Shown piece by piece: positions 1 through 64,000 of a stretch of 64,000 nt of DNA; position 1 is the stretch's first letter, and every line of letters begins with the position of its first letter. The stretch comes from Acidobacteriaceae bacterium (lineage in GTDB: Bacteria; Acidobacteriota; Terriglobia; Terriglobales; Acidobacteriaceae), in contig JANXZS010000217.1 in assembly GCA_025355385.1 (NCBI GenBank), positions 1 through 64,000 on the forward strand. The letters are read 5' to 3'. The translations under genes and the position numbers were made by a program. The notes beneath the pieces are model-generated. The model was not told the DNA's origin. It was given only the letters and a program-made list of their open reading frames with translations, and did not search any database.

Positions 1-84
1 CAACTCGCAGCTAACCTGGATATACAGAAATGCCGCCGCCGCCGCCGCGCAGAGGCATTGAACGCACTTGAACGATCGCAGTAG
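1..84 (+). CDS. C-terminal end of an unidentified protein (partial)
   Basis: The first reading frame is open from base 1 to a TAG at 82-84. It encodes about 27 residues ending in ALERSQ, with an Arg run produced by a short (GCC)5 tract at 32-46. The composition (Leu, Ala, Glu, Arg) is compatible with the end of a helical domain. Nothing identifies the family. It could be chance, because only 84 bases are visible. Confidence 0.3.
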   Translation, partial: QLAANLDIQKCRRRRRAEALNALERSQ

Positions 85-462
85 CCCCTGCCAAGTCCGC
101 ATAGGATAAAAGTTTTAAACATAAAAGTCAATGAGGATCAGAGAGATAGCCGATTCACAACAATGCGGACCGTCAGAGAGTCCACCCCTGCGCAGAATTT
201 ACGAATTACCCCTCAAAGGTTAGACGGGGCATTCGCGTCCGCAGTTATCTACTTAGTCGATAACATGGATACTTTTTTGGAATTGGCTGCCGCGGGGCCA
301 TCGCGTCTGCAAGCGCATCCCCCAACAAAAGAAGAGCCAGCAGATTCTCATTGCTTGATGACGAAAGCCCAGCGCTCTCACCCCTGAAATAGATGCGTGG
401 TGTCGATTCCTCCTCTAGAGGAGGTGCGATACGAATTGGAGCCAGCCTATCGTAGGGGACCT
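85..462. other. Intergenic stretch, no supported gene
   Basis: About 380 bases lie between the left-edge fragment and the 3' end of the histidine kinase gene. Short ORFs exist on both strands but have no ribosome binding site or recognisable composition. I see no clear terminator or RNA gene. Confidence 0.5.
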
Positions 463-2112
463 TCAATCGTTCAAGGTGAGCCATCGATATCTCAAATTCT
501 GTTCCATATTGTCGAATCGCTTCGCACTACCGGCCACTGGTAAGCTCAGAAGAAAGACGGTCCCTTGGTGCCTCGTGTCGGTGTTGCTGCGAACCCTAAT
601 TGAGCCTCCATGCCTTTCAACGATCTGTTTCGTAACCCATAACCCGAGACCAGTTCCGGAGTTCCGCTTGGTGGAGAAGAACGGCTCAAAGATGCGCTGC
701 AGATGCTCGCGGCTAATCCCGTGCCCTTCGTCGGCAATCGTCAGCTGGATTCGTTCGCGAATATGTCTGACTCGGATGCGAATCGAACCGGAGCGGCGGC
801 TTGCGTGAACCGCATTGATAAGCAAATTAGAGATGGCCTGCTTGATCTCTCCCGGCCACCCTTCTATCTCGATTCTTTCGACCATCAGTTGCGGTTTCAG
901 CAGCACACCGGTATCGCGAATTTGTCTACTGAAAAGCTCCACGATCTCTTTTGTAACTGCGGAGACATCAAATAAGCTCGGGCTACTACCTTCCCGGTAG
1001 AAACCGAGCGCCTGACGCGCGGCACTTGAAATGCGCAGCAGTTCCTCATCCGCCTGCGTTAGAAGCCCGTGAATTCTACTTAGATCTGAATCGTTCTTGG
1101 CGATGTATATCAGGTTGACCAGCGCTTCGAGAGGGTTATTGATTTCATGAGCAATGCTTGCGGCAAGCCGTCCAGCTGCAGCCAGCTTTTCCGACCGTAT
1201 CAACGATTCCTCGGTCATCGCGCGCTGCGTGATATCCAGGCTGAAGCCGATCATTGTGGGGGTACTTCCATCCCCTTCTCGGATCACTGTACCGCGCTCT
1301 TCTATCCAACGAACGATCCCGCCCGGCCAAATTACCCTGAATTGCGTATCGTAATCTTCTCCGCCGGCCAAGGCAGAATCTATTTCGCCTCGAACCCGGG
1401 CCTGGTCATCCTGATGAATCCTGGAAGTCACGTTGTTGATGCTTCCCAGAAACTCCCCCGAGGGCAATCCGTAAATAGCCGTCGTCTCGGGGGCGAGGTA
1501 GATTTCCCGGGTCAGCCCGTGAAGTTCCCAAACGCCGATACCAGAAATCCGCCGCGCAAGTTGGAGCCTTTCATCCTTCTTGCGGATCTCTCTGACCAGA
1601 GTTTCCCTTGCATCGAGAGCTTCGGCAAGCTTGTCGTGGGCTTCGCTCAATGCCATTGCCAGTTGCCTCGATTCCAGCTCCATCTCATTTGCAAGAGCGG
1701 CACGCCTCTGCGCCAGATTTGTCCGAACTTCCTCGACGAGCAGAGCCGCGATGATCCGCAGGTAAGGCGCAAGCAAGTCCCGTGCGTCAGAGCGGAGCCC
1801 ATGACCGAAGATAACAACGACGGCGTTCTCGCTCAGGCGAAAACCCGATACAGGAAGTCGGGTCAGGGAGAAGGGGGACTGCATCTGTGCCTGAGCCGAA
1901 TCGGATTCGGCAATGGATCGCAAAAATCTGGACCACCCGATCCCATCCGGTAGTTTCTGCGGAAAGCCGGGAGCGGGAAGAAATTTGCCTAATTCCGGAT
2001 CGCGAATGAAGATGCAGAGATGAGTAGCACCAACAAAGCTTGCTAGTGAAGTCCCTCCCAAAGCGCGGTCGCTGGGATTCAGTAGCTTTGCGAGTTCATC
2101 GATCAATGGCAT
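463..2112 (-). CDS. PAS-domain sensor histidine kinase
   Basis: This is a cytoplasmic hybrid-free sensor kinase of 549 aa. The N-terminal ~130 residues look GAF-like. A coiled-coil linker (about 130-185) and a PAS/PAC domain (about 186-300) follow. The HisKA H-box is AHEINNPLEAL with phospho-acceptor His322. The HATPase domain has an N-box (NLLINAVHAS, about 430), a G1 motif DEGHG (about 461) and a G2 motif GTGLGL (486-491), so it should be catalytically competent. There are no membrane segments. The start codon lies 3 bases after the stop of the upstream FIST gene, so the two are very likely translated together, with the FIST protein probably providing the input. No response regulator is adjacent. 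The ~20 C-terminal residues after LLSLPVAG are an unconserved tail. Confidence 0.93.
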   Translation of the reverse strand: MPLIDELAKLLNPSDRALGGTSLASFVGATHLCIFIRDPELGKFLPAPGFPQKLPDGIGWSRFLRSIAESDSAQAQMQSPFSLTRLPVSGFRLSENAVVVIFGHGLRSDARDLLAPYLRIIAALLVEEVRTNLAQRRAALANEMELESRQLAMALSEAHDKLAEALDARETLVREIRKKDERLQLARRISGIGVWELHGLTREIYLAPETTAIYGLPSGEFLGSINNVTSRIHQDDQARVRGEIDSALAGGEDYDTQFRVIWPGGIVRWIEERGTVIREGDGSTPTMIGFSLDITQRAMTEESLIRSEKLAAAGRLAASIAHEINNPLEALVNLIYIAKNDSDLSRIHGLLTQADEELLRISSAARQALGFYREGSSPSLFDVSAVTKEIVELFSRQIRDTGVLLKPQLMVERIEIEGWPGEIKQAISNLLINAVHASRRSGSIRIRVRHIRERIQLTIADEGHGISREHLQRIFEPFFSTKRNSGTGLGLWVTKQIVERHGGSIRVRSNTDTRHQGTVFLLSLPVAGSAKRFDNMEQNLRYRWLTLND

Positions 2113-2115
2113 CGG

Positions 2116-3276
2116 CTACTCGGGAAAGACGCAGATGACGGCAGTGCAATTGTGAAAACCCGTAAATTGACCTTCTGCGCTGGCAACCTGGCCGTAGGTA
2201 TTGCATCCCGCAAGAGGTATATTCCCCAGTGCCGTCTGAACAGCCTGAACCTCATTTCCAAACTCTTTACCTAATCGTAATCGAGTCGCAACACAGTCAA
2301 ACAGCAGGGCGCCAACCGGCTTGCTCTCGCCAAGTTGTCGAAGTGCATCCTCTGTCGCTTCACGTGCGGCTGCAGTAGACGAGTGCGGTGTCGCACACAT
2401 GATGCTCACCGCAGAGCCTTGCGGAATCTCTGCCGCGAAGCTCACAGCTCCTTCCCCATCTATGCCAAGGGGCACCCGCAACTTATAGCCGGTATCCAGC
2501 TTTATTCCTGCGATGTTATGTAAGAAGAAGGGCAGTGGAGCGCCAACATCGAGGTTCTGCCCCGTCTCCTCGGCATAGTGTGCGAATACTTCTACCGTAC
2601 TCACGGCGTCAAGGCTATCGACTACGCTTCCACTGGAAGACGTCACGCGCATGGCGTCGGTAGCGGGCACCCAGCCATGGCGCACGCCAACCCCGATCGG
2701 TTTGGTTGAGAGAATCTCCAACGCTACCGCGGCGTTGGAAGCCACACGCTTGCCGAAAAACACATGGGTACGCGTGAACGCGGCATCGTCTCCAGCCCCA
2801 CCACCGAAGAACTTATACTTGCCCCCGGTATGCACATTCAACATATGAACCAACTCGTCAGCGGAACCTGCAAGCGCATCATTAAGGATCAACGCTGTCC
2901 GGTAGCGGTACTTGCCCTCACCGAATCCGCGGAAACCAGCCAGCAATTCCTTGGCGGCGGCTTCAGGACGGGACGAGATACTTTCGGCAAGGGATGCGGA
3001 AAACGCCATGTCATCGGAGGAAAGGGCAAACATCGAAATGCTCCCTTCACCCAGACCTTTCGTACTGAATTCGCCAGCCGATGAACATCCTATGAGCAAG
3101 CTTTCCGGGAATCGCCCCGTCAAAACCGCAAGCACCGAAACATAGTCGTATTGTGAAGAAGCGAACACTATGAGGGCGTGAGGCGACTTGATGGAAAGCG
3201 AAATTTGCTCGGCAAGGTCGGCGGCGGCGACATTGGGATCGCGTTCATTGCTGTAGGCGGTTGCTGTTTTAGTCAT
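2116..3276 (-). CDS. FIST-domain sensory protein
   Basis: A 386-aa soluble protein with the FIST_N and FIST_C architecture. The N-terminal half carries the hallmark segment LLIGCSSAGEFS (about residues 81-92). The C-terminal half carries GALLFDCVATRLRLG and the late signature PLAGCNTYGQVA. FIST domains are predicted small-ligand sensors, often of amino acids, that feed signal-transduction proteins. The gene sits directly upstream of and nearly touches the PAS histidine kinase, which supports a two-gene sensing unit. The start at 3276 fits the family N-terminus. The ligand cannot be inferred from sequence. Confidence 0.93.
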   Translation of the reverse strand: MTKTATAYSNERDPNVAAADLAEQISLSIKSPHALIVFASSQYDYVSVLAVLTGRFPESLLIGCSSAGEFSTKGLGEGSISMFALSSDDMAFSASLAESISSRPEAAAKELLAGFRGFGEGKYRYRTALILNDALAGSADELVHMLNVHTGGKYKFFGGGAGDDAAFTRTHVFFGKRVASNAAVALEILSTKPIGVGVRHGWVPATDAMRVTSSSGSVVDSLDAVSTVEVFAHYAEETGQNLDVGAPLPFFLHNIAGIKLDTGYKLRVPLGIDGEGAVSFAAEIPQGSAVSIMCATPHSSTAAAREATEDALRQLGESKPVGALLFDCVATRLRLGKEFGNEVQAVQTALGNIPLAGCNTYGQVASAEGQFTGFHNCTAVICVFPE

Positions 3277-3619
3277 AAGAGGGGGAGCGCGTCTAAGTAA
3301 CGACGATGTCGCCCAGACTTCGCAGGGACATCCTTCGTCGTGCGACTTACTGTAAAGATGGCCCCTGAACTGAGCAATGAGGAAAGTCGGCCTAGACCAG
3401 CCCTCCTATTGCAATGGTAATACGCCGCAGGGCGTGCCGGCTGAACCATATTTAAGCAGTGGTGCTACCTGTAAGGATCGCAGAGGTCAGGAGCGTTCAC
3501 CGCGCCTTGCCTTGCACATTCAAGTAGCAGTTACATTGTTCATAATAAATGTTGAGCCGGTCATTGCAGATCAAGCTGGCAAATCATTTTGCCAGTCGTT
3601 CGGTTCAGGTCCTACTGCT
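3277..3619. other. Intergenic region upstream of the FIST-kinase operon
   Basis: About 340 bases probably contain the promoter of the minus-strand FIST-kinase operon. I could not identify convincing -35/-10 boxes. ORFs reading through it are not supported by composition or ribosome binding sites. Confidence 0.4.
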
Positions 3620-3850
3620 ATGCAGTTATGCGGCAAGCGATCAACGACTCGACCTTCACGTCTGCCCAATATGGCCTTGGGGCGTGGTGCGCATCGTGTA
3701 GAACACTTCTGGCTTTGCGGAGACTGCTTGGCGACGTTGCAGCTGCAGCAAGCTGCAGATAAGGGCATCCGTCTGATACCCCGCCGCGCTGGTAGCCAAC
3801 CTCGCCGCCCGGGCAGAGCGACACCGGCAGAAATAGCCCGCACGGCTTAG
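3620..3850 (+). CDS. Small protein with a zinc-ribbon-like C-terminal motif
   Basis: The frame is open from further upstream, but only the last ~50 residues look conserved: GAHRVEHFWLCGDCLATL followed by a basic tail. An FWLCGDC-type Cys-x2-Cys knuckle near the C-terminus recalls small uncharacterised acidobacterial proteins (from memory). ATG 3620 gives 76 aa. Its upstream AGG is poorly placed, and the N-terminus has only one Cys where a second knuckle would be expected. The gene may be degraded at its 5' end. Function unknown; a small DNA- or metal-binding protein is only a guess. Confidence 0.4.
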   Translation: MQLCGKRSTTRPSRLPNMALGRGAHRVEHFWLCGDCLATLQLQQAADKGIRLIPRRAGSQPRRPGRATPAEIARTA

Positions 3851-4036
3851 TTGTCTTAGGCCTGACTGTACCGATTGAACTGGGCCAGCAGCAAAAGTCT
3901 ACGATCAGGGAGCGGCAGGCAAGGCAAATCCCATCCAGTTGTAGCACCAACCTCGATTCCCGGGCCCCTCATCGCAAGTCAACACTCAACAATGAAAGTC
4001 GCTCCCGCGTTGCGAGCCTTTCCTGAGCAGAACCAA

Positions 4037-4852
4037 TTATCGGGTGGGAAGTTTGCTAGAGGCTCCGTGGCTGGGCTCGCGGTCGTAGATCCCGGTCAAA
4101 GCGTTCCAGCGAACATACAAAATCTCCTCCAGCATCTTCAATCCGTCTCTCAGATAGCTGATGCGGGATCGCTCGTCGTGGCCCCAGGTGACTGATACCT
4201 CACGAACGTTAAAGCCCTTGCGCAACGCGATAAAGAGTAGTTCCGGATCAAATCCCCAGCGCTCGATCCGTTGCAGACCAAAGACGGTGTGAGCGGCTGA
4301 GCGACGAAATGCCTTGAAACCGCATTGCGTGTCCGCAAACGGAAGACGGATCACCGACCTTGTAATCAGATTGAAACATCGCCCAAAGATCTGCCGGTAG
4401 AGCGGTTGGTGGATCGTCTGTCGCGTGCGTTCCAGCCAGCGCGAACCGATGGCAATATCCACGCCATCGCTGATAGCGGCAAATAGCCGTTCCGCCTCTT
4501 CGATTGGCGCCGAGAGATCGGCGTCGGTGAACATCAGCACTTCGCCACGAGCCTGCAGCATTCCGTGGCGGACGCTGTAGCCCTTACCGCGGTTGCCAGG
4601 ATTCTCCAGCAATGACACCGCAGGATCCTGCCGTGCGAACTGCTGTACGATCGCCGCGGTATTGTCTTGCGAACCATCGTTGACCACGATGACCTCAGCC
4701 GACCAGTTGCGCTCATGAATGCAATGCAGCACGTCGGTCAGGGCTTTGCCAATGCGCGCTGCCTCGTTGTAAGCAGGGATGACGATGCTGTATTCCGGGT
4801 TCGGCATTGCGTAGGCCCAAAGAAATCTTTCGTCGAAAATATTGTGTATCAT
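4037..4852 (-). CDS. Family 2 glycosyltransferase, dolichyl-phosphate glucosyltransferase-like
   Basis: A GT-A fold glycosyltransferase of 271 aa from the first ATG; the ATG at 4807 begins MPNPEYSIVIPAYNE and is the more natural start. Visible motifs are the nucleotide-binding segment VIVVNDGSQDNT (about 55-66), the metal-binding D-A-D (110-112) in FTDADLSAP, and the acceptor-region DTQCGFKAF. This subfamily transfers a sugar from an NDP-sugar to polyprenyl phosphate. No C-terminal membrane helices are seen, unlike longer relatives. It is divergent from sppA, 58 bases away. A TATGAT hexamer at 4848-4853 overlaps the upstream ATG, which also argues for the inner start. The sugar substrate is unknown. 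Confidence 0.88.
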   Translation of the reverse strand: MIHNIFDERFLWAYAMPNPEYSIVIPAYNEAARIGKALTDVLHCIHERNWSAEVIVVNDGSQDNTAAIVQQFARQDPAVSLLENPGNRGKGYSVRHGMLQARGEVLMFTDADLSAPIEEAERLFAAISDGVDIAIGSRWLERTRQTIHQPLYRQIFGRCFNLITRSVIRLPFADTQCGFKAFRRSAAHTVFGLQRIERWGFDPELLFIALRKGFNVREVSVTWGHDERSRISYLRDGLKMLEEILYVRWNALTGIYDREPSHGASSKLPTR

Positions 4853-4910
4853 ACGCTAATTCAAAACCTCCCCGGCCCCTTGCATCCCTGACGGTGCTAA
4901 ACTCCGGCCT

Positions 4911-5828
4911 ATGGAAGAAGAACGCAAACATTCTCTGGGGTTCTGGCTCCTGGTCGGCGGCGGACTCTTCGCCGCTTTCCTGATTGTGATTTCGCTGATC
5001 GTCTTTGCCACCCTGCGCAGCGTCACTGGCGATGCGCAATTCGCGTCTCTAGGAGCGGGCAACATCGGCGTCATCGACGTTGACGGCGTCATCCTCAGCG
5101 CGGACACGTTGGTGGACCAACTCCGCAAGTTCCAGGACGACAGCTCCATCAAGGCCATCATCTTGCACATCAATTCCCCCGGCGGTGGAGCGGCCGCTTC
5201 GCAGGAAGTCTACGATGAGGTGCGGCACCTTCGTGAGGAAAAGAAAAAGCCCATAATTGCCTCGATTGAGAGCGAGGGCGCCAGCGGCGCATACTATATC
5301 GCCTCAGGCACGGAAAAGATCTATGCCAACCGAGCTAGTGTCGTCGGCAGCATTGGTGTGATTGCCGAGTGGACAAACTATGGTGAGCTGCTGAAGTGGG
5401 CGAAGTTGAAGCCTGAAGTGCTGAAGGCCGGTATTTTAAAGGACGCCGGATCCCCTACGCGCGATCTGACTCCAGCGGAGCGGGCCTACATGCAGAGCCT
5501 CATCGACAACATGCACGTCCAGTTCATCGCCGATGTGGCAGCGGGGCGCGGCGTATCCGCCGACACTATCCGCCCGCTTGCGACTGGCCAAATCTGGACC
5601 GGCGAACAGGCCCTACCGTTGCACCTGATCGACAAAACGGGCAGCTTCAGGGTCGCCCTGCTGGAAACGGCAAAAAGGGTGGGCATTAGTGGCGAGCCCC
5701 ATGTCGTAAAACCGGCAGCGAAACACCGGGGAGTCCTCGATCTGATCACTGGCGATGCCGACGAACTTTTCCCTAACCCTGCTAAGCTGCTTGAAAGAAA
5801 TGCCGGTTTCTATTTTCTTTGGAGATAA
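4911..5828 (+). CDS. sppA: Signal peptide peptidase SppA, short form
   Basis: A membrane-anchored serine protease of 305 aa with one N-terminal transmembrane helix (about 10-35) and a single S49 peptidase domain. This is the short Bacillus-type form, not the duplicated E. coli form. The nucleophile is Ser125 in SEGASGAYYIA and the general base is probably Lys177 in GILKDAGSP, giving the Ser/Lys dyad. The oxyanion segment HINSPGGG is at about 86-93. It degrades signal peptides left in the membrane. The HU-family gene follows 76 bases downstream and may be separately transcribed. Confidence 0.94.
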   Translation: MEEERKHSLGFWLLVGGGLFAAFLIVISLIVFATLRSVTGDAQFASLGAGNIGVIDVDGVILSADTLVDQLRKFQDDSSIKAIILHINSPGGGAAASQEVYDEVRHLREEKKKPIIASIESEGASGAYYIASGTEKIYANRASVVGSIGVIAEWTNYGELLKWAKLKPEVLKAGILKDAGSPTRDLTPAERAYMQSLIDNMHVQFIADVAAGRGVSADTIRPLATGQIWTGEQALPLHLIDKTGSFRVALLETAKRVGISGEPHVVKPAAKHRGVLDLITGDADELFPNPAKLLERNAGFYFLWR

Positions 5829-5904
5829 CGGGCTCCGAAATGCATCTAGACTGGAGAAGTTATAGATAACTCGGGTTATTCTAGTGTTTGGAGCAGAGCC
5901 GACC

Positions 5905-6216
5905 ATGACTAAAGCAGATCTGGTTGAGGAAGTAACCCAGCTGGGCGACCTGACGCGGCGCGACGGAGAAGTGATCGTAGACACTATCTTCGAGTCCGTA
6001 ATCCAGGCCCTTCAGTCGGGAGACAAGATCGAGATTCGCGGATTCGGGAGTTTCCGGATTCGCCAGCGCAAACCCCGTATCGGTCGTAATCCAAAGACCG
6101 GCGCCAAGGTCGATGTCCCGGCCAAGCGTGTGCCATACTTCAAGCCCAGCAAAGAACTGCGTGACCTGGTCAATCCCAAGAGCCCGGAGACGGGACATGA
6201 AGGCACAGCAGCGTAA
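5905..6216 (+). CDS. HU/IHF-family DNA-binding protein
   Basis: A nucleoid protein of 103 aa from ATG 5905, preceded by GGAG at a suitable distance; an in-frame GTG at 5884 would add seven unlikely residues. It has the family layout: N-terminal helices with MTKADLVEEV, the GFGSF turn, then the DNA-binding arm IGRNPKTGAKVDVPAKRVPYFKPS with the NPKTG tip and intercalating-Pro region. The arm sequence and the length are closest to the IHF-alpha type, but HU and IHF cannot be separated reliably here. A 5-bp-arm palindrome (GTTAT/ATAAC, 5859-5870) lies just upstream and could serve autoregulation. Confidence 0.93.
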   Translation: MTKADLVEEVTQLGDLTRRDGEVIVDTIFESVIQALQSGDKIEIRGFGSFRIRQRKPRIGRNPKTGAKVDVPAKRVPYFKPSKELRDLVNPKSPETGHEGTAA

Positions 6217-6237
6217 GTTTCAATCGAGGTTTCAGGG

Positions 6238-6272
6238 GAGGCGCGGCCTGAAGCCACGCCTCAGCATTTTTT
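6238..6272 (+). terminator. Rho-independent terminator after the HU/IHF gene
   Basis: The inverted repeat GAGGCGCGGC / GCCACGCCTC (one mismatch) has a 4-5 base loop and is followed by TTTTTT. It overlaps the stop codon of the convergent laccase-domain gene, so both transcripts end in shared sequence. On the minus strand the mismatch becomes a G-U wobble. Confidence 0.72.
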
Positions 6273-7337
6273 GGTCCCCGCTCTGGACTCCGGCGCCCGC
6301 ACCCCGATCACAGAGAGCATCCTGCCGGTAAATCCATGCTCGCCACGATGGGAAAAGAATCGCTCAGGGAGACAACTGGTGCAATCAGCCACAACTGAGA
6401 TCGCACTCGACCGCAGCCCGGCGGCGAGCAATTGCCGGCGATTTGCCTCTTTGAGGTCAAGATGCACGCCAGGCCCGATATCGCTATGCCCCGGGGCACG
6501 CGCTGTCAGAAATAGCATGGGATATTTGTTTCTTACCGGGTCAGAGTCATACACGTCGCGGAAGAGATCATCTGCGTACACAAACTGCGAGCGAAACTGG
6601 TGCAGCATCTCCTCGCCTACCGAGTAGCAGCATTGCCCGATGCCCGGACCAATAGCCGCGATCAGATCCTCAGGCTGGCTGCCGAACTCAAGCCGCATCC
6701 GCCCCACCCCATTCTCCACGATGCGCCCCAGAGTTCCCCGCCATCCCGCATGGAAAGCAGCGACCGCTCCGAGCTTGCGATCGGCGAGGAGCACGGGAAT
6801 ACAGTCTGCTGTCTGGATGCCCAGGAACAGCCCCGGCTCATCGGTCATGAGCCCGTCACCCGACGTCACCGCCCTCTCTGCCGCGTATTCGCGCCCTACC
6901 CGGCGCGTGAGCGTGGAGTGAATCTGATGCAGCGTCACCAGCTTAGGGACCGAAGAAGGCTTTCCTCGACCCACGGCCGCCAGGAACAAACGCCGATTCG
7001 CGATGACATTTCGCTCGGTGTCTGAAGAGTTGAATCCCAGATTCAGATCACCGCGCTTATCCTCCAGACCCGATCTGTAGATGGTGGACCGGCCTCCACT
7101 CCGGGTGCTGAACCCGTGCTGCAGCCAGCCCAACTTTTGCCACGCCGATATCCGCAGGACGTCCAGAGGCGGCAGAGTGGACTCCGTCCGCACCTGAATC
7201 CGTGTCGCCCTCTTCGTGTTCGTGCCTGAGGTTCCTGCCCGGAATGCAGAACTGCGCGTCCCATGTTCGAGACCGGCACCCGCAAAGAGATCATCAATCG
7301 CCTGAAGTGCTTGGTCAGTTGTACTGGGCTTTGTCAT
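6261..7337 (-). CDS. YfiH-type multicopper/purine nucleoside phosphorylase (laccase domain) protein
   Basis: A 358-aa protein whose last ~280 residues are the Cu-oxidase_4/LACC1 domain. Zinc-site motifs are present: LHQIHS, TADCIPV and FHAGWRGT. Family members (YfiH/YlmD/LACC1) are now described as adenosine/inosine phosphorylases and adenosine deaminases, after being called polyphenol oxidases. The first ~80 residues (Ser/Thr/Arg-rich, TKRATRIQVRTEST) are extra to the usual ~240-280 aa and have no recognised domain. Either the real start is further in or this is a disordered extension. The gene converges on the HU/IHF gene and shares its terminator. Confidence 0.88.
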   Translation of the reverse strand: MTKPSTTDQALQAIDDLFAGAGLEHGTRSSAFRAGTSGTNTKRATRIQVRTESTLPPLDVLRISAWQKLGWLQHGFSTRSGGRSTIYRSGLEDKRGDLNLGFNSSDTERNVIANRRLFLAAVGRGKPSSVPKLVTLHQIHSTLTRRVGREYAAERAVTSGDGLMTDEPGLFLGIQTADCIPVLLADRKLGAVAAFHAGWRGTLGRIVENGVGRMRLEFGSQPEDLIAAIGPGIGQCCYSVGEEMLHQFRSQFVYADDLFRDVYDSDPVRNKYPMLFLTARAPGHSDIGPGVHLDLKEANRRQLLAAGLRSSAISVVADCTSCLPERFFSHRGEHGFTGRMLSVIGVRAPESRAGTKKC

Positions 7338-7449
7338 GACACTTTATTTTAGAGTAGCGGCTCGACTCGTTGGCCGCGAGGACGCCCGGTGAGTCAGCCA
7401 CCGGCGGAAGGCGGCGAGGCGAAAATAGATCTGCGGACAAAGAGCGAAT

Positions 7450-7471
7450 GGGCCCGCTTTCCAGCGGGCCC
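7450..7471. repeat. Strong GC hairpin
   Basis: The perfect inverted repeat GGGCCCGCT-ttcc-AGCGGGCCC has 9-bp arms. A further GAGC/GCTC pairing is possible outside it. No T-run follows on either strand, so a classical terminator is not supported. It lies upstream of the small ORF at 7529. Confidence 0.5.
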
Positions 7472-7528
7472 GCTCAGAGGCGTTGAAGGTGGGAAGCCAA
7501 GGATGGATGTTAAGGAGAGAGTCCGCAA

Positions 7529-7687
7529 ATGGCGACTATACGTACAGAGAGTTACACTTCTGAGGTGGGCGGATCGAGTGAAGTTGCCTCTTATGTTACT
7601 TGTATAGATGCACTTTATGGGCCAGAGATGCGCTCGCTCCCAAGATTTCCATCACACCGTCCATCTCACAGAAAACACGAGTGTTGA
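7529..7687 (+). CDS. Possible small protein, 52 aa
   Basis: ATG 7529 is preceded by AAGGAGAG at 11-12 bases, one of the better ribosome binding sites in this part of the window. The frame runs 52 codons to TGA 7685-7687. The product starts MATIRTESYTSEVGGSSEVA and ends in a basic His/Arg-rich tail with a terminal Cys. No family recognised and no membrane segment. It is the only candidate in the 450 bases between the laccase-domain gene and the sigma-54 activator, and it could be spurious. Confidence 0.33.
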   Translation: MATIRTESYTSEVGGSSEVASYVTCIDALYGPEMRSLPRFPSHRPSHRKHEC

Positions 7688-7787
7688 ACGATTTGCGGTT
7701 TTCAAATTCGCCACTCCCCACGGCGACCATCAAAATTACAAAGTTAATGCGGTTGGCATAACAATGCTGTATCTGAGCTCTGCGGTA

Positions 7788-9212
7788 CTACTTCTGAACT
7801 GTGAACTCCATGTCGCGAATTTTATTCAAAAGTGCCTTGTAGCTCACTTTTAGCCTCCGGGCGGCTTCGCGGCGATTCCAGCGAGTTTCAGTCAGCATAT
7901 GCCGTATGGCCTCCCGTTCCGCCAGCCACGCGGCACGGTGTCCTATCTGCAGCAGGGAAGGAGCCTCAGAAGTGGGGGGCAGCGCAGATGCTGCGGTCGG
8001 CCCAGTGTGATGCGGGACAGGGGTGTCTCCTTGCTGTACTGAGAGTTCACAGACGATCTGGGTGGGGTCGCCGACAATGACATACCTCTTGCACAGGTTT
8101 TCTAGCTCGCGAATGTTGCCGGGCCAAGAGTATGCACATAGAAAATCCAGCAGCTTAGGCTCCAGTGGAACTAGGGTGCGGCGGTAGACTGCGGCATATT
8201 TCTCCAAAAAATACCGAAGCAGCACCGGGATCTCATCGCGGCGCTCCCTCAGCGGAGGGACGCTGACCGTGACCACATTGATGCGGTAAAAGAGATCTTC
8301 GCGGAAGCGGCCTTCGGCTACTCGCTGTTCCAGGATCTGGTTGGTCGCGCACACTACGCGAACATCGACGGCGATGTCTCGTTTGGCTCCCAGGCGCGAA
8401 AACTGGCCATCCTGAAGCACGTGGAGCAACTTGGCCTGAAGACGCGGCTCCATCTCGCCGATCTCGTCGAGGAACAGGGTACCTCCGTCCGCGAGCTCAA
8501 ATTTGCCTGGCTTGGTGCGTACTGCGCCGGTAAAGGCCCCACTTTCGTAACCAAATAACTCGCTTTCGAGTAGATCTCCGGGAATTGCCGCGCAATTGAG
8601 CTTGATAAATGGTCCGTGACTGCGTTCGGAGAGGGTAAAGATCATGCGCGCGACAATCTCCTTGCCCACTCCGCTCTCGCCGCGGATCAGCACGGTCGCA
8701 CTGGTGGTGGCTACCTTGTGGATAGTGTCGTGGATTTGCATCATGCGCGGAGAGGAGTTGAAGAGCCGGGGGAAATCCTCCATGATCTCCTGGGACCGAT
8801 TGCTGAAACTGCGATCGGGGACGATCTCACGCTCCGGAGCATCGGCCAGCCGTGCAATCACGCGGTTCAACTTGCTGGCGAGTTCGTCGTCGGCGAACGG
8901 CAGGCTCAAGAATTCGATCGCGCCAAGCTTGGCCGCGGCAAAGGCAATCTCCGGCGACGCGGGTGCAAACACGACGACCGGCAGCGTGCGGAAGCAGCGA
9001 TGCATCTCCTCCAGGGCGTCGGCTCCGCTGTCCAGATCGAGCACGACCAGGTCGGGGCGCAAGGCAGAAACCCGCTCCAGGACAGTCTCTACTGAAGCCG
9101 GAGATATCTCTTCGACGCTGTCTCCCCGCGCGCGGAAATACGCACGGAGTGCACCACCGGCAGTCGATTGAGAAACGGCCAGCAGTGCCCTGATCTGCTT
9201 ATGTTCGGGCAT
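7788..9212 (-). CDS. Sigma-54-dependent transcriptional activator with degenerate receiver
   Basis: An NtrC-type protein of 474 aa: receiver-like domain (1-120), AAA+ sigma-54 interaction domain (about 145-375) and C-terminal Fis-type helix-turn-helix (about 430-470). The AAA+ domain is intact, with Walker A GESGVGKE, the sigma-54 contact loop GAFTGA and Walker [10 protein letters not shown]. The receiver keeps Asp59 in VVLDLD. It lacks the acidic pair (Ser-Gln in its place near 14-15), the switch Thr/Ser (Ala) and the conserved Lys (Leu104 in FLSLPF). It is therefore probably not controlled by ordinary phosphotransfer. No partner kinase is adjacent. Target promoters are unknown; none with GG-N10-GC boxes was identified nearby. 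Confidence 0.92.
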
Positions 9213-9365
9213 GTGCGAGTATTGTAATCCGAATAAGCTGAAAGTTTGTCAACGCCATCGACGTTGCGATCATCGCTGGGGATACGTCTGCCGCTCCAGT
9301 TTTCATCACACGGGGTTATGTGACCCGCCCCAGGATGCCAAAGCTGCCGGAACCCCTATAAGCTA

Positions 9366-9387
9366 AAGCCGCCACGCGCGGTGGCTT
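9366..9387 (-). terminator. Probable terminator of the M3 peptidase gene
   Basis: The hairpin AAGCCGCC / GGTGGCTT (one wobble pair) has a 6-base loop and lies 38 bases beyond the peptidase stop codon. It is followed on the minus strand by a T-rich stretch. It is plausible but weaker than the other terminators here. Confidence 0.5.
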
Positions 9388-9425
9388 ACTTAGATTGACC
9401 TACTGCGCATCGGAATCGTTCAAGG

Positions 9426-11399
9426 CTATGCGGTGACAAATTCTTCGCCCATCCACTGCTCGAATGCGGAGAAGTTGTGTTCACGATCAAGGAAATCGAG
9501 TACCAGTAAATTGCCGGGCCGGGAACCGCCGGGCTCCAGAACGGTGCGGCGATAGCGCATGGCGGTGGGACCTCCCAGCAGATTGTCCACATCAAACTGC
9601 TGGAAGAAATCCAGTGCGATCACTTTATCGAAGAGATACGTGTAATAGTTCGACGAATAGCCGACCAGGTGCGTGAAGGCGCTATACATGCGGTTGCCGT
9701 CAATCCATTGATATGGAAGGAAGCGCTGGTAGTCGCTCTGGAGCAGCGCATCCGGATCGAGGCCCTCGGGGTGGTGTGTGTGCATGTCGAGCGAGTAACT
9801 GGTGTAGAAGAGTTGGGTACGTACCCAGTCCGCGCGGCCAAAGGCGCTGGCACGATTCATTCGCTCGACGAGCTTCGCAGGAAGAGGCTCGTTGGTCTGG
9901 TAGTGCAGCGAGAAGCTCGCCAAAAGCCTTGCGTCGCGAAAGAACTCTTCCAGCATCTGCGAAGGCACTTCGACAAAGTCTCCCTCGGTGGCGATGCCGC
10001 TCAGGCCCGCCCACTTCTGCTGTCCGCCGAGGATGGCATGCATGAGATGGCCGAACTCGTGAAAGAAAGTGACTACGTCGCTGAACTGCATCAGGCCAGG
10101 ATCGTCGGATTTGCCACCGGGAAAGTTACAAATAAGCGCCGCGACGGGAAGCTGCTTGTCGGCGACCCCGGGGACCATGGGTGCCGCGCTGAACCACTTG
10201 TCCTTACCTTCGCGGGGATGCATGTCGAGGAAAAAGCGACCGATTTGCCTGCCTTGGTCGAAGACATCCCAAGCGGTTACGGAAGGATCCCATACGGCAA
10301 CCTGGGCCTGCTCAAACGCGACCTGGAAGAGACGCTCCGCCGTCTCCAGAATGCCTTTTTGCACGCGCTTGTATGCGAAATAAGGCCGCACCGACTGGGA
10401 GTCGAAGTCGAATGCAGCACGACGATACTGCTCAAGCCAATAGCCACGGCTGGCCGCATCCAGTTCGGTGATGCCGGGGTGCTTCGAGCGTGCAAACTCG
10501 AGCACCATCTTGTATTCCTGCTCGGCCCCGGAGCGGGAGACGCACTCCAGCTCGTCAATCAGCTTCTTCATATGTGCTGCAGACCGCATCATCTGGTCGG
10601 CGGTCGCGAGGTCAGCCCAGTTCTCGTATCCCAGGATGGTGGCAATCTGCTGCCGCGTGATCATCAGGTCTAGCAGGATCTCCCTGTTGCGAGGAAAGGC
10701 GCGCGTGTTGTAGGCCAGGAACATGCGCTGGCGAAGGGCTTCGCTGCTGGCGAAGGTCATCACCGGCATGTAGTCGGGATAGTCGGTAGTCAGGAGGATC
10801 GTTCCATCTTCAGAAGGAGGATGACTGTCAAGAAAATCGGCTGGAACGCCTTCCAGTTCCGCCGCATTCTTCACGATCACCTGGTTGGCGCCCTCCTGGA
10901 CGTTGCGGCTGAAGGTGAGCGAAAGCATGGTGGCTTTGTCGTGTAGGGTGCGGAGCGTGGCCCGTGTGGCATCGTTCTTGTCCACGCCGGCCAGTCGATA
11001 CTCGAGCAGGGTGCGCTGGACGTAGTGCCGGGTCGCTTCATCCTCGCACGTGACGTCTATGGCCTTCACTGCCTGGTAGACATCGCGGTTCAAAGAGAGC
11101 GCAGTACCCACCTCGGCGATCTTCTGCGTCATCGCCTCGGCGGTGTCGCGAATCTCCTTCTCAGGGTGGACGCTGTTCAGCACTCCGGTCTGTGAGGCGG
11201 CCGAATTCAACTCCGCTACAGCCTGGTCGAAGAGGCGCAGGGTGTTGTCGCAGGTGCGTTCGCCGGCGAAGTGGAGCAGGTCTTCGATTGCCTGATGATG
11301 TTCCGCCAAGCGCTGCTCCACCCAGGTGGTGAGGGTGGCCGCGGTCATCGCGCCCTGGCCTGGGGTTTCCCACGGATGCACCGCGTTTTTTATCGACAT
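9426..11399 (-). CDS. M3-family oligoendopeptidase/oligopeptidase
   Basis: A zinc metallopeptidase of 657 aa, the usual size for thimet oligopeptidase/Dcp-type M3 enzymes. The zinc motif H-E-F-G-H is in TFFHEFGHLMHAILG at roughly residues 445-460. A downstream Glu in EGDFVEVPSQMLEEF supplies the third ligand, and the substrate-binding Tyr/His segment YYTYLFDKVIALDFF is near the C-terminus. There is no signal peptide, so it is likely cytoplasmic, trimming peptides up to about 20 residues. The start at 11399 has GAGGA upstream. It is a monocistronic gene divergent from aroDE by ~190 bases. Confidence 0.93.
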   Translation of the reverse strand: MSIKNAVHPWETPGQGAMTAATLTTWVEQRLAEHHQAIEDLLHFAGERTCDNTLRLFDQAVAELNSAASQTGVLNSVHPEKEIRDTAEAMTQKIAEVGTALSLNRDVYQAVKAIDVTCEDEATRHYVQRTLLEYRLAGVDKNDATRATLRTLHDKATMLSLTFSRNVQEGANQVIVKNAAELEGVPADFLDSHPPSEDGTILLTTDYPDYMPVMTFASSEALRQRMFLAYNTRAFPRNREILLDLMITRQQIATILGYENWADLATADQMMRSAAHMKKLIDELECVSRSGAEQEYKMVLEFARSKHPGITELDAASRGYWLEQYRRAAFDFDSQSVRPYFAYKRVQKGILETAERLFQVAFEQAQVAVWDPSVTAWDVFDQGRQIGRFFLDMHPREGKDKWFSAAPMVPGVADKQLPVAALICNFPGGKSDDPGLMQFSDVVTFFHEFGHLMHAILGGQQKWAGLSGIATEGDFVEVPSQMLEEFFRDARLLASFSLHYQTNEPLPAKLVERMNRASAFGRADWVRTQLFYTSYSLDMHTHHPEGLDPDALLQSDYQRFLPYQWIDGNRMYSAFTHLVGYSSNYYTYLFDKVIALDFFQQFDVDNLLGGPTAMRYRRTVLEPGGSRPGNLLVLDFLDREHNFSAFEQWMGEEFVTA

Positions 11400-11587
11400 T
11401 CGGTTGTCCTCGCTGCTGAAGTTCAGAATAACGCATCGTCAAAGCGGCTCTTGAATCTGCTTGTTGCCGGGCTCGTCCAGACAGCCGGACTGCGAGAGAT
11501 GGCGAGCTCAGAAGGGTGATTTAAATCACTCATGAGACTTATGTTGCATACTGGCGCAGACGTCGGTAAGATGCCGCAATCGTAACC

Positions 11588-13162
11588 ATGAATCTTCCTG
11601 CGTCAGATCTATCGCCGCACTACCGTCGTTTCCGAGTGGGCAAGGTGTGTGTTGCCGTCATCGGGTCGAGCCCTGCTGAGTTGGTGGAGAAGGCAGAGTC
11701 CTGCCTAACCGACAGTACTTTCCTCGAATTTCGACTGGATTACCTCGCGACTCCGCTTGCGGCGCTGCCAAAATTGAAGCACTTTTTTTCTGAACACAGC
11801 GAAGTGACGGCGATCGCGACCTGTCGCCGCGCCGCTAATGGCGGTAAATTCAAGGGCGCAGTGGCGGCGCAGATGGAGATCCTGTTAAAGGCGGCAATCT
11901 CTGGCTTCCAAATGGTTGATGTGGAATTGCAGACAGCCGAATCACTGAAGCCGCAGGAATTGGAAAAGCTCAGGAGTCGGGGCACGGGTCTGGTCCTTTC
12001 ATATCATGACTTTACGACCACACGGGATCTGGACAGGGTGTTGGAGCGCATGCGTCCCTTCGAGGCAGAATTCCTCAAGGTCGTCTCGACCGCAAAGTCG
12101 CTCGCGGACAATGTGACCATGATGCACTTCCTGGAGCGATCGCAGGATCGGGGAAACCTGGTGGGCATCTGCATGGGCGAACAAGGGATCATCAGCAGAG
12201 TTCTGGGGCTGCGGGCTGGCAGCGTTTTCACCTTTGCCGCAGCCACCGCCGGCGAGGAAACCGCGCCCGGGCAGATTGCCGCGCGCACCCTGTTGGACAC
12301 CTATCGCATCGATCAGCTGGACGCAGCAACGCGCGTATTTGGAGTCGCCGGTAATCCTGTCAAGCACTCCCTTTCTCCGCTCATGCTGAACTCCGCTTTT
12401 CGCAGGGAGACGGTGAATGCCGTTTTCCTGGCATTGCAGACGGCCAAACTAGCCGATCTGCTGACATTAGTGCGCGAAGTGCCGATCAGCGGCCTGAGCG
12501 TGACCATGCCGTTCAAGCAAGAGATTCTGAAGCATCTGGAGAAGACGGACCCGCTGTCGGCGAAGATTGGCGCTTGTAATACGGTCGTCAGAGCGCAGGA
12601 CGGAAAGCTCTACGGCTTCAACACTGACGTGGCCGCTGTGGTTCGACCGCTGGAAAAGCGTCTGAAGCTCAAGGACGCGAAAATCTTGGTGATGGGTGCC
12701 GGTGGCGCGGCGAGGGCGGCCGTATTTGGACTTCGGGAGAAGGGCGCCGAGGTCTTCATTCTGAACCGCACCCCGCAAGCCGGCCAGAAGCTGGCGCGGG
12801 AATCGAAATCGAAGACCTTTCGTCGGGAGCATCTGCTCAAGACCCACTTCGACGTGATTGTGAATGCGACGCCAGTGGGGATGCGCGGTGTAAAGCCGCA
12901 GCATATCCTCGAGCCGAAAGAAATCAATGCCCGCCTGGTTTTCGATCTCGTTTACAATCCTATTGAGACACCACTGATTCGCATGGCGCGCGAAAAGGGC
13001 ATCCCCGTCGTAACCGGCGTGGAGATGTTTGTCCATCAGGGTGCACGGCAGTTTGAGATCTGGACCGGCAAGCCGGCTCCGGAAGAAGAGATGCTTCGCG
13101 TCGTGGTCCATGCGCTTCGCCAGCGCGCGGAAGCGGCGACGGAAGCCCGCACTAAGTCCTGA
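11588..13162 (+). CDS. aroDE: Bifunctional 3-dehydroquinate dehydratase / shikimate dehydrogenase
   Basis: A fusion of two consecutive shikimate-pathway enzymes, 524 aa. Residues ~15-235 form a type I dehydroquinate dehydratase with the catalytic His in LSYHDF and the Schiff-base Lys in FLKVVSTAKS. Residues ~245-515 form shikimate dehydrogenase, beginning VFGVAGNPVKHSLSP (shikimate site). The NADP Rossmann motif is GAGGAARAA and the late signature is NATPVGM. It converts 3-dehydroquinate to shikimate. Fused AroD-AroE is familiar from plants, chlamydiae and several bacterial phyla. No strong ribosome binding site precedes ATG 11588. Confidence 0.95.
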   Translation: MNLPASDLSPHYRRFRVGKVCVAVIGSSPAELVEKAESCLTDSTFLEFRLDYLATPLAALPKLKHFFSEHSEVTAIATCRRAANGGKFKGAVAAQMEILLKAAISGFQMVDVELQTAESLKPQELEKLRSRGTGLVLSYHDFTTTRDLDRVLERMRPFEAEFLKVVSTAKSLADNVTMMHFLERSQDRGNLVGICMGEQGIISRVLGLRAGSVFTFAAATAGEETAPGQIAARTLLDTYRIDQLDAATRVFGVAGNPVKHSLSPLMLNSAFRRETVNAVFLALQTAKLADLLTLVREVPISGLSVTMPFKQEILKHLEKTDPLSAKIGACNTVVRAQDGKLYGFNTDVAAVVRPLEKRLKLKDAKILVMGAGGAARAAVFGLREKGAEVFILNRTPQAGQKLARESKSKTFRREHLLKTHFDVIVNATPVGMRGVKPQHILEPKEINARLVFDLVYNPIETPLIRMAREKGIPVVTGVEMFVHQGARQFEIWTGKPAPEEEMLRVVVHALRQRAEAATEARTKS

Positions 13163-13259
13163 GGGCCCGCTGACCGCCACAAATGCACGCAACAGATTTG
13201 GCTCCAGCGGCTCTATTTCCCCCGGTCTGCCTTGATCCTTATCAAGGAGTTGAATCCCC

Positions 13260-13760
13260 ATGACTACTGAAGAACTCTCTGTTGGAGAGTTGCGTGCGCG
13301 CGTTAAGGCACTGGATCGCCCCCTCGAACCCACGCAGGAAGAACCTGCGATTCGCGATTTGACTCACAAGGAAGACAAGAGCCCGTCTATGTGGAGAGTT
13401 TTGCTTCAGCTTCGCGTCCTGCTTCCCTATCTCTCAAGGCTGGTTCCTATGCTTGACGGGAGCCTTCACCAGTCAACAGCCCAGACCCATGAATTGCAGT
13501 CCGGCTTGTCCGAGGTCCAGTCCGGCTATAAGGAACTTCGCCTCCAGTTGCAAGACCAGACTGTGCAAATGAAGCGCGTGGAAGAACAACTGGAGCGTCT
13601 GCGGGAGGCGACGGAGCGAAATACGCAGGAGCAACAGGAACTGATCGAAGACCTCAAGTCTTTCCGCGGAACTATCAAAGCGCTGGCGGCGATCGGAATT
13701 CTCTTAATGCTTGGCAATTCCGGCCTGCTGATCTATTTGCTGGTGCGCCTGCAACACTAG
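13260..13760 (+). CDS. Coiled-coil protein with C-terminal membrane anchor
   Basis: A 166-aa protein of unknown function. Residues ~80-135 form a long amphipathic coiled coil rich in Gln/Glu/Leu/Arg. Residues ~140-163 (LAAIGILLMLGNSGLLIYLLV) are a single membrane helix at the very C-terminus, giving a tail-anchored topology with the coil facing the cytoplasm. The ribosome binding site AAGGAG lies 11 bases before ATG 13260. It sits 97 bases after aroDE and may be read with it. No enzymatic motif is seen. Confidence 0.8.
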   Translation: MTTEELSVGELRARVKALDRPLEPTQEEPAIRDLTHKEDKSPSMWRVLLQLRVLLPYLSRLVPMLDGSLHQSTAQTHELQSGLSEVQSGYKELRLQLQDQTVQMKRVEEQLERLREATERNTQEQQELIEDLKSFRGTIKALAAIGILLMLGNSGLLIYLLVRLQH

Positions 13761-14172
13761 CGCGGCGCCTCACTGCAAATTTGCGCCCCGACCGAGCCAA
13801 TGAGGGGTGTTCGTCTGCGACGGGCTAACCTCCACAGTGATTCCTTGCGCCTTCCTGCTCTCGCAGGGAGGAGCGAAGGGGTACCACTGCCTGAGAAATC
13901 CACGGCTATTTTCATGCGGCCAACAAAAATTGTATCCGGAATAGTACGCTTTGCCCGTCTATCGGGCGATTGCGGGGTCGCTGAAGGAGGATTCATCGCC
14001 GGGAAATAATTGAGATTGCCAGCTCTTAGTATCCGGGGCTACTATTTGCAACAGTTCGGCGCAGTTCGCACTAGTGGACGTGTCAGGACGCCTGTAATGA
14101 AGTCGTTCCCCTAATTAAGGGCAGTAAAAGCGACCCCGGGCGGAGCTAATCTCCGGGGGTGGAGTGACTCTG
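13761..14172. other. Intergenic stretch, no supported gene
   Basis: About 410 bases between the coiled-coil protein and the GvpF/L gene. Frames across it give low-complexity, unconserved peptides. It probably holds the promoter of the GvpF/L gene, but I could not assign boxes. Confidence 0.5.
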
Positions 14173-14955
14173 ATGGCATGGTACGCCTACTGTATTTGTG
14201 AAAAGCAGTCCTTCCCTGAGTTGGCTCGTCACCGCAAGCCGATACCGTTAGAAGCCGTAACGGGTGTTTCAGGGAATCAAGTTTTTCTTTATCCCGCCAG
14301 CGATTTGGCCCTAATCGTGAGTGAACACAATCCCGAAGAACAATACGATCAAAAGGCGGGAGTCGACCACGCTCGCGTTATCGCCGACTGCTTTAAGTTG
14401 TCGACAGTTCTTCCCTTCCGCTTCGGCACCGTCTTCAATGATGATGAGGCTTTGAGGCGATCGATCCGCTCCAACCAGAGACAATTTTTCGCCAATATGG
14501 AACGCCTTCGCGGTAAGGCGGAGATGCACTTGAAAGTTGTGGTCGACGATTGCTGTCGCGAGGCTACCAGACCAGTGCTGCAGGATTGCGTCGGCAAAGA
14601 ATACCTGAGCAGCCTGCGCGAGAATGCGACCCGGCAGCGCGAACGACAGACCAAGGCGCGCGCAATCTCCGTGCAGTTACATCGCATGTTTGCTCCCCTT
14701 GACGAGGAGATATCCTGCCGACGAACTGAGGCCGGGAAGATGCTGCTCGACATCGCACACCTGATTGATTCGAAATGCGTGGAGCGCTACCAGAACAAGT
14801 ACTCAAGCGCTACGCACATCCTCAAAGACTGTCGTCTGCAGCTGTCCGGCCCTTGGCCGGCCTACCACTTTGTTCATAAATTGATACGGCCCTGCCACCA
14901 GGCTCCCATCGCCACACCCATCGCGGTGAGCCATGAAGTGGTTGGCGCGGTCTAG
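14173..14955 (+). CDS. Orphan gas-vesicle-type GvpF/GvpL family protein
   Basis: A 260-aa protein from ATG 14173, chosen over GTG 14164 because GGTGGAG sits correctly before the ATG. It shows the GvpL/GvpF pattern: N-terminal WYAYCICE, then HARVIADCFKLSTVLPFRFGTVF (helical VLPxRFGT motif), a central Lys/Glu-rich helix with HLKVVVDD, and a C-terminal second ferredoxin-like part. In gas-vesicle producers these proteins join the GvpA-capping complex. No gvpA, gvpN, gvpK or gvpJ is visible in the window, so a gas-vesicle role is doubtful. The stop codon TAG lies at the edge of the 108-bp repeat, which may have supplied it. Confidence 0.85.
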   Translation: MAWYAYCICEKQSFPELARHRKPIPLEAVTGVSGNQVFLYPASDLALIVSEHNPEEQYDQKAGVDHARVIADCFKLSTVLPFRFGTVFNDDEALRRSIRSNQRQFFANMERLRGKAEMHLKVVVDDCCREATRPVLQDCVGKEYLSSLRENATRQRERQTKARAISVQLHRMFAPLDEEISCRRTEAGKMLLDIAHLIDSKCVERYQNKYSSATHILKDCRLQLSGPWPAYHFVHKLIRPCHQAPIATPIAVSHEVVGAV

Positions 14956-14956
14956 C

Positions 14957-15064
14957 GCAGACGCAGGGTTACTGTAAGGAGAGCCACACATCTCTGCAGG
15001 CATTTTCATCAAGAAAATGCCTACAACGCTGACGCTGGATACATCACACTGTCCCTGCTTCCGC
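14957..15064. repeat. 108-bp inverted-repeat element, copy 1
   Basis: Same length as copy 2 at 39544-39651, with 9 mismatches by eye (about 92% identity). Outer ends are GCAGACGCAGGG and CCCTGCTTCCGC, an imperfect terminal inverted repeat here and perfect in copy 2. An inner perfect 10-bp stem, AGGCATTTTC-atcaa-GAAAATGCCT, sits near the middle. A TA dinucleotide lies just outside each end (14953-14954 and 15067-15068). It contains no ORF. It could be a MITE-like non-autonomous element or a dispersed structured RNA/REP-type repeat. Confidence 0.85.
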
Positions 15065-15082
15065 TTTAGTGATTGTGCAGAT

Positions 15083-15109
15083 AAAAGCCCCGGCTAAACC
15101 GGGGCTTTT
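15083..15109. terminator. Bidirectional terminator between GvpF/L and pgsA
   Basis: The perfect stem AAAAGCCCCGG-ctaaa-CCGGGGCTTTT has A/T-rich ends that act as U-tracts in either direction. It separates the convergent GvpF/L (plus) and pgsA (minus) genes. Confidence 0.85.
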
Positions 15110-15151
15110 CTGTGGCCAATCTGCACATTGACAGGGCGGCGTATTTGCCGC

Positions 15152-15871
15152 CTATAAGTTTTTCGCTGTGGCAGGAATAACCTTTTTGCGTCGACTCAGA
15201 ACGAAGCTCGACTTGCGGCGGGTATCTGCCGAGGCGTGATCGATCTTCTTCCAGAAGGCGACAAAGTAGTCAACCGCAGAGATGATGGAGACGATCACCA
15301 TGAAGTAAATTGCGACGATCGCAGTCCACTCGACGGGAAGAATAAACCATCCGAAGTGCCATTCATACCAGCCGTGCGCGAGGATAGCGGCGACCACTGA
15401 CACGATCTGAATAACCGTCTTCAGCTTCCCCAAGTCGCTGGCTTCAATGGTAAAGCCCTCGGTTGTAGCAATCGAGCGCAATCCGCTCACCAGGAACTCC
15501 CGCCCGATGACGAGCACAGCAATCCACGGTTTGACGATGTGCGGGTTGTAGGCCACCAGACAGATGAAGGCGGCAGAGACCATGAGCTTGTCTGCCACTG
15601 GATCCAGCAACATACCCATAGTTGTGATCTGGCCTCGTCGTCGTGCCAGGTAGCCATCGACTCCGTCGGTGATCGAAGCCAGAATGAAGACGATCGAAGC
15701 ACCGATCTCCTGCTCCCCATGGCCCCGCAAAGGAAAGATCGGGGACAGCATCCAGATAAGGACCGGCACCGAAAAGATGCGGCTCATCGTGATGGAATTC
15801 GGCAGGTTCACTGGTCGACTCTGAGGGAGATTTGGGCCCCTCGGACAAGGCGGTCCATAAGCATTATGCAC
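15152..15871 (-). CDS. pgsA: CDP-diacylglycerol--glycerol-3-phosphate 3-phosphatidyltransferase
   Basis: An integral membrane enzyme that makes phosphatidylglycerol phosphate from CDP-diacylglycerol and glycerol-3-phosphate. The CDP-alcohol phosphotransferase motif D-G-x2-A-R-x8-G-x3-D-x3-D is complete (DGYLARRRG through MLLDPVADK). Four to five hydrophobic segments span the protein. The longest frame is 239 aa. The conserved N-terminus (NLPNSITMSRIF) begins near residue 22, so GTG 15811 is a reasonable alternative start. The ~25-residue Lys/Arg-rich C-terminal tail (RRKSSFVLSRRKK) is extra. It ends convergent with the GvpF/L gene. Confidence 0.93.
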   Translation of the reverse strand: MHNAYGPPCPRGPNLPQSRPVNLPNSITMSRIFSVPVLIWMLSPIFPLRGHGEQEIGASIVFILASITDGVDGYLARRRGQITTMGMLLDPVADKLMVSAAFICLVAYNPHIVKPWIAVLVIGREFLVSGLRSIATTEGFTIEASDLGKLKTVIQIVSVVAAILAHGWYEWHFGWFILPVEWTAIVAIYFMVIVSIISAVDYFVAFWKKIDHASADTRRKSSFVLSRRKKVIPATAKNL

Positions 15872-16070
15872 TATCAGGATGAGACCCGTGCGACCTGCAC
15901 TGGGGCGATTTCACGTCCGGTGTATCCAAAGAGAGCAGGGCGCGGCGGAGGGTGTATCCGCACCCCAGGCCGAGTTGTTCCGCCCGAATGAGCCGAGTCC
16001 TGCGTAGCTTCTCCGTCAGGAAAGTACTCCCGAATTGCCTCAAGCCAAAAGCTGGGGGCGAAAAGCGGTT

Positions 16071-17336
16071 CTATGCGTAAATGCCCCGCTGCTTGATAGT
16101 CGAAGCAACGCGATCGATCGCCAGCATGTAGGCCGCGATGCGATTATTGACACCGTGCGCCACTGAGTACCGCACCACATCATCGAAACTCTCTACCAGG
16201 ATGCTCTCCAGCTGTTCGTTGATTAGGGCTTCTTTCCAGAAATACCCCTGGCGATCCTGCACCCACTCAAAATAGGAAGCAGTAACTCCGCCCGCATTCG
16301 CAAGTATGTCCGGGATAACAAAGATCTCTTTATCGGCCAGGATATCGTCCGCCACCGCCGTAGTGGGTCCATTGGCGCCTTCGCAGACAATGCGCGCCTT
16401 AATACGATCTGCATTGCGGCTGGTGATGACGTTCTCGGTTGCAGCGGGAATGAAAATGTCGCATTCTGCAATCACCAACTCCGGCGAGTCGAAGGGTTCT
16501 GCCCCTTTGAAGCCGACAACGCTGGCATTGCTCCTGCGGTATTCCATCAGCATGCCGATGTCGATTCCGTGGGGGTTATAAAGGCCACCGTCATATTCGG
16601 CAATTCCGACAATCTTGTAGCCCTTTTCTGCCATCAGCTTGGCGGCGTTCGACCCAACGTTTCCGAAACCCTGGATGATGACTCTGCAGCCTTCGCGAGG
16701 AAGATGGAGGTACTTGAGAGCCTCATCGCAGACGACGCCAATACCGCGTCCGGTTGCTTCACGGCGTCCGCGCGACCCACCGATGCTGAGCGGCTTGCCG
16801 GTCACCACGCTGGTCACCGTCTGGCGCATGTGCATGGAGTAGGTATCCATAATCCATGCCATCGTTTGTTCATTGGTATTCATGTCGGGAGCGGGGACGT
16901 CTTTCTCAGGCCCCAGGAACTCGATCAGCTCCGAGGTGTAGCGGCGCGTCATCCGCTCCAATTCGCCTTGGGACATCTTCTTCGGGTCGCAGATAACTCC
17001 GCCCTTGGCGCCGCCAAAGGGGATATTTACCACGGCGCACTTCCAAGTCATCCAGCTTGCCAGCGCGCGTATTTCGTCCAGTGTCACATCGGGTGAGTAG
17101 CGAATGCCGCCCTTGCTCGGGCCGCGAGCGATAGAGTGTTGCACGCGAAAGCCGGTAAAAACCTCTACCCGGCCGTCATCCATCATGATGGGAAAGTGGA
17201 CGATAATCTCGCGCGACGGGTATCGGAGCACCTTCCAGAGACCTTCGTCGAGGTTGAGTTTGCGAGCGGCAAAATCAAATCGAGCAGCTTGTGCTTCCCA
17301 TGGATTGATCTCCTGCTCGAGGGTCATGGTTGCCAT
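16071..17336 (-). CDS. gdhA: Glu/Leu/Phe/Val-family dehydrogenase, probably glutamate dehydrogenase
   Basis: A 421-aa cytoplasmic dehydrogenase interconverting glutamate and 2-oxoglutarate plus ammonia. The substrate-site segment GPSKGGIRY and the catalytic-Lys region GGAKGG are present. The P-D-M-N-T-N motif and the NAD(P) fingerprint [12 protein letters not shown] also fit. The length and [16 protein letters not shown]-terminus match the ~415-aa hexameric NAD(P)-GDH class. The ribosome binding site CGGAGAA precedes ATG 17336. It could act on branched-chain amino acids instead, but the sequence is closest to GDH. It links nitrogen assimilation to the same 2-oxoglutarate pool used by KorAB further right. 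Confidence 0.92.
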
Positions 17337-17866
17337 AAACTTATTCTCCGGGTTTCGGGTTTACTTGTGGAACACACAAATTCTTCGAGGGAATCGTCGC
17401 GTTCGCGGAAATGAGCGGCAGGGAAAGTTTCACATTGAACAACCTCACTTCCAAGCCGATCTGCGAGCAAATGCGCGTCACGACAAGGTTCCGGCGAGGA
17501 CCGACCGCCCTCGGGCCAAACTCACAGAGTATAGGCCCGCCGCAGAAAGCACGGCAACCATTGAGGTAGACGGATCGTGCAACGAAAGGGTTACTTCAGA
17601 TGTACCGTTGTGTGCACGGCACGGTGACTGCGCCACTGGATTGGCATTACTGGAACCATTGGCGGTTACTTGTTGCAGCCTTAAGCGGATAAGATCGCAT
17701 CTGCCATAATCGACGTTTCTAATACGCTTAGAGGCGGAGTAGGGACGCGCAGACAAGCAGCGAACAGTAGGTGTGCACAGCCGAGCCTTTCGAAAAAAGC
17801 TGTTCAGCTCCGGCGCCGGGATGTACGCTTTTTGATTGGGGTTGACCGTTGTAACATGACCTGCAG
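17337..17866. other. Divergent intergenic region between gdhA and trpE
   Basis: About 530 bases separate two divergent genes. ORFs crossing it have unconserved compositions and no ribosome binding sites. It must carry both promoters. I could not identify a trp leader peptide with Trp codons or a T-box-like structure by eye. Confidence 0.5.
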
Positions 17867-19378
17867 ATGCCACACAACGATTTGATCAAGCCGACGCGCG
17901 CCGATTTTCTGCGCCTTGCCCGCAGCCACACTCTGGTCCCTGTCTATCGCACTCTGACGGCAGACCTGGAGACGCCGGTCTCAGCCTTCCTGCGCATAGC
18001 CGCGGACGAGCCTGAATGCTTTTTGCTGGAATCAGTGGAAGGTGGGGAGAAGGTTGGACGATACACCTTCATCGGCGTACGTCCGTTCCGCAAGATGGTC
18101 GCGCGCGGCACCTCGGTCCGCATTACAGAAGGCAAGCGCACGCGCACGGTTGCAGGCGACATCTTCGCCTTGCTCAAGGATGCGTTGAGCGGCCACAGGC
18201 CTGCGAGAATCAGCGGGCTTCCTCCCTTCACCGCAGGCGCGGTGGGTTTCTTCGCGTACGACGTCGTTCGCCAGATTGAGAAATTGCCGTCACTCGCGAT
18301 AGACGATCTGGAGATGCCCGATGCCTGCTTCCTGTTCTTCGATGAGGTGCTGGCATTCGACCACGTGAAGAAAGAAATTCTGCTGGTAGCCACCGCGGAT
18401 CTAACCCGACTGAAACCGCAGGCCGCCTACGCGCAGGCGGTCACGCGGCTGAGGCGACTGGAGCGCAGCCTGGCCAGGCCGCTGCCGCGAGCCCCGCGCA
18501 CGCGCTCGAGGGGCAAGCTGAAGATTACGCATCGCACATCGAAGAAGCAGTTTTTCTCTGCCGTTGCAAGAACCAAGGAATACATTGCAGCAGGCGACAT
18601 TTTTCAGGCAGTGATCTCACAACGCCTTGATGTGCAGCCGGATGTGGACCCATTCTCGGTGTATCGCGCGCTGCGTATCGTCAATCCCTCTCCTTATATG
18701 TATTTCCTGCGAATGGATCTGAATGGTATAGCGGGGACGACCACGCAGCCGACACACATTCTGGGGTCGTCGCCGGAGTTGCTGGTTCGCGTTCATGACC
18801 GGATAGTCGAGTATCGGCCCATTGCGGGAACGCGTCCCCGATCAGAGGACGAGGAAGAGGATCGTCGCATCCAGGCCGAGATGCTGGCCGACGAGAAGGA
18901 ATGCGCCGAGCATGTGATGCTGGTGGATCTTGGGCGCAACGATGTTGGCCGCGTGAGCGAATATGGCAGCGTCAAGGTGAAGGACCTGATGTTCGTCGAG
19001 CGCTATTCGCACGTGATGCATATCGTGAGCAGTATTGAGGGACAACTGCGCCGCGACCTGACGCCTGTCGATGCCTTTCGTGCGTGCTTTCCCGCGGGGA
19101 CGCTGTCAGGCGCTCCTAAAATCCGCGCCATGGAAATCATTGAAGAACTCGAACCGACACGCCGCGGCGTCTATGGCGGCGCTATCCTTTACGCCGATTA
19201 TTCCGGAAACCTCGACTCATGTATCGCGATCCGCACCATGCTGTTGCAGGGCAAACAAGGCTATATTCAGGCGGGGGCGGGGATCGTCGCTGACTCATCT
19301 GCCGAGAGCGAGTACCAGGAATCCTTGAATAAGGCGCAGGCGGTTATGCGCGCCATCCAACGCGCACGTGGAGAATAA
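17867..19378 (+). CDS. trpE: Anthranilate synthase component I
   Basis: A 503-aa chorismate-utilising enzyme that makes anthranilate with glutamine-derived ammonia from TrpG. The N-terminal regulatory domain contains LLESVEGGEKVGRYTF, the feedback-site region. The C-terminal chorismate domain has the signatures DIFQAVISQR, PIAGTRPR, LVDLGRNDVGR and FPAGTLSGAPK. All catalytic positions I can recognise are intact. trpG is not adjacent: it lies 2 kb downstream, beyond a phosphatase-family gene, and trpD is 34 kb away. PabB is less likely because the N-terminal LLES motif and full length favour TrpE. Confidence 0.95.
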   Translation: MPHNDLIKPTRADFLRLARSHTLVPVYRTLTADLETPVSAFLRIAADEPECFLLESVEGGEKVGRYTFIGVRPFRKMVARGTSVRITEGKRTRTVAGDIFALLKDALSGHRPARISGLPPFTAGAVGFFAYDVVRQIEKLPSLAIDDLEMPDACFLFFDEVLAFDHVKKEILLVATADLTRLKPQAAYAQAVTRLRRLERSLARPLPRAPRTRSRGKLKITHRTSKKQFFSAVARTKEYIAAGDIFQAVISQRLDVQPDVDPFSVYRALRIVNPSPYMYFLRMDLNGIAGTTTQPTHILGSSPELLVRVHDRIVEYRPIAGTRPRSEDEEEDRRIQAEMLADEKECAEHVMLVDLGRNDVGRVSEYGSVKVKDLMFVERYSHVMHIVSSIEGQLRRDLTPVDAFRACFPAGTLSGAPKIRAMEIIEELEPTRRGVYGGAILYADYSGNLDSCIAIRTMLLQGKQGYIQAGAGIVADSSAESEYQESLNKAQAVMRAIQRARGE

Positions 19379-19409
19379 AATAGTTCTCCTGCTGTTGGGA
19401 TGTGGGTAC

Positions 19410-19517
19410 TCAAAGGTCGCCGCCGTCACAATTGTGATTGTGACCGGCGTTATGGGTCGCCCAGCCTATGAGCGTAAAGAAGACGGTGAATAAGCAAACG
19501 ATCACCACAATGGCCAT
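19410..19517 (-). CDS. Small single-pass membrane protein, 35 aa
   Basis: Found by direct reading; too short for ordinary ORF cut-offs. ATG 19517 is preceded by an ideal GAGGAG ribosome binding site. Residues 2-19 (AIVVIVCLFTVFFTLIGW) form one membrane helix. They are followed by a short His/Asn-rich tail, HNAGHNHNC, then DGGDL. It lies convergent to trpE in the trpE-phosphatase gap. The family is unknown. The tail could bind a metal, but that is a guess. Confidence 0.55.
   Translation of the reverse strand: MAIVVIVCLFTVFFTLIGWATHNAGHNHNCDGGDL
19421..19446. repeat. Inverted repeat downstream of trpE
   Basis: The perfect arms GTCACAAT-tgtg-ATTGTGAC (19425-19444) extend into GCC/GGC pairs with one bulge. 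It lies inside the 3' end of the 35-aa ORF and 46 bases after the trpE stop. No T-run follows, so it may stabilise an mRNA 3' end or bind a dimeric regulator. Confidence 0.45.
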
Positions 19518-19775
19518 GACTCTCCTCGGGTGTGGTCAGACTCCGCCGCAGCGCGCCACCTTGCAATAGATCATCGTCAAAGAACGCGTCCAATGCAAAT
19601 CGTAATTCTCTGCGCCCTGCCGCGGCACTCGCCTCGCGAGCTGCTTTTCTGCGCCATTTATTCATCCTGCGTTCACTGGATTGAAAACGAGGAAGACCTA
19701 GACTCTTCTTTGACCGACCTGCGCGGTAATTTGTTCGCAGGCGGTGTGGCCCTCTTAGAAAAGGAGTTTTCCCCC

Positions 19776-21320
19776 ATGATGCCTGTCTCTCTTTGGAAAC
19801 ACGTTACCTCGGCTGCCGCGCTTGGAGCCCTGCTCCTGACCGCAGCCCACATCCGCGCAAGCGCGAGCTTAAGCGACCATCCCAACTCCGAGCAAGAAGT
19901 CAAGCACGTTCTGGTGTTGAGCTTTGACGGATTACATGCCATTGACCTTGCCAACTACATCCGGTCCAATCCCGCTTCGTCCTTCGCTGAGCTGGCTCGG
20001 CACGGCGTCCGCTACTCCAACGCATCCTCTGCGAAGCCTTCGGATAGCTTTCCCGGCATCCTTGCGCCGCTAACAGGTGGTTCGCCAAACTCGACGGGCG
20101 TCTGGTATGACGACGCTTATGACCGCAAGTACTCGCCGCCTCTGATTGACGCCGGTGGCAAGCCCCTGGGGGATAAGAACTGCACTATCATCGGCACCGA
20201 AGTGGTGATGGACGAGAGCATCGACAAAGACCTCAACGCCATCGATGGTGGCGGCGGCATTAATGAAGACCGTCTGCCCCGCGATCCTTACAACGGCTGC
20301 TCCCCCGTTTATCCATGGCAGTATAGCCGCGTCAACAACGTGTTCGAAGTGGTGAAGGCGCATGGCGGACTGACTGCCTGGTCTGACAAGCACGTGGGAG
20401 CTTACACGCTGCTCTATGGCCCCAGCGGCAAAGGCCTCGACGAGTATTACAGCCCCGAAGTGGCAGCCAACAATGCAATTGCGACCTCGAGCGTTGAGGA
20501 GTGCATCAAGTACGACGACCTCAAGCGCGATGCGGTGCTCAACTGGATCAGGGGCTATGACTATACCGGCAAGAAGTGGATGGGCGTGCCGACCATTTTC
20601 GGATCCAATTTCCAGGAGGTCAGCGTTGGGCAGAAGGTAGCTAACGGCGGCTACATCGACGAAATAGGGACGCCGGGCGTCGAATTGAGCAAAGCACTGG
20701 CCCACGCGGATCAGGACCTCGGACTCTTCATCAAGGCCCTGAAAAAGCAAGGCATATACGACAGTACTGTCATCATCCTTGCGACCAAGCACGGCCAGGG
20801 TCCAATCGATAAGCAGAAACTGCAGACCAAGAATACGGGCGTAAAGGTTCCGGGCAGCTTTCTGGGTAGCGCCGTGGCCCAGGAGACGACGGATGACATC
20901 TCCCTCATCTGGCTCACTGACTCGAACCTCACCGACAGCAACGCCGACATCCTGCGGCAGAACCAGAAGGCGATCCTGGCGGAGAAGATCTACTCCGGCA
21001 ATACTCTGCGCTTGCTCTTCAACAATCCCAGGACGGACAGCCGCGTACCGGACATCATCGTGCAACCGGTTCTGGGCGTTATCTATACGGGAAGCACATC
21101 CAAGATCGCCGAGCACGGCGGCTTTTCGCTCGACGACACCAGCGTTGGTTTGTTGGTCTCCATCCCGGGACTGGATTCCAGGGTCATCAAAGAAGCAGTC
21201 GATACCCGCCAAGTGGCACCCACGATTCTGCGGTCGCTTGGCTTGAACCCAAATGAACTAAGGGCGGTGCGGATGGAAAGCACTCCATCGCTGCCTGGGC
21301 TCTCCGAACTGTACCGCTAA
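19776..21320 (+). CDS. Secreted alkaline-phosphatase-fold (type I phosphodiesterase/nucleotide pyrophosphatase) protein
   Basis: A 514-aa protein from ATG 19776, chosen because AAAGGAG lies just upstream and the product then begins with a signal peptide (VTSAAALGALLLTAAHIRASA). The mature part starts with the metal-site segment HVLVLSFDGLHAID. A potential nucleophile Ser/Thr is in AKPSDSFPGILAPLTGG, and late His residues (ATKHGQGP, AEHGGF) match the alkaline phosphatase superfamily zinc-binding pattern. It is likely periplasmic or extracellular, hydrolysing phosphodiesters or phosphomonoesters. It lies between trpE and trpG without an evident pathway link. A strong terminator follows. Confidence 0.85.
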   Translation: MMPVSLWKHVTSAAALGALLLTAAHIRASASLSDHPNSEQEVKHVLVLSFDGLHAIDLANYIRSNPASSFAELARHGVRYSNASSAKPSDSFPGILAPLTGGSPNSTGVWYDDAYDRKYSPPLIDAGGKPLGDKNCTIIGTEVVMDESIDKDLNAIDGGGGINEDRLPRDPYNGCSPVYPWQYSRVNNVFEVVKAHGGLTAWSDKHVGAYTLLYGPSGKGLDEYYSPEVAANNAIATSSVEECIKYDDLKRDAVLNWIRGYDYTGKKWMGVPTIFGSNFQEVSVGQKVANGGYIDEIGTPGVELSKALAHADQDLGLFIKALKKQGIYDSTVIILATKHGQGPIDKQKLQTKNTGVKVPGSFLGSAVAQETTDDISLIWLTDSNLTDSNADILRQNQKAILAEKIYSGNTLRLLFNNPRTDSRVPDIIVQPVLGVIYTGSTSKIAEHGGFSLDDTSVGLLVSIPGLDSRVIKEAVDTRQVAPTILRSLGLNPNELRAVRMESTPSLPGLSELYR

Positions 21321-21332
21321 GATCTTTCAGGC

Positions 21333-21374
21333 AAGGAAAGCGGGCGGCCAATTAGCCGCCCGCTTTCCTTTTTT
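21333..21374 (+). terminator. Strong Rho-independent terminator
   Basis: The perfect stem AAGGAAAGCGGGCGGC-caatta-GCCGCCCGCTTTCCTT is followed by a run of Ts. It lies 12 bases after the phosphatase-family stop, so trpG must have its own promoter. Confidence 0.93.
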
Positions 21375-21444
21375 GCACTGTGCGCGTGGGTAGTTTGAAG
21401 GGGGATGCCTCGTCTTGATATTGCCCCGCGCTACACTGAAGGGG

Positions 21445-22020
<576 letters not shown>

Positions 22021-22046
22021 CGGCAAGATTTTTGTGGAGCAATATA

Positions 22047-23057
22047 TTGTTGCGCATCTCGCTGGCATGCATGCTGGTTGCACTCGCAGCCGTCTCCTCA
22101 ACAGGACAGGCGCAGCAGCCGATTGGCCGCACCACGGCGCAGGAGGTCAAGGTCTCCGGCGCGATGGATCTTCATGCGGGTGAGATTCTGCTGGGCAACG
22201 GCAGCGCGGTTTCAGCAGGCGAGCAGATCGTCCGAATCTCGCTCACACGTGGGGGAGAACTTCGCCTGTGTCCGACCACTACGGTGCACCTCTCCAAAGA
22301 CAGCACTGTAGAAAAAGAGGACTCAACGGCGCTTATGATGGCGCTGGACAGGGGAGCGCTGGAGGCAAACTACGTTACGGGAAAGTATTCCGATGTGCTG
22401 CTGACTCCTGACTTCCGCATCCTGCTCTCGGGGCCGGGAGCGGCAAACGTGAGCGTGCGCGTGAATGCAAAGGGTGACACCTGCGTGGATAATCACGGCG
22501 AGAACGCTCCCTACGTGACCGTAAGTAGCTTGTTTGACGGCGGCGTGTATCGCGTGCAGCCCAACCAACGGGTACTATTCGAGCATGGCAGCCTGCGCGA
22601 TGTGGTCGATAACGAGAAGGAACTCTGCGGGTGTCCCGCGGCAGTCTCACTTGCCAGTGCTGGAAACAGCGGCGACACACCGGCAGCCCCAGGGGCGCTG
22701 GTGGGCGGTCCATCCTCTACTACTGCCGACACAGCGTTTCCCCTCGCGGTCAGCGAGGGCCTGGCCGAGCCGCCCGCCAAAGCGGAGGCGGCTCCGGGCG
22801 AAGTGCACGCGATGGTTACCGTTCCGCTGACGTACAACGGAGCTACGGGCAAGGCGGGAGATCCGGCGGACTTGGCTGCCGCAGGAGCTGCTGGAGCAGA
22901 GATTTCGCCGACTCCATCTCCGCTAGCAGCACCCGCCAGCGATGCAAAGCCGGTTGAGACGGCCATTGCCGTAGCCCCTGCAAGGCAGACGCGCTCCGGG
23001 AGGGGCGGTGTTTTCCACCGTCTTGGGCACTTCTTCTCTCGCATGTTCGGCAATTAG
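22047..23057 (+). CDS. Secreted FecR-like protein
   Basis: About 336 aa. The probable start is TTG 22047, which has GGAG seven bases upstream; a TTG at 22032 gives a slightly longer frame. A signal peptide (ISLACMLVALAAVSSTGQAQ) is clear. Residues ~35-190 resemble a FecR/iron-transport-regulator sandwich domain, with LGNGSAVSAGEQIVRISL and a later VQPNQRVLFEHG. An Ala/Pro/Gly-rich linker follows, then a short basic C-terminus (HRLGHFFSRMF). Two Cys in LCGCP could be structural. There is no sigma/anti-sigma partner nearby, so a regulatory role is not supported; surface or periplasmic function is unknown. Confidence 0.75.
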   Translation: MLRISLACMLVALAAVSSTGQAQQPIGRTTAQEVKVSGAMDLHAGEILLGNGSAVSAGEQIVRISLTRGGELRLCPTTTVHLSKDSTVEKEDSTALMMALDRGALEANYVTGKYSDVLLTPDFRILLSGPGAANVSVRVNAKGDTCVDNHGENAPYVTVSSLFDGGVYRVQPNQRVLFEHGSLRDVVDNEKELCGCPAAVSLASAGNSGDTPAAPGALVGGPSSTTADTAFPLAVSEGLAEPPAKAEAAPGEVHAMVTVPLTYNGATGKAGDPADLAAAGAAGAEISPTPSPLAAPASDAKPVETAIAVAPARQTRSGRGGVFHRLGHFFSRMFGN

Positions 23058-23252
23058 AGGAAGGACGCATGACCGCGGCGAGGCCAGTTCCAAAAGGTCA
23101 GCGGGCAGGTGGCCGAGCCGTCGTTCCTACGCCCGGGTTAGCCACTGCGGTACAATCGGATTTGGCCGCGGGCTTCCCAGAGATCAGGATCCCTCCATAG
23201 TTGCCCGCATTCGAATAGCAAAAAAGCAGCACAATCAAGGAGCTTTCCCTTT

Positions 23253-23813
23253 ATGGCGATTCTCGCCACACAAATGCGTCCGGGCATGATCATCAAACAC
23301 AACAACCAGCTTCATACGGTCTTCTCCGTGGAGCACCGGACTCCGGGAAACCTGCGCGCCTTCATCCAGGCCAAGCTGCGCAACCTGCGCACGGGAGCCA
23401 TGTTCGAGCACCGCTTCCGCTCCCCCGATCCCATCGAGCGTGTAATCGTTGACGAAATTCCCATGGAGTTTCTCTACCAGGATGGCGACGACTACTACTT
23501 CATGAATCCCGTTAATTATGAGCAGATGCCGCTGAAGCACGAAACGCTGGGCGATGCGGTCGAGTACCTGATCCCCAACCTGCAGATCAAGGTGTCGTTC
23601 ATCGATGGCCTCGCTGTCGGCGTCGAGTTGCCGCAAACGGTCGAGTTGAAGGTCATCCAGACAGAGCCCGGCCTCAAGTCCGCAACCGCGTCTTCCGTCA
23701 CCAAGCCAGCCAAGATGGAGACTGGTCTTATCGTGCAGGTGCCGCCCTTTATCAACGAAGGTGAAACGATCCGCGTAGACACGGCAGAAGGCGCCTACCT
23801 GTCGCGAGCATAA
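23253..23813 (+). CDS. efp: Translation elongation factor P
   Basis: EF-P, 186 aa, the standard length, relieves ribosome stalling at polyproline. It has the KOW-like N-domain and two OB domains; the C-terminal signature VPPFINEGETIRVDTAEGAYLSR is textbook. The ribosome binding site AAGGAG lies 10 bases before the ATG. At the tip of the first-domain loop the sequence is RTPGNLRAF. The position of E. coli Lys34 is Asn33, so neither the EpmA-lysine nor the EarP-arginine modification route is expected. Confidence 0.96.
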   Translation: MAILATQMRPGMIIKHNNQLHTVFSVEHRTPGNLRAFIQAKLRNLRTGAMFEHRFRSPDPIERVIVDEIPMEFLYQDGDDYYFMNPVNYEQMPLKHETLGDAVEYLIPNLQIKVSFIDGLAVGVELPQTVELKVIQTEPGLKSATASSVTKPAKMETGLIVQVPPFINEGETIRVDTAEGAYLSRA

Positions 23814-23828
23814 AGCTATCATTGAGAA

Positions 23829-23858
23829 GGAAAGAGGGTCCATTCACGATCTCTTTCC
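23829..23858 (+). terminator. Possible terminator after efp
   Basis: The inverted repeat GGAAAGAG / CTCTTTCC has perfect 8-bp arms and a 14-base loop, 15 bases after the efp stop. No T-run follows, so the call is tentative. Confidence 0.35.
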
Positions 23859-23956
23859 ATGTCTCAGAGACTAACTTCCGCCGCTTGCATGGTGCCGAGA
23901 CATCTGCAACACTGGCAGCGATCCTGCATCGGATCCTCGTTTCTTAAACTATTTTT

Positions 23957-24238
23957 ATGGTTCGACGATTTCTTATTCAGGGACGAGTTCAAGGCGTCGG
24001 CTTTCGCTGGTTTGTGCATCGCGAAGCAGCGGCGCTGAGCCTGCGCGGGTGGGTGAAAAACGCCGAAGGTGGCAATGTCGAAGTAGTCGCCGCAGGCAGC
24101 CACGAAGACCTCTCAGCCCTGCGTTCGGCACTGCATCGAGGATCACGCGGTAGCCGCGTGGATCGGGTTGTCGAGCAGGAACTCGCGGATGAAGAAGCCA
24201 AGGGGCTGGATTCGTTTGAGATTGAAGGAGCGTGGTAA
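23957..24238 (+). CDS. acyP: Acylphosphatase
   Basis: A small cytoplasmic enzyme of 93 aa that hydrolyses acyl phosphates such as acetyl- or carbamoyl-phosphate. Both active-site residues are present: Arg in GRVQGVGFRWFV and Asn in GWVKNAEGG. The length matches the ~90-aa family. The start codon of apt follows 3 bases after this stop, indicating an acyP-apt transcription unit. Confidence 0.94.
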   Translation: MVRRFLIQGRVQGVGFRWFVHREAAALSLRGWVKNAEGGNVEVVAAGSHEDLSALRSALHRGSRGSRVDRVVEQELADEEAKGLDSFEIEGAW

Positions 24239-24241
24239 CGA

Positions 24242-24835
24242 ATGAATATTGACAGTGATACGAGCGCCGCGAACACGAATTCCCTGATCGAACCAGTGAC
24301 CGGTGAGATTAATTGTGAGCCGCTCAAGAAGCTGGTGCGAACCGTTCCGGATTTTCCCAAGCCGGGTATTCTTTTCTATGACATCACCACCCTCCTCAAG
24401 GACAGGAGGGGCTTTGCTCAACTCATCGACGCACTGGCGGCTCACTATATTGGGAAGGATATCGATCTGGTGCTCGGCATCGAGGCGCGTGGCTTTATCT
24501 TCGGTCCTGCGCTGGCGTACAGGCTCAACGCGGGTTTCGTGCCGGTACGTAAGCCGCGCAAATTACCTGCGGCGACAGCGCGCGTGACCTACGACCTAGA
24601 GTACGGCACCGACTCCCTCGAGATACACCTGGATGCCATCCGAGCCGGACAGCGCGTGGTGATCGTCGATGATCTGTTGGCCACGGGCGGCACAATGGAG
24701 GCTACGATCAAGCTGGTTCGTCAACTGGGTGGTCAGATAGCCGGGCTGGGCTTCGCAGTCGAACTGGATTTTTTGAAGGGCCGCCAGCGCTTCACGGAGT
24801 TCGATGTCTTCAGCCTGCTCCACTACGACGAGTAG
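24242..24835 (+). CDS. apt: Adenine phosphoribosyltransferase
   Basis: A purine-salvage enzyme of 197 aa that makes AMP from adenine and PRPP. The PRPP-binding motif is [13 protein letters not shown]. The flexible-loop and adenine-site region [22 protein letters not shown] and the segment [19 protein letters not shown] are typical. The N-terminus is ~20 residues longer than E. coli Apt ([15 protein letters not shown]), possibly a start-site artefact; an internal start near [17 protein letters not shown] is conceivable but has no clear ribosome binding site. It is coupled to acyP. Confidence 0.94.
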
Positions 24836-25003
24836 CGGTTGGCAGCCGGCCAATTTCGTTTTATAAGCTGCGGGTGGTACGGCCAAACGCGCTGGCGACT
24901 TGCAAGCGCAATAAATTTAGCGACGCAAGCGAACCATCAAAGCAGCAAGCCCCAACCCTTTCCAGGTCGGGATCTTGCCGCTCCTATTCCTCCAAATGCG
25001 GAG

Positions 25004-25156
25004 TTAAATCGCGCGTGATCCGCCACGCAAAAAGTGGAAGATCAACGACACCACAGCCAAGATGAGCAGAATGTGGATAAGGAACCCGGCAGTGTGAAAC
25101 ATGAAGAAGCCACCGAGCCATAGCAATATCAACAGAATTCCGATTCCTAGAAACAT
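25004..25156 (-). CDS. Small hydrophobic membrane protein, lmo0937-like
   Basis: A 50-aa protein read directly from the minus strand; ATG 25156 has GGAG six bases upstream. The sequence is almost wholly two hydrophobic helices (FLGIGILLILLWLGGFF and FLIHILLILAVVSLIF) joined by a short MFHTAG turn, ending in the basic LRGGSRAI. It matches the widespread tiny lmo0937-type membrane protein family, often adjacent to general-stress genes. Here it sits ~110 bases downstream of a YciF-type ferritin-like gene on the same strand, which fits a stress cluster. Confidence 0.75.
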   Translation of the reverse strand: MFLGIGILLILLWLGGFFMFHTAGFLIHILLILAVVSLIFHFLRGGSRAI

Positions 25157-25263
25157 GCGTTTCTCCTTACTGAAGTCAAGTTGCGTTCATGCCATGCGCC
25201 CGTTTGGCGGGGAGCAGGATTCGTCGAACCGGGCCACTCTAAAGAACCCGGACTGGTGCTTTC

Positions 25264-25758
25264 TCAGGCCGCCCTGGTGGCTTCAACATTTATGTCGATT
25301 GCAATTTTGCTTAGCTTAGAATCCGCTGCCTTCTCTTCTTTCAACGTGTCTTCAAGAAGTTCAACCGCGTTCTCATCGCCGAGCAACTCGGCATAGGTCC
25401 GAACCGTACCGTAGCCTGCCATTTCATAATGTTCAACTCGCTGCGCTGCGGAGATAAGCCCGGCATCCATTACCTCAGGCTCGGCATTCTCCTCCATAAA
25501 CTCAGCACCTTCCTTCAGCAGCCCCTTCATCCCTTCGCAGGTCTCTCCTCTTGGACTTTCACCAAGTGCGGCGAAGATCTGTTCGAGTCGCTGAACCTGT
25601 TCCTCGGTTTCCTGCAGGTGGCTTTTAAATGCTTCCTTCAGCTTGGTGCTGGTCGCCGCGCCCACCATCTTAGGCAAGGCTTTGACGATCTGTGATTCCG
25701 CGGAATACAGATCTCTGAGTTCCTCGATGTACAACTGCTTCAAAGTTTCCATCTTCAT
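25264..25758 (-). CDS. YciE/YciF ferritin-like protein (DUF892)
   Basis: A four-helix ferritin-like protein of 164 aa. It begins METLKQLYIEELRDLYSAE and contains paired ExxxH-type positions (KSHLQETEEQVQRLEQIF; AQRVEHYEMAGYGTVRTYA) that can form a di-iron or di-manganese site, as in E. coli YciF. Homologues are induced by osmotic, oxidative and stationary-phase stress; the reaction is unknown. The first residues MKMETL offer two starts three codons apart. GGGAG lies ahead of the first. Confidence 0.92.
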   Translation of the reverse strand: MKMETLKQLYIEELRDLYSAESQIVKALPKMVGAATSTKLKEAFKSHLQETEEQVQRLEQIFAALGESPRGETCEGMKGLLKEGAEFMEENAEPEVMDAGLISAAQRVEHYEMAGYGTVRTYAELLGDENAVELLEDTLKEEKAADSKLSKIAIDINVEATRAA

Positions 25759-25940
25759 ATCGCTCCCTCCATACCCAACAGTTGACTAGATCCCATAGTT
25801 TGAGAACAGTTCAGCGCTCCTCAGGGCCGCAAATCCGGGCATCCGGCGGGACGCCAATCTCGGCCAATTACCGCAATGGCTGGTAAGAGAGCGCAAGAGG
25901 TGTAACTGTTGCCTGTGGATGAACAAAAAGATGCGAGGGA

Positions 25941-26219
25941 CTAAGGGACTGTCTCCACTTTCAGTTCGGTGATGCGAAGTGTCTCTTCGTGCTTGAGATA
26001 TCCCTTACGGCGGAACCATTCGTCCATGGCAGTGTGCAGGCGCTCGATCGGCACCCGATATCCGGCCTCCAACAGTCCGTCTCCCACTGGCAACGTGTCG
26101 TCGAAGACGGCATCGTTGGTAAAGTTGCGCATCGCGAAGTTATCGATCCATTGGATGGGACAGGCGGAGAGATTGCCCGCGCGATCCACCCTCTCTACCC
26201 TTATCCGACGTGCAAACAT
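25941..26219 (-). CDS. Hypothetical protein immediately downstream of pckA
   Basis: A 92-aa soluble protein starting 8 bases after the pckA stop on the same strand, so it is probably co-transcribed. It contains IQWIDNFAMRNFTNDAVFDDTLPVGDGLL and a C-terminal helix-rich part (DEWFRRKGYLKHEETLRI). Composition looks coding, but I recognise no family, membrane segment or catalytic motif. A role linked to gluconeogenesis is only implied by position. Confidence 0.65.
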   Translation of the reverse strand: MFARRIRVERVDRAGNLSACPIQWIDNFAMRNFTNDAVFDDTLPVGDGLLEAGYRVPIERLHTAMDEWFRRKGYLKHEETLRITELKVETVP

Positions 26220-26227
26220 CCAGTCTC

Positions 26228-27814
26228 CTATTTGCCCGCACGCGGTCCAGCTGCGCGGATGTTGTCAGGGGCGTCGAACCGGGCAAAATTTTCCTCGAAC
26301 CTGGCAGCCAACATCGCCGCTTGGCGATCATAGGCGTTCTTATCGGTCCAGACATTCCGTGGATGCAGTAATTCCGGGGGAACATCCCGGCACGAAGTGG
26401 GGATACTGAGATTAAATGCGTTCTCTGTTACAAATTCCGATTGCGCGAGGCTGCCATCGAGCGCGGCATGCACCGTTGCCCGCGTGTTCTTCAAGCTCAT
26501 ACGCCTTCCCGTGCCAAACGCACCCCCACTCCAGCCCGTGTTCACCAGCCAGCACTGCACCTTGTGCTGGCGCAATCGCCTACCCAGCATCTCCGCGTAA
26601 ACCTTTGGTGCCAGAGGCAGAAAAGGAGATGCGAAGCACGCCGAGAAATCCGGCACTGGCTCTGAGCCCAGGCCCGCTTCGGTTCCGGCCAACTTTGCGG
26701 TATAGCCGGACAGGAAGTGATACATGGCCTGATCGGGTGTCAGCTTCGCAATAGGGGGCAGCACGCCAAACGCATCTGCTGTCAGGAAGAGCACGTTCTT
26801 GGGGTGCCCACCCACTCCGGGAATCACGGCATTTTGAATGAACTCCACTGGATAGGCCGCTCGCGTATTTTCGGTGTAGCGAATATCGAAGTAATCCGGA
26901 AGGCCGGTCGCAGGATCGAGCACGACGTTCTCCAGCACGGAGCCATAGCGGATGGCGTGAAAGATCTGGGGTTCTTTCTCTTCGGAGAGATCAACGCACT
27001 TGGCATAACAACCCCCCTCGAAGTTGAAGATGCCCGCCGGGCTCCAGCCGTGCTCATCATCGCCAATCAGCCGGCGCAGCGGATCAGCCGACAGCGTGGT
27101 TTTCCCTGTTCCGGAGAGTCCAAAGAAAAGTGCGATCTCCCCGTTGTCCCCGATATTTGCAGAGCAATGCATGGGGAAAACGTCGCGACCCGGCAACAGG
27201 TAATTCATCACGCCGAAGATTGACTTCTTTATCTCCCCGGCGTATTTCGTTCCCCCTATGAGAACGATTCTTCGCGTGAAGTCGGTTAGGATGAAGGCGC
27301 CGGAGCGGGTGCCGTCGCGTTCCGGCCCCCCCTCAAACTCCGGGGCGGAGATCACGGTAAACTCCGCGACGTGGGACGCCAGCTCACTCGCCGCAGGCCG
27401 AATGAATAGCTGCTGAGCAAAGAGCGCATGCCAGGCATACTCCCCAACCACGCGAATGGGCAGGCGATAGTCGGGGTCGGCGCCACAGTAAAGATCAAGC
27501 GCGTATAACTCGCGTTGGAGCAAGTGCTCCGTTACGCGATTCAGGAGGGCTTCAAACTTCGCTGTAGAAAATGGCTGATTGACCTTGCCCCAGTCCGCGC
27601 GACCCCGCGTCTCATCATCCTCGACCAGAAACTTGTCCCGCGGAGAGCGGCCGGTGCGATCGCCGGTCAGCGCAACCAGGGCACCGTTCGCCGCCAGGGA
27701 GGCGTTTCGCTGCGTCAGCGCGGCAGCGATCAATTGGGGTGTTGAAAGGTTGACGTGAAGCTGTGGTCCTGCTTCTAGATCGTCGAGATTCTTCATGGTG
27801 GTAACGATGCCCAT
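26228..27814 (-). CDS. pckA: Phosphoenolpyruvate carboxykinase (ATP)
   Basis: A gluconeogenic enzyme of 528 aa that converts oxaloacetate and ATP to phosphoenolpyruvate. The ATP-type signatures are present: GDRTGRSPRDKF near the N-terminus, the kinase-1a P-loop GLSGTGKTTLS, the metal-site HCSANIG and the kinase-2 region LIGDDEHGW. AAGGAG is well placed before ATG 27814. The length is normal. The 92-aa hypothetical gene is coupled downstream. Confidence 0.96.
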   Translation of the reverse strand: MGIVTTMKNLDDLEAGPQLHVNLSTPQLIAAALTQRNASLAANGALVALTGDRTGRSPRDKFLVEDDETRGRADWGKVNQPFSTAKFEALLNRVTEHLLQRELYALDLYCGADPDYRLPIRVVGEYAWHALFAQQLFIRPAASELASHVAEFTVISAPEFEGGPERDGTRSGAFILTDFTRRIVLIGGTKYAGEIKKSIFGVMNYLLPGRDVFPMHCSANIGDNGEIALFFGLSGTGKTTLSADPLRRLIGDDEHGWSPAGIFNFEGGCYAKCVDLSEEKEPQIFHAIRYGSVLENVVLDPATGLPDYFDIRYTENTRAAYPVEFIQNAVIPGVGGHPKNVLFLTADAFGVLPPIAKLTPDQAMYHFLSGYTAKLAGTEAGLGSEPVPDFSACFASPFLPLAPKVYAEMLGRRLRQHKVQCWLVNTGWSGGAFGTGRRMSLKNTRATVHAALDGSLAQSEFVTENAFNLSIPTSCRDVPPELLHPRNVWTDKNAYDRQAAMLAARFEENFARFDAPDNIRAAGPRAGK

Positions 27815-27935
27815 CGAGCCTGCTCCTTCCGCCGGGTACGCGGGGGAAGGAGCTCATTGTGCCATTCGGCCGAGACACTTGGCAATTTCACGGGGGCGGT
27901 GCGGTCCGTCGAGCCGTGTGGACGCTACCTGTCAG

Positions 27936-28313
27936 CTAGCCGATGACCGGAAGAGTGGGCAACCAGTGCGTTTGCCGCAACTCCCCCAGCACAGAGTCCA
28001 GGTGCTCCAGGACTTCCTCGACGCTCATGGTGTACATCTCGCGAGTGCTGTCGAAGCCTTGTTCGATGGCGCTCTTCAAGTAGTGTCCAGCGGTCTGCAC
28101 AGCCAGCCCGTCGGTGATCACCTTACCAGTTCGCGTCTTCTGTTCCACCCATGCGTGATTCGGCATCGCGATCCACATGGGTCTGCCGTTCACATCAAAG
28201 CGAATGTCCACGGCATCGGCATGGCGGGTAGCAATGGCTACTACGGTGCCCTTCCATGTGCAGTGAAGGTCTTCGCCGGTCCAACGATCGGTTACGTGGA
28301 AATCTTCATACAT
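27936..28313 (-). CDS. Hypothetical protein, 125 aa
   Basis: A soluble protein beginning MYEDFHVTDRWTGEDLHCTWKGTVVAIATR, apparently a beta-rich first half (RFDVNGRPMWIAMPNHAWVEQKTR) and a helical second half (VEEVLEHLDSVLGEL). Coding character is good. It lies between mutA-type and pckA genes on the same strand. No known domain is recognised and there is no signal or membrane segment. Confidence 0.7.
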   Translation of the reverse strand: MYEDFHVTDRWTGEDLHCTWKGTVVAIATRHADAVDIRFDVNGRPMWIAMPNHAWVEQKTRTGKVITDGLAVQTAGHYLKSAIEQGFDSTREMYTMSVEEVLEHLDSVLGELRQTHWLPTLPVIG

Positions 28314-28476
28314 AACAACTCTAGCCTAATGGTCCGTCCTCCCCCTCGCAAGCTGGAAGATTTGAAAGCAGCCACGTAAAGCCGGATATTCAAAGAGATA
28401 TAGCGATAGGAGTCCGCCGGGACTGACTCCCGATTGAGCCTGACTCCGCAGTGCCGTGCGATTTCCGGTCTCGAGT

Positions 28477-30090
28477 TCAAACCACTACCGATTCCCGATA
28501 CTCCCCAAAAACGCTGCGCAGCGCGTTAGCCACCTCACCAACCGTGGCATAGCTCTCGACCGCGTCGAGAATGGACGGCATCAGGTTCGCGCCGGAGCGA
28601 GCCCCTGCCACGACCACCGCCAGTGCCGCGGCATGGCGGCCAACGTCTCGCCGGGTGCGCAGGGCGCGAACCCGCTCCACCTGCTTGCGCTCGAGATCTT
28701 CATCGATGCGCTGGGTGGGAATCGCCACCTCATTATCCATCGTGAACCGATTGACCCCCACCACCACCGCCTCGCCCTTATCGACGCTGCGCTGATACTG
28801 GTAGGCTGCCTCCTGGATTTCGTGTTGTACCCAGCCTCGCTCAATCGCTCGCAGCATTCCACCCATGGCCGCAATCTGGTCAAGGTAGGCACGCACCTTC
28901 TGCTCCATTTCATGGGTCAGCGATTCGACAAAGTAGGACCCTGCGATGGGATCCACGGTCTGCGCCACGCCCGACTCTGAGGCCAGAATCTGTTGCGTGC
29001 GCAGCCCAATGCGTGCCGCCTCCTCGGTGGGCAGCGCCAAGGCCTCGTCATAGCCATTCGTGTGCAACGATTGCGTGCCGCCCAGCACCGCGCTCAGGGC
29101 CTGGATCGCGGTGCGGACGATGTTGTTCTCGGGCTGCTGCGCCGTCAGAGTCGACCCGGCCGTCTGCGTATGAAACCGCAGCATCCACGAGCGTGGATTC
29201 TTCGCGCCGAAGTGGTCGCGCATCAGATACGCCCATACCCGTCGAGCGCAACGGAACTTGGCGATCTCCTCAAAAAAATCATTGTGGGCGTTGAAGAAGA
29301 AGCTCAGCCTGGGGGCAAAGTCATCCACACCCAGACCCGCGTCAATCGCGGCCTGCACGTACCTCATCCCATTCGCCAGCGTGAAGGCAACCTCCTGCGC
29401 TGCGGTCGACCCCGCCTCGCGCATGTGGTAACCGGAGATGGAGATAGTATTCCACTCAGGCAGATGCTCATTTGCCCAGGCAAACATATCCGTCACCAGG
29501 CGCATGCCGTTGCGGATCGGAAAGATGTACGTCCCCCGCGCGATGTACTCCTTCAAAATATCGTTCTGGACGGTCCCCGAAAGCTTGCGTGTGTCCGCGC
29601 CCGAGCGCCGCGCCGTTGCCACGTAAAGCGCCAACAAAATCGACGCAGTGGAATTGATCGTCATGGAGGTCGATATGCAATCAAGGGGAATTCCCGCGAA
29701 GAGCCGCTCCATGTCTTCGAGCGAATCGATCGCCACCCCGACCTTGCCCACCTCCCCTATCGCCATCGGGTCGTCGGAGTCGTAGCCGATCTGCGTTGGC
29801 AGATCAAAGGCTACAGACAGGCCCGCGGTTCCATTGGCCAGCAGAAATTTGTAACGGGCATTGCTCTCGTCCGCGTCGCCCATGCCGGCGTATTGCCGCA
29901 TCGTCCATAGCCTTCCGCGATACATGGTCGGCTGGATGCCCCGCGTAAAAGGAAATTCCCCGGGAAAGCCCAGATCCCGCGTGGCATCGAAGCCCACCGC
30001 CGCGAGGTCTTGCTGGGTGAATACCGGCTTTTCGCCCGAGCCACTTGTGGCGGCTCCGCTCAGTGCCTTTTCTTCGGGATGATTTGCCAT
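28477..30090 (-). CDS. Methylmalonyl-CoA mutase, large (catalytic barrel) subunit
   Basis: A 537-aa protein covering only the substrate-binding TIM barrel of the coenzyme-B12 mutase family; the B12-binding domain (DxHxxG) is absent, as in split mutases whose small subunit is encoded elsewhere. Visible family segments are [43 protein letters not shown] and [15 protein letters not shown]. It isomerises (R)-methylmalonyl-CoA to succinyl-CoA, or acts on a related acyl-CoA such as isobutyryl- or ethylmalonyl-CoA. Neither the small subunit nor MeaB/ArgK is in the window. Confidence 0.92.
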
Positions 30091-30359
30091 CGCACCGTCC
30101 GATCAAGGTTGTAGCAGAAGAGCATGGACTGCGCCATGTCTTCCAAGCTAAGCCGCTAAGCCAACCTTTGCTGGTACAAGGCGACTTGAACGGGCTGACC
30201 CTTTCCCTGGCTGATCAGAAAACTCAGGTGCAGTGAAGATCCAAGATTCTGTAGCGAGCTAGCGAAAACGGTCCGCGGTGCTACTGCTGCACCCACGGCG
30301 CGACGCTGCTCACTTATTCGCTAGGAATTACAGCCAAGGATTTGACGATCGGTTCAAGG

Positions 30360-30923
30360 TCAACGGTGGTTCTTCTTCTTTTTTCTGCGGGCAATATAGA
30401 ACGAACTCAACGCGAAATACCCGAAGACCAACGTCAGAACGATGTCCAGTACAAACTGCTGGTGATTGGGACCAGCTTTGTACTCCGCATGATATTTAAA
30501 AATTCCCTGGGTAAAATAAAATGCGAACAACCCAAAAAAGGCACCCGTGACTTCCGACCATAGGACGCTGGAAACGTGAGCAAAAGGTCCCCACATCGCC
30601 TTTCCAAATCGTCTCGCGCCTTCTCCCACTCCGCGTGCTTTAGCCGCAACCACCGGAGCTTGCTTGCGCACGTTGCGCGTGGCGGTCTCGGTGGTGTGTC
30701 GTACCGTCTCGGCAGCTTGCCGCGATGCCGCCTGCACGTGCATTCCCTGGGGGGCCGCCGCTGCCTGTGCTTGCACCGTGGGTGCCACAGCCCCGACAGC
30801 CTGGTCCTTTTCAGCGGTCTCCTGCGCCGATTTTTGGGAATGCGCATCCACGTGCTCTTTGACGACGCGAGACGCAACCCTCAGGCCAATACCAAGCTTT
30901 CGCCCAAATGAGTTCGGTTCCAC
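30360..30923 (-). CDS. Hypothetical membrane protein, 187 aa
   Basis: The N-terminal ~110 residues are soluble, Ala/Gln-rich and probably extended or coiled (GMHVQAASRQAAETVRHTTET). The C-terminal part has two predicted membrane helices (about 125-145, TGAFFGLFAFYFTQGIF, and 160-178, VLDIVLTLVFGYFALSSFYI) and ends in a strongly basic RRKKKKNHR. The function is unknown. The start at 30923 is the first ATG. It stands alone between the mutase and glgC regions. Confidence 0.75.
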   Translation of the reverse strand: MEPNSFGRKLGIGLRVASRVVKEHVDAHSQKSAQETAEKDQAVGAVAPTVQAQAAAAPQGMHVQAASRQAAETVRHTTETATRNVRKQAPVVAAKARGVGEGARRFGKAMWGPFAHVSSVLWSEVTGAFFGLFAFYFTQGIFKYHAEYKAGPNHQQFVLDIVLTLVFGYFALSSFYIARRKKKKNHR

Positions 30924-31080
30924 AGGAAAAGTTTAGCAGCCATCGGGCTTTCAGATTGATCCGCTCCCCCCATGAGAAGTAAGGTAAGGGAATGCGAATG
31001 TGAATAGATCCGCTTGCCGCTGCATCCAACCGGGAACGTGATCCGAAGCATTTGCCACGGATACTGCATAAGACTTTAGG

Positions 31081-31371
31081 GTGACACAGGGGGCGACCTT
31101 GAACCAACGACTGCAAGGCCTGATTCAGCAATTGGGTGAAGCTATACACGAATCGGTCGCCGAATCCCCGCAGATCGCGGGCGTGGTACAGGACATACGC
31201 AAACAGGGATTCGACGTTCTGCTGATGCTCGAGGCCACCATAGGGCTCAATGAGGTGGAGGAACAGCCAGCCGGTGCACCCGGTACGGAGGGTGGTGAGC
31301 CCTTCTCCCCGCAGGATGTCAGCTTCCTGCGTTCGCTGCGTATTGCGCTTGAGGATGGAGCAGGAGAATAA
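31081..31371 (+). CDS. Small acidic hypothetical protein, 96 aa
   Basis: Starts at GTG 31081 with a weak upstream AGG. The first half is amphipathic helix (LNQRLQGLIQQLGEAIHESVAESPQIAGVVQDIRKQGFD), then a Gly/Pro/Glu linker (PAGAPGTEGGE), then a C-terminal helix with DVSFLRSLRIAL. The composition is convincingly coding. No family is recognised. It precedes glgC by 160 bases on the same strand. Confidence 0.68.
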   Translation: MTQGATLNQRLQGLIQQLGEAIHESVAESPQIAGVVQDIRKQGFDVLLMLEATIGLNEVEEQPAGAPGTEGGEPFSPQDVSFLRSLRIALEDGAGE

Positions 31372-31425
31372 GTCCAGATCTGATTCCAGTTAACCAGTTC
31401 ATGGCGTTGTGTTAGCATCACGGGT

Positions 31426-31476
31426 CAAACGCGGGCGCACTGCAAACGCGGGCGCACTTCAAATGCGTGCGTTACA
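31426..31476 (+). repeat. Three tandem 17-bp repeats upstream of glgC
   Basis: The unit CAAACGCGGGCGCACTG is repeated at 31443 with one change and a third time, degenerate, at 31460. The array ends 54 bases before the glgC start. It could be a set of operator sites or mRNA leader repeats. The register of 17 bp is not helical phasing. Confidence 0.7.
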
Positions 31477-31530
31477 ATCCACGGACCAGGGCAGCGCGGC
31501 CCGCTCAACGCGCGATGGGGCGCGAACACG

Positions 31531-32787
31531 ATGATGAAAGACACTCTCGGCGTATTGCTGGCTGGCGGAGCAGGAGAGAGACTCTTTCCGCTCACAAGAG
31601 ATCGAGCAAAACCTGCTGTCCCCTTTGGCGGCACTTACCGCATCATCGATATCACGCTCTCCAACTGCATCAACTCTGAACTGCGGCGGGTCTACATCCT
31701 CACCCAGTACAAAGCGCTTTCGCTTAACCGGCACATTCGCGAAGGCTGGACCGGCATCGTCGCGCAGGACCTCGGCGAATTCATTGAGATTCTGCCACCC
31801 ATGCAGCGAGTAAGCGCGAACTGGTACATGGGCACGGCGGACGCCGTCTATCAGAATATCTACTCCATCGGCGCGGAGCAGCCCAAGTATGTGCTCATTC
31901 TCTCCGGCGACCACATCTACAAGATGAACTACGGCAAGATGCTGCAGCAGCATAAAGACTCGGGCGCCGACGTGACCCTGGCCACCCTGCAGATCGACCC
32001 GACTGAGGTTTCGCGCTTCGGAGTGGTAGAGGTGGCTCGCAATGGCGACGTTACCGGTTTCGACGAAAAACCCAAAGAGACAAGCGCCCGCTCGCCGTTT
32101 CATCCCGACAAGGTGGACGCCTCCATGGGCATCTACATCTTTAACACCGATGTTCTGCTTCCAGCGCTGATGAAGGACGCCGAAGACCCTGCGTCAAAGC
32201 ATGACTTCGGCCACAACATCCTGCCCGCGATCCTGGGCAAGTACAAGATGATGGCCTACAACTTTGTCGACGAAAACCGGCAAGATGCCCTTTACTGGCG
32301 CGACGTGGGGACGCTTGAGGCCTATTACGACGCCAACATGGATGTGGCCGCCATTTCGCCCATCTTCAATCTGTACGACAGCGCGTGGCCAATGCGTACC
32401 CGCCAGCGGCAGTATCCGCCGGCAAAATTTGTCTTCGGGGAACCGGGCCGTTCTGGCATGGCCATTAATTCCGTTATCTCGGCTGGCTGCGTTGTCTCCG
32501 GCGCCGTAGTGCGCAACAGCGTCCTCTCGCAGGATGTCCGTATAAACTCCTACGCCGAGATTGACTCCAGCATTATCTTCACCCACGTAAATATCGCACG
32601 CCATTGCCGCATCAAAAACGCCATCATCGACCGTGATGTGCATCTGCCCGAAGGCACCGTCATCGGCTATGACCAGAACGAGGACAAGCGGAACTATTTT
32701 GTCACCCCGTCCGGCCTGACAGTAGTCACGCGCGACTATTCCCTCTATGAAAACCCGGTAGCTCCGGATTTCATGCAGCAGGGCTAG
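31531..32787 (+). CDS. glgC: Glucose-1-phosphate adenylyltransferase
   Basis: ADP-glucose pyrophosphorylase, 418 aa, the committed step of glycogen synthesis. The N-terminal pyrophosphorylase motif is LLAGGAGERLFPLTRDRAKPAVPFGG. Further signatures are YMGTADAVYQN, the catalytic SGDHIYKMNYG and YWRDVGTLEAYY. The C-terminal part is a left-handed beta-helix typical of the allosteric domain. ATG 31531 and ATG 31534 are both possible starts; neither has a strong ribosome binding site. No other glg gene is adjacent. Confidence 0.96.
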   Translation: MMKDTLGVLLAGGAGERLFPLTRDRAKPAVPFGGTYRIIDITLSNCINSELRRVYILTQYKALSLNRHIREGWTGIVAQDLGEFIEILPPMQRVSANWYMGTADAVYQNIYSIGAEQPKYVLILSGDHIYKMNYGKMLQQHKDSGADVTLATLQIDPTEVSRFGVVEVARNGDVTGFDEKPKETSARSPFHPDKVDASMGIYIFNTDVLLPALMKDAEDPASKHDFGHNILPAILGKYKMMAYNFVDENRQDALYWRDVGTLEAYYDANMDVAAISPIFNLYDSAWPMRTRQRQYPPAKFVFGEPGRSGMAINSVISAGCVVSGAVVRNSVLSQDVRINSYAEIDSSIIFTHVNIARHCRIKNAIIDRDVHLPEGTVIGYDQNEDKRNYFVTPSGLTVVTRDYSLYENPVAPDFMQQG

Positions 32788-32887
32788 GAAGAGTCCACTC
32801 CGCTGGTTCATCCCTGGTAACCAGGAGAAGTTGGTAGGCGTGCCGGCGCCTACTACGAGTGCAGCCCCTGTTTGCTTTGACCGCAAG

Positions 32888-32921
32888 AAAAGATGCCCCC
32901 GTTTCCACGAGGGCATCTTTT
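32888..32921. terminator. Bidirectional terminator between glgC and the EXORDIUM-like gene
   Basis: AAAAGATGCCC and GGGCATCTTTT form a perfect 11-bp stem with a 12-base loop. A-rich and T-rich ends allow termination in both directions for the two convergent genes. Confidence 0.85.
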
Positions 32922-32974
32922 CGAAATCGCATTCGCTGCAGCCTCCCGCCACAGAGCAGGAGAAAATGCTTGCG

Positions 32975-33916
32975 CTATTGCCCGCCCAAACATCCGCTCT
33001 GCCCTGAACTATTGGGGTAGCCGGTGCCGGCGGTGTAAGCGTTGTTGGACCACTCGCCCTGGATTTTCCACTGGCTCCCGTTGCTGAAAGTGACCAGCGG
33101 GCCGCCGAAGGTCCATGCGCATTTATCGCCGTTCTCTGCGCCGGACGAGTCATACCAGGCACCGGGGCTAGCCGGATCGGTGATTGCTTCCGCAAGCTCG
33201 TGGCCGCTGACATTGGCGATCGCAGCCAGGCCCTGCGAGTGCAATCCGGAGGTGTCCTGCGGATCGCACCCGGTGTCCCCGTCAAGTTTGAAGAAGTACG
33301 CAAACTGAACCGGTACGCCGCTGCAGCTGCCGACGCTGTGATAGGCGCAATAGCCGGCGCTTCCACGCGGGGTATCGGTGTAGACGGCATAATAGCCATT
33401 CCCGGTGGGGTCTGGATTCGTGACGATTTTGCAGACCTCGGCGAGAATCGCGGAAGTGTTGGCGCCACTGGCGGACGCAGAAGTATCGATCACATGTCCA
33501 CCATAGTTGCTCATCGGTCCGACCTGGCCGTTGGTTCCAGTGTATTCAACGGACGTTTTGGCGTAGTTGGAGTTGCTGAAGCCCGGGTACCAAGAATCCA
33601 TCCCGCTGATCTTGTCTCCGGGAGAGCTGGCCCAGCTGGAGCCCCAGAAGATCGCCTCCGTATTAGAGGAGGGCATAATTTTTCCGCCGTGGTAGGTCAT
33701 CAGCGGGCTTTTGCTTCTGCGGGCTTGCTTGCTTGCTTCACGGAGTCGGGGTGATGGGTCAAATCCGCGCGCCCAGTGGATGCCCAGCATCGGAGGTCCA
33801 CTGACGCCGGAAAGATCTTGTACTGCGGAAGGTGCGGTCGCCGACGTCTGCGCCTGGGCCTGACCGAAAGCGAACACGGGCAAGCAAGCCAATGCTACGA
33901 GTAAAGACCTTTTCAT
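32975..33916 (-). CDS. Secreted EXORDIUM/PHI-1-like protein with an HELAE motif
   Basis: The long frame reaches 34237, but ATG 33916 is preferred. It has AAAGGAAA upstream and begins a clear signal peptide (MKRSLLVALACLPVFAFGQA), giving 313 aa. The mature protein contains PLMTYHGGKIMPSS, resembling the opening of plant phosphate-induced/EXORDIUM proteins (Pfam PHI-1). It continues with FWGSSW, GYCAYHSVGSC and ANVSGHELAEAITDP, and a Gly/Asn/Ser-rich C-terminus with NGSQWKIQGEWSN. Cys pairs (GYCAY/GSCSG; CDPQD; KCAWTF; GCLGG) suggest disulphides. H-E-x-x-E could bind metal, but peptidase activity is not demonstrated. It is extracellular; function unknown. Confidence 0.8.
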   Translation of the reverse strand: MKRSLLVALACLPVFAFGQAQAQTSATAPSAVQDLSGVSGPPMLGIHWARGFDPSPRLREASKQARRSKSPLMTYHGGKIMPSSNTEAIFWGSSWASSPGDKISGMDSWYPGFSNSNYAKTSVEYTGTNGQVGPMSNYGGHVIDTSASASGANTSAILAEVCKIVTNPDPTGNGYYAVYTDTPRGSAGYCAYHSVGSCSGVPVQFAYFFKLDGDTGCDPQDTSGLHSQGLAAIANVSGHELAEAITDPASPGAWYDSSGAENGDKCAWTFGGPLVTFSNGSQWKIQGEWSNNAYTAGTGYPNSSGQSGCLGGQ

Positions 33917-34498
33917 GTGAGGTTTCCTTTTGAAGCTTAGAGTCCGAGCAACCACGGTTTGCAAGAAATCGCGTGGGGTCATCAGAGAATCGGGCATGTT
34001 GATGGTCCTGTCAATGGCTTTTATTTGATGGTTCGCGAGATTCTGGATTTCTGGGGATGGACGCACGATGGAAGCAGATGGTCGGGGTAAAACCGGACAT
34101 CTCAATTTTGAACCGACGGCCTCGGTACGGCCCGACATGATCCGCGGAGGCCAAAAAACCGAGCCGGGAGGTTGACGAATTTTATCGTCTATCAGGCGTG
34201 GATACTTTTCTTTGCCCCTCCAGGCCACTGGATACAAGCAGATGCGATGAAGCGACGAGTGCCGTCTTTGGGGAAAAACTTTAAGGGTGCCTGTCGTTGA
34301 GTGTTTGTTGTATGCTCTGCGCTCAAAGAAGGACAGACGAGCGATTTCAGCGAATCGATGCCGGAAGACTATCCAAAGCTTGACCAGAGCCTGTTGACCA
34401 TGACAGGCCCACTATTGAGAAATAGCCGCAATCGGCTGCGGGATAGGCCTGTGCCTTGCGGCAGGTAGATCGAAACGCGTTCGCCAGGAGATAAATGT
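33917..34498. other. Divergent intergenic region upstream of korA
   Basis: About 580 bases between the secreted EXORDIUM-like gene and korA. The inner ~320 bases extend the EXORDIUM frame, but the encoded peptide is basic/Pro-rich and unlike a protein N-terminus. It holds a good minus-strand promoter candidate. No korA promoter could be assigned. Confidence 0.5.
33986..34014 (-). promoter_or_regulatory. Candidate sigma-70 promoter for the EXORDIUM-like gene
   Basis: On the minus strand a perfect TTGACA (34014-34009) is followed after 17 bases by GATTCT (33991-33986), a weak -10. Transcription would start near 33979 and leave a ~60-base leader before ATG 33916. This supports the inner start codon. 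Confidence 0.4.
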
Positions 34499-36283
34499 AT
34501 GGGGCAGACTTTCACCATAGGTATCGGAGGCGCGGCCGGCCAGGGCGTGGCCACGCCAGGCGACATATTCGCAAAGATATTCAGCCGCCGTGGGCTGCAC
34601 GTAAATGCCTACAACGCGTACCAGTCGATCATTCGCGGTGGACACACCTTTCTGACGGTGCGCACCGGTTCTGGCAAGGTTACAAACATGGGGGATCGGA
34701 TGGACCTGCTGATCCCGCTGAATCAAGACACGATGAATCGCCACCTGGACTTACTAACCGCGGGAGGAGCATGCCTGTACAACGCGGACGCGATCAAGCC
34801 GGGTACGGCCGCCGATGGGGTACAACTTTGTCCGTTGCCGGCTTCAAAGCTGGCGGATATCAGTCGGAACAAGGTGGCGCAGAACACGCTGGCCATCGGC
34901 GCAGCGCTGAGCATGGCGGGCATTGGATTTCAATCATTTGAGAGCGTGCTGCGCGAGCAGTTCAAGAATAAAGAAGACGCGGTGATCGCGGAAAACATCA
35001 AGCTGGCGTGGGCGGGGTACGACTACGCCACGCAGAACTTCAAGCCGTTTGCCAATCCGGTTCCCATGACGGACAACCGCTATGCACTGCTGAGCGGCAA
35101 TGCGGCGATGGCAATGGGCGGCGCGGCAGCGGGAGTGAAATTTTACTGCGCGTACCCGATGAGTCCGGCGACCGGCGTTCTGCACTGGATGGCGTCACAC
35201 GCGCGACAGGCCGGGATCATGGTTCGGCAGGCGGAAGATGAAATTGCCGTAATCAATATGGCAATCGGGGCGGCAAATGCGGGGGTGCGGTCGATGTGCG
35301 CGACCTCTGGCGGCGGTTTTGCGCTGATGAGCGAAGGGCTGGGACTGTCGGCCATGATGGAGACTCCCGTAGTAGTGATCGACTGTCAGAGGGCGGGACC
35401 GTCGACCGGTGTTCCCACTAAGACGGAGCAGGGCGACCTGTGGCAGATGCTGGGTGCGGCGTTTGGAGATTATCCGCGGGTAATCGCGGCACCGCTCGAC
35501 ATTGCAGATTGCTTTACGCTGATGCCGGAGATTTTCAATGTCTCGGACCGGTTTCAGATTCCTGCAATTGTACTGTGCGACCTGCTGCTATCAGAGGGCA
35601 GGCTGAGCGTGGATCCCAAGGTGCTCGACTTCAATCCAACGATCGATCGCGGGGAGCTGATTGCGCAGACGAACGGGACGTCAGCAGAGGATGGCGGCTA
35701 CAAGCGCTACAAGATTACGGAGAGCGGAGTTTCGCCACGGGCGCTACCCGGGCTGGAGGGGTACATCCACACGCTTTCAAGCGATGAGCACGACGAAGAT
35801 GGAGTGCTGATCAGCGATGAATACACGAATGCGGCCAAGCGGCGCGCCATGATGGAAAAGCGCATGCGCAAGGTGCAGGGTATCGAAGCCATGGTTCCGG
35901 CTCCGACTCTGCAAGGCTCGAAGACTGCGGATGTAACGCTCGTTGGATGGGGATCGACGCAGGGGGTAATCGAAGAAGCCCGCGAGATCCTGCTGGAACA
36001 GGGGATCACCGCCAACCAGTTGCAGATACGCTGGCTGGTTCCGCTGCACGGAGAGGCAATTCTGGAAATTTTGAAGGACTCCCCGCACACGATTATTGTC
36101 GAGAATAATTATAGTGGCCAATTTGCGCGCTACTTACGCAGTGAAACCAGCTTCGTGCCCAATGGGCACATTCGCAAGTACGATGGCGAGCCGTTCATGC
36201 CGCACCACATAGTTGAAGCAGTGAAGGAGCAGCTGGCGGGCAAGTCAACACTCTCGGTTCCGATGCACGAAATTATGGTTTAG
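34499..36283 (+). CDS. korA: 2-oxoglutarate:ferredoxin oxidoreductase, fused gamma-alpha subunit
   Basis: A 594-aa subunit. Residues 1-190 are the gamma domain (GIGGAAGQGVATPGDIFAK, NAYQSIIRGGHTFLTVR). Residues ~195-560 are the alpha pyrimidine-binding and transketolase-C-like domains (AMAMGGAAAGVKFYCAYPMSPATG; SGGGFALMSEGLGLSAMMETPVV). With KorB it oxidatively decarboxylates 2-oxoglutarate to succinyl-CoA, reducing ferredoxin, or runs in reverse. AGGAG precedes ATG 34499. korB follows after 12 bases. The substrate could be another 2-oxoacid, but the two-gene gamma-alpha plus beta layout without a 4Fe-4S delta subunit fits the Kor group. Confidence 0.92.
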   Translation: MGQTFTIGIGGAAGQGVATPGDIFAKIFSRRGLHVNAYNAYQSIIRGGHTFLTVRTGSGKVTNMGDRMDLLIPLNQDTMNRHLDLLTAGGACLYNADAIKPGTAADGVQLCPLPASKLADISRNKVAQNTLAIGAALSMAGIGFQSFESVLREQFKNKEDAVIAENIKLAWAGYDYATQNFKPFANPVPMTDNRYALLSGNAAMAMGGAAAGVKFYCAYPMSPATGVLHWMASHARQAGIMVRQAEDEIAVINMAIGAANAGVRSMCATSGGGFALMSEGLGLSAMMETPVVVIDCQRAGPSTGVPTKTEQGDLWQMLGAAFGDYPRVIAAPLDIADCFTLMPEIFNVSDRFQIPAIVLCDLLLSEGRLSVDPKVLDFNPTIDRGELIAQTNGTSAEDGGYKRYKITESGVSPRALPGLEGYIHTLSSDEHDEDGVLISDEYTNAAKRRAMMEKRMRKVQGIEAMVPAPTLQGSKTADVTLVGWGSTQGVIEEAREILLEQGITANQLQIRWLVPLHGEAILEILKDSPHTIIVENNYSGQFARYLRSETSFVPNGHIRKYDGEPFMPHHIVEAVKEQLAGKSTLSVPMHEIMV

Positions 36284-36295
36284 GAGAAGATTCAA

Positions 36296-37192
36296 ATGGC
36301 GACTGATGTAATAACTCCGAAGCAGATGGTGATGGCGGATTTGAAGGGGCGAGTGGATCCGGACTGGTGTCCGGGATGCGGTGATTTCGGTGTTCTCGCC
36401 GCCGTGCAGAAAGCCCTCATCGATCTGCAGATTCCTAAACATGAAGTAGTGGTGGTCAGCGGTATTGGATGTTCGTCAAATCTTCCCGGATTTATCAACA
36501 CGTACGGCATGCATACACTGCATGGCCGCTCACTGCCGGTGGCAACTGGCGTGAAGTTGGCGAACCACGGCTTGACGGTCCTGGTAACGGGCGGCGACGG
36601 CGATGGCTTCGGAATTGGCTGCGGGCACTTCGTACATACCATGCGGCGCAATATGGATCTGCTGTACATCGTGATGGACAATCAGATTTATGGCCTGACG
36701 ACGGGCCAGACATCGCCCACCAGCCGCAAGGGCATGAAGACCAAAAGCATGCCCTATGGAAGCATCGAGTCTCCGCTAAACCCGATATCGCTGGCGCTCT
36801 CGGCGGGGGCGACGTTTGTCGGTCGAGGATTCAGCGGCGAGCAGAAGCATCTGACAGAGCTGATCAAACAAGGCATCCAGCATAAAGGTTTTTCGTTCCT
36901 GGACGTGTTCAGCCCGTGCGTCACCTACAACCACGACAACACGTTTCCCTGGTTTCGTCAGCGCGTCAAGAAGCTGGAAGACGATGCTGCCTACGACTCG
37001 GCAGACTGGTCGAGCGCGATGGAGAAATCGCTGCTGTGGGGTGATGAGATCCCCATCGGCAAATTCTTCGAGCGCACGGACTTACCGTCTTTGCAGGAGG
37101 CGGAACCGGTGCTGGACGCTGGTCCGCTGGTGCACCAGCCGACCCGTATTCCACCCGAGGTGGCGAGTAAATTTATCGACGAACTGATGTAG
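36296..37192 (+). CDS. korB: 2-oxoglutarate:ferredoxin oxidoreductase, beta subunit
   Basis: A 298-aa thiamine-diphosphate-binding subunit. The N-terminal DWCPGCGDFGVLAA contributes cluster Cys residues and SGIGCSSNLPGF is typical. The TPP/Mg motif is VTGGDGDGFGIGCGH with a following NQIYGLTTGQTSPTS. Together with korA it forms the complete two-subunit enzyme. AGGAG lies 10 bases before the start. Cytoplasmic; it works with SucCD (54.4-56.5 kb) in the lower TCA cycle. Confidence 0.94.
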   Translation: MATDVITPKQMVMADLKGRVDPDWCPGCGDFGVLAAVQKALIDLQIPKHEVVVVSGIGCSSNLPGFINTYGMHTLHGRSLPVATGVKLANHGLTVLVTGGDGDGFGIGCGHFVHTMRRNMDLLYIVMDNQIYGLTTGQTSPTSRKGMKTKSMPYGSIESPLNPISLALSAGATFVGRGFSGEQKHLTELIKQGIQHKGFSFLDVFSPCVTYNHDNTFPWFRQRVKKLEDDAAYDSADWSSAMEKSLLWGDEIPIGKFFERTDLPSLQEAEPVLDAGPLVHQPTRIPPEVASKFIDELM

Positions 37193-37276
37193 ACGGCGAT
37201 TCGACGGGTGTCCTAGGTGGGCTGGCTAACGTGGCTGCCAGCCCAAAACTTTTTGCATATTAGGTGGGCGAACTCA

Positions 37277-39517
37277 TTGAGCACTGGCTGCGGTAAGCAG
37301 ACGATTGCTACGCTGATGGTGGCAGCTATCTGGGCTCTCTCCTTTGAAAGTCCGCGAATCGCGGCACAACCTGCGGCGGCCAACGCGCCGACGCAGAGAT
37401 CTTCCCCCGAAGACTGGCCCGTGTACGGTGGGCAGGCCGCCGGAGATCACTACTCCTCTCTCAAGCAAATCAATCGCGAGAATGTCGCCCGGCTCGAGGT
37501 GGCGTGGAAGTTCGACACCGAAGAACAAGGCGGGACGCAGGCCAGCCCCATCATCGTTGGCCGTGTTCTGTATGCGTATACGCCTAGTCAAAAGGTAATT
37601 GCCCTCGATGCTGCCACCGGCAGGTTGCTGTGGAAGTTCGACTCCGGCATTGTCGGCACCCAGCCCGCACGGGGGCTCGCGTATTGGACAGACGGAAGAG
37701 AGCGCAGAATTCTGGCCGGAGTAATGAATTATCTTTACGCACTCGATCCGGCAACTGGTAAAGCAATTTCCAGCTTTGGCGAAGCCGGCAGAATCGATCT
37801 TCGCAACGATCTCGGCGGCGATGCAAGCAAGCACACGGTGGCCATCACTACACCGGGAATTGTTTATCGAGACCTGGTGATCGTCGGATTTCGCGCGCCG
37901 GAAGAGCCTCCGGCACCCCGAGGCGACATACGGGCCTACGACGTCAAAACGGGGAAGCTTCGCTGGAGTTTTCACACAATTCCGCATCCCAACGAGTTGG
38001 GCTACGAGACGTGGCCGAAGAATTCGTGGGAACACATGGGGGCGGCAAACAACTGGGCGGGCATGGCGCTGGACGAGCGGCGCGGTATCGTCTATGCGCC
38101 CACTGGTTCCGCGGTCGCTGACTTCTATGGAGGAGACCGGGTTGGCGATAATCTTTTTGCCGACACGCTGCTGGCTCTGGACGCGGCAACCGGACAGCGC
38201 ATCTGGCACTTTCAGGGCGTTCATCACGACATCTGGGACCGCGACTTCCCCAGCCCGCCCGCGCTGGTTACGCTTACCCATGAGGGCACCCGCGTAGATG
38301 CGCTGGCGCAGACGACCAAGCAAGGCTGGCTCTATCTCTTTGACCGGGTGACGGGCAAGCCGCTCTTCCCGATTGAGGAGCGTAAATATCCAGCGAGCGA
38401 CGTGCCGGGTGAAGTGAGTTCCGCGACACAGCCGCATCCCCTGAAGCCACAACCATTCGCGAGGCAACTGCTCACGGTGGACATGCTGACGGAGCGCACG
38501 CCGGAGGCTCACGCCTGGGCTGTAAAAGAGTTCGGCACATTTCGCAGCGGGGGCCAGTTTTTGCCGCTGAGTGTGGATAAGCAGACGGTAGTCTTCCCCG
38601 GATTTGACGGCGGAGCGGAATGGGGCGGACCGGCGGTTGATCCCAGCACTGGCGTCCTGTACGTGAATGCAAACGATCTCGCGTGGACTGGCGGCCTTGT
38701 CGAGAACAAGCTGTCGGCGGAGATCGGCAAGGATGTGTATCAGAACCGCTGCGCGGTCTGCCATGGCGACGACCGCGGCGGCTCTCCACCGGCGTTTCCT
38801 TCACTTGTGGATGTGGACAAGCGGCTGACTCCAGCGCAGATGGCCAACGTTATTCGCCATGGCAGAGGAAGAATGATGGCTTTCGCTGACATCGCAGATA
38901 CGCAGCTGGACACGCTGATCGGGTATCTTCGCGGCGGCACGGAGGGAGAGGTCGCAGCGGCGGGCACTGATACCAGGAAAATAGATACGAAGGAACTATC
39001 TAGCGAAAGACCAGCGGGCACCGAACGGAAAGCAGCAGGCCGGATGGAGCCTGTTGCGGGGAGCGTTGGTGATGAATTCGTGCGGATGAAGTACCGCTTT
39101 ACAGGATATAAAAAGTTTCTTGATCCGGATGGATACCCTGCTGTGGCTCCCCCATGGGGCACGTTGAATGCGATCGATATGAACACCGGCGAGTACCTCT
39201 GGAAGATACCGCTGGGAGAGTATCCGGAACTGGCGGCTAAGGGCATGGCGAACACCGGCACGGAGAACTATGGAGGTCCGATAGTGACGGCCGGGGGCCT
39301 TGTGTTTATTGGAGCCACCATTTACGACAAAAAGATTCGTGTGTTCGACAGCGGGACGGGAAAGCTGCTGTGGCAAGCGGAGCTTCCGTTTGCCGGTGTT
39401 GCCACCCCTGCCACTTACATGATCGACGGCAAGCAGTATGTAGTGATCGCGGCTGGGGGAGGAAGAGACCACCGAGGACCTTCAGGGGGCGTGTACGTGG
39501 CGTTCGCGCTGCCCTGA
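37277..39517 (+). CDS. PQQ-dependent dehydrogenase with inserted cytochrome c domain
   Basis: A periplasmic quinoprotein of ~746 aa. I prefer TTG 37277 because AGGTGGG lies seven bases upstream and the product then opens with a signal peptide (KQTIATLMVAAIWALSF). The longer frame starts at GTG 37217. The eight-bladed propeller is evident from repeated ALDAATGRLLWKFD, YALDPATGKAIS, LLALDAATGQRIWHFQ and DMNTGEYLWKIPLG blades. A single haem-c motif C-A-V-C-H at residues 492-496 lies in a domain inserted before the last blades, an arrangement of membrane-associated glucose/alcohol-type PQQ enzymes. The substrate is undetermined; no pqq biosynthesis genes are in the window. The 108-bp repeat begins 26 bases after the stop. 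Confidence 0.92.
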   Translation: MSTGCGKQTIATLMVAAIWALSFESPRIAAQPAAANAPTQRSSPEDWPVYGGQAAGDHYSSLKQINRENVARLEVAWKFDTEEQGGTQASPIIVGRVLYAYTPSQKVIALDAATGRLLWKFDSGIVGTQPARGLAYWTDGRERRILAGVMNYLYALDPATGKAISSFGEAGRIDLRNDLGGDASKHTVAITTPGIVYRDLVIVGFRAPEEPPAPRGDIRAYDVKTGKLRWSFHTIPHPNELGYETWPKNSWEHMGAANNWAGMALDERRGIVYAPTGSAVADFYGGDRVGDNLFADTLLALDAATGQRIWHFQGVHHDIWDRDFPSPPALVTLTHEGTRVDALAQTTKQGWLYLFDRVTGKPLFPIEERKYPASDVPGEVSSATQPHPLKPQPFARQLLTVDMLTERTPEAHAWAVKEFGTFRSGGQFLPLSVDKQTVVFPGFDGGAEWGGPAVDPSTGVLYVNANDLAWTGGLVENKLSAEIGKDVYQNRCAVCHGDDRGGSPPAFPSLVDVDKRLTPAQMANVIRHGRGRMMAFADIADTQLDTLIGYLRGGTEGEVAAAGTDTRKIDTKELSSERPAGTERKAAGRMEPVAGSVGDEFVRMKYRFTGYKKFLDPDGYPAVAPPWGTLNAIDMNTGEYLWKIPLGEYPELAAKGMANTGTENYGGPIVTAGGLVFIGATIYDKKIRVFDSGTGKLLWQAELPFAGVATPATYMIDGKQYVVIAAGGGRDHRGPSGGVYVAFALP

Positions 39518-39543
39518 TTATTTAGCTGGTTACGATGGCTAGT

Positions 39544-39651
39544 GCAGAAGCAGGGTTACTGTAAGGTGAACAACTGATCTCTGCAGGCATTTTCATCAAG
39601 AAAATGCCTACATCGCGGACGCTGGATACATCACACTGTCCCTGCTTCTGC
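39544..39651. repeat. 108-bp inverted-repeat element, copy 2
   Basis: Same length as copy 1 (14957-15064) with 9 differences by eye. Here the 12-bp terminal inverted repeats GCAGAAGCAGGG / CCCTGCTTCTGC are perfect. The inner stem AGGCATTTTC-atcaa-GAAAATGCCT is identical to copy 1. TA dinucleotides flank it at 39540-39541 and 39654-39655. It lies between the PQQ dehydrogenase and the convergent ADOP pseudogene. This is the more intact copy. Confidence 0.87.
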
Positions 39652-39880
39652 TTTAAATCGTCTCACACCCAGAGAGTTGTCCTTCTTTACTCTCGGCATG
39701 GACGTACCGCTACTCTGGGCTTATTCGCCATCGGTTGCTATCGGATATTGCGATAGCCGGACTTCGCAGTCGTTTGATGACGTAGCGAGTCGCGTCAAGT
39801 GACAAAGTAAGAAATTCAGCGACACTGGCCGGCTCCAACCCCGGTCTCAAAATCGAAACCGCTGCACGCGGCAACTTGCA

Positions 39881-42506
39881 TCAATTGTTGCGCAGAGCAA
39901 TTATGGGATCGATCCGTTAAGCCCGTCGCGCCGGAATATATCCTGCAAGCAGCGCCACCGCTCCAAGCAAGAGAACCATGCTTAGAAAGGTAGTCGGGTC
40001 AGTGGGAGCCGTTGCGAAGAGCAGCGAGGAAATCAAGCGGGACGCACTGAACGACGCCACCAAGCCGACTGCAATGCCGATCAGCGCCAGCCGCATCGCT
40101 CCAAGCTGAACCCGCGCCTGAGTCGCACCCAGCGCCATGCGTATGCCAATCTCCTGCGTTCGCTGCGTAACGGAATAGGAGATAACCCCGTAAATTCCCA
40201 GCGATGCCAGAAACAACCCGAGAATGGCAAAGATGGAGACAAGCAGTACAAAAAAGCGTCGAGGTGAGACGGCGTGATCCACTATCTGTTGGATCGGCCG
40301 GAACTCCGTCGCTGGCTGCCCAGGATTCATCTGCCGAAGCGTGCTCATCACGGTCGTGGCTAGCGTCGCGGGCGGCAGTTTCGTGCGGACCACTAACTGC
40401 GCTCCTTCTGGTCCCTGTTGGGTCGCAGGCAGGTACATTTGCCATCCCGCATTTCCCTCCGCGCTGCTTTCGCGCACATCGGAGATCACGCCAATCACCA
40501 GGGTGTCATTCCCATTCACTTTTGCAATGCGCCCAATGGGGTCTTCGCCCGGCCAAAGTCGATGCGCCACTGTCTCATTGACGATGACAACCTTCGTGCT
40601 TTTGGGGCCATCCTGCCAACCTATGTCACGACCCTTGACGAGGCGCATCCCGATAGCATTTAGGTAACCCGGCGAAACGATGTACACGAAAGTGTCTTGA
40701 AGCTCGCCTTTGCGATACTCCCTTCCCTTAACCGAGATACCCCAGCTCCGATTCCGGCTGAGCGGCAGGTTGTCGGATAACCCTGCACTCTCAATGGCCG
40801 GAATCGCCTCAACGCGATGCAGGATTTCATGCCAAATGGCGCTCCTTTTAGCCGCATCGCCTCCGTCGTCATAATCCAGGCTGATGGCGGCCGCCCGGCT
40901 CGGCTCGAACCCAAGATCGACGTCAAGTACCCGGAGAAAACTGCGCAACAGCAATCCTGCACCCACGAGCAGGACGCAGGCCAGCGCTACCTCAGAGATG
41001 ACCAGCACGGAACGCATCCGCTCATGCTTCCTGCCTTCGCTTGTTCCACGCCCATTGTCTTTTAAAGCATCTTGCAGACTGCCATCGGAGATCTTCAGCC
41101 CGGGAGCGAGCCCGAACAAAATCGCGGTCGCCACTGCAATCAGCAGCGTCCATGCGAGCGCCCTGCCGTCCACACGCACGCTGCTCAGCAACGGCAGAGC
41201 GATCGACCCTTGATGGGCAAGATAGGTAGTGACGGCGAATGCGATTGCAAGGCCAAACACTGTCCCCGCGCCAGACAGCACGAGGCTCTCCGTCAGCAGT
41301 TGGCGAATCAGCCGTGCTCTCCCTGCACCCAGTGCACTGCGAAGGGCGAATTCCTGACTCCGCGCAGCCGCACGGGAAAGCAGCAGGTTTGAAAGATTCA
41401 CGCAGACGATCAGCAGAATCAGACCTACGGCGCCCCACAGCACGATCAGTGAGCGCCGAAGTTTGCCACTTACATAGTCCTTCATGCCGATTAGCTTGAC
41501 CTCATAGCCACCGCCATATTCAGGATGTTGGAGACTGAAGGGTAAATGGGGACCAAGGAGATCCGCCTCGGCCTGCGCCTGAGCAAGAGTTGCTCCTGGC
41601 CTCAGACGGCCAACCAGCGCAAGGGTATTTCCCCCGTCGCGAATATCGTTCATGATGACGGGCAAATAGAGATCGGTCTTCGCTCCGGGTGAGAATACTG
41701 AACCGAAATCGAATGCATCCGGCAATATGCCCACTACTGTCGCGGAAGTGCCATTCAGATTGATAGCCTGGCCCACTATTCCGGAGTTGGCGGAAAACTG
41801 CCGCTTCCAGAAAGCCTGACTCAGCATGGCCACAGGCCGGCTATGCGGCAGGCATTCTTCGGTTGTAAACAGGCGACCCAGGGCAGGCTCAACTCCAAGC
41901 GTGCGAAAAAATTTTCCGCCACGCTGAGGCCCGTAATTGTAGCGGCTGGCCACGCCCCATCAGCTTTTAGTTTTCGCTTGAGGAAAAAGCGAAGTAGCCG
42001 GTGACCTCCTGAAAGGAAGAGTTACGTTTTTGAAACTCATCAACGGCATCCGCAGTGTAGGTCATGCTGGATTCGCCGCCCTTTGGGTTTTTAGTAAGGA
42101 TACGAACCAACTGCTGCGGATCGTGAAATGGCAGAGGTCGCAGGAGGATAGTATTCACCACGCTGAAGACCGCGATATTCGCGCCAATGCCCAGCCCGAG
42201 AATCAGCACCGCGATAAGGGTGAAGCTGCGATCGCGGCGCAAGGTGCGCAGGGTGTAGCGCAGGTCCTGCAGCAGTACATCGAGCCAGGGCAATCCCCGC
42301 GCCTCACGCTGCCGCTCCTTCGCCTGCTGCACTCCGCCGAAGCGGATCAGCGCCCGCCGCCGCGCTTCTTTCTGAGGCATGCCCAGGTTTACATTCTCCT
42401 CGGTGGCAAAGTCGAGGTGGGTCGCCATATCCATATCCTGGTCCAGCGGTTCCCGGCGAAAGAAGGATCGCAGACGGTTCAGGGCTTCCCGCAATCCACC
42501 CGTCAT
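39881..42506 (-). pseudogene. ADOP-family permease, broken by four lesions
   Basis: An acidobacterial duplicated orphan permease (MacB/FtsX-like, two FtsX domains, no ATPase partner). ATG 42506 overlaps the padR stop (ATGA). The N-terminal part is readable to SSEN, then TAA (41969-41967) replaces the expected Tyr codon. Conserved sequence continues as KLMGRGQPLQL, needs one base restored to read TGLSVAENFF, and another to enter RTLGVEPALGRLF. The rest is open to ARRA, then TAA (39919-39917) replaces a likely Ser codon before RIDPIIALRNN and TGA at 39881-39883. Two nonsense changes plus two 1-bp deletions make real decay more likely than sequencing error. Restored length would be about 875 aa. 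Confidence 0.85.
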
Positions 42507-42856
42507 CGGATTCCGCCTTGCTGTGCCATGGCGAGTACCCGGCCCATCACACTGGTCAAGCGCTGCCAGTGTGCAGTATCCGCGACGAGTTGTTTCCGAC
42601 CCCTTCTCGTGATTGAGTAAAACTTCGCCTTGCGATTGTTGTCCGAGGTTCCCCATTCAGCGGCGATCCATCCCCGCTGTTGCAGTCGCACTAGTGAAGC
42701 ATAGATGGTGCCCTGGTTCAGCAGAATCTCATCGCCACTCACCTGCTCGATGCGCCGGGCGATGCCGTAGCCATGCTGTGAGCCAATTGTTGCCAGGGTC
42801 TGAAGCACCATCAGATCCAGCGTACCTTGCAGTAGGTCGAGCTTTAATTCCACCAT
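42503..42856 (-). CDS. PadR-family transcriptional regulator of the acidobacterial ADOP pair
   Basis: A winged-helix regulator of 117 aa from ATG 42856, preceded by AGGAGAG. The long frame starts at 42940, but its extra residues are unlike the family. MVELKLDLLQGTLDLMVLQTL, GYGIARRIEQVSGDEILLNQGTIYASL and WGTSDNNRKAKFYSITRRGRKQL are classical PadR segments. Members of this subgroup are encoded directly before ADOP permeases and share a 4-bp ATGA overlap, as here. The regulator looks intact although its permease is broken. It probably represses its own promoter. Confidence 0.93.
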   Translation of the reverse strand: MVELKLDLLQGTLDLMVLQTLATIGSQHGYGIARRIEQVSGDEILLNQGTIYASLVRLQQRGWIAAEWGTSDNNRKAKFYSITRRGRKQLVADTAHWQRLTSVMGRVLAMAQQGGIR

Positions 42857-42878
42857 TCGGCTCTCCTGTGCGAATCCC

Positions 42879-42890
42879 ACATAAGTATGT
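42879..42890. promoter_or_regulatory. Candidate PadR operator
   Basis: The palindrome ACATA-ag-TATGT lies 22 bases upstream of the PadR start codon. PadR proteins often bind ATGT/ACAT-type palindromes in their own promoters. Assignment rests on position and symmetry only. Confidence 0.42.
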
Positions 42891-43109
42891 TCCAAGTTGT
42901 GTGGGATTGCCACAGGAAAGAACGGGCACTTCGGAATCAACTGACTTTAGGCACATTGGAATTTGCGCGAGTTTCTGGCCTTCTTCGTCGAGCGTTCCAA
43001 AGGAGAGTGGAGCCTTCTCAGTCTCTAGGCTTTTTTTCGACGTCGGCACCCCAACGCTGAGACTGGTTGCCGTTGACTTCGGTCGAAACACCGTGTTCCA
43101 TGAGAATCA

Positions 43110-45449
43110 GTGACCCGTTATCGATCCGCTCTTCCGGTGGACGCGATTCTGCCGGAGATCATCGATTCTTTAAGGCGCTGTCCTAACCTTGTGATCGAAG
43201 CGCCGCCGGGCACGGGTAAGACAACCCGGGTGCCGCCCGTGCTCCTTCAAAACATGAGCGGCGGAGTGGTAGTACTCGAACCGCGCCGGATTGCGGCACG
43301 ATTGGCGAGTCGCCGAGTCGCGTGGGAGATGGGCGAACAGGTCGGCGATACTGTCGGCTACCAGGTCCGGTTCGAACAAGCCGTTGGCCCGGGCACGCGA
43401 CTGCGGTATGTCACCGAGGGAGTGCTGATTCGGCGCCTTCTTTCAGATCCATACCAGAAAGGCGTAGATGCCGTCGTTCTGGATGAGTTCCATGAGCGAC
43501 ACCTCGAAAGCGATCTCGCGCTGGCGTTGTTGAAGCGCCTCCAGCGGACGCGGCCCGACCTGCGAATTGTGGTCATGTCAGCGACGCTCGAGGCCGATCC
43601 CGTGGCCAAGTATCTTGGTAGCTGTCCCATTCTGCGGTGCGAGGGAAGACAGTTCGAACTCGCGATCCAGCATTTGCCGTACTCGCCAAAGCCGCTTGAA
43701 GTCCAGGTGCGAGATGCAGTGAGTCTGTTGATAGACGTCGAACACTCCGGAAACATTTTGGCATTTCTTCCTGGTGCTGCGGAGATTCGGCGTGCCATGC
43801 GAGAGTGTGCCTCGGTCGCGCGCCGTGCCGGGATTCTGGTGCTGCCGCTGCATGGTGATCTGTCGCCCGGCGAACAGGACCGTGCGGTCGCGCCCGCTCC
43901 CCAGCGAAAACTTATCCTTGCCACGAATGTCGCAGAAAGCTCAGTGACGGTGGAGGGCGTGGTTGCGGTCATCGACGGGGGGCTGGCACGATTCGCAACG
44001 TACTCACCGTGGACGGGGTTGCCGACGCTTCAAGTCGGTCGGGTGAGCAAGGCATCGGCGAAGCAGAGAGCCGGGCGGGCGGGACGCACCGGCCCCGGCC
44101 GCGTTCTGCGTCTGTATACAGTGGAGGATTACCAGCTTCGGCCCGAGCACGACACGCCGGAGATAGTGCGTAGTGATCTATCCCAGCTCTGCCTCACTCT
44201 GCGAGCGATGCGGATCGCTGACATCAGCGAGCTTGACTGGCTGGATGCGCCACCGGTGGCGGCTGTTCAAAGAGCCGAATCCTTGCTTGACCGCCTTGGC
44301 GCAATCGGAGCTATGGCGCAGCGGCTGGTGCGGTATCCGCTGCCGCCGCGGCTGTCGCGCATGCTTGCCGAGGCTATGGATCGCGGAGTGGGCGAGGACG
44401 GCTGTGTAGCCGCGGCCCTGCTCGGTTCAGGCGCGCATGCCGCAAAGAACGACTTACTTGCAGCCATGGAGTCGGATCATGACTCACGCACGCTCCAGTA
44501 TCTCGAGCAACTCCGCAAAATTGTACAGCCTCCGAGGCAGTCGCATCATCACGACGATGCCCTGCTAATGTCAGTGCTGGCGGGGTTTCCGGATCGCGTC
44601 GCGCGGCGGCGGGCAGGCAACCATGTTTTGTTGTCGGTGAATGGATCCGCCGGCACGTCGGCAGAGGTGGCGGGCGAGGCTCCCCGGTATGAGTTCATGG
44701 TCGCGGTAGATGTCGAGGACCGCAAAGATAAGCCGCTGCCGCTGATTCGAATGACGGCGCGCATCGAGCCAGAGTGGCTGATCGATCTGTTTCCGGATCG
44801 GGTGCGGGAGCAATGCAGCGCGGCATGGAATCGCATCACGGAGCGGGTCGAGGCGGTGAGCGCGCTGCTGTATGACGAGATGGTGATCCAGGAATCGCGG
44901 GGTGCAGTGCCGGACGCCGCAGCCTCGGCTGAACTGCTCGCGCAGAAGGCTCTCGAAGCCGGCATAAGCCGCTTCGTAGATCTGGACCTTCTGGACGAAT
45001 TTATGGCGCGCGTCGAGTTCGCTGGTTTCGAGCTGCCCGACGTTTCGCAGACGCTAGCTGACTTATGTTCGGGACTGCGAAGCTTTGACGAGTTGAAAAG
45101 AGCGGCGGCGGACTTCGTTGGCATACTCGAACAGAGGTTGGGTACACGACGGCTTGGGGAGATTGCCCCCGCAAGTCTTCGGCTGCAGAATGGGCGCCAG
45201 ACAAAGGTGCATTACGAGCGCAGCAAGCCGCCTTGGATTGCGTCTCGTCTGCAGGATTTCTTCGGTATGCGCGAAACGCCGCGGATCGGCTCCGATCGAA
45301 CGCCCGTGGTGGTTCACCTTCTGGCCCCCAATCAGCGACCCGTACAGATGACGACGGATCTCGCGGGATTCTGGGAGCGGCTCTATCCCCAGGTGCGCCG
45401 CGAGCTGATGCGCCGCTACCCTAAGCATTCCTGGCCGGAGCGGCCGTGA
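43110..45449 (+). CDS. hrpB: ATP-dependent helicase HrpB
   Basis: A DEAH-type superfamily 2 RNA helicase of 779 aa starting at GTG 43110. Motif I is APPGTGKTTRVPP, motif II DEFH in VVLDEFHERHLESD, motif III VMSATLE, and motif VI KQRAGRAGRTGPGR. The N-terminal repeat EPRRIAARLASRR and the HrpB-specific C-terminal region (PPWIASRLQDFFGM, GFWERLYPQVRRELMRRYPKHSWPE) identify the HrpB subgroup. It is slightly shorter than the ~810-840 aa of proteobacterial HrpB. The cellular role of the family is poorly defined. A weak ribosome binding site is the only doubt about the start. Confidence 0.95.
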   Translation: MTRYRSALPVDAILPEIIDSLRRCPNLVIEAPPGTGKTTRVPPVLLQNMSGGVVVLEPRRIAARLASRRVAWEMGEQVGDTVGYQVRFEQAVGPGTRLRYVTEGVLIRRLLSDPYQKGVDAVVLDEFHERHLESDLALALLKRLQRTRPDLRIVVMSATLEADPVAKYLGSCPILRCEGRQFELAIQHLPYSPKPLEVQVRDAVSLLIDVEHSGNILAFLPGAAEIRRAMRECASVARRAGILVLPLHGDLSPGEQDRAVAPAPQRKLILATNVAESSVTVEGVVAVIDGGLARFATYSPWTGLPTLQVGRVSKASAKQRAGRAGRTGPGRVLRLYTVEDYQLRPEHDTPEIVRSDLSQLCLTLRAMRIADISELDWLDAPPVAAVQRAESLLDRLGAIGAMAQRLVRYPLPPRLSRMLAEAMDRGVGEDGCVAAALLGSGAHAAKNDLLAAMESDHDSRTLQYLEQLRKIVQPPRQSHHHDDALLMSVLAGFPDRVARRRAGNHVLLSVNGSAGTSAEVAGEAPRYEFMVAVDVEDRKDKPLPLIRMTARIEPEWLIDLFPDRVREQCSAAWNRITERVEAVSALLYDEMVIQESRGAVPDAAASAELLAQKALEAGISRFVDLDLLDEFMARVEFAGFELPDVSQTLADLCSGLRSFDELKRAAADFVGILEQRLGTRRLGEIAPASLRLQNGRQTKVHYERSKPPWIASRLQDFFGMRETPRIGSDRTPVVVHLLAPNQRPVQMTTDLAGFWERLYPQVRRELMRRYPKHSWPERP

Positions 45450-45621
45450 AGCTACTCGCTGAAGTGCGATAAACGTATAGACCCCGTGTCCTCCCCATTA
45501 AGAGGAATCATCTACCAACCTTCGTTTACTACGGGGGAACGGATTCGCACGTTTGGCGCACAGCGGGAATGATGTGACAGCTAACTTTCGAAATAAGTCA
45601 ACCGCGTCAACTGCTGAGTGC

Positions 45622-45855
45622 TCAGTGGTAGACCCCTATTTCATCCGCATACATATCGACAATGTTTCCATATAGCGACAGATCCACGGGCGGGCCACTG
45701 CCACCGACCGCAAGATTGACCATGAAATACATCGGATTTCTCTCCGCGAGAGGCGAAGCTGGTTGTCTCATCACGTCCACAATATTTAGGTAGAAGACGA
45801 TAATTTCCCGCGACGCAAACAGCCCGTATGTGCGCGGCGTGTAGTTTGAGGCTAA
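45622..45855 (-). pseudogene. C-terminal remnant of a GH16-like glycoside hydrolase
   Basis: A 77-residue minus-strand frame without a start codon runs from an upstream TGA (45856-45858) to TGA 45622-45624. It reads YTPRTYGLFASREIIVFYLN, then VDVMRQPASPLA, then NPMYFMVNLAVGG and finally a short IVDMYADEIGVY end. This order (H/RTYG, WxxDG-like strand, PMYxxVNLAVGG, D/E-x-I-x-VY) is the C-terminal part of GH16 laminarinase-type domains. The catalytic ExDxxE segment and everything before it are missing. The adjacent 250 bases show no continuation in other frames, so it is a truncated remnant. Confidence 0.68.
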
Positions 45856-46110
45856 TCAAAATGGCTGTCTTCTCCCCCCTGCTTCATTTGTCAGGTGCGG
45901 TATCGCTGGCGTCAGCAAGGTCTCCGGCGATCCGCTGGGGCACTTGTTTCTGGCGATGTCGTGGACCACATTGCTTGTCTGCTTCTAGGATCCATCTTCG
46001 CCACAGGATGCTGGATGAGTTCCAGCATCCTAACTCTTCACTAACGCGAGTTCCTACACCCGTGCAAGGCGCAAGTTCGCATAATGCAATTGCTCAACCG
46101 GTCGTTTTAG

Positions 46111-46296
46111 CTAGCTACCAACTTTGATGGTCACGCTGGCAGAACGCGTCGCGACTACGACAGGGTTCGCGGCAGCGGCAGATGGTTGAGCGTCTTTGTC
46201 TGCTGTAGCTTCTGATTCCGAAGAGGTACCAGAGGAACTATCGTCCTGATCTAAAGTACCGTTGTCGCCCTGAAGATCTGTATCACCGTTAGCCAT
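46111..46296 (-). CDS. Small acidic Ser-rich protein in the kinase operon
   Basis: A 61-aa protein with a strong ribosome binding site (GGGAGAG before ATG 46296). The first ~35 residues are acidic and rich in Ser/Thr (LDQDDSSSGTSSESEATADKD), like a phospho-acceptor region. The end is NPVVVATRSASVTIKVGS. Its A-S-V-T-I-K-V-G-S terminus resembles A-Q-K-T-I-T-V-G-S near the end of the 110-aa protein encoded just upstream. It is third in a minus-strand run kinase, 110-aa protein, this protein. Possible kinase substrate, adaptor or peptide precursor; no database family is recognised. Confidence 0.62.
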   Translation of the reverse strand: MANGDTDLQGDNGTLDQDDSSSGTSSESEATADKDAQPSAAAANPVVVATRSASVTIKVGS

Positions 46297-46383
46297 TGTC
46301 TCTCCCTTACAAATATGTATTCATTAGTCGTTACTCGAATTCTGAACAATCATACTTACTCCAACGATCTCACCTGAGGCACC

Positions 46384-46716
46384 CTAAGACTGGCCACTGC
46401 CTACGGTAATAGTTTTCTGGGCAGTATTGATGGGATCGCCACATTTTGCGTTTGCTTGGGTATGGTATTCATAGACGGCGTCGAAATCGCTTTTAGGGGC
46501 AGGCTTTGCTCCATCCGGGTACTTATCTTTATCGGGCCAGCTTTCGCCTCTTTCGAAGTGCTCCCCATCGGGCAGGCGGGGGATGAAATCATCGTGATCG
46601 TTCGTACAGAACAAGCCTGCTTCAGTAAATGTGAGTCGCAGGTAGTCTGTATGTAGCATGGTGATAGTCCCCTCATATTCAGGGATGGGAACCGGATTTG
46701 GTGGGTTGACTGCCAT
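46384..46716 (-). CDS. Small hypothetical protein in the kinase operon, 110 aa
   Basis: ATG 46716 follows GGAGGAG, one of the best ribosome binding sites in the window, 37 bases after the kinase stop. The protein begins with Pro-rich MAVNPPNPVPIPEYEG. It has a beta-like middle (TITMLHTDYLRLTFTEAGLFC) and a charged segment with repeated Asp/Lys/Pro (SWPDKDKYPDGAKPAPKSD). It ends AQKTITVGSGQS. Two Cys are present. There is no signal peptide or membrane helix. Its C-terminal motif is shared with the following 61-aa protein. Function unknown. Confidence 0.68.
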   Translation of the reverse strand: MAVNPPNPVPIPEYEGTITMLHTDYLRLTFTEAGLFCTNDHDDFIPRLPDGEHFERGESWPDKDKYPDGAKPAPKSDFDAVYEYHTQANAKCGDPINTAQKTITVGSGQS

Positions 46717-46753
46717 AGCTCCTCCGTAGATGAATGGTTCGGATACGAATCAA

Positions 46754-49396
46754 CTACTGTGATTTGCTAGGATGGAATCCCGGATCATGGAGCAAGGCCT
46801 GAATGTCCGGATCGGTTTTAGCCTGATCCAGTGTGAATCCCTTCCGCAAAGCTCTTTGAAGATACTCTATTGCGTGGCGGCGGTCACCGACTAATTCATA
46901 AACGTCAACAATATTTGACAGCACGCCCGGGTCATCGGGAGCGAGCGCGAGGGAGGTTTGCACTTCCCCCAATGCCTCGCCCCTCTTACCGGACTTGGCG
47001 TGAAGCACCGCAAGGATTGACTGCGCGGCTGCATCCTGCGGCTTCAGCTTTACCGCTTGTTCGACCAGTGGAAGCATTCGCTTGGTGACGGCTTCCGCCT
47101 TAACGTCATCTTTCAGCCACTCGTAATCGCCCAGAAGGTTGTTCCATACCTGGTAGTCATTGTCATTAAGTTGCAACGCCTTTTCAGTGTTGGCGGCAGC
47201 CTCGGCGTACCTCTGTTCCAGCACGTAAAGATTTCCCACATTGCTAAAGGCCGGATAGCTCGGGGCCATTTTAATCGATTTGTTCAAGGCCTGTTCTGCC
47301 GCAGGATATAACTTTGGGTCTCCCGAATCCAGGTACGCTGCTCCCAGATTTAAATAAACCTGAGCATTGTCCGGAGTTAGCTGCAAAGCATGCTCATACT
47401 GTGCAATTGCCTGCGGATATTTACTCTGCCGATCCTCGAACAATCCCAGGTTGTTATAGCCATCCCAGTCGTTGGGGCGCAGGGCGGCCGCCTTTTGAAA
47501 TGCAGTTTCAGCGTCTTGAATGCGGCCAGAATGTTCGTAAGCTCGAGCGAGCCCACTTAGAGCAGATGGATTTCGCGGATCGATAGTGAGGGCTTGCTGA
47601 AACTCCTCAAGCGCAAGATCGTGCTTGCCGGTTGTGTCGTGAATTCTGCCCAGTGTTACGTAGGCAGCAGGTATGCGGCTGTCCAGCTGCGTTGCCTTAC
47701 GGCTGTTCGCTTCTGCTTCCGTAAGCCATCTGGGACTCTGATCGACCTGGTACTTTAAGCGGTAAGCTTCCCCTAGTTGCGCGTATCCAAGTGAGAAGCG
47801 TGGATTGGTTTTCACGGAACTGTTCAGTGCCGCTACCGCCTGGTCGAGGTTGCCGGGCTTGTCGTACCTCTGCATATAGCCAAGCGCCGTCAGGTACAGC
47901 TCATACGCGGCGGGATTGACCGATCCGCCGGTGTTTCTCAGCATCTCCGCTGAGACGTTGATATTCATCAGACGCGCCAGGCGGGCGACGGCCTCGTTCT
48001 GAAGGATAGACAGGTCGCCGGCCTGATCTTCTATCTCCGCCGAGCCGATCTGCCGCAGGCTGGCTGTATCAATCAGATTGACATTCAAACGGACCGCTTC
48101 GCCGTTCCTCTCTATTGAACCTTTTATCACCAGGTTGGCTTTCAACTGCTTGAATGCCTCGACGGGATCGTTAATCTTGCGGCGACGAACTTCGCTCGCG
48201 GGAACCACCCAAAGGGATTGATTGCCGACTTCCAGATTCGACAGCCTTCCAGCGAGCGAATCCATCAGCCCCTCGACCAACGCCTCGTTTTCCGGATTGC
48301 TACCTATGTTGTCAAAGGGCAGCACCACAATATGCCTCTCGGTTTCGCCGAGGTGGACGGCGAGCAGCCGCTGTCGCAAGAAAGGCGAAAATGCGACGGC
48401 AGTGGCGGTGATCGCCACGAGCGCAAGTGCAGCGGTTGCCCACGGAATCCACGCCCGTTTTCTCTGTGCCGGGCCCCAGGAAGTGCGCGATGCCTCTTCA
48501 ATTGCGCGACGGGACACGGGGCGGGATTTCGTCTTCTTCTGGGGAGTTCCAGTCAGAGGTGCGTCGGAGAGGGCTAACCCGAGAGTATCAAGGTCCCGTA
48601 TCAGTTCGGAGCAATGCTGATAGCGCTTGGCCGGATCCTTGGCGAGGGCCGTGTAGAGAATTTGTTGGAGGTCATCTGGCAAAGCCTCCATCCCTTGCGG
48701 AGCATCATTCAAAATCGCCATCAGGGTACCGGGGATGGTCTCGCGCGCGAAAGGATTAAGCCCGGTAACCATCTCCGCAAGCACCACGCCAAGGGCCCAG
48801 ATATCGGTGCGATGATCGACAGGTCTGCCCAGGGACTGCTCCGGAGCCATGTAATTGACAGTGCCGGTTATCCCCGTCTGAGAGGCGGTCTGTGCGCTCA
48901 TAACGCGCGCCAGTCCAAAGTCGACGATCCTGACGGATCCGTTGCTGGTAAGCATTACGTTTGAGGGCTTGATGTCTCGATGGACGATTTGCCGGTCGTG
49001 GGCCCCTTCCAATCCATGGGCAATTTGGGTGGCAATCTCTATCGCCCTGCGATACCCCATCGGGCCGCGACGCATCTCCTGCGCCAACGATTGGCCTTCA
49101 TAGAAGGCCATCACGATAAACATGCGGCCGTCGGCGGTCTCTTCAACTCCGTGAATGACGCCGATGTTGGGATGATCCAGGGATGAAGCGGTACGGGCTT
49201 CGCGCAGAAACCGCTGCTTCTCGATTTCAACGGTAAGCATTTCCTGCGGTAGGAACTTCAAGGCCACGTTGCGCTCAAGCTTCAGGTCGCGCGCGCGGTA
49301 CACGACACCCATGCCGCCAGCGCCTGCCATCCCTAGAATTCGGTAATTCGTCCCGACGAGGTCTCCCGCCACCAGCACGCTGTTCGTTTCGGGCAT
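46754..49396 (-). CDS. Membrane-spanning Ser/Thr protein kinase with TolB-like and TPR domains
   Basis: An 880-aa protein. The kinase domain (about 17-280) is complete: Gly loop GAGGMG, ATP-Lys47 (VALK), catalytic HRD 139-141 with KPSN, and DFG 159-161. A basic juxtamembrane region leads to one membrane helix (about 320-345). Beyond it a TolB/FlgO-like segment (HIVVLPFDNIGSNPENEALVEGLMDSLA) and at least eight TPR repeats (residues ~480-870) lie outside the membrane. AAGGAAG precedes the ATG. This domain order is common in acidobacteria. It is probably a signalling hub with protein-binding periplasmic TPRs. Two small genes follow on the same strand. Confidence 0.94.
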   Translation of the reverse strand: MPETNSVLVAGDLVGTNYRILGMAGAGGMGVVYRARDLKLERNVALKFLPQEMLTVEIEKQRFLREARTASSLDHPNIGVIHGVEETADGRMFIVMAFYEGQSLAQEMRRGPMGYRRAIEIATQIAHGLEGAHDRQIVHRDIKPSNVMLTSNGSVRIVDFGLARVMSAQTASQTGITGTVNYMAPEQSLGRPVDHRTDIWALGVVLAEMVTGLNPFARETIPGTLMAILNDAPQGMEALPDDLQQILYTALAKDPAKRYQHCSELIRDLDTLGLALSDAPLTGTPQKKTKSRPVSRRAIEEASRTSWGPAQRKRAWIPWATAALALVAITATAVAFSPFLRQRLLAVHLGETERHIVVLPFDNIGSNPENEALVEGLMDSLAGRLSNLEVGNQSLWVVPASEVRRRKINDPVEAFKQLKANLVIKGSIERNGEAVRLNVNLIDTASLRQIGSAEIEDQAGDLSILQNEAVARLARLMNINVSAEMLRNTGGSVNPAAYELYLTALGYMQRYDKPGNLDQAVAALNSSVKTNPRFSLGYAQLGEAYRLKYQVDQSPRWLTEAEANSRKATQLDSRIPAAYVTLGRIHDTTGKHDLALEEFQQALTIDPRNPSALSGLARAYEHSGRIQDAETAFQKAAALRPNDWDGYNNLGLFEDRQSKYPQAIAQYEHALQLTPDNAQVYLNLGAAYLDSGDPKLYPAAEQALNKSIKMAPSYPAFSNVGNLYVLEQRYAEAAANTEKALQLNDNDYQVWNNLLGDYEWLKDDVKAEAVTKRMLPLVEQAVKLKPQDAAAQSILAVLHAKSGKRGEALGEVQTSLALAPDDPGVLSNIVDVYELVGDRRHAIEYLQRALRKGFTLDQAKTDPDIQALLHDPGFHPSKSQ

Positions 49397-49642
49397 GCTA
49401 CTTCCTTTGCAGGCCTCACGCCGCCGAGGAAGCAGCTAAGGGGAAGTGCAACTCTGAGCGATGGTACTTCGTGTATAAGCAGGATGCAAGGCTTTACCGA
49501 CAAAGCTGTTATCAAAGTTTTAGGCAGGAGGCACGGGCAATCGCGGCTTTTTAGAAGGCAAGATTTCTGACCCAAGATGGACGGGCGTTGCCAAATCTTT
49601 CATGGGCCCCCGGTCATTAGGCCTTTAGTGCACAATAGGCAA

Positions 49643-50116
49643 ATGAGCGAGGATTCCGCAGAGGGTACGGCCCGCGCAAATGAAGCACAGCAAGCCTACC
49701 GCGAAGCGGTCGAACGGGAGAGGCGTGTGCAGATTTGGCTCGAAGGCATGCTGGCAGGCGGTCCCCCGCTGGCCGATGCAACGAAGCAGTGGCGGCAGGC
49801 GCTTGGGATGTATGAAGACTCGGGAGAGACCTCCGCTGAGAAGGAAGATCTTCCGGAACACAGCACCAAACCGATTCAAGACACGCTGCTGGAGATCCGG
49901 CGAAGAATTCGAGAGCGCCGGGAACTTACCGGCAAAAGGCCGCTCGAGATCGCCGAAGACGAATACCGAAGACGCTCCTCGCAAATTATCGAGGTACTTC
50001 AGAAAGATTTCCCCAACGGAACCGAGCCTACGCCACTGCATCTGGTGCTGGCCGCTCGTTACATTGAAGCGGAGATCGATTTCGAGGAATACTGTAACGC
50101 GGTCCTTCACATATAA
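49643..50116 (+). CDS. Charged helical hypothetical protein, 157 aa
   Basis: The frame opens at 49577, but ATG 49643 (MSEDSAEGTARANEAQQAYREAVERERR) looks like the natural start. The protein is highly charged and mostly helical, with a coiled-coil-like first third. A second segment (LLEIRRRIRERRELTGKRPLEIAEDEYRRR) follows, and it ends in DFEEYCNAVLHI. There is no membrane helix or signal. It is divergent from the kinase gene. No family recognised. Confidence 0.6.
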   Translation: MSEDSAEGTARANEAQQAYREAVERERRVQIWLEGMLAGGPPLADATKQWRQALGMYEDSGETSAEKEDLPEHSTKPIQDTLLEIRRRIRERRELTGKRPLEIAEDEYRRRSSQIIEVLQKDFPNGTEPTPLHLVLAARYIEAEIDFEEYCNAVLHI

Positions 50117-50307
50117 CCATGTTTTCGGCGGAAGGCTGCCGCCCAAACACGATTCATGCTTACTCCCGACCAGTTCATCTGCCAATACTTGCGCAATCCT
50201 CTTAGGCTTACCATCAACTTCTTCCACAACACCGTGGGACTAAACACATGTTTCCGTGAATCTGCTTTCTCGGTGTGAGGGTGGCGCCAAACTTCGTCAG
50301 GCCGATT

Positions 50308-51104
50308 TCAAAGTGCGATGGGCAGACTTAGAAGTTTCTTGACTAATTCGGAAAGTCTGGTGAGATCTTCCATTGCCTGATGCGCGAAGATATTGGCGCT
50401 TGTGCCACCCTGCCCGGAGAGAAACACGGTCTGCATCAACCCCTGCAGCGGGTTATTTATCTGATGTGCGAGTTCATTCGCCATTGCTGCCGCTGCAGCG
50501 GCAGCGGTGTGTTTCATCAATCTCGCCTGCTGCTGTTGGTGGCGCACGGCGATTGCTGCGAAATCTGAAAGATTCTGCAGCAGCCGGTAGTCTTCGCGAT
50601 CGAACCGAACGTAAGATCCGTGAGCCAGCACCCAGATGGTGCCGAGTGTTTCTTCGGTCTTCCAAGGAATGAGAATTCCGTCGGTAACGGGAGGCGCGTC
50701 CACTCCAATCATGTCCAGATAAGCTTTGGGGACGCGAAATAATTGCGGTTGGCCCCTATCGAGGCAAGTGCCGCAAGGGCTATAGAATCGGGGTAATACT
50801 GAGTCGAAAAAGCCGCCATATTCTCCCGCCGTGGCGATCCATCGGAATTGAGTTTCCTCACCGTTGATGGGTTCTTCAAGACTGATGCCTGCGCTGTCCG
50901 CGCCACAGATAGCCACGGAGACTTCGACCAGTTCCTGCAAAATCCGCTCTGGGCGCTGGGCGAAGATATGTGCAAGGCGCTGCATCCCGGCAATTTCCAG
51001 GGACGGATCGCGCGGACGAATCTGCCTTTCATGAACCCCGGATCGTTACAGAGGTCGGCGACCTGCATATCGGTTGAGCTGGCGTTTGCGGGTGAATCGA
51101 ACAT
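50308..51104 (-). pseudogene. GAF-HisKA signalling protein, probably frameshifted near its start
   Basis: The readable frame (225 aa from ATG 50985) has a GAF domain (about 10-150: ADSAGISLEE, FYSPCGTCLDRG, GTIWVLAH). A HisKA-like helix pair follows, with AHQINNPLQGLMQT. No HATPase domain follows; the protein ends LLSLPIAL. Upstream, another frame starts at ATG 51104 with a good AAGG site (MFDSPANASSTDMQVADL) and fades near 51040, where this frame opens as RPRDPSLEIAGMQRLA. A single indel near 51035-51055 would join them into one ~265-aa protein. It may be a broken gene, or the 225-aa form may be translated alone. Without an ATPase domain it cannot autophosphorylate. Confidence 0.6.
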
Positions 51105-51350
51105 CGTAGGCGCCTTCTGAGCCTGCGAAACGCCCACTACTGGAAGCGCATCATACACTTTCTAATGTCAAGAGGATCTAAGGATCTACTCGACTTCTAT
51201 GCGTCCAAAGATGGGGAGCTGAGGCACGAATTGTGAGACAGGTTTTAAGCGCGCTTTGTTTTGACCTTGACGGTCGCCCAGCTCGGTTCGAACAAATACG
51301 TTGTGTATACGAATCGTGATGACTTATAGTGCGCGGCTAGAGGAAATCAA

Positions 51351-51806
51351 ATGCGCAGAGCTCTTTGTGTAGTCGCCTTGCTGGCACTAGTTACACCCGC
51401 GTTCGCTGCGGACAACTTTTCAGGGACTTGGAAGATCAATATGCAGAAGTCCACAGGTCCGGAACCAACCAGGGTTGAACAGTTGGTATGCGTCACCGAG
51501 GGCGACGAGCAGGCGTGCACCCTGACCGGGAAAGCGCCAGACAGCACCCCCTTCACCAGTAAGTTTTCCATGCCCCGCAAGGGCGGAGAAGGCAAGATTA
51601 TGGACCTACCCCCATTTACCGGGGTCACTGCGAAGCCTTCTACTGCCAATATGCAGGACTTCACGTTCACGACGAATGGAAAGCCCGCGACCCACGTCCA
51701 CAGCGTGGTATCGAGTGACGGCAAAACCATGACATCGAAGGTTCGTGTGATGAGCGGGGGGCGTTCAAAGCCGGGAATTTACACGGACATATGGGAGAAG
51801 CAATAA
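51351..51806 (+). CDS. Secreted hypothetical protein, 151 aa
   Basis: It begins with a clear signal peptide, MRRALCVVALLALVTPAFA, cleaved before ADNFSGTWKIN. The mature 130 residues are beta-rich, with NFSGTWKINMQKS at the start and TDIWEKQ at the end. This is the pattern of small lipocalin/calycin-like secreted proteins common in acidobacteria (GTW near the N-terminus). Two Cys may pair. No enzymatic motif. AGAGGAAA sits before the ATG. Confidence 0.8.
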   Translation: MRRALCVVALLALVTPAFAADNFSGTWKINMQKSTGPEPTRVEQLVCVTEGDEQACTLTGKAPDSTPFTSKFSMPRKGGEGKIMDLPPFTGVTAKPSTANMQDFTFTTNGKPATHVHSVVSSDGKTMTSKVRVMSGGRSKPGIYTDIWEKQ

Positions 51807-51941
51807 CCGATTCCAGTACACGACCGGGACTCGGTGACGGCCCATCTACGTGGGCTTGGTAAGTGGGATAGGGAGTCGTGCTGCTGGGAGTATCCGGTGC
51901 CTCTACTGTGACACTCCCACTCCTACGCGTAAATCTCGGGT

Positions 51942-52688
51942 TTACTCGATGGCGAACACGGCGTAGACGGTGGCTCCGCTGGTGACCTTGCGGGCGTTGA
52001 TGGCGAGGGGTTCGACCGCGTCTGCTTTCGCCATGGGACTTGACGCCATGGCTCGCATCATCGGCATGGGACGGGGCGCTTCGGGGTTCTGGTTGCTGGC
52101 ATAGATGAGCGTGCCCAGTTTCGAGCCGAGTCCCTGGGCCATGCGATCGGCGATTTCGCGGGCGCGCTTGAGGGCTTTACCCGCGGCCAGGGATTCGAGG
52201 GAGTCGGCGTCGGCGACGGACCAGTCGATCGAGCCGCTCTGGTTGGCTCCGGCCTTGACGGCTGTGTCGAGGATGGCTGCGGCTGCCTGCGCGGAAGTCT
52301 TCACGCTCCAGCTTTGCTGCACGGTGAACTGGCGCTGCGCTTTCTGCTCCGGCGTAAGGTTCTGGAACTCGAAGGGCTGTACACGGCTGATGTTCTGAGA
52401 CTCGCTCTGGATGGCATCATTCTTGACGCTGGCGGCTTCGAGGGCGCGGGCAATTGCGTTCGAGGACTTGGACCCGCTGGCGTAGGCGGTCTGCTGGTCG
52501 GCGGCGTAGATCTGGAATCCGATGTGAACGGTTGCGGTATCGGCATCCGCCGTGGCAGTGTCGGTGGTAGAGACGGCAATGGTGCGGTTTTCTTTGTTGA
52601 CCTGGATCTGCTGAGCCCGGGCACTGAGGGGAACGGAAAGAACTGAGGCAAGTGCAAACATCGCTGCAACTCCAGATCGCAAGTGCAT
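51942..52688 (-). CDS. SIMPL-domain (DUF541) secreted protein
   Basis: A 248-aa protein from ATG 52688, preceded by GGAG; the longer frame uses GTG 52706. A signal peptide (LRSGVAAMFALASVLSVPLSARA) leads into a SIMPL/DUF541 domain. Seen here are NRTIAVSTTDTATADADTATVHIGF, the middle SWSVKTSAQAAAAILDTAVKAG and AGKALKRAREIADRMAQGLGSKLG. The family (E. coli YggE, BP26) is periplasmic and forms oligomers linked to stress tolerance. The stop of the frameshifted DUF4440 gene lies 20 bases upstream. Confidence 0.9.
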   Translation of the reverse strand: MHLRSGVAAMFALASVLSVPLSARAQQIQVNKENRTIAVSTTDTATADADTATVHIGFQIYAADQQTAYASGSKSSNAIARALEAASVKNDAIQSESQNISRVQPFEFQNLTPEQKAQRQFTVQQSWSVKTSAQAAAAILDTAVKAGANQSGSIDWSVADADSLESLAAGKALKRAREIADRMAQGLGSKLGTLIYASNQNPEAPRPMPMMRAMASSPMAKADAVEPLAINARKVTSGATVYAVFAIE

Positions 52689-52707
52689 GAAAAGCGCTCC
52701 TGACACT

Positions 52708-53131
52708 TCATACGGTCATGATGGATCCAAAATTCTGGACGAGGGTGCCTTGATGAAACACAATCGTCCAACCTTCTAGGTACCGCTGCCAGATTGTCGA
52801 GCGGCGGGTGAGTCGTCCGTTGTCCTGGACAAGAGTGTACGTGAGCAGGTAGATGTCCTGCGCCAGTTTGCGGCAATGATGGTCGCTATACTTCATGCTT
52901 CAGGGCGCGATGCTGGCGGCGATTATCGGGCTCCTCCAGCGCGAAGTCTCGACTGTAGCGCCGCCCCGAAGCCCCGACTTCCCAGAAGTCAGAGGCGGAG
53001 ATGCGTTCCAAGGACGCCAGGGGCGTGCCCGATTTTGGCTGATGGAAGTCAAATTCCAAACGCACCAGCTCCTCGAGGATTGATGAAATACCAGGGTCGT
53101 TGACGAGTGCGGGTTCCATCTCGGCGGCCAT
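52708..53131 (-). pseudogene. DUF4440/SnoaL-like gene with a frameshift
   Basis: Two overlapping minus-strand frames encode consecutive parts of one small NTF2-fold protein. The first (53131-52886) reads ILEELVRLEFDFHQP and FWEVGASGRRYSRDFAL, then loses conservation at ALKHEV. The second (52896-52708) continues YSDHHCRKLAQDIYLLTYTL and TRRSTIWQRYLEGWTIVFHQ, then GTLVQ. The phase differs by one base, so a single indel near 52890-52900 breaks the gene. Restored length is about 140 aa, normal for the family. DUF4440 proteins are related to ketosteroid isomerases. It may be real decay or a sequencing error. Confidence 0.75.
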
Positions 53132-53180
53132 CCCATGATGCTAAACCGCAGGCGTTCGCCGCAGGGCATGAGTGTGCAAT

Positions 53181-54230
53181 CTACAAGGCTGACGGGGTCT
53201 GAACGGAACGGGAAAATTTTCTCAGGGCTTCGAGGGTCCTGGAGGCGGCTCCCGAGTCGATGGCGTGGGCGGCGAGGCGGACGCCATCTTCGAGTTCCTC
53301 GGCCAGCTCGGCGACGATAAGGGCTGCTGCCGCGTTGAGCAGCACGATGTCGCGGCGGGGGCCAGGTTCGCCACGGAAGATCGCTTCAAGAACGGCGGCG
53401 TTGGCTGCTGCATCGCCGCCCATGAGTTCGCCATACGCGCCGATCTGGAGTCCTGCGTCCTGCGGCTTGGCGCGGTAAAGGACGACGCTGCGGTCGCGTA
53501 CTTCGGCGAGGGTGCTTTCTCCGGTGACGGTGATTTCGTCGAGTCCGTCGGAGCCGTGAACGACGAAGGCGCGACGAATGCCGAGGCGGGCCATGGTGTT
53601 TGCCGCCAGCGACAACTGTGTATGCACGGCGACTCCCATGACCTGCGCGGGAGCATAGGCAGGATTGGTGAGCGGACCGGCGAGGTTGAAGATGGTGCGG
53701 AATCCCAGCGCCCTGCGCACTGGCTGCACGCGTTTCATCGCAGGGTGGAGCGCCGGGGCGTAAAGGAACATAAAGCCAGTGGCTCTGAGGCAGTCCACTG
53801 ATTGCTGGGGGGAGAGGGCGGTGGCGACACCCAGGGTCTCGAGGACGTCGGCGGATCCGCATTGCGAGGTCACGCTGCGGTTGCCATGCTTGGCGATTCT
53901 GGCTCCTGCTGCCGCTGCCACGAGCGCTGCGCCGGTGGAGACATTGAAGGTGCTGCGGTCACCGCCGCCGGTTCCACATGTGTCCACGAGTTCCGCGCGC
54001 TCCGCGTCAGTCAGCGGAATGGGCAGGCTGAGGGTGCGCATGGCTTCGGCAAAGCCGGTAAGTTCCTCGACAGTCTCGCCGCGAGTGGCAAGCAGGGTTA
54101 ACAGGGCGGCGATCTCGATGTCGGTGGCGTCGCCCGACAGCATTTCGTGGAGCGTGGCGCGCGCTTCCTCGCGAGTGAGTGTGGCGGAGTCTTCCGTGAG
54201 GTGCTTGAGTGTCTCTCTGAGTTTGGGCAT
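53181..54230 (-). CDS. trpD: Anthranilate phosphoribosyltransferase
   Basis: 349 aa from ATG 54230 (MPKLRETLKHL); the frame also permits ATG 54245. It transfers phosphoribose from PRPP to anthranilate in tryptophan synthesis. Signatures are VDTCGTGGGDRSTFNVST (PRPP loop), KHGNRSVTSQCGSADVLE and GFRTIFNLAGPLTNPA. The gene is isolated from trpE and trpG by more than 30 kb. Other trp genes (trpC, F, B, A) are not in the window. Downstream on the same strand are the broken DUF4440 gene and the SIMPL gene. Confidence 0.95.
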   Translation of the reverse strand: MPKLRETLKHLTEDSATLTREEARATLHEMLSGDATDIEIAALLTLLATRGETVEELTGFAEAMRTLSLPIPLTDAERAELVDTCGTGGGDRSTFNVSTGAALVAAAAGARIAKHGNRSVTSQCGSADVLETLGVATALSPQQSVDCLRATGFMFLYAPALHPAMKRVQPVRRALGFRTIFNLAGPLTNPAYAPAQVMGVAVHTQLSLAANTMARLGIRRAFVVHGSDGLDEITVTGESTLAEVRDRSVVLYRAKPQDAGLQIGAYGELMGGDAAANAAVLEAIFRGEPGPRRDIVLLNAAAALIVAELAEELEDGVRLAAHAIDSGAASRTLEALRKFSRSVQTPSAL

Positions 54231-54410
54231 GGGTGTCACGAGCATCGTAGAGCATTTTTACTAGGACCAGGGTGGGATGGTGATCCTGTTTGCTGACGGG
54301 ATGCCTGTCCGATAGTATTCAGGTGTCTATAGCAGAAGTACTGTAGCAACAACAGCGGTTCAGGAAGACGCGTGCCCAATGCGCGGTACGGGGGAGTTCT
54401 CGATCAAGTT

Positions 54411-55589
54411 ATGAAAATTCACGAGTATCAGGCAAAAGACATTCTGGCGAAGTACGGAGTGGCCGTTCCCCGGGGTGAGGTGGCGAACACCCTGGAGCAG
54501 GCGTTGGACGTGGCCAGACGGCTCTTTATGGCCGGGGCATCGGGCGTAGTGGTGAAGGCGCAGATCCACGCTGGTGGCCGGGGCAAGGGCGGCGGCGTGA
54601 AAGTGGCCAAGACGCACTCGGAGGCGGAGGACTACGCCAAGCAGATTCTCGGCATGCAGTTGGTGACGCATCAAACGGGGCCGCAGGGACAGAAGGTGCG
54701 GCGGCTTCTGGTGGAGGAGACGGCGGCGATTGATCGCGAACTGTATCTCGGCGTCGTGCTGGACCGCGTGACCTCGAAGATTGTCTTCATGGCGTCGAAG
54801 GCCGGTGGCATGGAGATTGAGGAGGTCGCGGCCAAAGATCCCGATGCGATTGTGAAGGAGTACATCGATCCGGCGGTGGGGTTCCAGCCATACCAGGGGC
54901 GCAAGCTGGCGTTTGCCTTGGGGCTGAAGCCAGTGCAGATCAACCAGGCCGTGCACTTTATGCAGGGCTTGTACAAGGTTTTCGTGGAGACGGATGCATC
55001 GCTACTGGAGATCAATCCGTTTATCACGACGAAGGACGACAAGCTGCTGGCGCTGGATTGCAAGATGAATTTTGACGATAACGCGATGTTTCGCCACAAG
55101 GATTTGAAGGAACTGCGGGATGTAACGGAAGAAGATCCCTTAGAGGTGGAGGCGTCGACGTACTCGCTGAACTACATCAAGCTGGACGGCAACATTGCCT
55201 GCATGGTGAATGGCGCGGGGCTGGCGATGGCGACCATGGACATCATCCAGTACGCGGGGGGGAGTCCGGCGAACTTTTTGGATGTGGGCGGCGGCGCTAG
55301 CCAGGAACAGATTGAGCGCGCTTTCGAGATTCTGCTGTCGGACCAGCATGTGAAAGCGATCTTCATCAATATTTTCGGTGGGATCCTGCGCGTGGATACG
55401 CTGGCGCAAGGGGTGGTGGCTGCGGCCATCAAGACGAATGTGAAGGTGCCAATTGTGTTACGGCTTGAGGGTACGAATGTGGAGCAGGGTCGCAAGATTC
55501 TTAAGGACTCAGGGCTGAACTTCCTGGTCGGTGAAACCATGCAGGATGCGGCGCAAATCGTCGTCGCCGCCGCGAAGGGAGCGAAGTAA
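54411..55589 (+). CDS. sucC: Succinate--CoA ligase, beta subunit
   Basis: A TCA-cycle ATP-grasp subunit, 392 aa from ATG 54411, where [17 protein letters not shown] matches the family start; the longer frame from 54372 adds 13 residues. [14 protein letters not shown] is the grasp loop, LLEINPF lies in the metal-binding region, and the C-terminal [11 protein letters not shown] and VNIFGGI-like segments are typical. It makes succinate and ATP/GTP from succinyl-CoA with SucD. The sucD ATG follows the stop directly (TAAATG), so the pair is coupled. Confidence 0.95.
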
Positions 55590-56465
55590 ATGTCTGTACT
55601 GGTAAATGAACACACGCGGTTGATCGTTCAGGGCATCACGGGCAAAGAGGGTACTTTCCACGCCAAGGGCTGCGCGGAGTATGGCACCAAGGTGGTGGGC
55701 GGTGTGACTCCCGGTAAAGGCGGGACTACGCATGAGGGGTGGCCGGTGTTCGACACGGTGCAACAGGCTGTGGCCCAGACCGGCGCGAATGCTACGGTGA
55801 TCTTTGTGCCACCGCCGTTTGCTGCGGATGCGATTCTGGAAGCGGAAGACGCCGGGTTACCGCTGATCGTCTGCATTACGGAAGGGATTCCTTCGCTCGA
55901 CATGGTGCGGGTATGGGTGAAGATCAAAGACTCCAAGTCGCGGCTTATCGGGCCCAACTGCCCGGGAGTCATCTCGCCGGGCAAGGCGAAGATCGGCATT
56001 ATGCCGGGGCGGATTCATAAGCAGGGGGCGGTGGGCATTGTGTCGCGTTCGGGCACGCTGACGTACGAAGCGGTATATCAGTTGACGACGCGCGGCATCG
56101 GGCAATCGACAGCTATCGGAATTGGCGGCGACCCGATTATCGGCACGAATCACACCGATGCTCTGAGGCTGCTGAATGAGGATCCCGAAACTGAAGCGAT
56201 CATCATGATTGGTGAGATCGGCGGCACGGCGGAAGAGGCAGCCGCGGAGTACATCAAAGCTTACGTGAAGAAGCCGGTGGTGGGTTTTATCGCGGGACAG
56301 ACGGCTCCTCCGGGGCGCCGCATGGGGCACGCGGGTGCCATCATTTCTGGTGGGCAGGGCACTGCCGCCGACAAGATGAAGGCGATGGAAGCGGCGGGGA
56401 TTCATGTGGTGGCATCGCCGGCATTGATTGGCGAGACGCTGGCGAGGGTGATTGGGAAAGCATGA
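55590..56465 (+). CDS. sucD: Succinate--CoA ligase, alpha subunit
   Basis: A 291-aa CoA-binding subunit. The Rossmann/CoA site [33 protein letters not shown] is at the N-terminus. The active-site phosphohistidine is in [18 protein letters not shown] near residue 250. [10 protein letters not shown] is also diagnostic. It starts right after the sucC stop with GGGAG upstream. A strong terminator ends the operon. With KorAB it completes 2-oxoglutarate to succinate. Confidence 0.96.
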
Positions 56466-56484
56466 GGCGCGGCTTAAATTGCAC

Positions 56485-56516
56485 GCAGAAAGGCCCGCCA
56501 CGGCGGGCCTTTCTGC
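56485..56516 (+). terminator. Terminator after sucCD
   Basis: The perfect stem GCAGAAAGGCCCGCC / GGCGGGCCTTTCTGC has a two-base spacer and T-rich 3' side, 20 bases after the sucD stop. It ends the sucCD operon and isolates the ATP-grasp locus. Confidence 0.9.
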
Positions 56517-56791
56517 TATTAGGGGTGGAATCAAATAACTGAGTGCGGAAGGCCGTCGCTTCGCCAGGATGACAACATATCGGACCTTTCTATATCACCC
56601 ATAAAAAGTGCTTATGATGGACACGGCCCATATTTCGCACCTCATAATACCGGTATAGCTGTTATCAGGAAGATAGACTTGTCCGCTCGCGTAGCCTGCG
56701 AGGAGACCTTTTCCTCAAGTACGCCACGATCCCAGTTTTCTTCTCAGCCACGCTGGGCTGCAGATTTTGAACTCGCCACAGGTAGGACGAG

Positions 56792-58258
56792 ATGAACTCA
56801 AACGGTCCAAATTGTCTGCATAGCCCCGCGCTTCGAGACTATCTTCTCGACCACGCCTACGATGAGATGATCGGCTCCGATGGCCACGTGCGCCCGCACT
56901 ATCGGGCGCTGATGGACGCGATGCTGGCGCTGTCGCCGGAAGAACTTCGAAAGAGAAAGCAATCCGCGGACCTCTCATTCCTGACGCAGGGCATCACGTT
57001 TACCGTTTACGGTCGCGAAGAGGGTACGGAGCGAATCTTTCCTTACGATCTTTTCCCACGAATCATTACCAATGCAGAGTGGGTGAATATCTCCAAGGGT
57101 CTGACGCAGCGCATTACTGCCCTCAATATGTTCCTTCGCGACATCTATCACGAGGGAAAGATCCTCAGTGATGGCGTGGTCCCGCGCGAACTTGTTTATA
57201 GTTGCCGGCACTTTCGGCGTCAGATGCGCGGCATGCAAGTTCCGCGCAACGTTTATATCGCGGTGGCGGGAACAGACCTGCTGCGCATGAATGACGGCGA
57301 ATTCGTGGTGCTCGAAGACAATCTCCGCGTTCCCAGCGGCGTCAGCTATATGTTGACCAATCGCCGCCTGATGCGGCGCAGCTTTCCGCAGCTGTTCCTC
57401 AACTCGGGCGTGCAGCCAGTGGAGCAGTACACCCAGGCGCTGTCGAGCACGTTGCGTTCGGTGTCGCCCGAAGGCCGCTCGGAGCCCACGATTGTGCTGC
57501 TGACGCCGGGCATCTATAACTCCGCTTACTTTGAGCACACCTATCTTGCGCGACAGATGGGCATTGAACTGGTGGAAGGGCGCGATCTTGTCATCCACGA
57601 CAACATCGTCTACATGCGCACCACTGCCGGCCTGAAACGCGTGGATGTCATCTACCGGCGAGTGGATGACGACTTTATCGATCCACTGGTTTTTCGATCC
57701 GACTCGGGATTAGGTGCTGCGGGACTTTTCAACGCCTACCGTGCCGGGAACGTGACTCTGGCCAACGCTTTTGGGACAGGAGTTGCCGATGACAAGGCCA
57801 TCTACGCATATGTGCCTGCGATCATTCGCTATTACCTAACGGAAGATCCGGTTCTAAACAATGTAGAGACCTACCTGATGACCGACCCGGCGATGCGCCA
57901 GCACACGCTCCAGAATCTGGATAAGCTTGTGGTGAAAGCGGTGGGCGAATCTGGTGGATACGGCATGTTGATCGGTCCGCATAGCACGGCAGAAGAGCGC
58001 GAGGAATTCAAGCGGCGGATTGAGGCGGAGCCGCGTAACTATATCGCCCAGCCTACGCTGAGCTTTTCACGGTCACCTTGTTTAATTGGAGATCGCATCG
58101 AGCCGCGGCATGTGGACTTACGACCATACATTCTCTTCGGAGACAAGGTCACTATTGTTCCCGGTGGACTGACGCGTGTGGCCCTGGAGAAGGGTTCGCT
58201 GGTGGTCAACTCCTCTCAGGGTGGCGGTAGCAAAGACACTTGGGTGCTGAACAGGTAA
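56792..58258 (+). CDS. Circularly permuted ATP-grasp protein (DUF404/DUF407), predicted amidoligase
   Basis: A 488-aa protein of the circularly permuted ATP-grasp type (COG2308). The N-terminal region has [18 protein letters not shown] and [25 protein letters not shown]. Next come [22 protein letters not shown] (metal/ATP residues) and, in the later half, [17 protein letters not shown], the grasp-loop-like segment. Such proteins are predicted to form peptide or amide bonds. AGGA lies just before the ATG. The alpha-E gene begins 3 bases after the stop, so the two are a functional pair, as in many bacteria. The substrate is unknown. Confidence 0.92.
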
Positions 58259-58261
58259 CCT

Positions 58262-59224
58262 ATGCTCTCGCGCGTTGCCGATTGTTTGTACTGGATGAGC
58301 CGGGATCTCGAGCGAGCGGAACACACACTGCGCCTGCTCGACGTAAATATGGGCCTGATGCTGGACCGGTCGAGCGTGAGCGTTGACGCCCGCTGGAAGC
58401 GAACCCTGCACGCTCTGGGCAAGCCGGAGGGTGTGACCTGGGAGGGAGATCTTTACAAGCTGGGCTATGCCCTGACGCTGGACGGGGATATCCCATCCTC
58501 GGTCCGTTCCTGCATTGTCTCGGCTCGCGAAAATGCGCGTCGCGTGCGCGAACAGATCAGTACTGAGCAATGGCAGCGGCTGAACCGGCTATTTCTCAAC
58601 GTGACCACGCCCCGCGACCCGCGCGATGCGGAAAACTACCTCTCCGAGTTTATCCCCGCAGTGCTCGATGGCATTCACCTCTTCCAAGGCGTGACCGACA
58701 CTACGATGACCCACGGAGAAGGATGGCAGTTCATCCAAGTGGGAAGGTTTATCGAGCGCGCGTCGGCAACCGCATCCCTGATCGAGGTCTATCATTACGA
58801 CCTGTTAGGTGCCGCCGCCCGCATGGAAGAGCACTCGGAGTATCTGGAGTTGCTGGGCCTACTGCGGAGTTGTACGGCATTCGAGGCGTATTGCAAGGTC
58901 TACACTGCCGATTTGAATTATGACCGCATTCTCGACTTCATCGTCCTGAACGCGGAGTTTCCCCATTCCTTGCGCTACTCCATCGATTGCTTGCAGCAAG
59001 GGCTGGCGGCGATCGACAGAGGCTCGGGCCGCCATCCAGCAGACGACCTGATGCGCCTGATGGGCAGGCTGCAGTCGTCGCTGGGATTTATGCAGATCTC
59101 CGAGATGCTGACCCAGGATGCGGGCTTGTACCTGCGTACGATTGTTCGCCAGTGTCGAGAAATTCACGAGCTGATTTATCAGCGCTACATTCATTATTCG
59201 GTGCATGCGGCTTTGGCGGATTAG
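58262..59224 (+). CDS. Alpha-E domain protein (DUF403)
   Basis: A 320-aa all-helical protein of the COG2307 family. It begins MLSRVADCLYWMSRDLERAEHTLRLLDVN, the diagnostic Y-W-x-R/E-R-A-E pattern. Later helices include GEGWQFIQVGRFIERASATASLIEVY with a second E-R-A-x motif. These proteins are always found with circularly permuted ATP-grasp and transglutaminase-like proteins and probably support their reaction. Function not biochemically defined. The gene overlaps transcriptionally with its neighbours; the transglutaminase ATG lies ~70 bases downstream. Confidence 0.92.
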   Translation: MLSRVADCLYWMSRDLERAEHTLRLLDVNMGLMLDRSSVSVDARWKRTLHALGKPEGVTWEGDLYKLGYALTLDGDIPSSVRSCIVSARENARRVREQISTEQWQRLNRLFLNVTTPRDPRDAENYLSEFIPAVLDGIHLFQGVTDTTMTHGEGWQFIQVGRFIERASATASLIEVYHYDLLGAAARMEEHSEYLELLGLLRSCTAFEAYCKVYTADLNYDRILDFIVLNAEFPHSLRYSIDCLQQGLAAIDRGSGRHPADDLMRLMGRLQSSLGFMQISEMLTQDAGLYLRTIVRQCREIHELIYQRYIHYSVHAALAD

Positions 59225-59293
59225 ATCTGATTGCCACAGGTCCATGCGGCAAAGCCAATTCCGCTCCAGGCTAACGACAAGGAACTCGCCACC

Positions 59294-60289
59294 ATGAACT
59301 TCTATTCCATTAGGCATTTAACAAAGTTTCGCTACGAAGGCCCGGTGAGCGAGAGCATGATGGAAGTGCGCATGCAGCCGCGTAGTGACACGGAGCAGCG
59401 CTGCCTGGCATTTTCCCTTTCTGTCAGCCCGCGTTGCCGCGTATTTCCTTATCGCGATTATCTGGGCAACCATGTTCATCACTTCGATATTCCCGAGAAT
59501 CATTCGCAACTGGTTATCATCGCCGAGTCACTGGTGGAGAGGCAGTCGGGGGTGACTGTTCCCGCTTTTCTATCCCCGGATGCATGGGGCGAACTGGACG
59601 CCACCGTGGCCGCTAAAGACTTCTGGGAGATGCTGATGCCCAGTGACTTCGCGAAACCGACGCCGATGCTTCTGCAATTCGTGAAGCAGTTGAATATCTG
59701 CCGACGGGATGATCCCCTGTTGCTGATGCATGAGCTGAATGCGGCGCTCTACGAGCGGTTCGCCTATGTGCAGAGGCGTACGCACGTCGATTCCTCGATC
59801 GATGAGGCACTGGAGAGTGGAGAGGGTGTCTGCCAGGATTTCGCCCACATCATGATCGCCCTGGCACGGCATGTCGGCATTCCCTGCCGTTATGTGAGCG
59901 GATACCTGCATCATCGCAAGGAGGACCACGACCGCTCGCTCGAAGACGCGACCCACGCATGGGTTGAGGCGTTCATGCCGAGCCTGGGATGGGTGGGATT
60001 CGATCCTACCAATCGCCTGATCGCCGATGAGCGGCACGTGCGCACCGCACTGGGGCGAGATTACACGGATGTTCCGCCAACCCGGGGCATTTACCGCGGC
60101 AAGACCGCTAGCGAGCTTTCCGTAGCAGTACGCGTGAGCGCTTCGACGGTTGCTCCGGCCTTCGACACGGATATGCAGGTGCCAGAAGACTGGTCCCGGC
60201 TGGTCGAGAAGGCACAAGCCCCGGTAGCGCCGGATGCGGCCGCGCTGGCCGCCGTGCGACAACCTCAACAACAGCAGCAACAGCAATAG
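59294..60289 (+). CDS. Transglutaminase-like protein with polyglutamine tail
   Basis: 331 aa from ATG 59294 (MNFYSIRHLTKFRYEGPV), preceded by AAGGA; the frame opens at 59231 but that start is unlike the family. The papain-like triad is complete: Cys180 in GEGVCQDFAH, His221 in DATHAWVEAF, Asp237 in VGFDPTN. An N-terminal immunoglobulin-like beta domain (bacterial transglutaminase N) covers 1-~150. Probably a cytoplasmic peptidase or amide-exchange enzyme, since there is no signal peptide. The C-terminus ends AVRQPQQQQQQQ, an unusual Gln tail of mixed CAA/CAG codons. Confidence 0.92.
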   Translation: MNFYSIRHLTKFRYEGPVSESMMEVRMQPRSDTEQRCLAFSLSVSPRCRVFPYRDYLGNHVHHFDIPENHSQLVIIAESLVERQSGVTVPAFLSPDAWGELDATVAAKDFWEMLMPSDFAKPTPMLLQFVKQLNICRRDDPLLLMHELNAALYERFAYVQRRTHVDSSIDEALESGEGVCQDFAHIMIALARHVGIPCRYVSGYLHHRKEDHDRSLEDATHAWVEAFMPSLGWVGFDPTNRLIADERHVRTALGRDYTDVPPTRGIYRGKTASELSVAVRVSASTVAPAFDTDMQVPEDWSRLVEKAQAPVAPDAAALAAVRQPQQQQQQQ

Positions 60290-60430
60290 CCAAGGCCAGG
60301 CCGATCTGAGCGCAATGCACTCGGGTTGAGCGGGAGGCTTCGCGTTTAGGATCAGAAAATGGCAGCAATAGCGTCTTGGTTAGGGTAGTTTTAACCTGGT
60401 AGGCTCCGCGAGACGCCTGGTGCCTTCAGG

Positions 60431-60458
60431 GGCTGGTAGCGCTAGTCGAGAACCAGCC
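60431..60458. repeat. Hairpin upstream of the DUF2126 gene
   Basis: GGCTGGT / ACCAGCC arms (7 bp) are separated by 14 bases, 35 bases before the start of the large transglutaminase gene. No T-run is present. It may modulate expression of the downstream half of the locus. Confidence 0.35.
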
Positions 60459-60492
60459 AGCAGACTCCAGGGCTTCGGCCGCGTGAGGGTGG

Positions 60493-63400
60493 ATGAGCAT
60501 ACAGGTTGCTCTGAGTCACCGGACAGAGTACCGGTACGATAAGCCGGTTGCACTGGGCCCACAGGTTATACAGTTGCGCCCCGTCCCGCATTGTCGAACG
60601 CCGATCCTCAGTTATTCGCTCAACGTCACTCCCGCCAAACACCTTTTCAACTGGCAGCTCGACCCCCACGGTAATTATCTGGCGCGTTTTCTTTTTTCGG
60701 AGAGGACAACGGAACTGGTGGTGGAAGTGGACTTGGTTGCGGAGCTATTACCCTTCAACCCATTCGATTTTTTTCTGGAACCGGGAGTCGACGAGTACCC
60801 CTTCGCATACTCTCCAGATCTGGCTAAGGATCTGGAACTCTACCGCTCCGTAGATCCGGCCGGCTCTCTCGTCCAGGATTTTCTTAAAAGGGTTGCGGGC
60901 GGGAAGCGCGGAACGATCGGTTTTCTGGTCGACTTGAATCACAGGGTGCGAGACGTAGTTGGCTATGTGACGCGGCTGGATCCGGGCGTCCAGACTAGCG
61001 AGCAGACTCTTCAAAAGCGCACTGGTTCCTGCCGGGACTCGGCATGGCTGCTGGTGCAGCTTCTCCGGCATTTGGGAATCGCGGCGCGCTTTGTCTCAGG
61101 GTATCTGATTCAGTTGGCGGCAGAAGACAGCGCACTGGCGGATTCGAGTAGTCTGCGAACCGACTCCGCGGATTTGCATGCCTGGGCAGAGGCGTTTTTG
61201 CCGGGTGCGGGCTGGATTGGTATGGATCCCACGTCCGGCCTCTTCGCCGGTGAGGGCCACATCCCGCTAGTCTGCACTCCGAACGCTTCCAAGTCCGCGC
61301 CCATCGGAGGCACGGTCGAACGGGCCAACGTGGACTTCCGCTACTCCATGTCCATTCGCCGCCTGAATGACGCACCACGGACGTCCAAGCCCTTTACCGA
61401 GGAGGATTGGGCGCAGGTCGAAATGGTGGCGCGTCGCGTCGATGCGGACCTCAAGGCGCAGGATGTAAGACTGACTATGGGCGGCGAGCCCACCTTCGTC
61501 GGTATCGACGAGCCCGAGAGCCCGCAATGGAACATCGACGCCCTGGGACCAATGAAGCGAAGCCGCGGATTGGATCTGATCCAATGCCTGCGCGAGAAGA
61601 TGGCTCCTGGCGCGCTGCTTCACTACGGACAAGGCAAGTGGTATCCAGGCGAGCCGTTGCCGCGTTGGGCGCTGAGCTGCTATTGGCGTGGCGACGGCGT
61701 TCCCGTGTGGGAGGACATCGGTCTCATCGCTCGGGAAGATCAGCAATCGAATTTCGGCGCGGCCGATGCGCGCAGGTTTATAGAAGCTCTCACGCGCCGC
61801 CTGCAGGTGAGCTCCGAAAACATGCTGGCTGTCTACAACGCCGAAGAAGAGTCGGCAGAGCCGGCTGGCTACATTTTGCCCCTTCGCCGCCGACAGCCAG
61901 CGGGCCAATTGTGCTGGTCGAGCCAGTTGTGGTTCCCCAGCCTGGAACGTCCGGTGCTGCTGCCCGGCGATTCGCCCATAGGCTATCGCATACCGACGGA
62001 GTTCATGCCCTGGGTGGCACCGGATCTGCTTGCGTATGAGTACGAGGCTGCACCCTTCGCAGATCGCGTCAAGCTCCCGTCACGTCCGTCGCGCCGCATG
62101 GATCTCTTCCAGACAATCCCCAGCGCCGATCCGCTGCCCGCTCTCTCGATCACGTCCGAAGCTGCGCCACAGCAGATCCGTCCCGCGCTGTGTGTCGAGG
62201 CTCGAGATGGCCGCCTGCACGTGTTTCTGCCATATGCGCCCCAGCTGGTGGACTATCTCAACCTGCTCGCGGCCGTTGAGGATACCTGCCAGTACCTGCG
62301 GAAGCCGGTGTGGCTGGAGGGTTACACTCCCCCTCCCGATCCGCGCCTGCGATCGTTCAGCATCACTCCCGATCCCGGCGTTCTGGAAGTGAATCTGCCG
62401 CCCGCGAGCAATTGGGACGAACTCGTACAGTTCAACACGCTGCTTTTCGAGGAGGCGCACCGCAATCGGTTGACCGCTGAGAAATTTGCCTACGACGGCA
62501 GCCATATCGCTACCGGCGGCGGCAGTCATATCGTGATCGGCGGAGCGACCGTGTTGGATAGCCCCGTCCTGCGCCGCCCCGATCTACTGCGCAGCATGGT
62601 GTCGTTCTGGCAGTATCATCCGTCGCTGTCGTATCTGTTTTCCGGCATGTACGTCGGCCCAACAAGCCAATATCCGCGCGTAGACGAGGCGCGCATGGAC
62701 GCCTTATATGAGCTGGAGCTTGCCTTCAGCCAGCTCCCTTCGAGCGACAGCCCACCGTCGATCTTGGATGGATTATTCCGCAGCTTGCTGGTCGATGTCA
62801 CAGGAAACTCTCATCGCGCCGAGTTCTGTATCGACAAGCTTTATCCCCCGGAAGGTCTCGGCTTGCGCCTTGGCTTGCTCGAATTACGTGCTTTCGAAAT
62901 GGCTCCCCATGTCAGAATGGATCTCGCAGAGATGCTTCTCATCCGCGCTCTGGTCTCCATGTTTTGGAAGCGTCCATTTGACGGCAGCCTGGTTCGTTGG
63001 GGCACGGCGCTCCACGACCGGTTTATGCTGCCGCATTTTGTTCGGCGTGACTTCTTCGATGTCCTCATGCAACTGCGGCAGTCCGATTACAACTTCGAGG
63101 AGAGATGGTTTGCTTCGCACCTCGAATTCCGCTTTCCCAAGATCGGTTCGATCGCTGTCGAGGGACTCGAACTAGAGCTGCGTCAGGCCCTTGAGCCTTG
63201 GAACGTGCTCGCGGAAGAGACTAATTCCGGGCGTACGGTTCGCAGCGTCGACTCATCGCTCGAGCGGATGCAGGTGAAGGTCTCTGGCTTCACGACCGAA
63301 TCCCGCTACGTGGTTGCGTGCAATGGGCGCAGGGTGCCGCTCTATCCCACGGGCGAGCCGGGAGAGGCGGTAGCGGGCGTACGATATCGCGCCCGACAGC

Positions 63401-63720
63401 TATCGGAGGCGCTGCACCCCACTATCCCGGTGCACTCGCCCCTCGTCTTCGACATTATCGACCGCTGGAAAGAGCGTTCCATTGGCCGGTGTACCTACCA
63501 TGCAGGATCCCCCGACGGTCACACTTACACAGCCCGGCCAGTCAACGCTACCGAGGCCAAAGACCGGCGTCTGAGACGTTTTCAAAAGGTTGACCTTCTG
63601 CATGGACTGATGGCGGTGCCGGAGGAAGAGTCCAATCCGAACTTCCCCATGACGCTGGACTTGCGATTTCCGGCCAGGGGACAAAAGACCAGCGCCAAGA
63701 AGCCGGAGCCTATCCCATGA
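60493..63720 (+). CDS. Large transglutaminase-DUF2126 fusion protein
   Basis: A 1075-aa protein. Residues 1-~290 are a transglutaminase-like module with Cys180 in [10 protein letters not shown], His229 in DLHAWAEAF and Asp245 in GMDPTSG, so the triad is intact. The remaining ~780 residues are the DUF2126 region ([43 protein letters not shown]), which recalls a glutamine-synthetase-like fold. It includes [19 protein letters not shown] and [26 protein letters not shown]. This family co-occurs with the ATP-grasp and alpha-E proteins and is a predicted amidoligase component. GAGGGTGG precedes the ATG. The last bases overlap the next gene by ATGA. Confidence 0.93.
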   Translation: [1075 protein letters not shown]

Positions 63721-64000
63721 TTGTGGATCTATACCAAACTCCGCTGCGCTACGGATCTGCGTATGACGAATTGTCGGCCGATGGCGTAACTCCCCGACCG
63801 CACTGGGCACACCTGATGGAGTCGCTTCGGGCGATCGGTTCTGAGGAGTTGGGACGACGCTGGGGCCACGCCGAGCGCCGTATTCGCGAGAATGGGATTA
63901 CGTACAACATCTACAGCGATCCGCTGGGGGCTAATCGGGCCTGGAAAATCGATATCGTTCCCCTACTGATTGCGGCGGACGAGTGGCGCTTCATCGAGGC
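63717..64000 (+). CDS. Second circularly permuted ATP-grasp protein (partial)
   Basis: It starts at ATG 63717, overlapping the preceding stop by four bases (ATGA), and is open to the window edge (94 codons). It reads MIVDLYQTPLRYGSAYDEL, then VTPRPHWAHLMESLRAIG, later GITYNIYSDPLG and IDIVPLLIAADEW. This matches the start of circularly permuted ATP-grasp proteins in a form often fused to an alpha-E domain. The locus therefore holds two ATP-grasp paralogues. The C-terminal part lies outside the window. Confidence 0.85.
   Translation, partial: MIVDLYQTPLRYGSAYDELSADGVTPRPHWAHLMESLRAIGSEELGRRWGHAERRIRENGITYNIYSDPLGANRAWKIDIVPLLIAADEWRFIE

Follow-up and report, generated by a model that had tools for sequence, protein, structure and literature searches.

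The short inverted repeat that occurs twice in the window, a 64,000-nucleotide stretch of Acidobacteriaceae DNA, is very probably a non-autonomous MITE of the IS630/Tc1-mariner type mobilized by IS630, judging from comparison of its sequences across genomes. The original prediction had allowed for either a TA-targeting MITE or a dispersed structured RNA or REP-type family. The first was borne out: its genome has at least 74 copies, TA is duplicated at the insertion site, an empty site can be seen, and relatives carry a transposase-bearing element whose ends are the same. The second was not supported, as resident copies decay regardless of the stems, the pairs are near-strictly Watson-Crick, there is no Rfam match, and a Y1 transposase is not required.

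The two copies in the window are 112-bp units flanked by TA

Copy 1 lies on the forward strand at 14955-15066 (R2 model, constructed from diverse relatives; 84.3 bits, 1.6e-17) and copy 2 on the same strand at 39542-39653 (95.7 bits, 3.6e-20). The repeat had been described as a 108-bp unit with TA outside its ends. The TA flanks are present, at 14953-14954 and 15067-15068 for copy 1 (target CTAG) and at 39540-39541 and 39654-39655 for copy 2 (target CTAA), but the mobile unit is 112 rather than 108 bp, because the conserved sequence runs one step further (GA...TC) at either end before the TA is reached. Alignment of 74 copies from the window's own genome with their flanks gave the full unit as GA-GCAGAAGCAGGG...CCCTGCTTCTGC-TC, 112 bp between the TAs. 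The 108-bp segments themselves (14957-15064 and 39544-39651) align without gaps at 91.7% identity, with nine differences, in agreement with the approximate count first given.

The 12-bp terminal inverted repeats are found at 14957-14968 (GCAGACGCAGGG, forward strand) and 15053-15064 (reverse strand) in copy 1, where they have two mismatches, and at 39544-39555 (GCAGAAGCAGGG, forward strand) and 39640-39651 (reverse strand) in copy 2, where they are perfect as claimed. Between them is an inner hairpin with a 10-bp stem and an ATCAA loop (14998-15022 and 39585-39609, both forward strand), and its sequence, AGGCATTTTC-ATCAA-GAAAATGCCT, is indeed the same in both copies. The element is 112 bp long, has terminal repeats of 12-16 bp, and is gene-free, which are the size, inverted ends, and non-coding character of a MITE. 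Its folding z-scores range from -6.5 to -7.8. The window repeats are far above chance, with E = 1e-42, at least 74 copies, a z-score of -6.5, and model values of 3.6e-20 and 1.6e-17.

The element is abundant in its own genome and targets TA

Further copies had been expected genome-wide, and at least 74 full-length copies were found in the window's genome, a draft of 4.63 Mb in 321 contigs, with matches down to E = 1e-42. A model search added at least one more full copy beyond these (C205:49993). The 74 copies are about 5.6% off the consensus and scatter around it, as they might after an old burst. A half element was also seen (L033:848-955, contig C25), with the right arm intact and the left replaced by coding-looking sequence. 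The only other genome of the genus that was compared (G001) has no copies of the element.

The left flank reads C-TA, with C and T both at 67 of the 74 copies. The right TA precedes G in 51 copies and A in 22, hence a purine in 73 of 74. In copies with the right-hand A, the base after the left TA is still nearly always G, which means that TA is what is duplicated and that the G is the element's own. A 4-bp duplication of CTAG was ruled out because the fourth base at one end varies independently of that at the other. A TA target with a CTAG/YTAR preference, a trait of the IS630 group, was seen both in the window's genome and in another genome of the family, G314. IS630 prefers TA within CTAG (Tenzen and Ohtsubo 1991, as cited in PMC2170065).

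G314 also supplied the empty site that the original prediction had called for. One copy there holds an identical 115-bp copy inserted into it, with TA on both sides, so that the interrupted site, GATGC-TA[CAGCGG...CCGCTC]TA-AGTGG, can be read against its uninterrupted form, GATGCTAAGTGG. This nested product alone fits a TA duplication and equally fits a right-end TA carried by the element, as would be expected if the element were REPIN-like and a Y1 (RAYT/IS200-type) transposase moved it in single-stranded form. A TA duplication is favored because the base next to the right TA on its outer side is limited to purines. A palindromic YTAR target would give this restriction, which an element-borne TA leaves unexplained. 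In at least five G314 copies, the internal CTAA used by this insertion is occupied by a second hairpin element of a different kind. These compounds seem to have travelled as one unit, since their outer flanks differ, and in some of them (L187, L188, and L189) the second hairpin contains a further repeat, CCCGGGTCCCCGGCAAGCGC...GGGGTGGGACC.

IS630 elements with matching ends occur in relatives

A transposase-bearing element sharing the ends of the repeat was found in relatives, in the form of IS630-family insertion sequences of 1012-1029 bp between TAs. Their ends begin GAGC[A/G] and most have a GCTGTA- or GGTGTA-like motif at positions 17-22 (for example GAGCATTTCTCC...GCTGTA), as the short elements do, and their open reading frames match the NCBI IS630 transposase model NF033545 (8.5e-34) and DDE_3 (PF13358). 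In one genome, G389, insertion sequences with GAGCATTTCTCCTATTGCTGTA ends occur alongside short elements with NAGCACTTCTCCTTCTGCTGTA, and among the elements of 31 genomes the best or equal-best match to these insertion sequence ends was to G389's own short elements. The internal hairpin was not seen in the terminal 130 bp of the insertion sequences.

The IS630 transposase (DDE_3) was detected in 158 of 398 genomes of the family. It co-occurs with the element at an odds ratio of 2.35 (p = 6e-5), rising to 4.3 (p = 4e-8) for element-rich genomes, in tests that take no account of phylogeny or of how many mobile elements a genome carries. A DDE_3 match was absent from 24 element-rich genomes, in which the transposase may have been lost, missed, or be of another kind. 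The window's draft genome yielded no cognate insertion sequence with GCAGAAGCAGGG ends, and its IS630 remnant (contig C312) is truncated, contains stops, and has a different end, with 71% identity to a transposase of G437 over 83 residues. The two DDE_3 fragments of this genome were rejected as the partner on the grounds that their ends do not match.

The REPIN-like alternative raised by the nested copy would also account for the hairpin form, the strictly Watson-Crick pairs described below, and the incomplete symmetry of the ends, of which the first base varies and the last is nearly always C. Y1_Tnp, however, is present in 358 of the 398 genomes with or without the element, and it was not found in the element-rich genomes G044, G107, and G150, where dependence on Y1 is thus not seen. 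No GTAG, the REP tetranucleotide, was seen at the stem foot and the ends are those of IS630 elements, and together with the purine after the right TA in 73 of 74 copies this makes movement by a Y1 transposase most improbable.

The fold covaries across genera but is not maintained in resident copies

A covariance model had been suggested as a test for compensatory change, and both stems covary. The fold tested comprised 25 pairs, 15 in the terminal stem and 10 in the internal stem, in an alignment across genera. Of its cells, 94.3% were paired, and 172 were double changes, compared to 49.6 after shuffling and no more than 45 in slid controls, with only about 13 single changes. This signal comes from the cross-genus alignment only; within the window's genome there were almost no double changes. 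G-U pairs made up 17 of about 801 paired cells (2%). Such a proportion is low for RNA, and the scarcity of G-U points to constraint or correction at the DNA level.

The inner stem had been thought invariant, with changes clustering in the flanking arm. Family-wide it is not invariant, its sites varying at 3-4% compared to about 7% in the arms. In the window's genome, variants of all kinds were far fewer in stems (106) than in arms (323; p = 1e-12), while singletons were spread evenly (41 in 42 stem sites, 45 in 60 arm sites; p = 0.23). Shared variants therefore strongly avoid the stems and private mutations do not. Mutations arising after insertion were thus not selected for the fold, and the lineages that spread had kept it. 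The proposed selection on structure is in this way upheld for spreading lineages and contradicted for resident copies. The loop motif NTCAAG and the apical T/A runs are kept as sequence.

This difference between spreading and resident copies is the main argument against a structured RNA of benefit to the host. Under that explanation the repeat would be a dispersed RNA or 3'-end hairpin acting as a regulatory RNA, mRNA stabilizer, or terminator, with its fold selected in place. The strong fold (z = -6.5 to -7.8), the covarying pairs, and the position at 3' ends between convergent genes are all as it predicts. Neither constraint on the fold of residents nor tolerance of G-U was found, however, as private mutations hit stems as often as arms and G-U is limited to the 17 cells. 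A search of Rfam with the window and 20 related loci gave no match, the element is absent from the same-genus genome G001, and the young G314 copies show no excess in convergent gaps (see below). We consider a host function of this kind very unlikely.

If the repeat is an IS630 MITE, its inner hairpin may have been kept only by common descent and by hairpin-templated repair from arm to arm, with no role in mobility. Correction of a quasi-palindrome would yield double changes without singles, as seen (172 compared to about 13). The arms between the stems, however, vary freely in shared variants and both stems do not, and copying between arms does not alone explain the conserved NTCAAG loop and T/A runs. 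We take this to be a serious possibility, although on balance we doubt it. Tentatively, and with rather less than even confidence, we suggest instead that the inner hairpin, which lies outside the transposase-binding ends, could be something that the element itself needs in order to transpose or replicate. The IS630 transposase or a host factor might, for instance, recognize it as an extruded cruciform or as a hairpin in single-stranded form.

Older copies lie between convergent genes and on stop codons

Each window copy had been reported to directly follow a gene, which is true of both; moreover, both sit between two convergent genes. By a simple longest-ORF heuristic for gene calls, the 68 copies with usable flanks in the window's genome comprised 49 in convergent gaps, 15 in tandem gaps, 2 in divergent gaps, and 2 within open reading frames. 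Convergent gaps thus hold 49 of 66 intergenic copies, compared to about 33% expected from the availability of target sites (p = 1e-11). Young copies in G314, where at least 54 exact left ends were counted and the copies are nearly identical, show no such enrichment (13 of 41). The bias in position therefore looks like a gradual loss of harmful copies, and loss of harmful insertions with time is its simplest reading. The same has been argued for pneumococcal repeats (PMC3049150).

In nearly half of the copies in the window's genome a gene's stop codon falls exactly at the target TA. The stop is rebuilt at the left end because the element begins with G, giving TAG from TA plus G. In G314, where the left end starts with C, none of 25 left-hand genes ended at the TA, compared to 5 of 22 right-hand genes, for which the end rebuilds TAG, although these numbers are small and depend on heuristic gene calls. 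In the window, a GvpL/GvpF-like gas vesicle gene (14164-14955; Pfam 8e-53) ends exactly at copy 1, whose left TA and first element base form its TAG stop. The gas vesicle genes of this bacterial group may merit a look of their own. Just past copy 1, at about 15084-15110, is a GC-rich hairpin with a T-run (AAAAGCCCCGGCTAAACCGGGGCTTTT), which is likely a bidirectional terminator independent of the element.

In a sample of the phylum the element is found only in Acidobacteriaceae

A model built from the window-genome copies found relatives in 50 of the 398 genomes of the family, and a covariance model built on 34 sequences, of which other genomes supplied 31, extended this to 153 genomes in 25 of 79 genera. 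In a sample of 287 genomes from the phylum, matches were confined to members of the Acidobacteriaceae. A related locus is on the record of Acidobacteriaceae bacterium isolate bog_96, from which the family name was taken. A full element (L379:1054-1166; 1.3e-16) was also present on a 52-kb viral contig in IMG/VR, and such a virus is a possible vehicle between hosts. Searches of phage and plasmid collections returned no similar DNA, and no account of a family like this in these bacteria came up in the papers searched.

Comparison with known repeats and proposed life cycle

The kind of element, an IS630-mobilized MITE, is known; what is new here is its spread within the family, the insertion sequence partner seen in relatives, and the covarying internal hairpin. 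ERIC and Correia elements also use TA targets. By its described features, the element appears closest in kind to the pneumococcal RUP, which is about 107 bp long with ends like those of IS630-Spn1 (PMC3049150). The likeness extends to size, high copy number (110 RUP in one genome), ends shared with an IS630-family insertion sequence, terminal repeats paired in the fold, enrichment in convergent gaps, and insertion of one element into another (PMC3049150, PMC10969869). The differences are the host phylum, the internal stem covarying across genera, and the direct sight of insertion sequence and MITE together in one genome (G389). ERIC and Correia are likewise MITEs of about 100-160 bp with a strong palindromic fold and mostly intergenic positions, and ERIC is found across many genera within one family (PMC10969869, PMC3049150), but their hosts are others, and here the Rfam, phage, and plasmid searches were empty and the partner insertion sequence was identified. 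REP and REPIN sequences are also short, high-copy hairpins at gene 3' ends (PMC3116915) but differ in unit length, TA duplication, and partner transposase. One copy in the window's genome (L090:930-1037, contig C312) recalls the Rickettsia palindromic elements, as it lies in frame within a tyrosine recombinase reading frame (SKLL...GHTS), adding 38 codons and leaving the frame open; unlike in that system, copies within genes are exceptional here (2 of 68).

IS630 and ISY100 share the TA duplication with the element and move by cut-and-paste through a Tc1/mariner-type transposase (PMC2170065). They are autonomous, whereas the 112-bp unit is gene-free and has only the ends and the internal hairpin. 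In the cycle we propose, an IS630 transposase would bind the element ends (NAGC-R...KNTGTA), excise the element at TA, and paste it into CTAG, CTAA, or TTAG. Inserted copies would then decay neutrally, and the survivors would be mainly harmless ones, lying between convergent genes or on stop codons that the first base of the element restores. Less certainly, the nested hairpin of terminal and internal stems may be needed for spread, because paired changes preserve it only in transposing lineages.

The near-identical recent copies of G314 and the insertion sequence with its MITEs in G389 together provide a natural system for learning what keeps a bacterial MITE mobile, which also bears on whether internal DNA structure matters to a Tc1/mariner-type transposase. 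In these bacteria, old and young copies compared show selection sorting the insertions, with those in convergent gaps and on self-rebuilt stop codons remaining.
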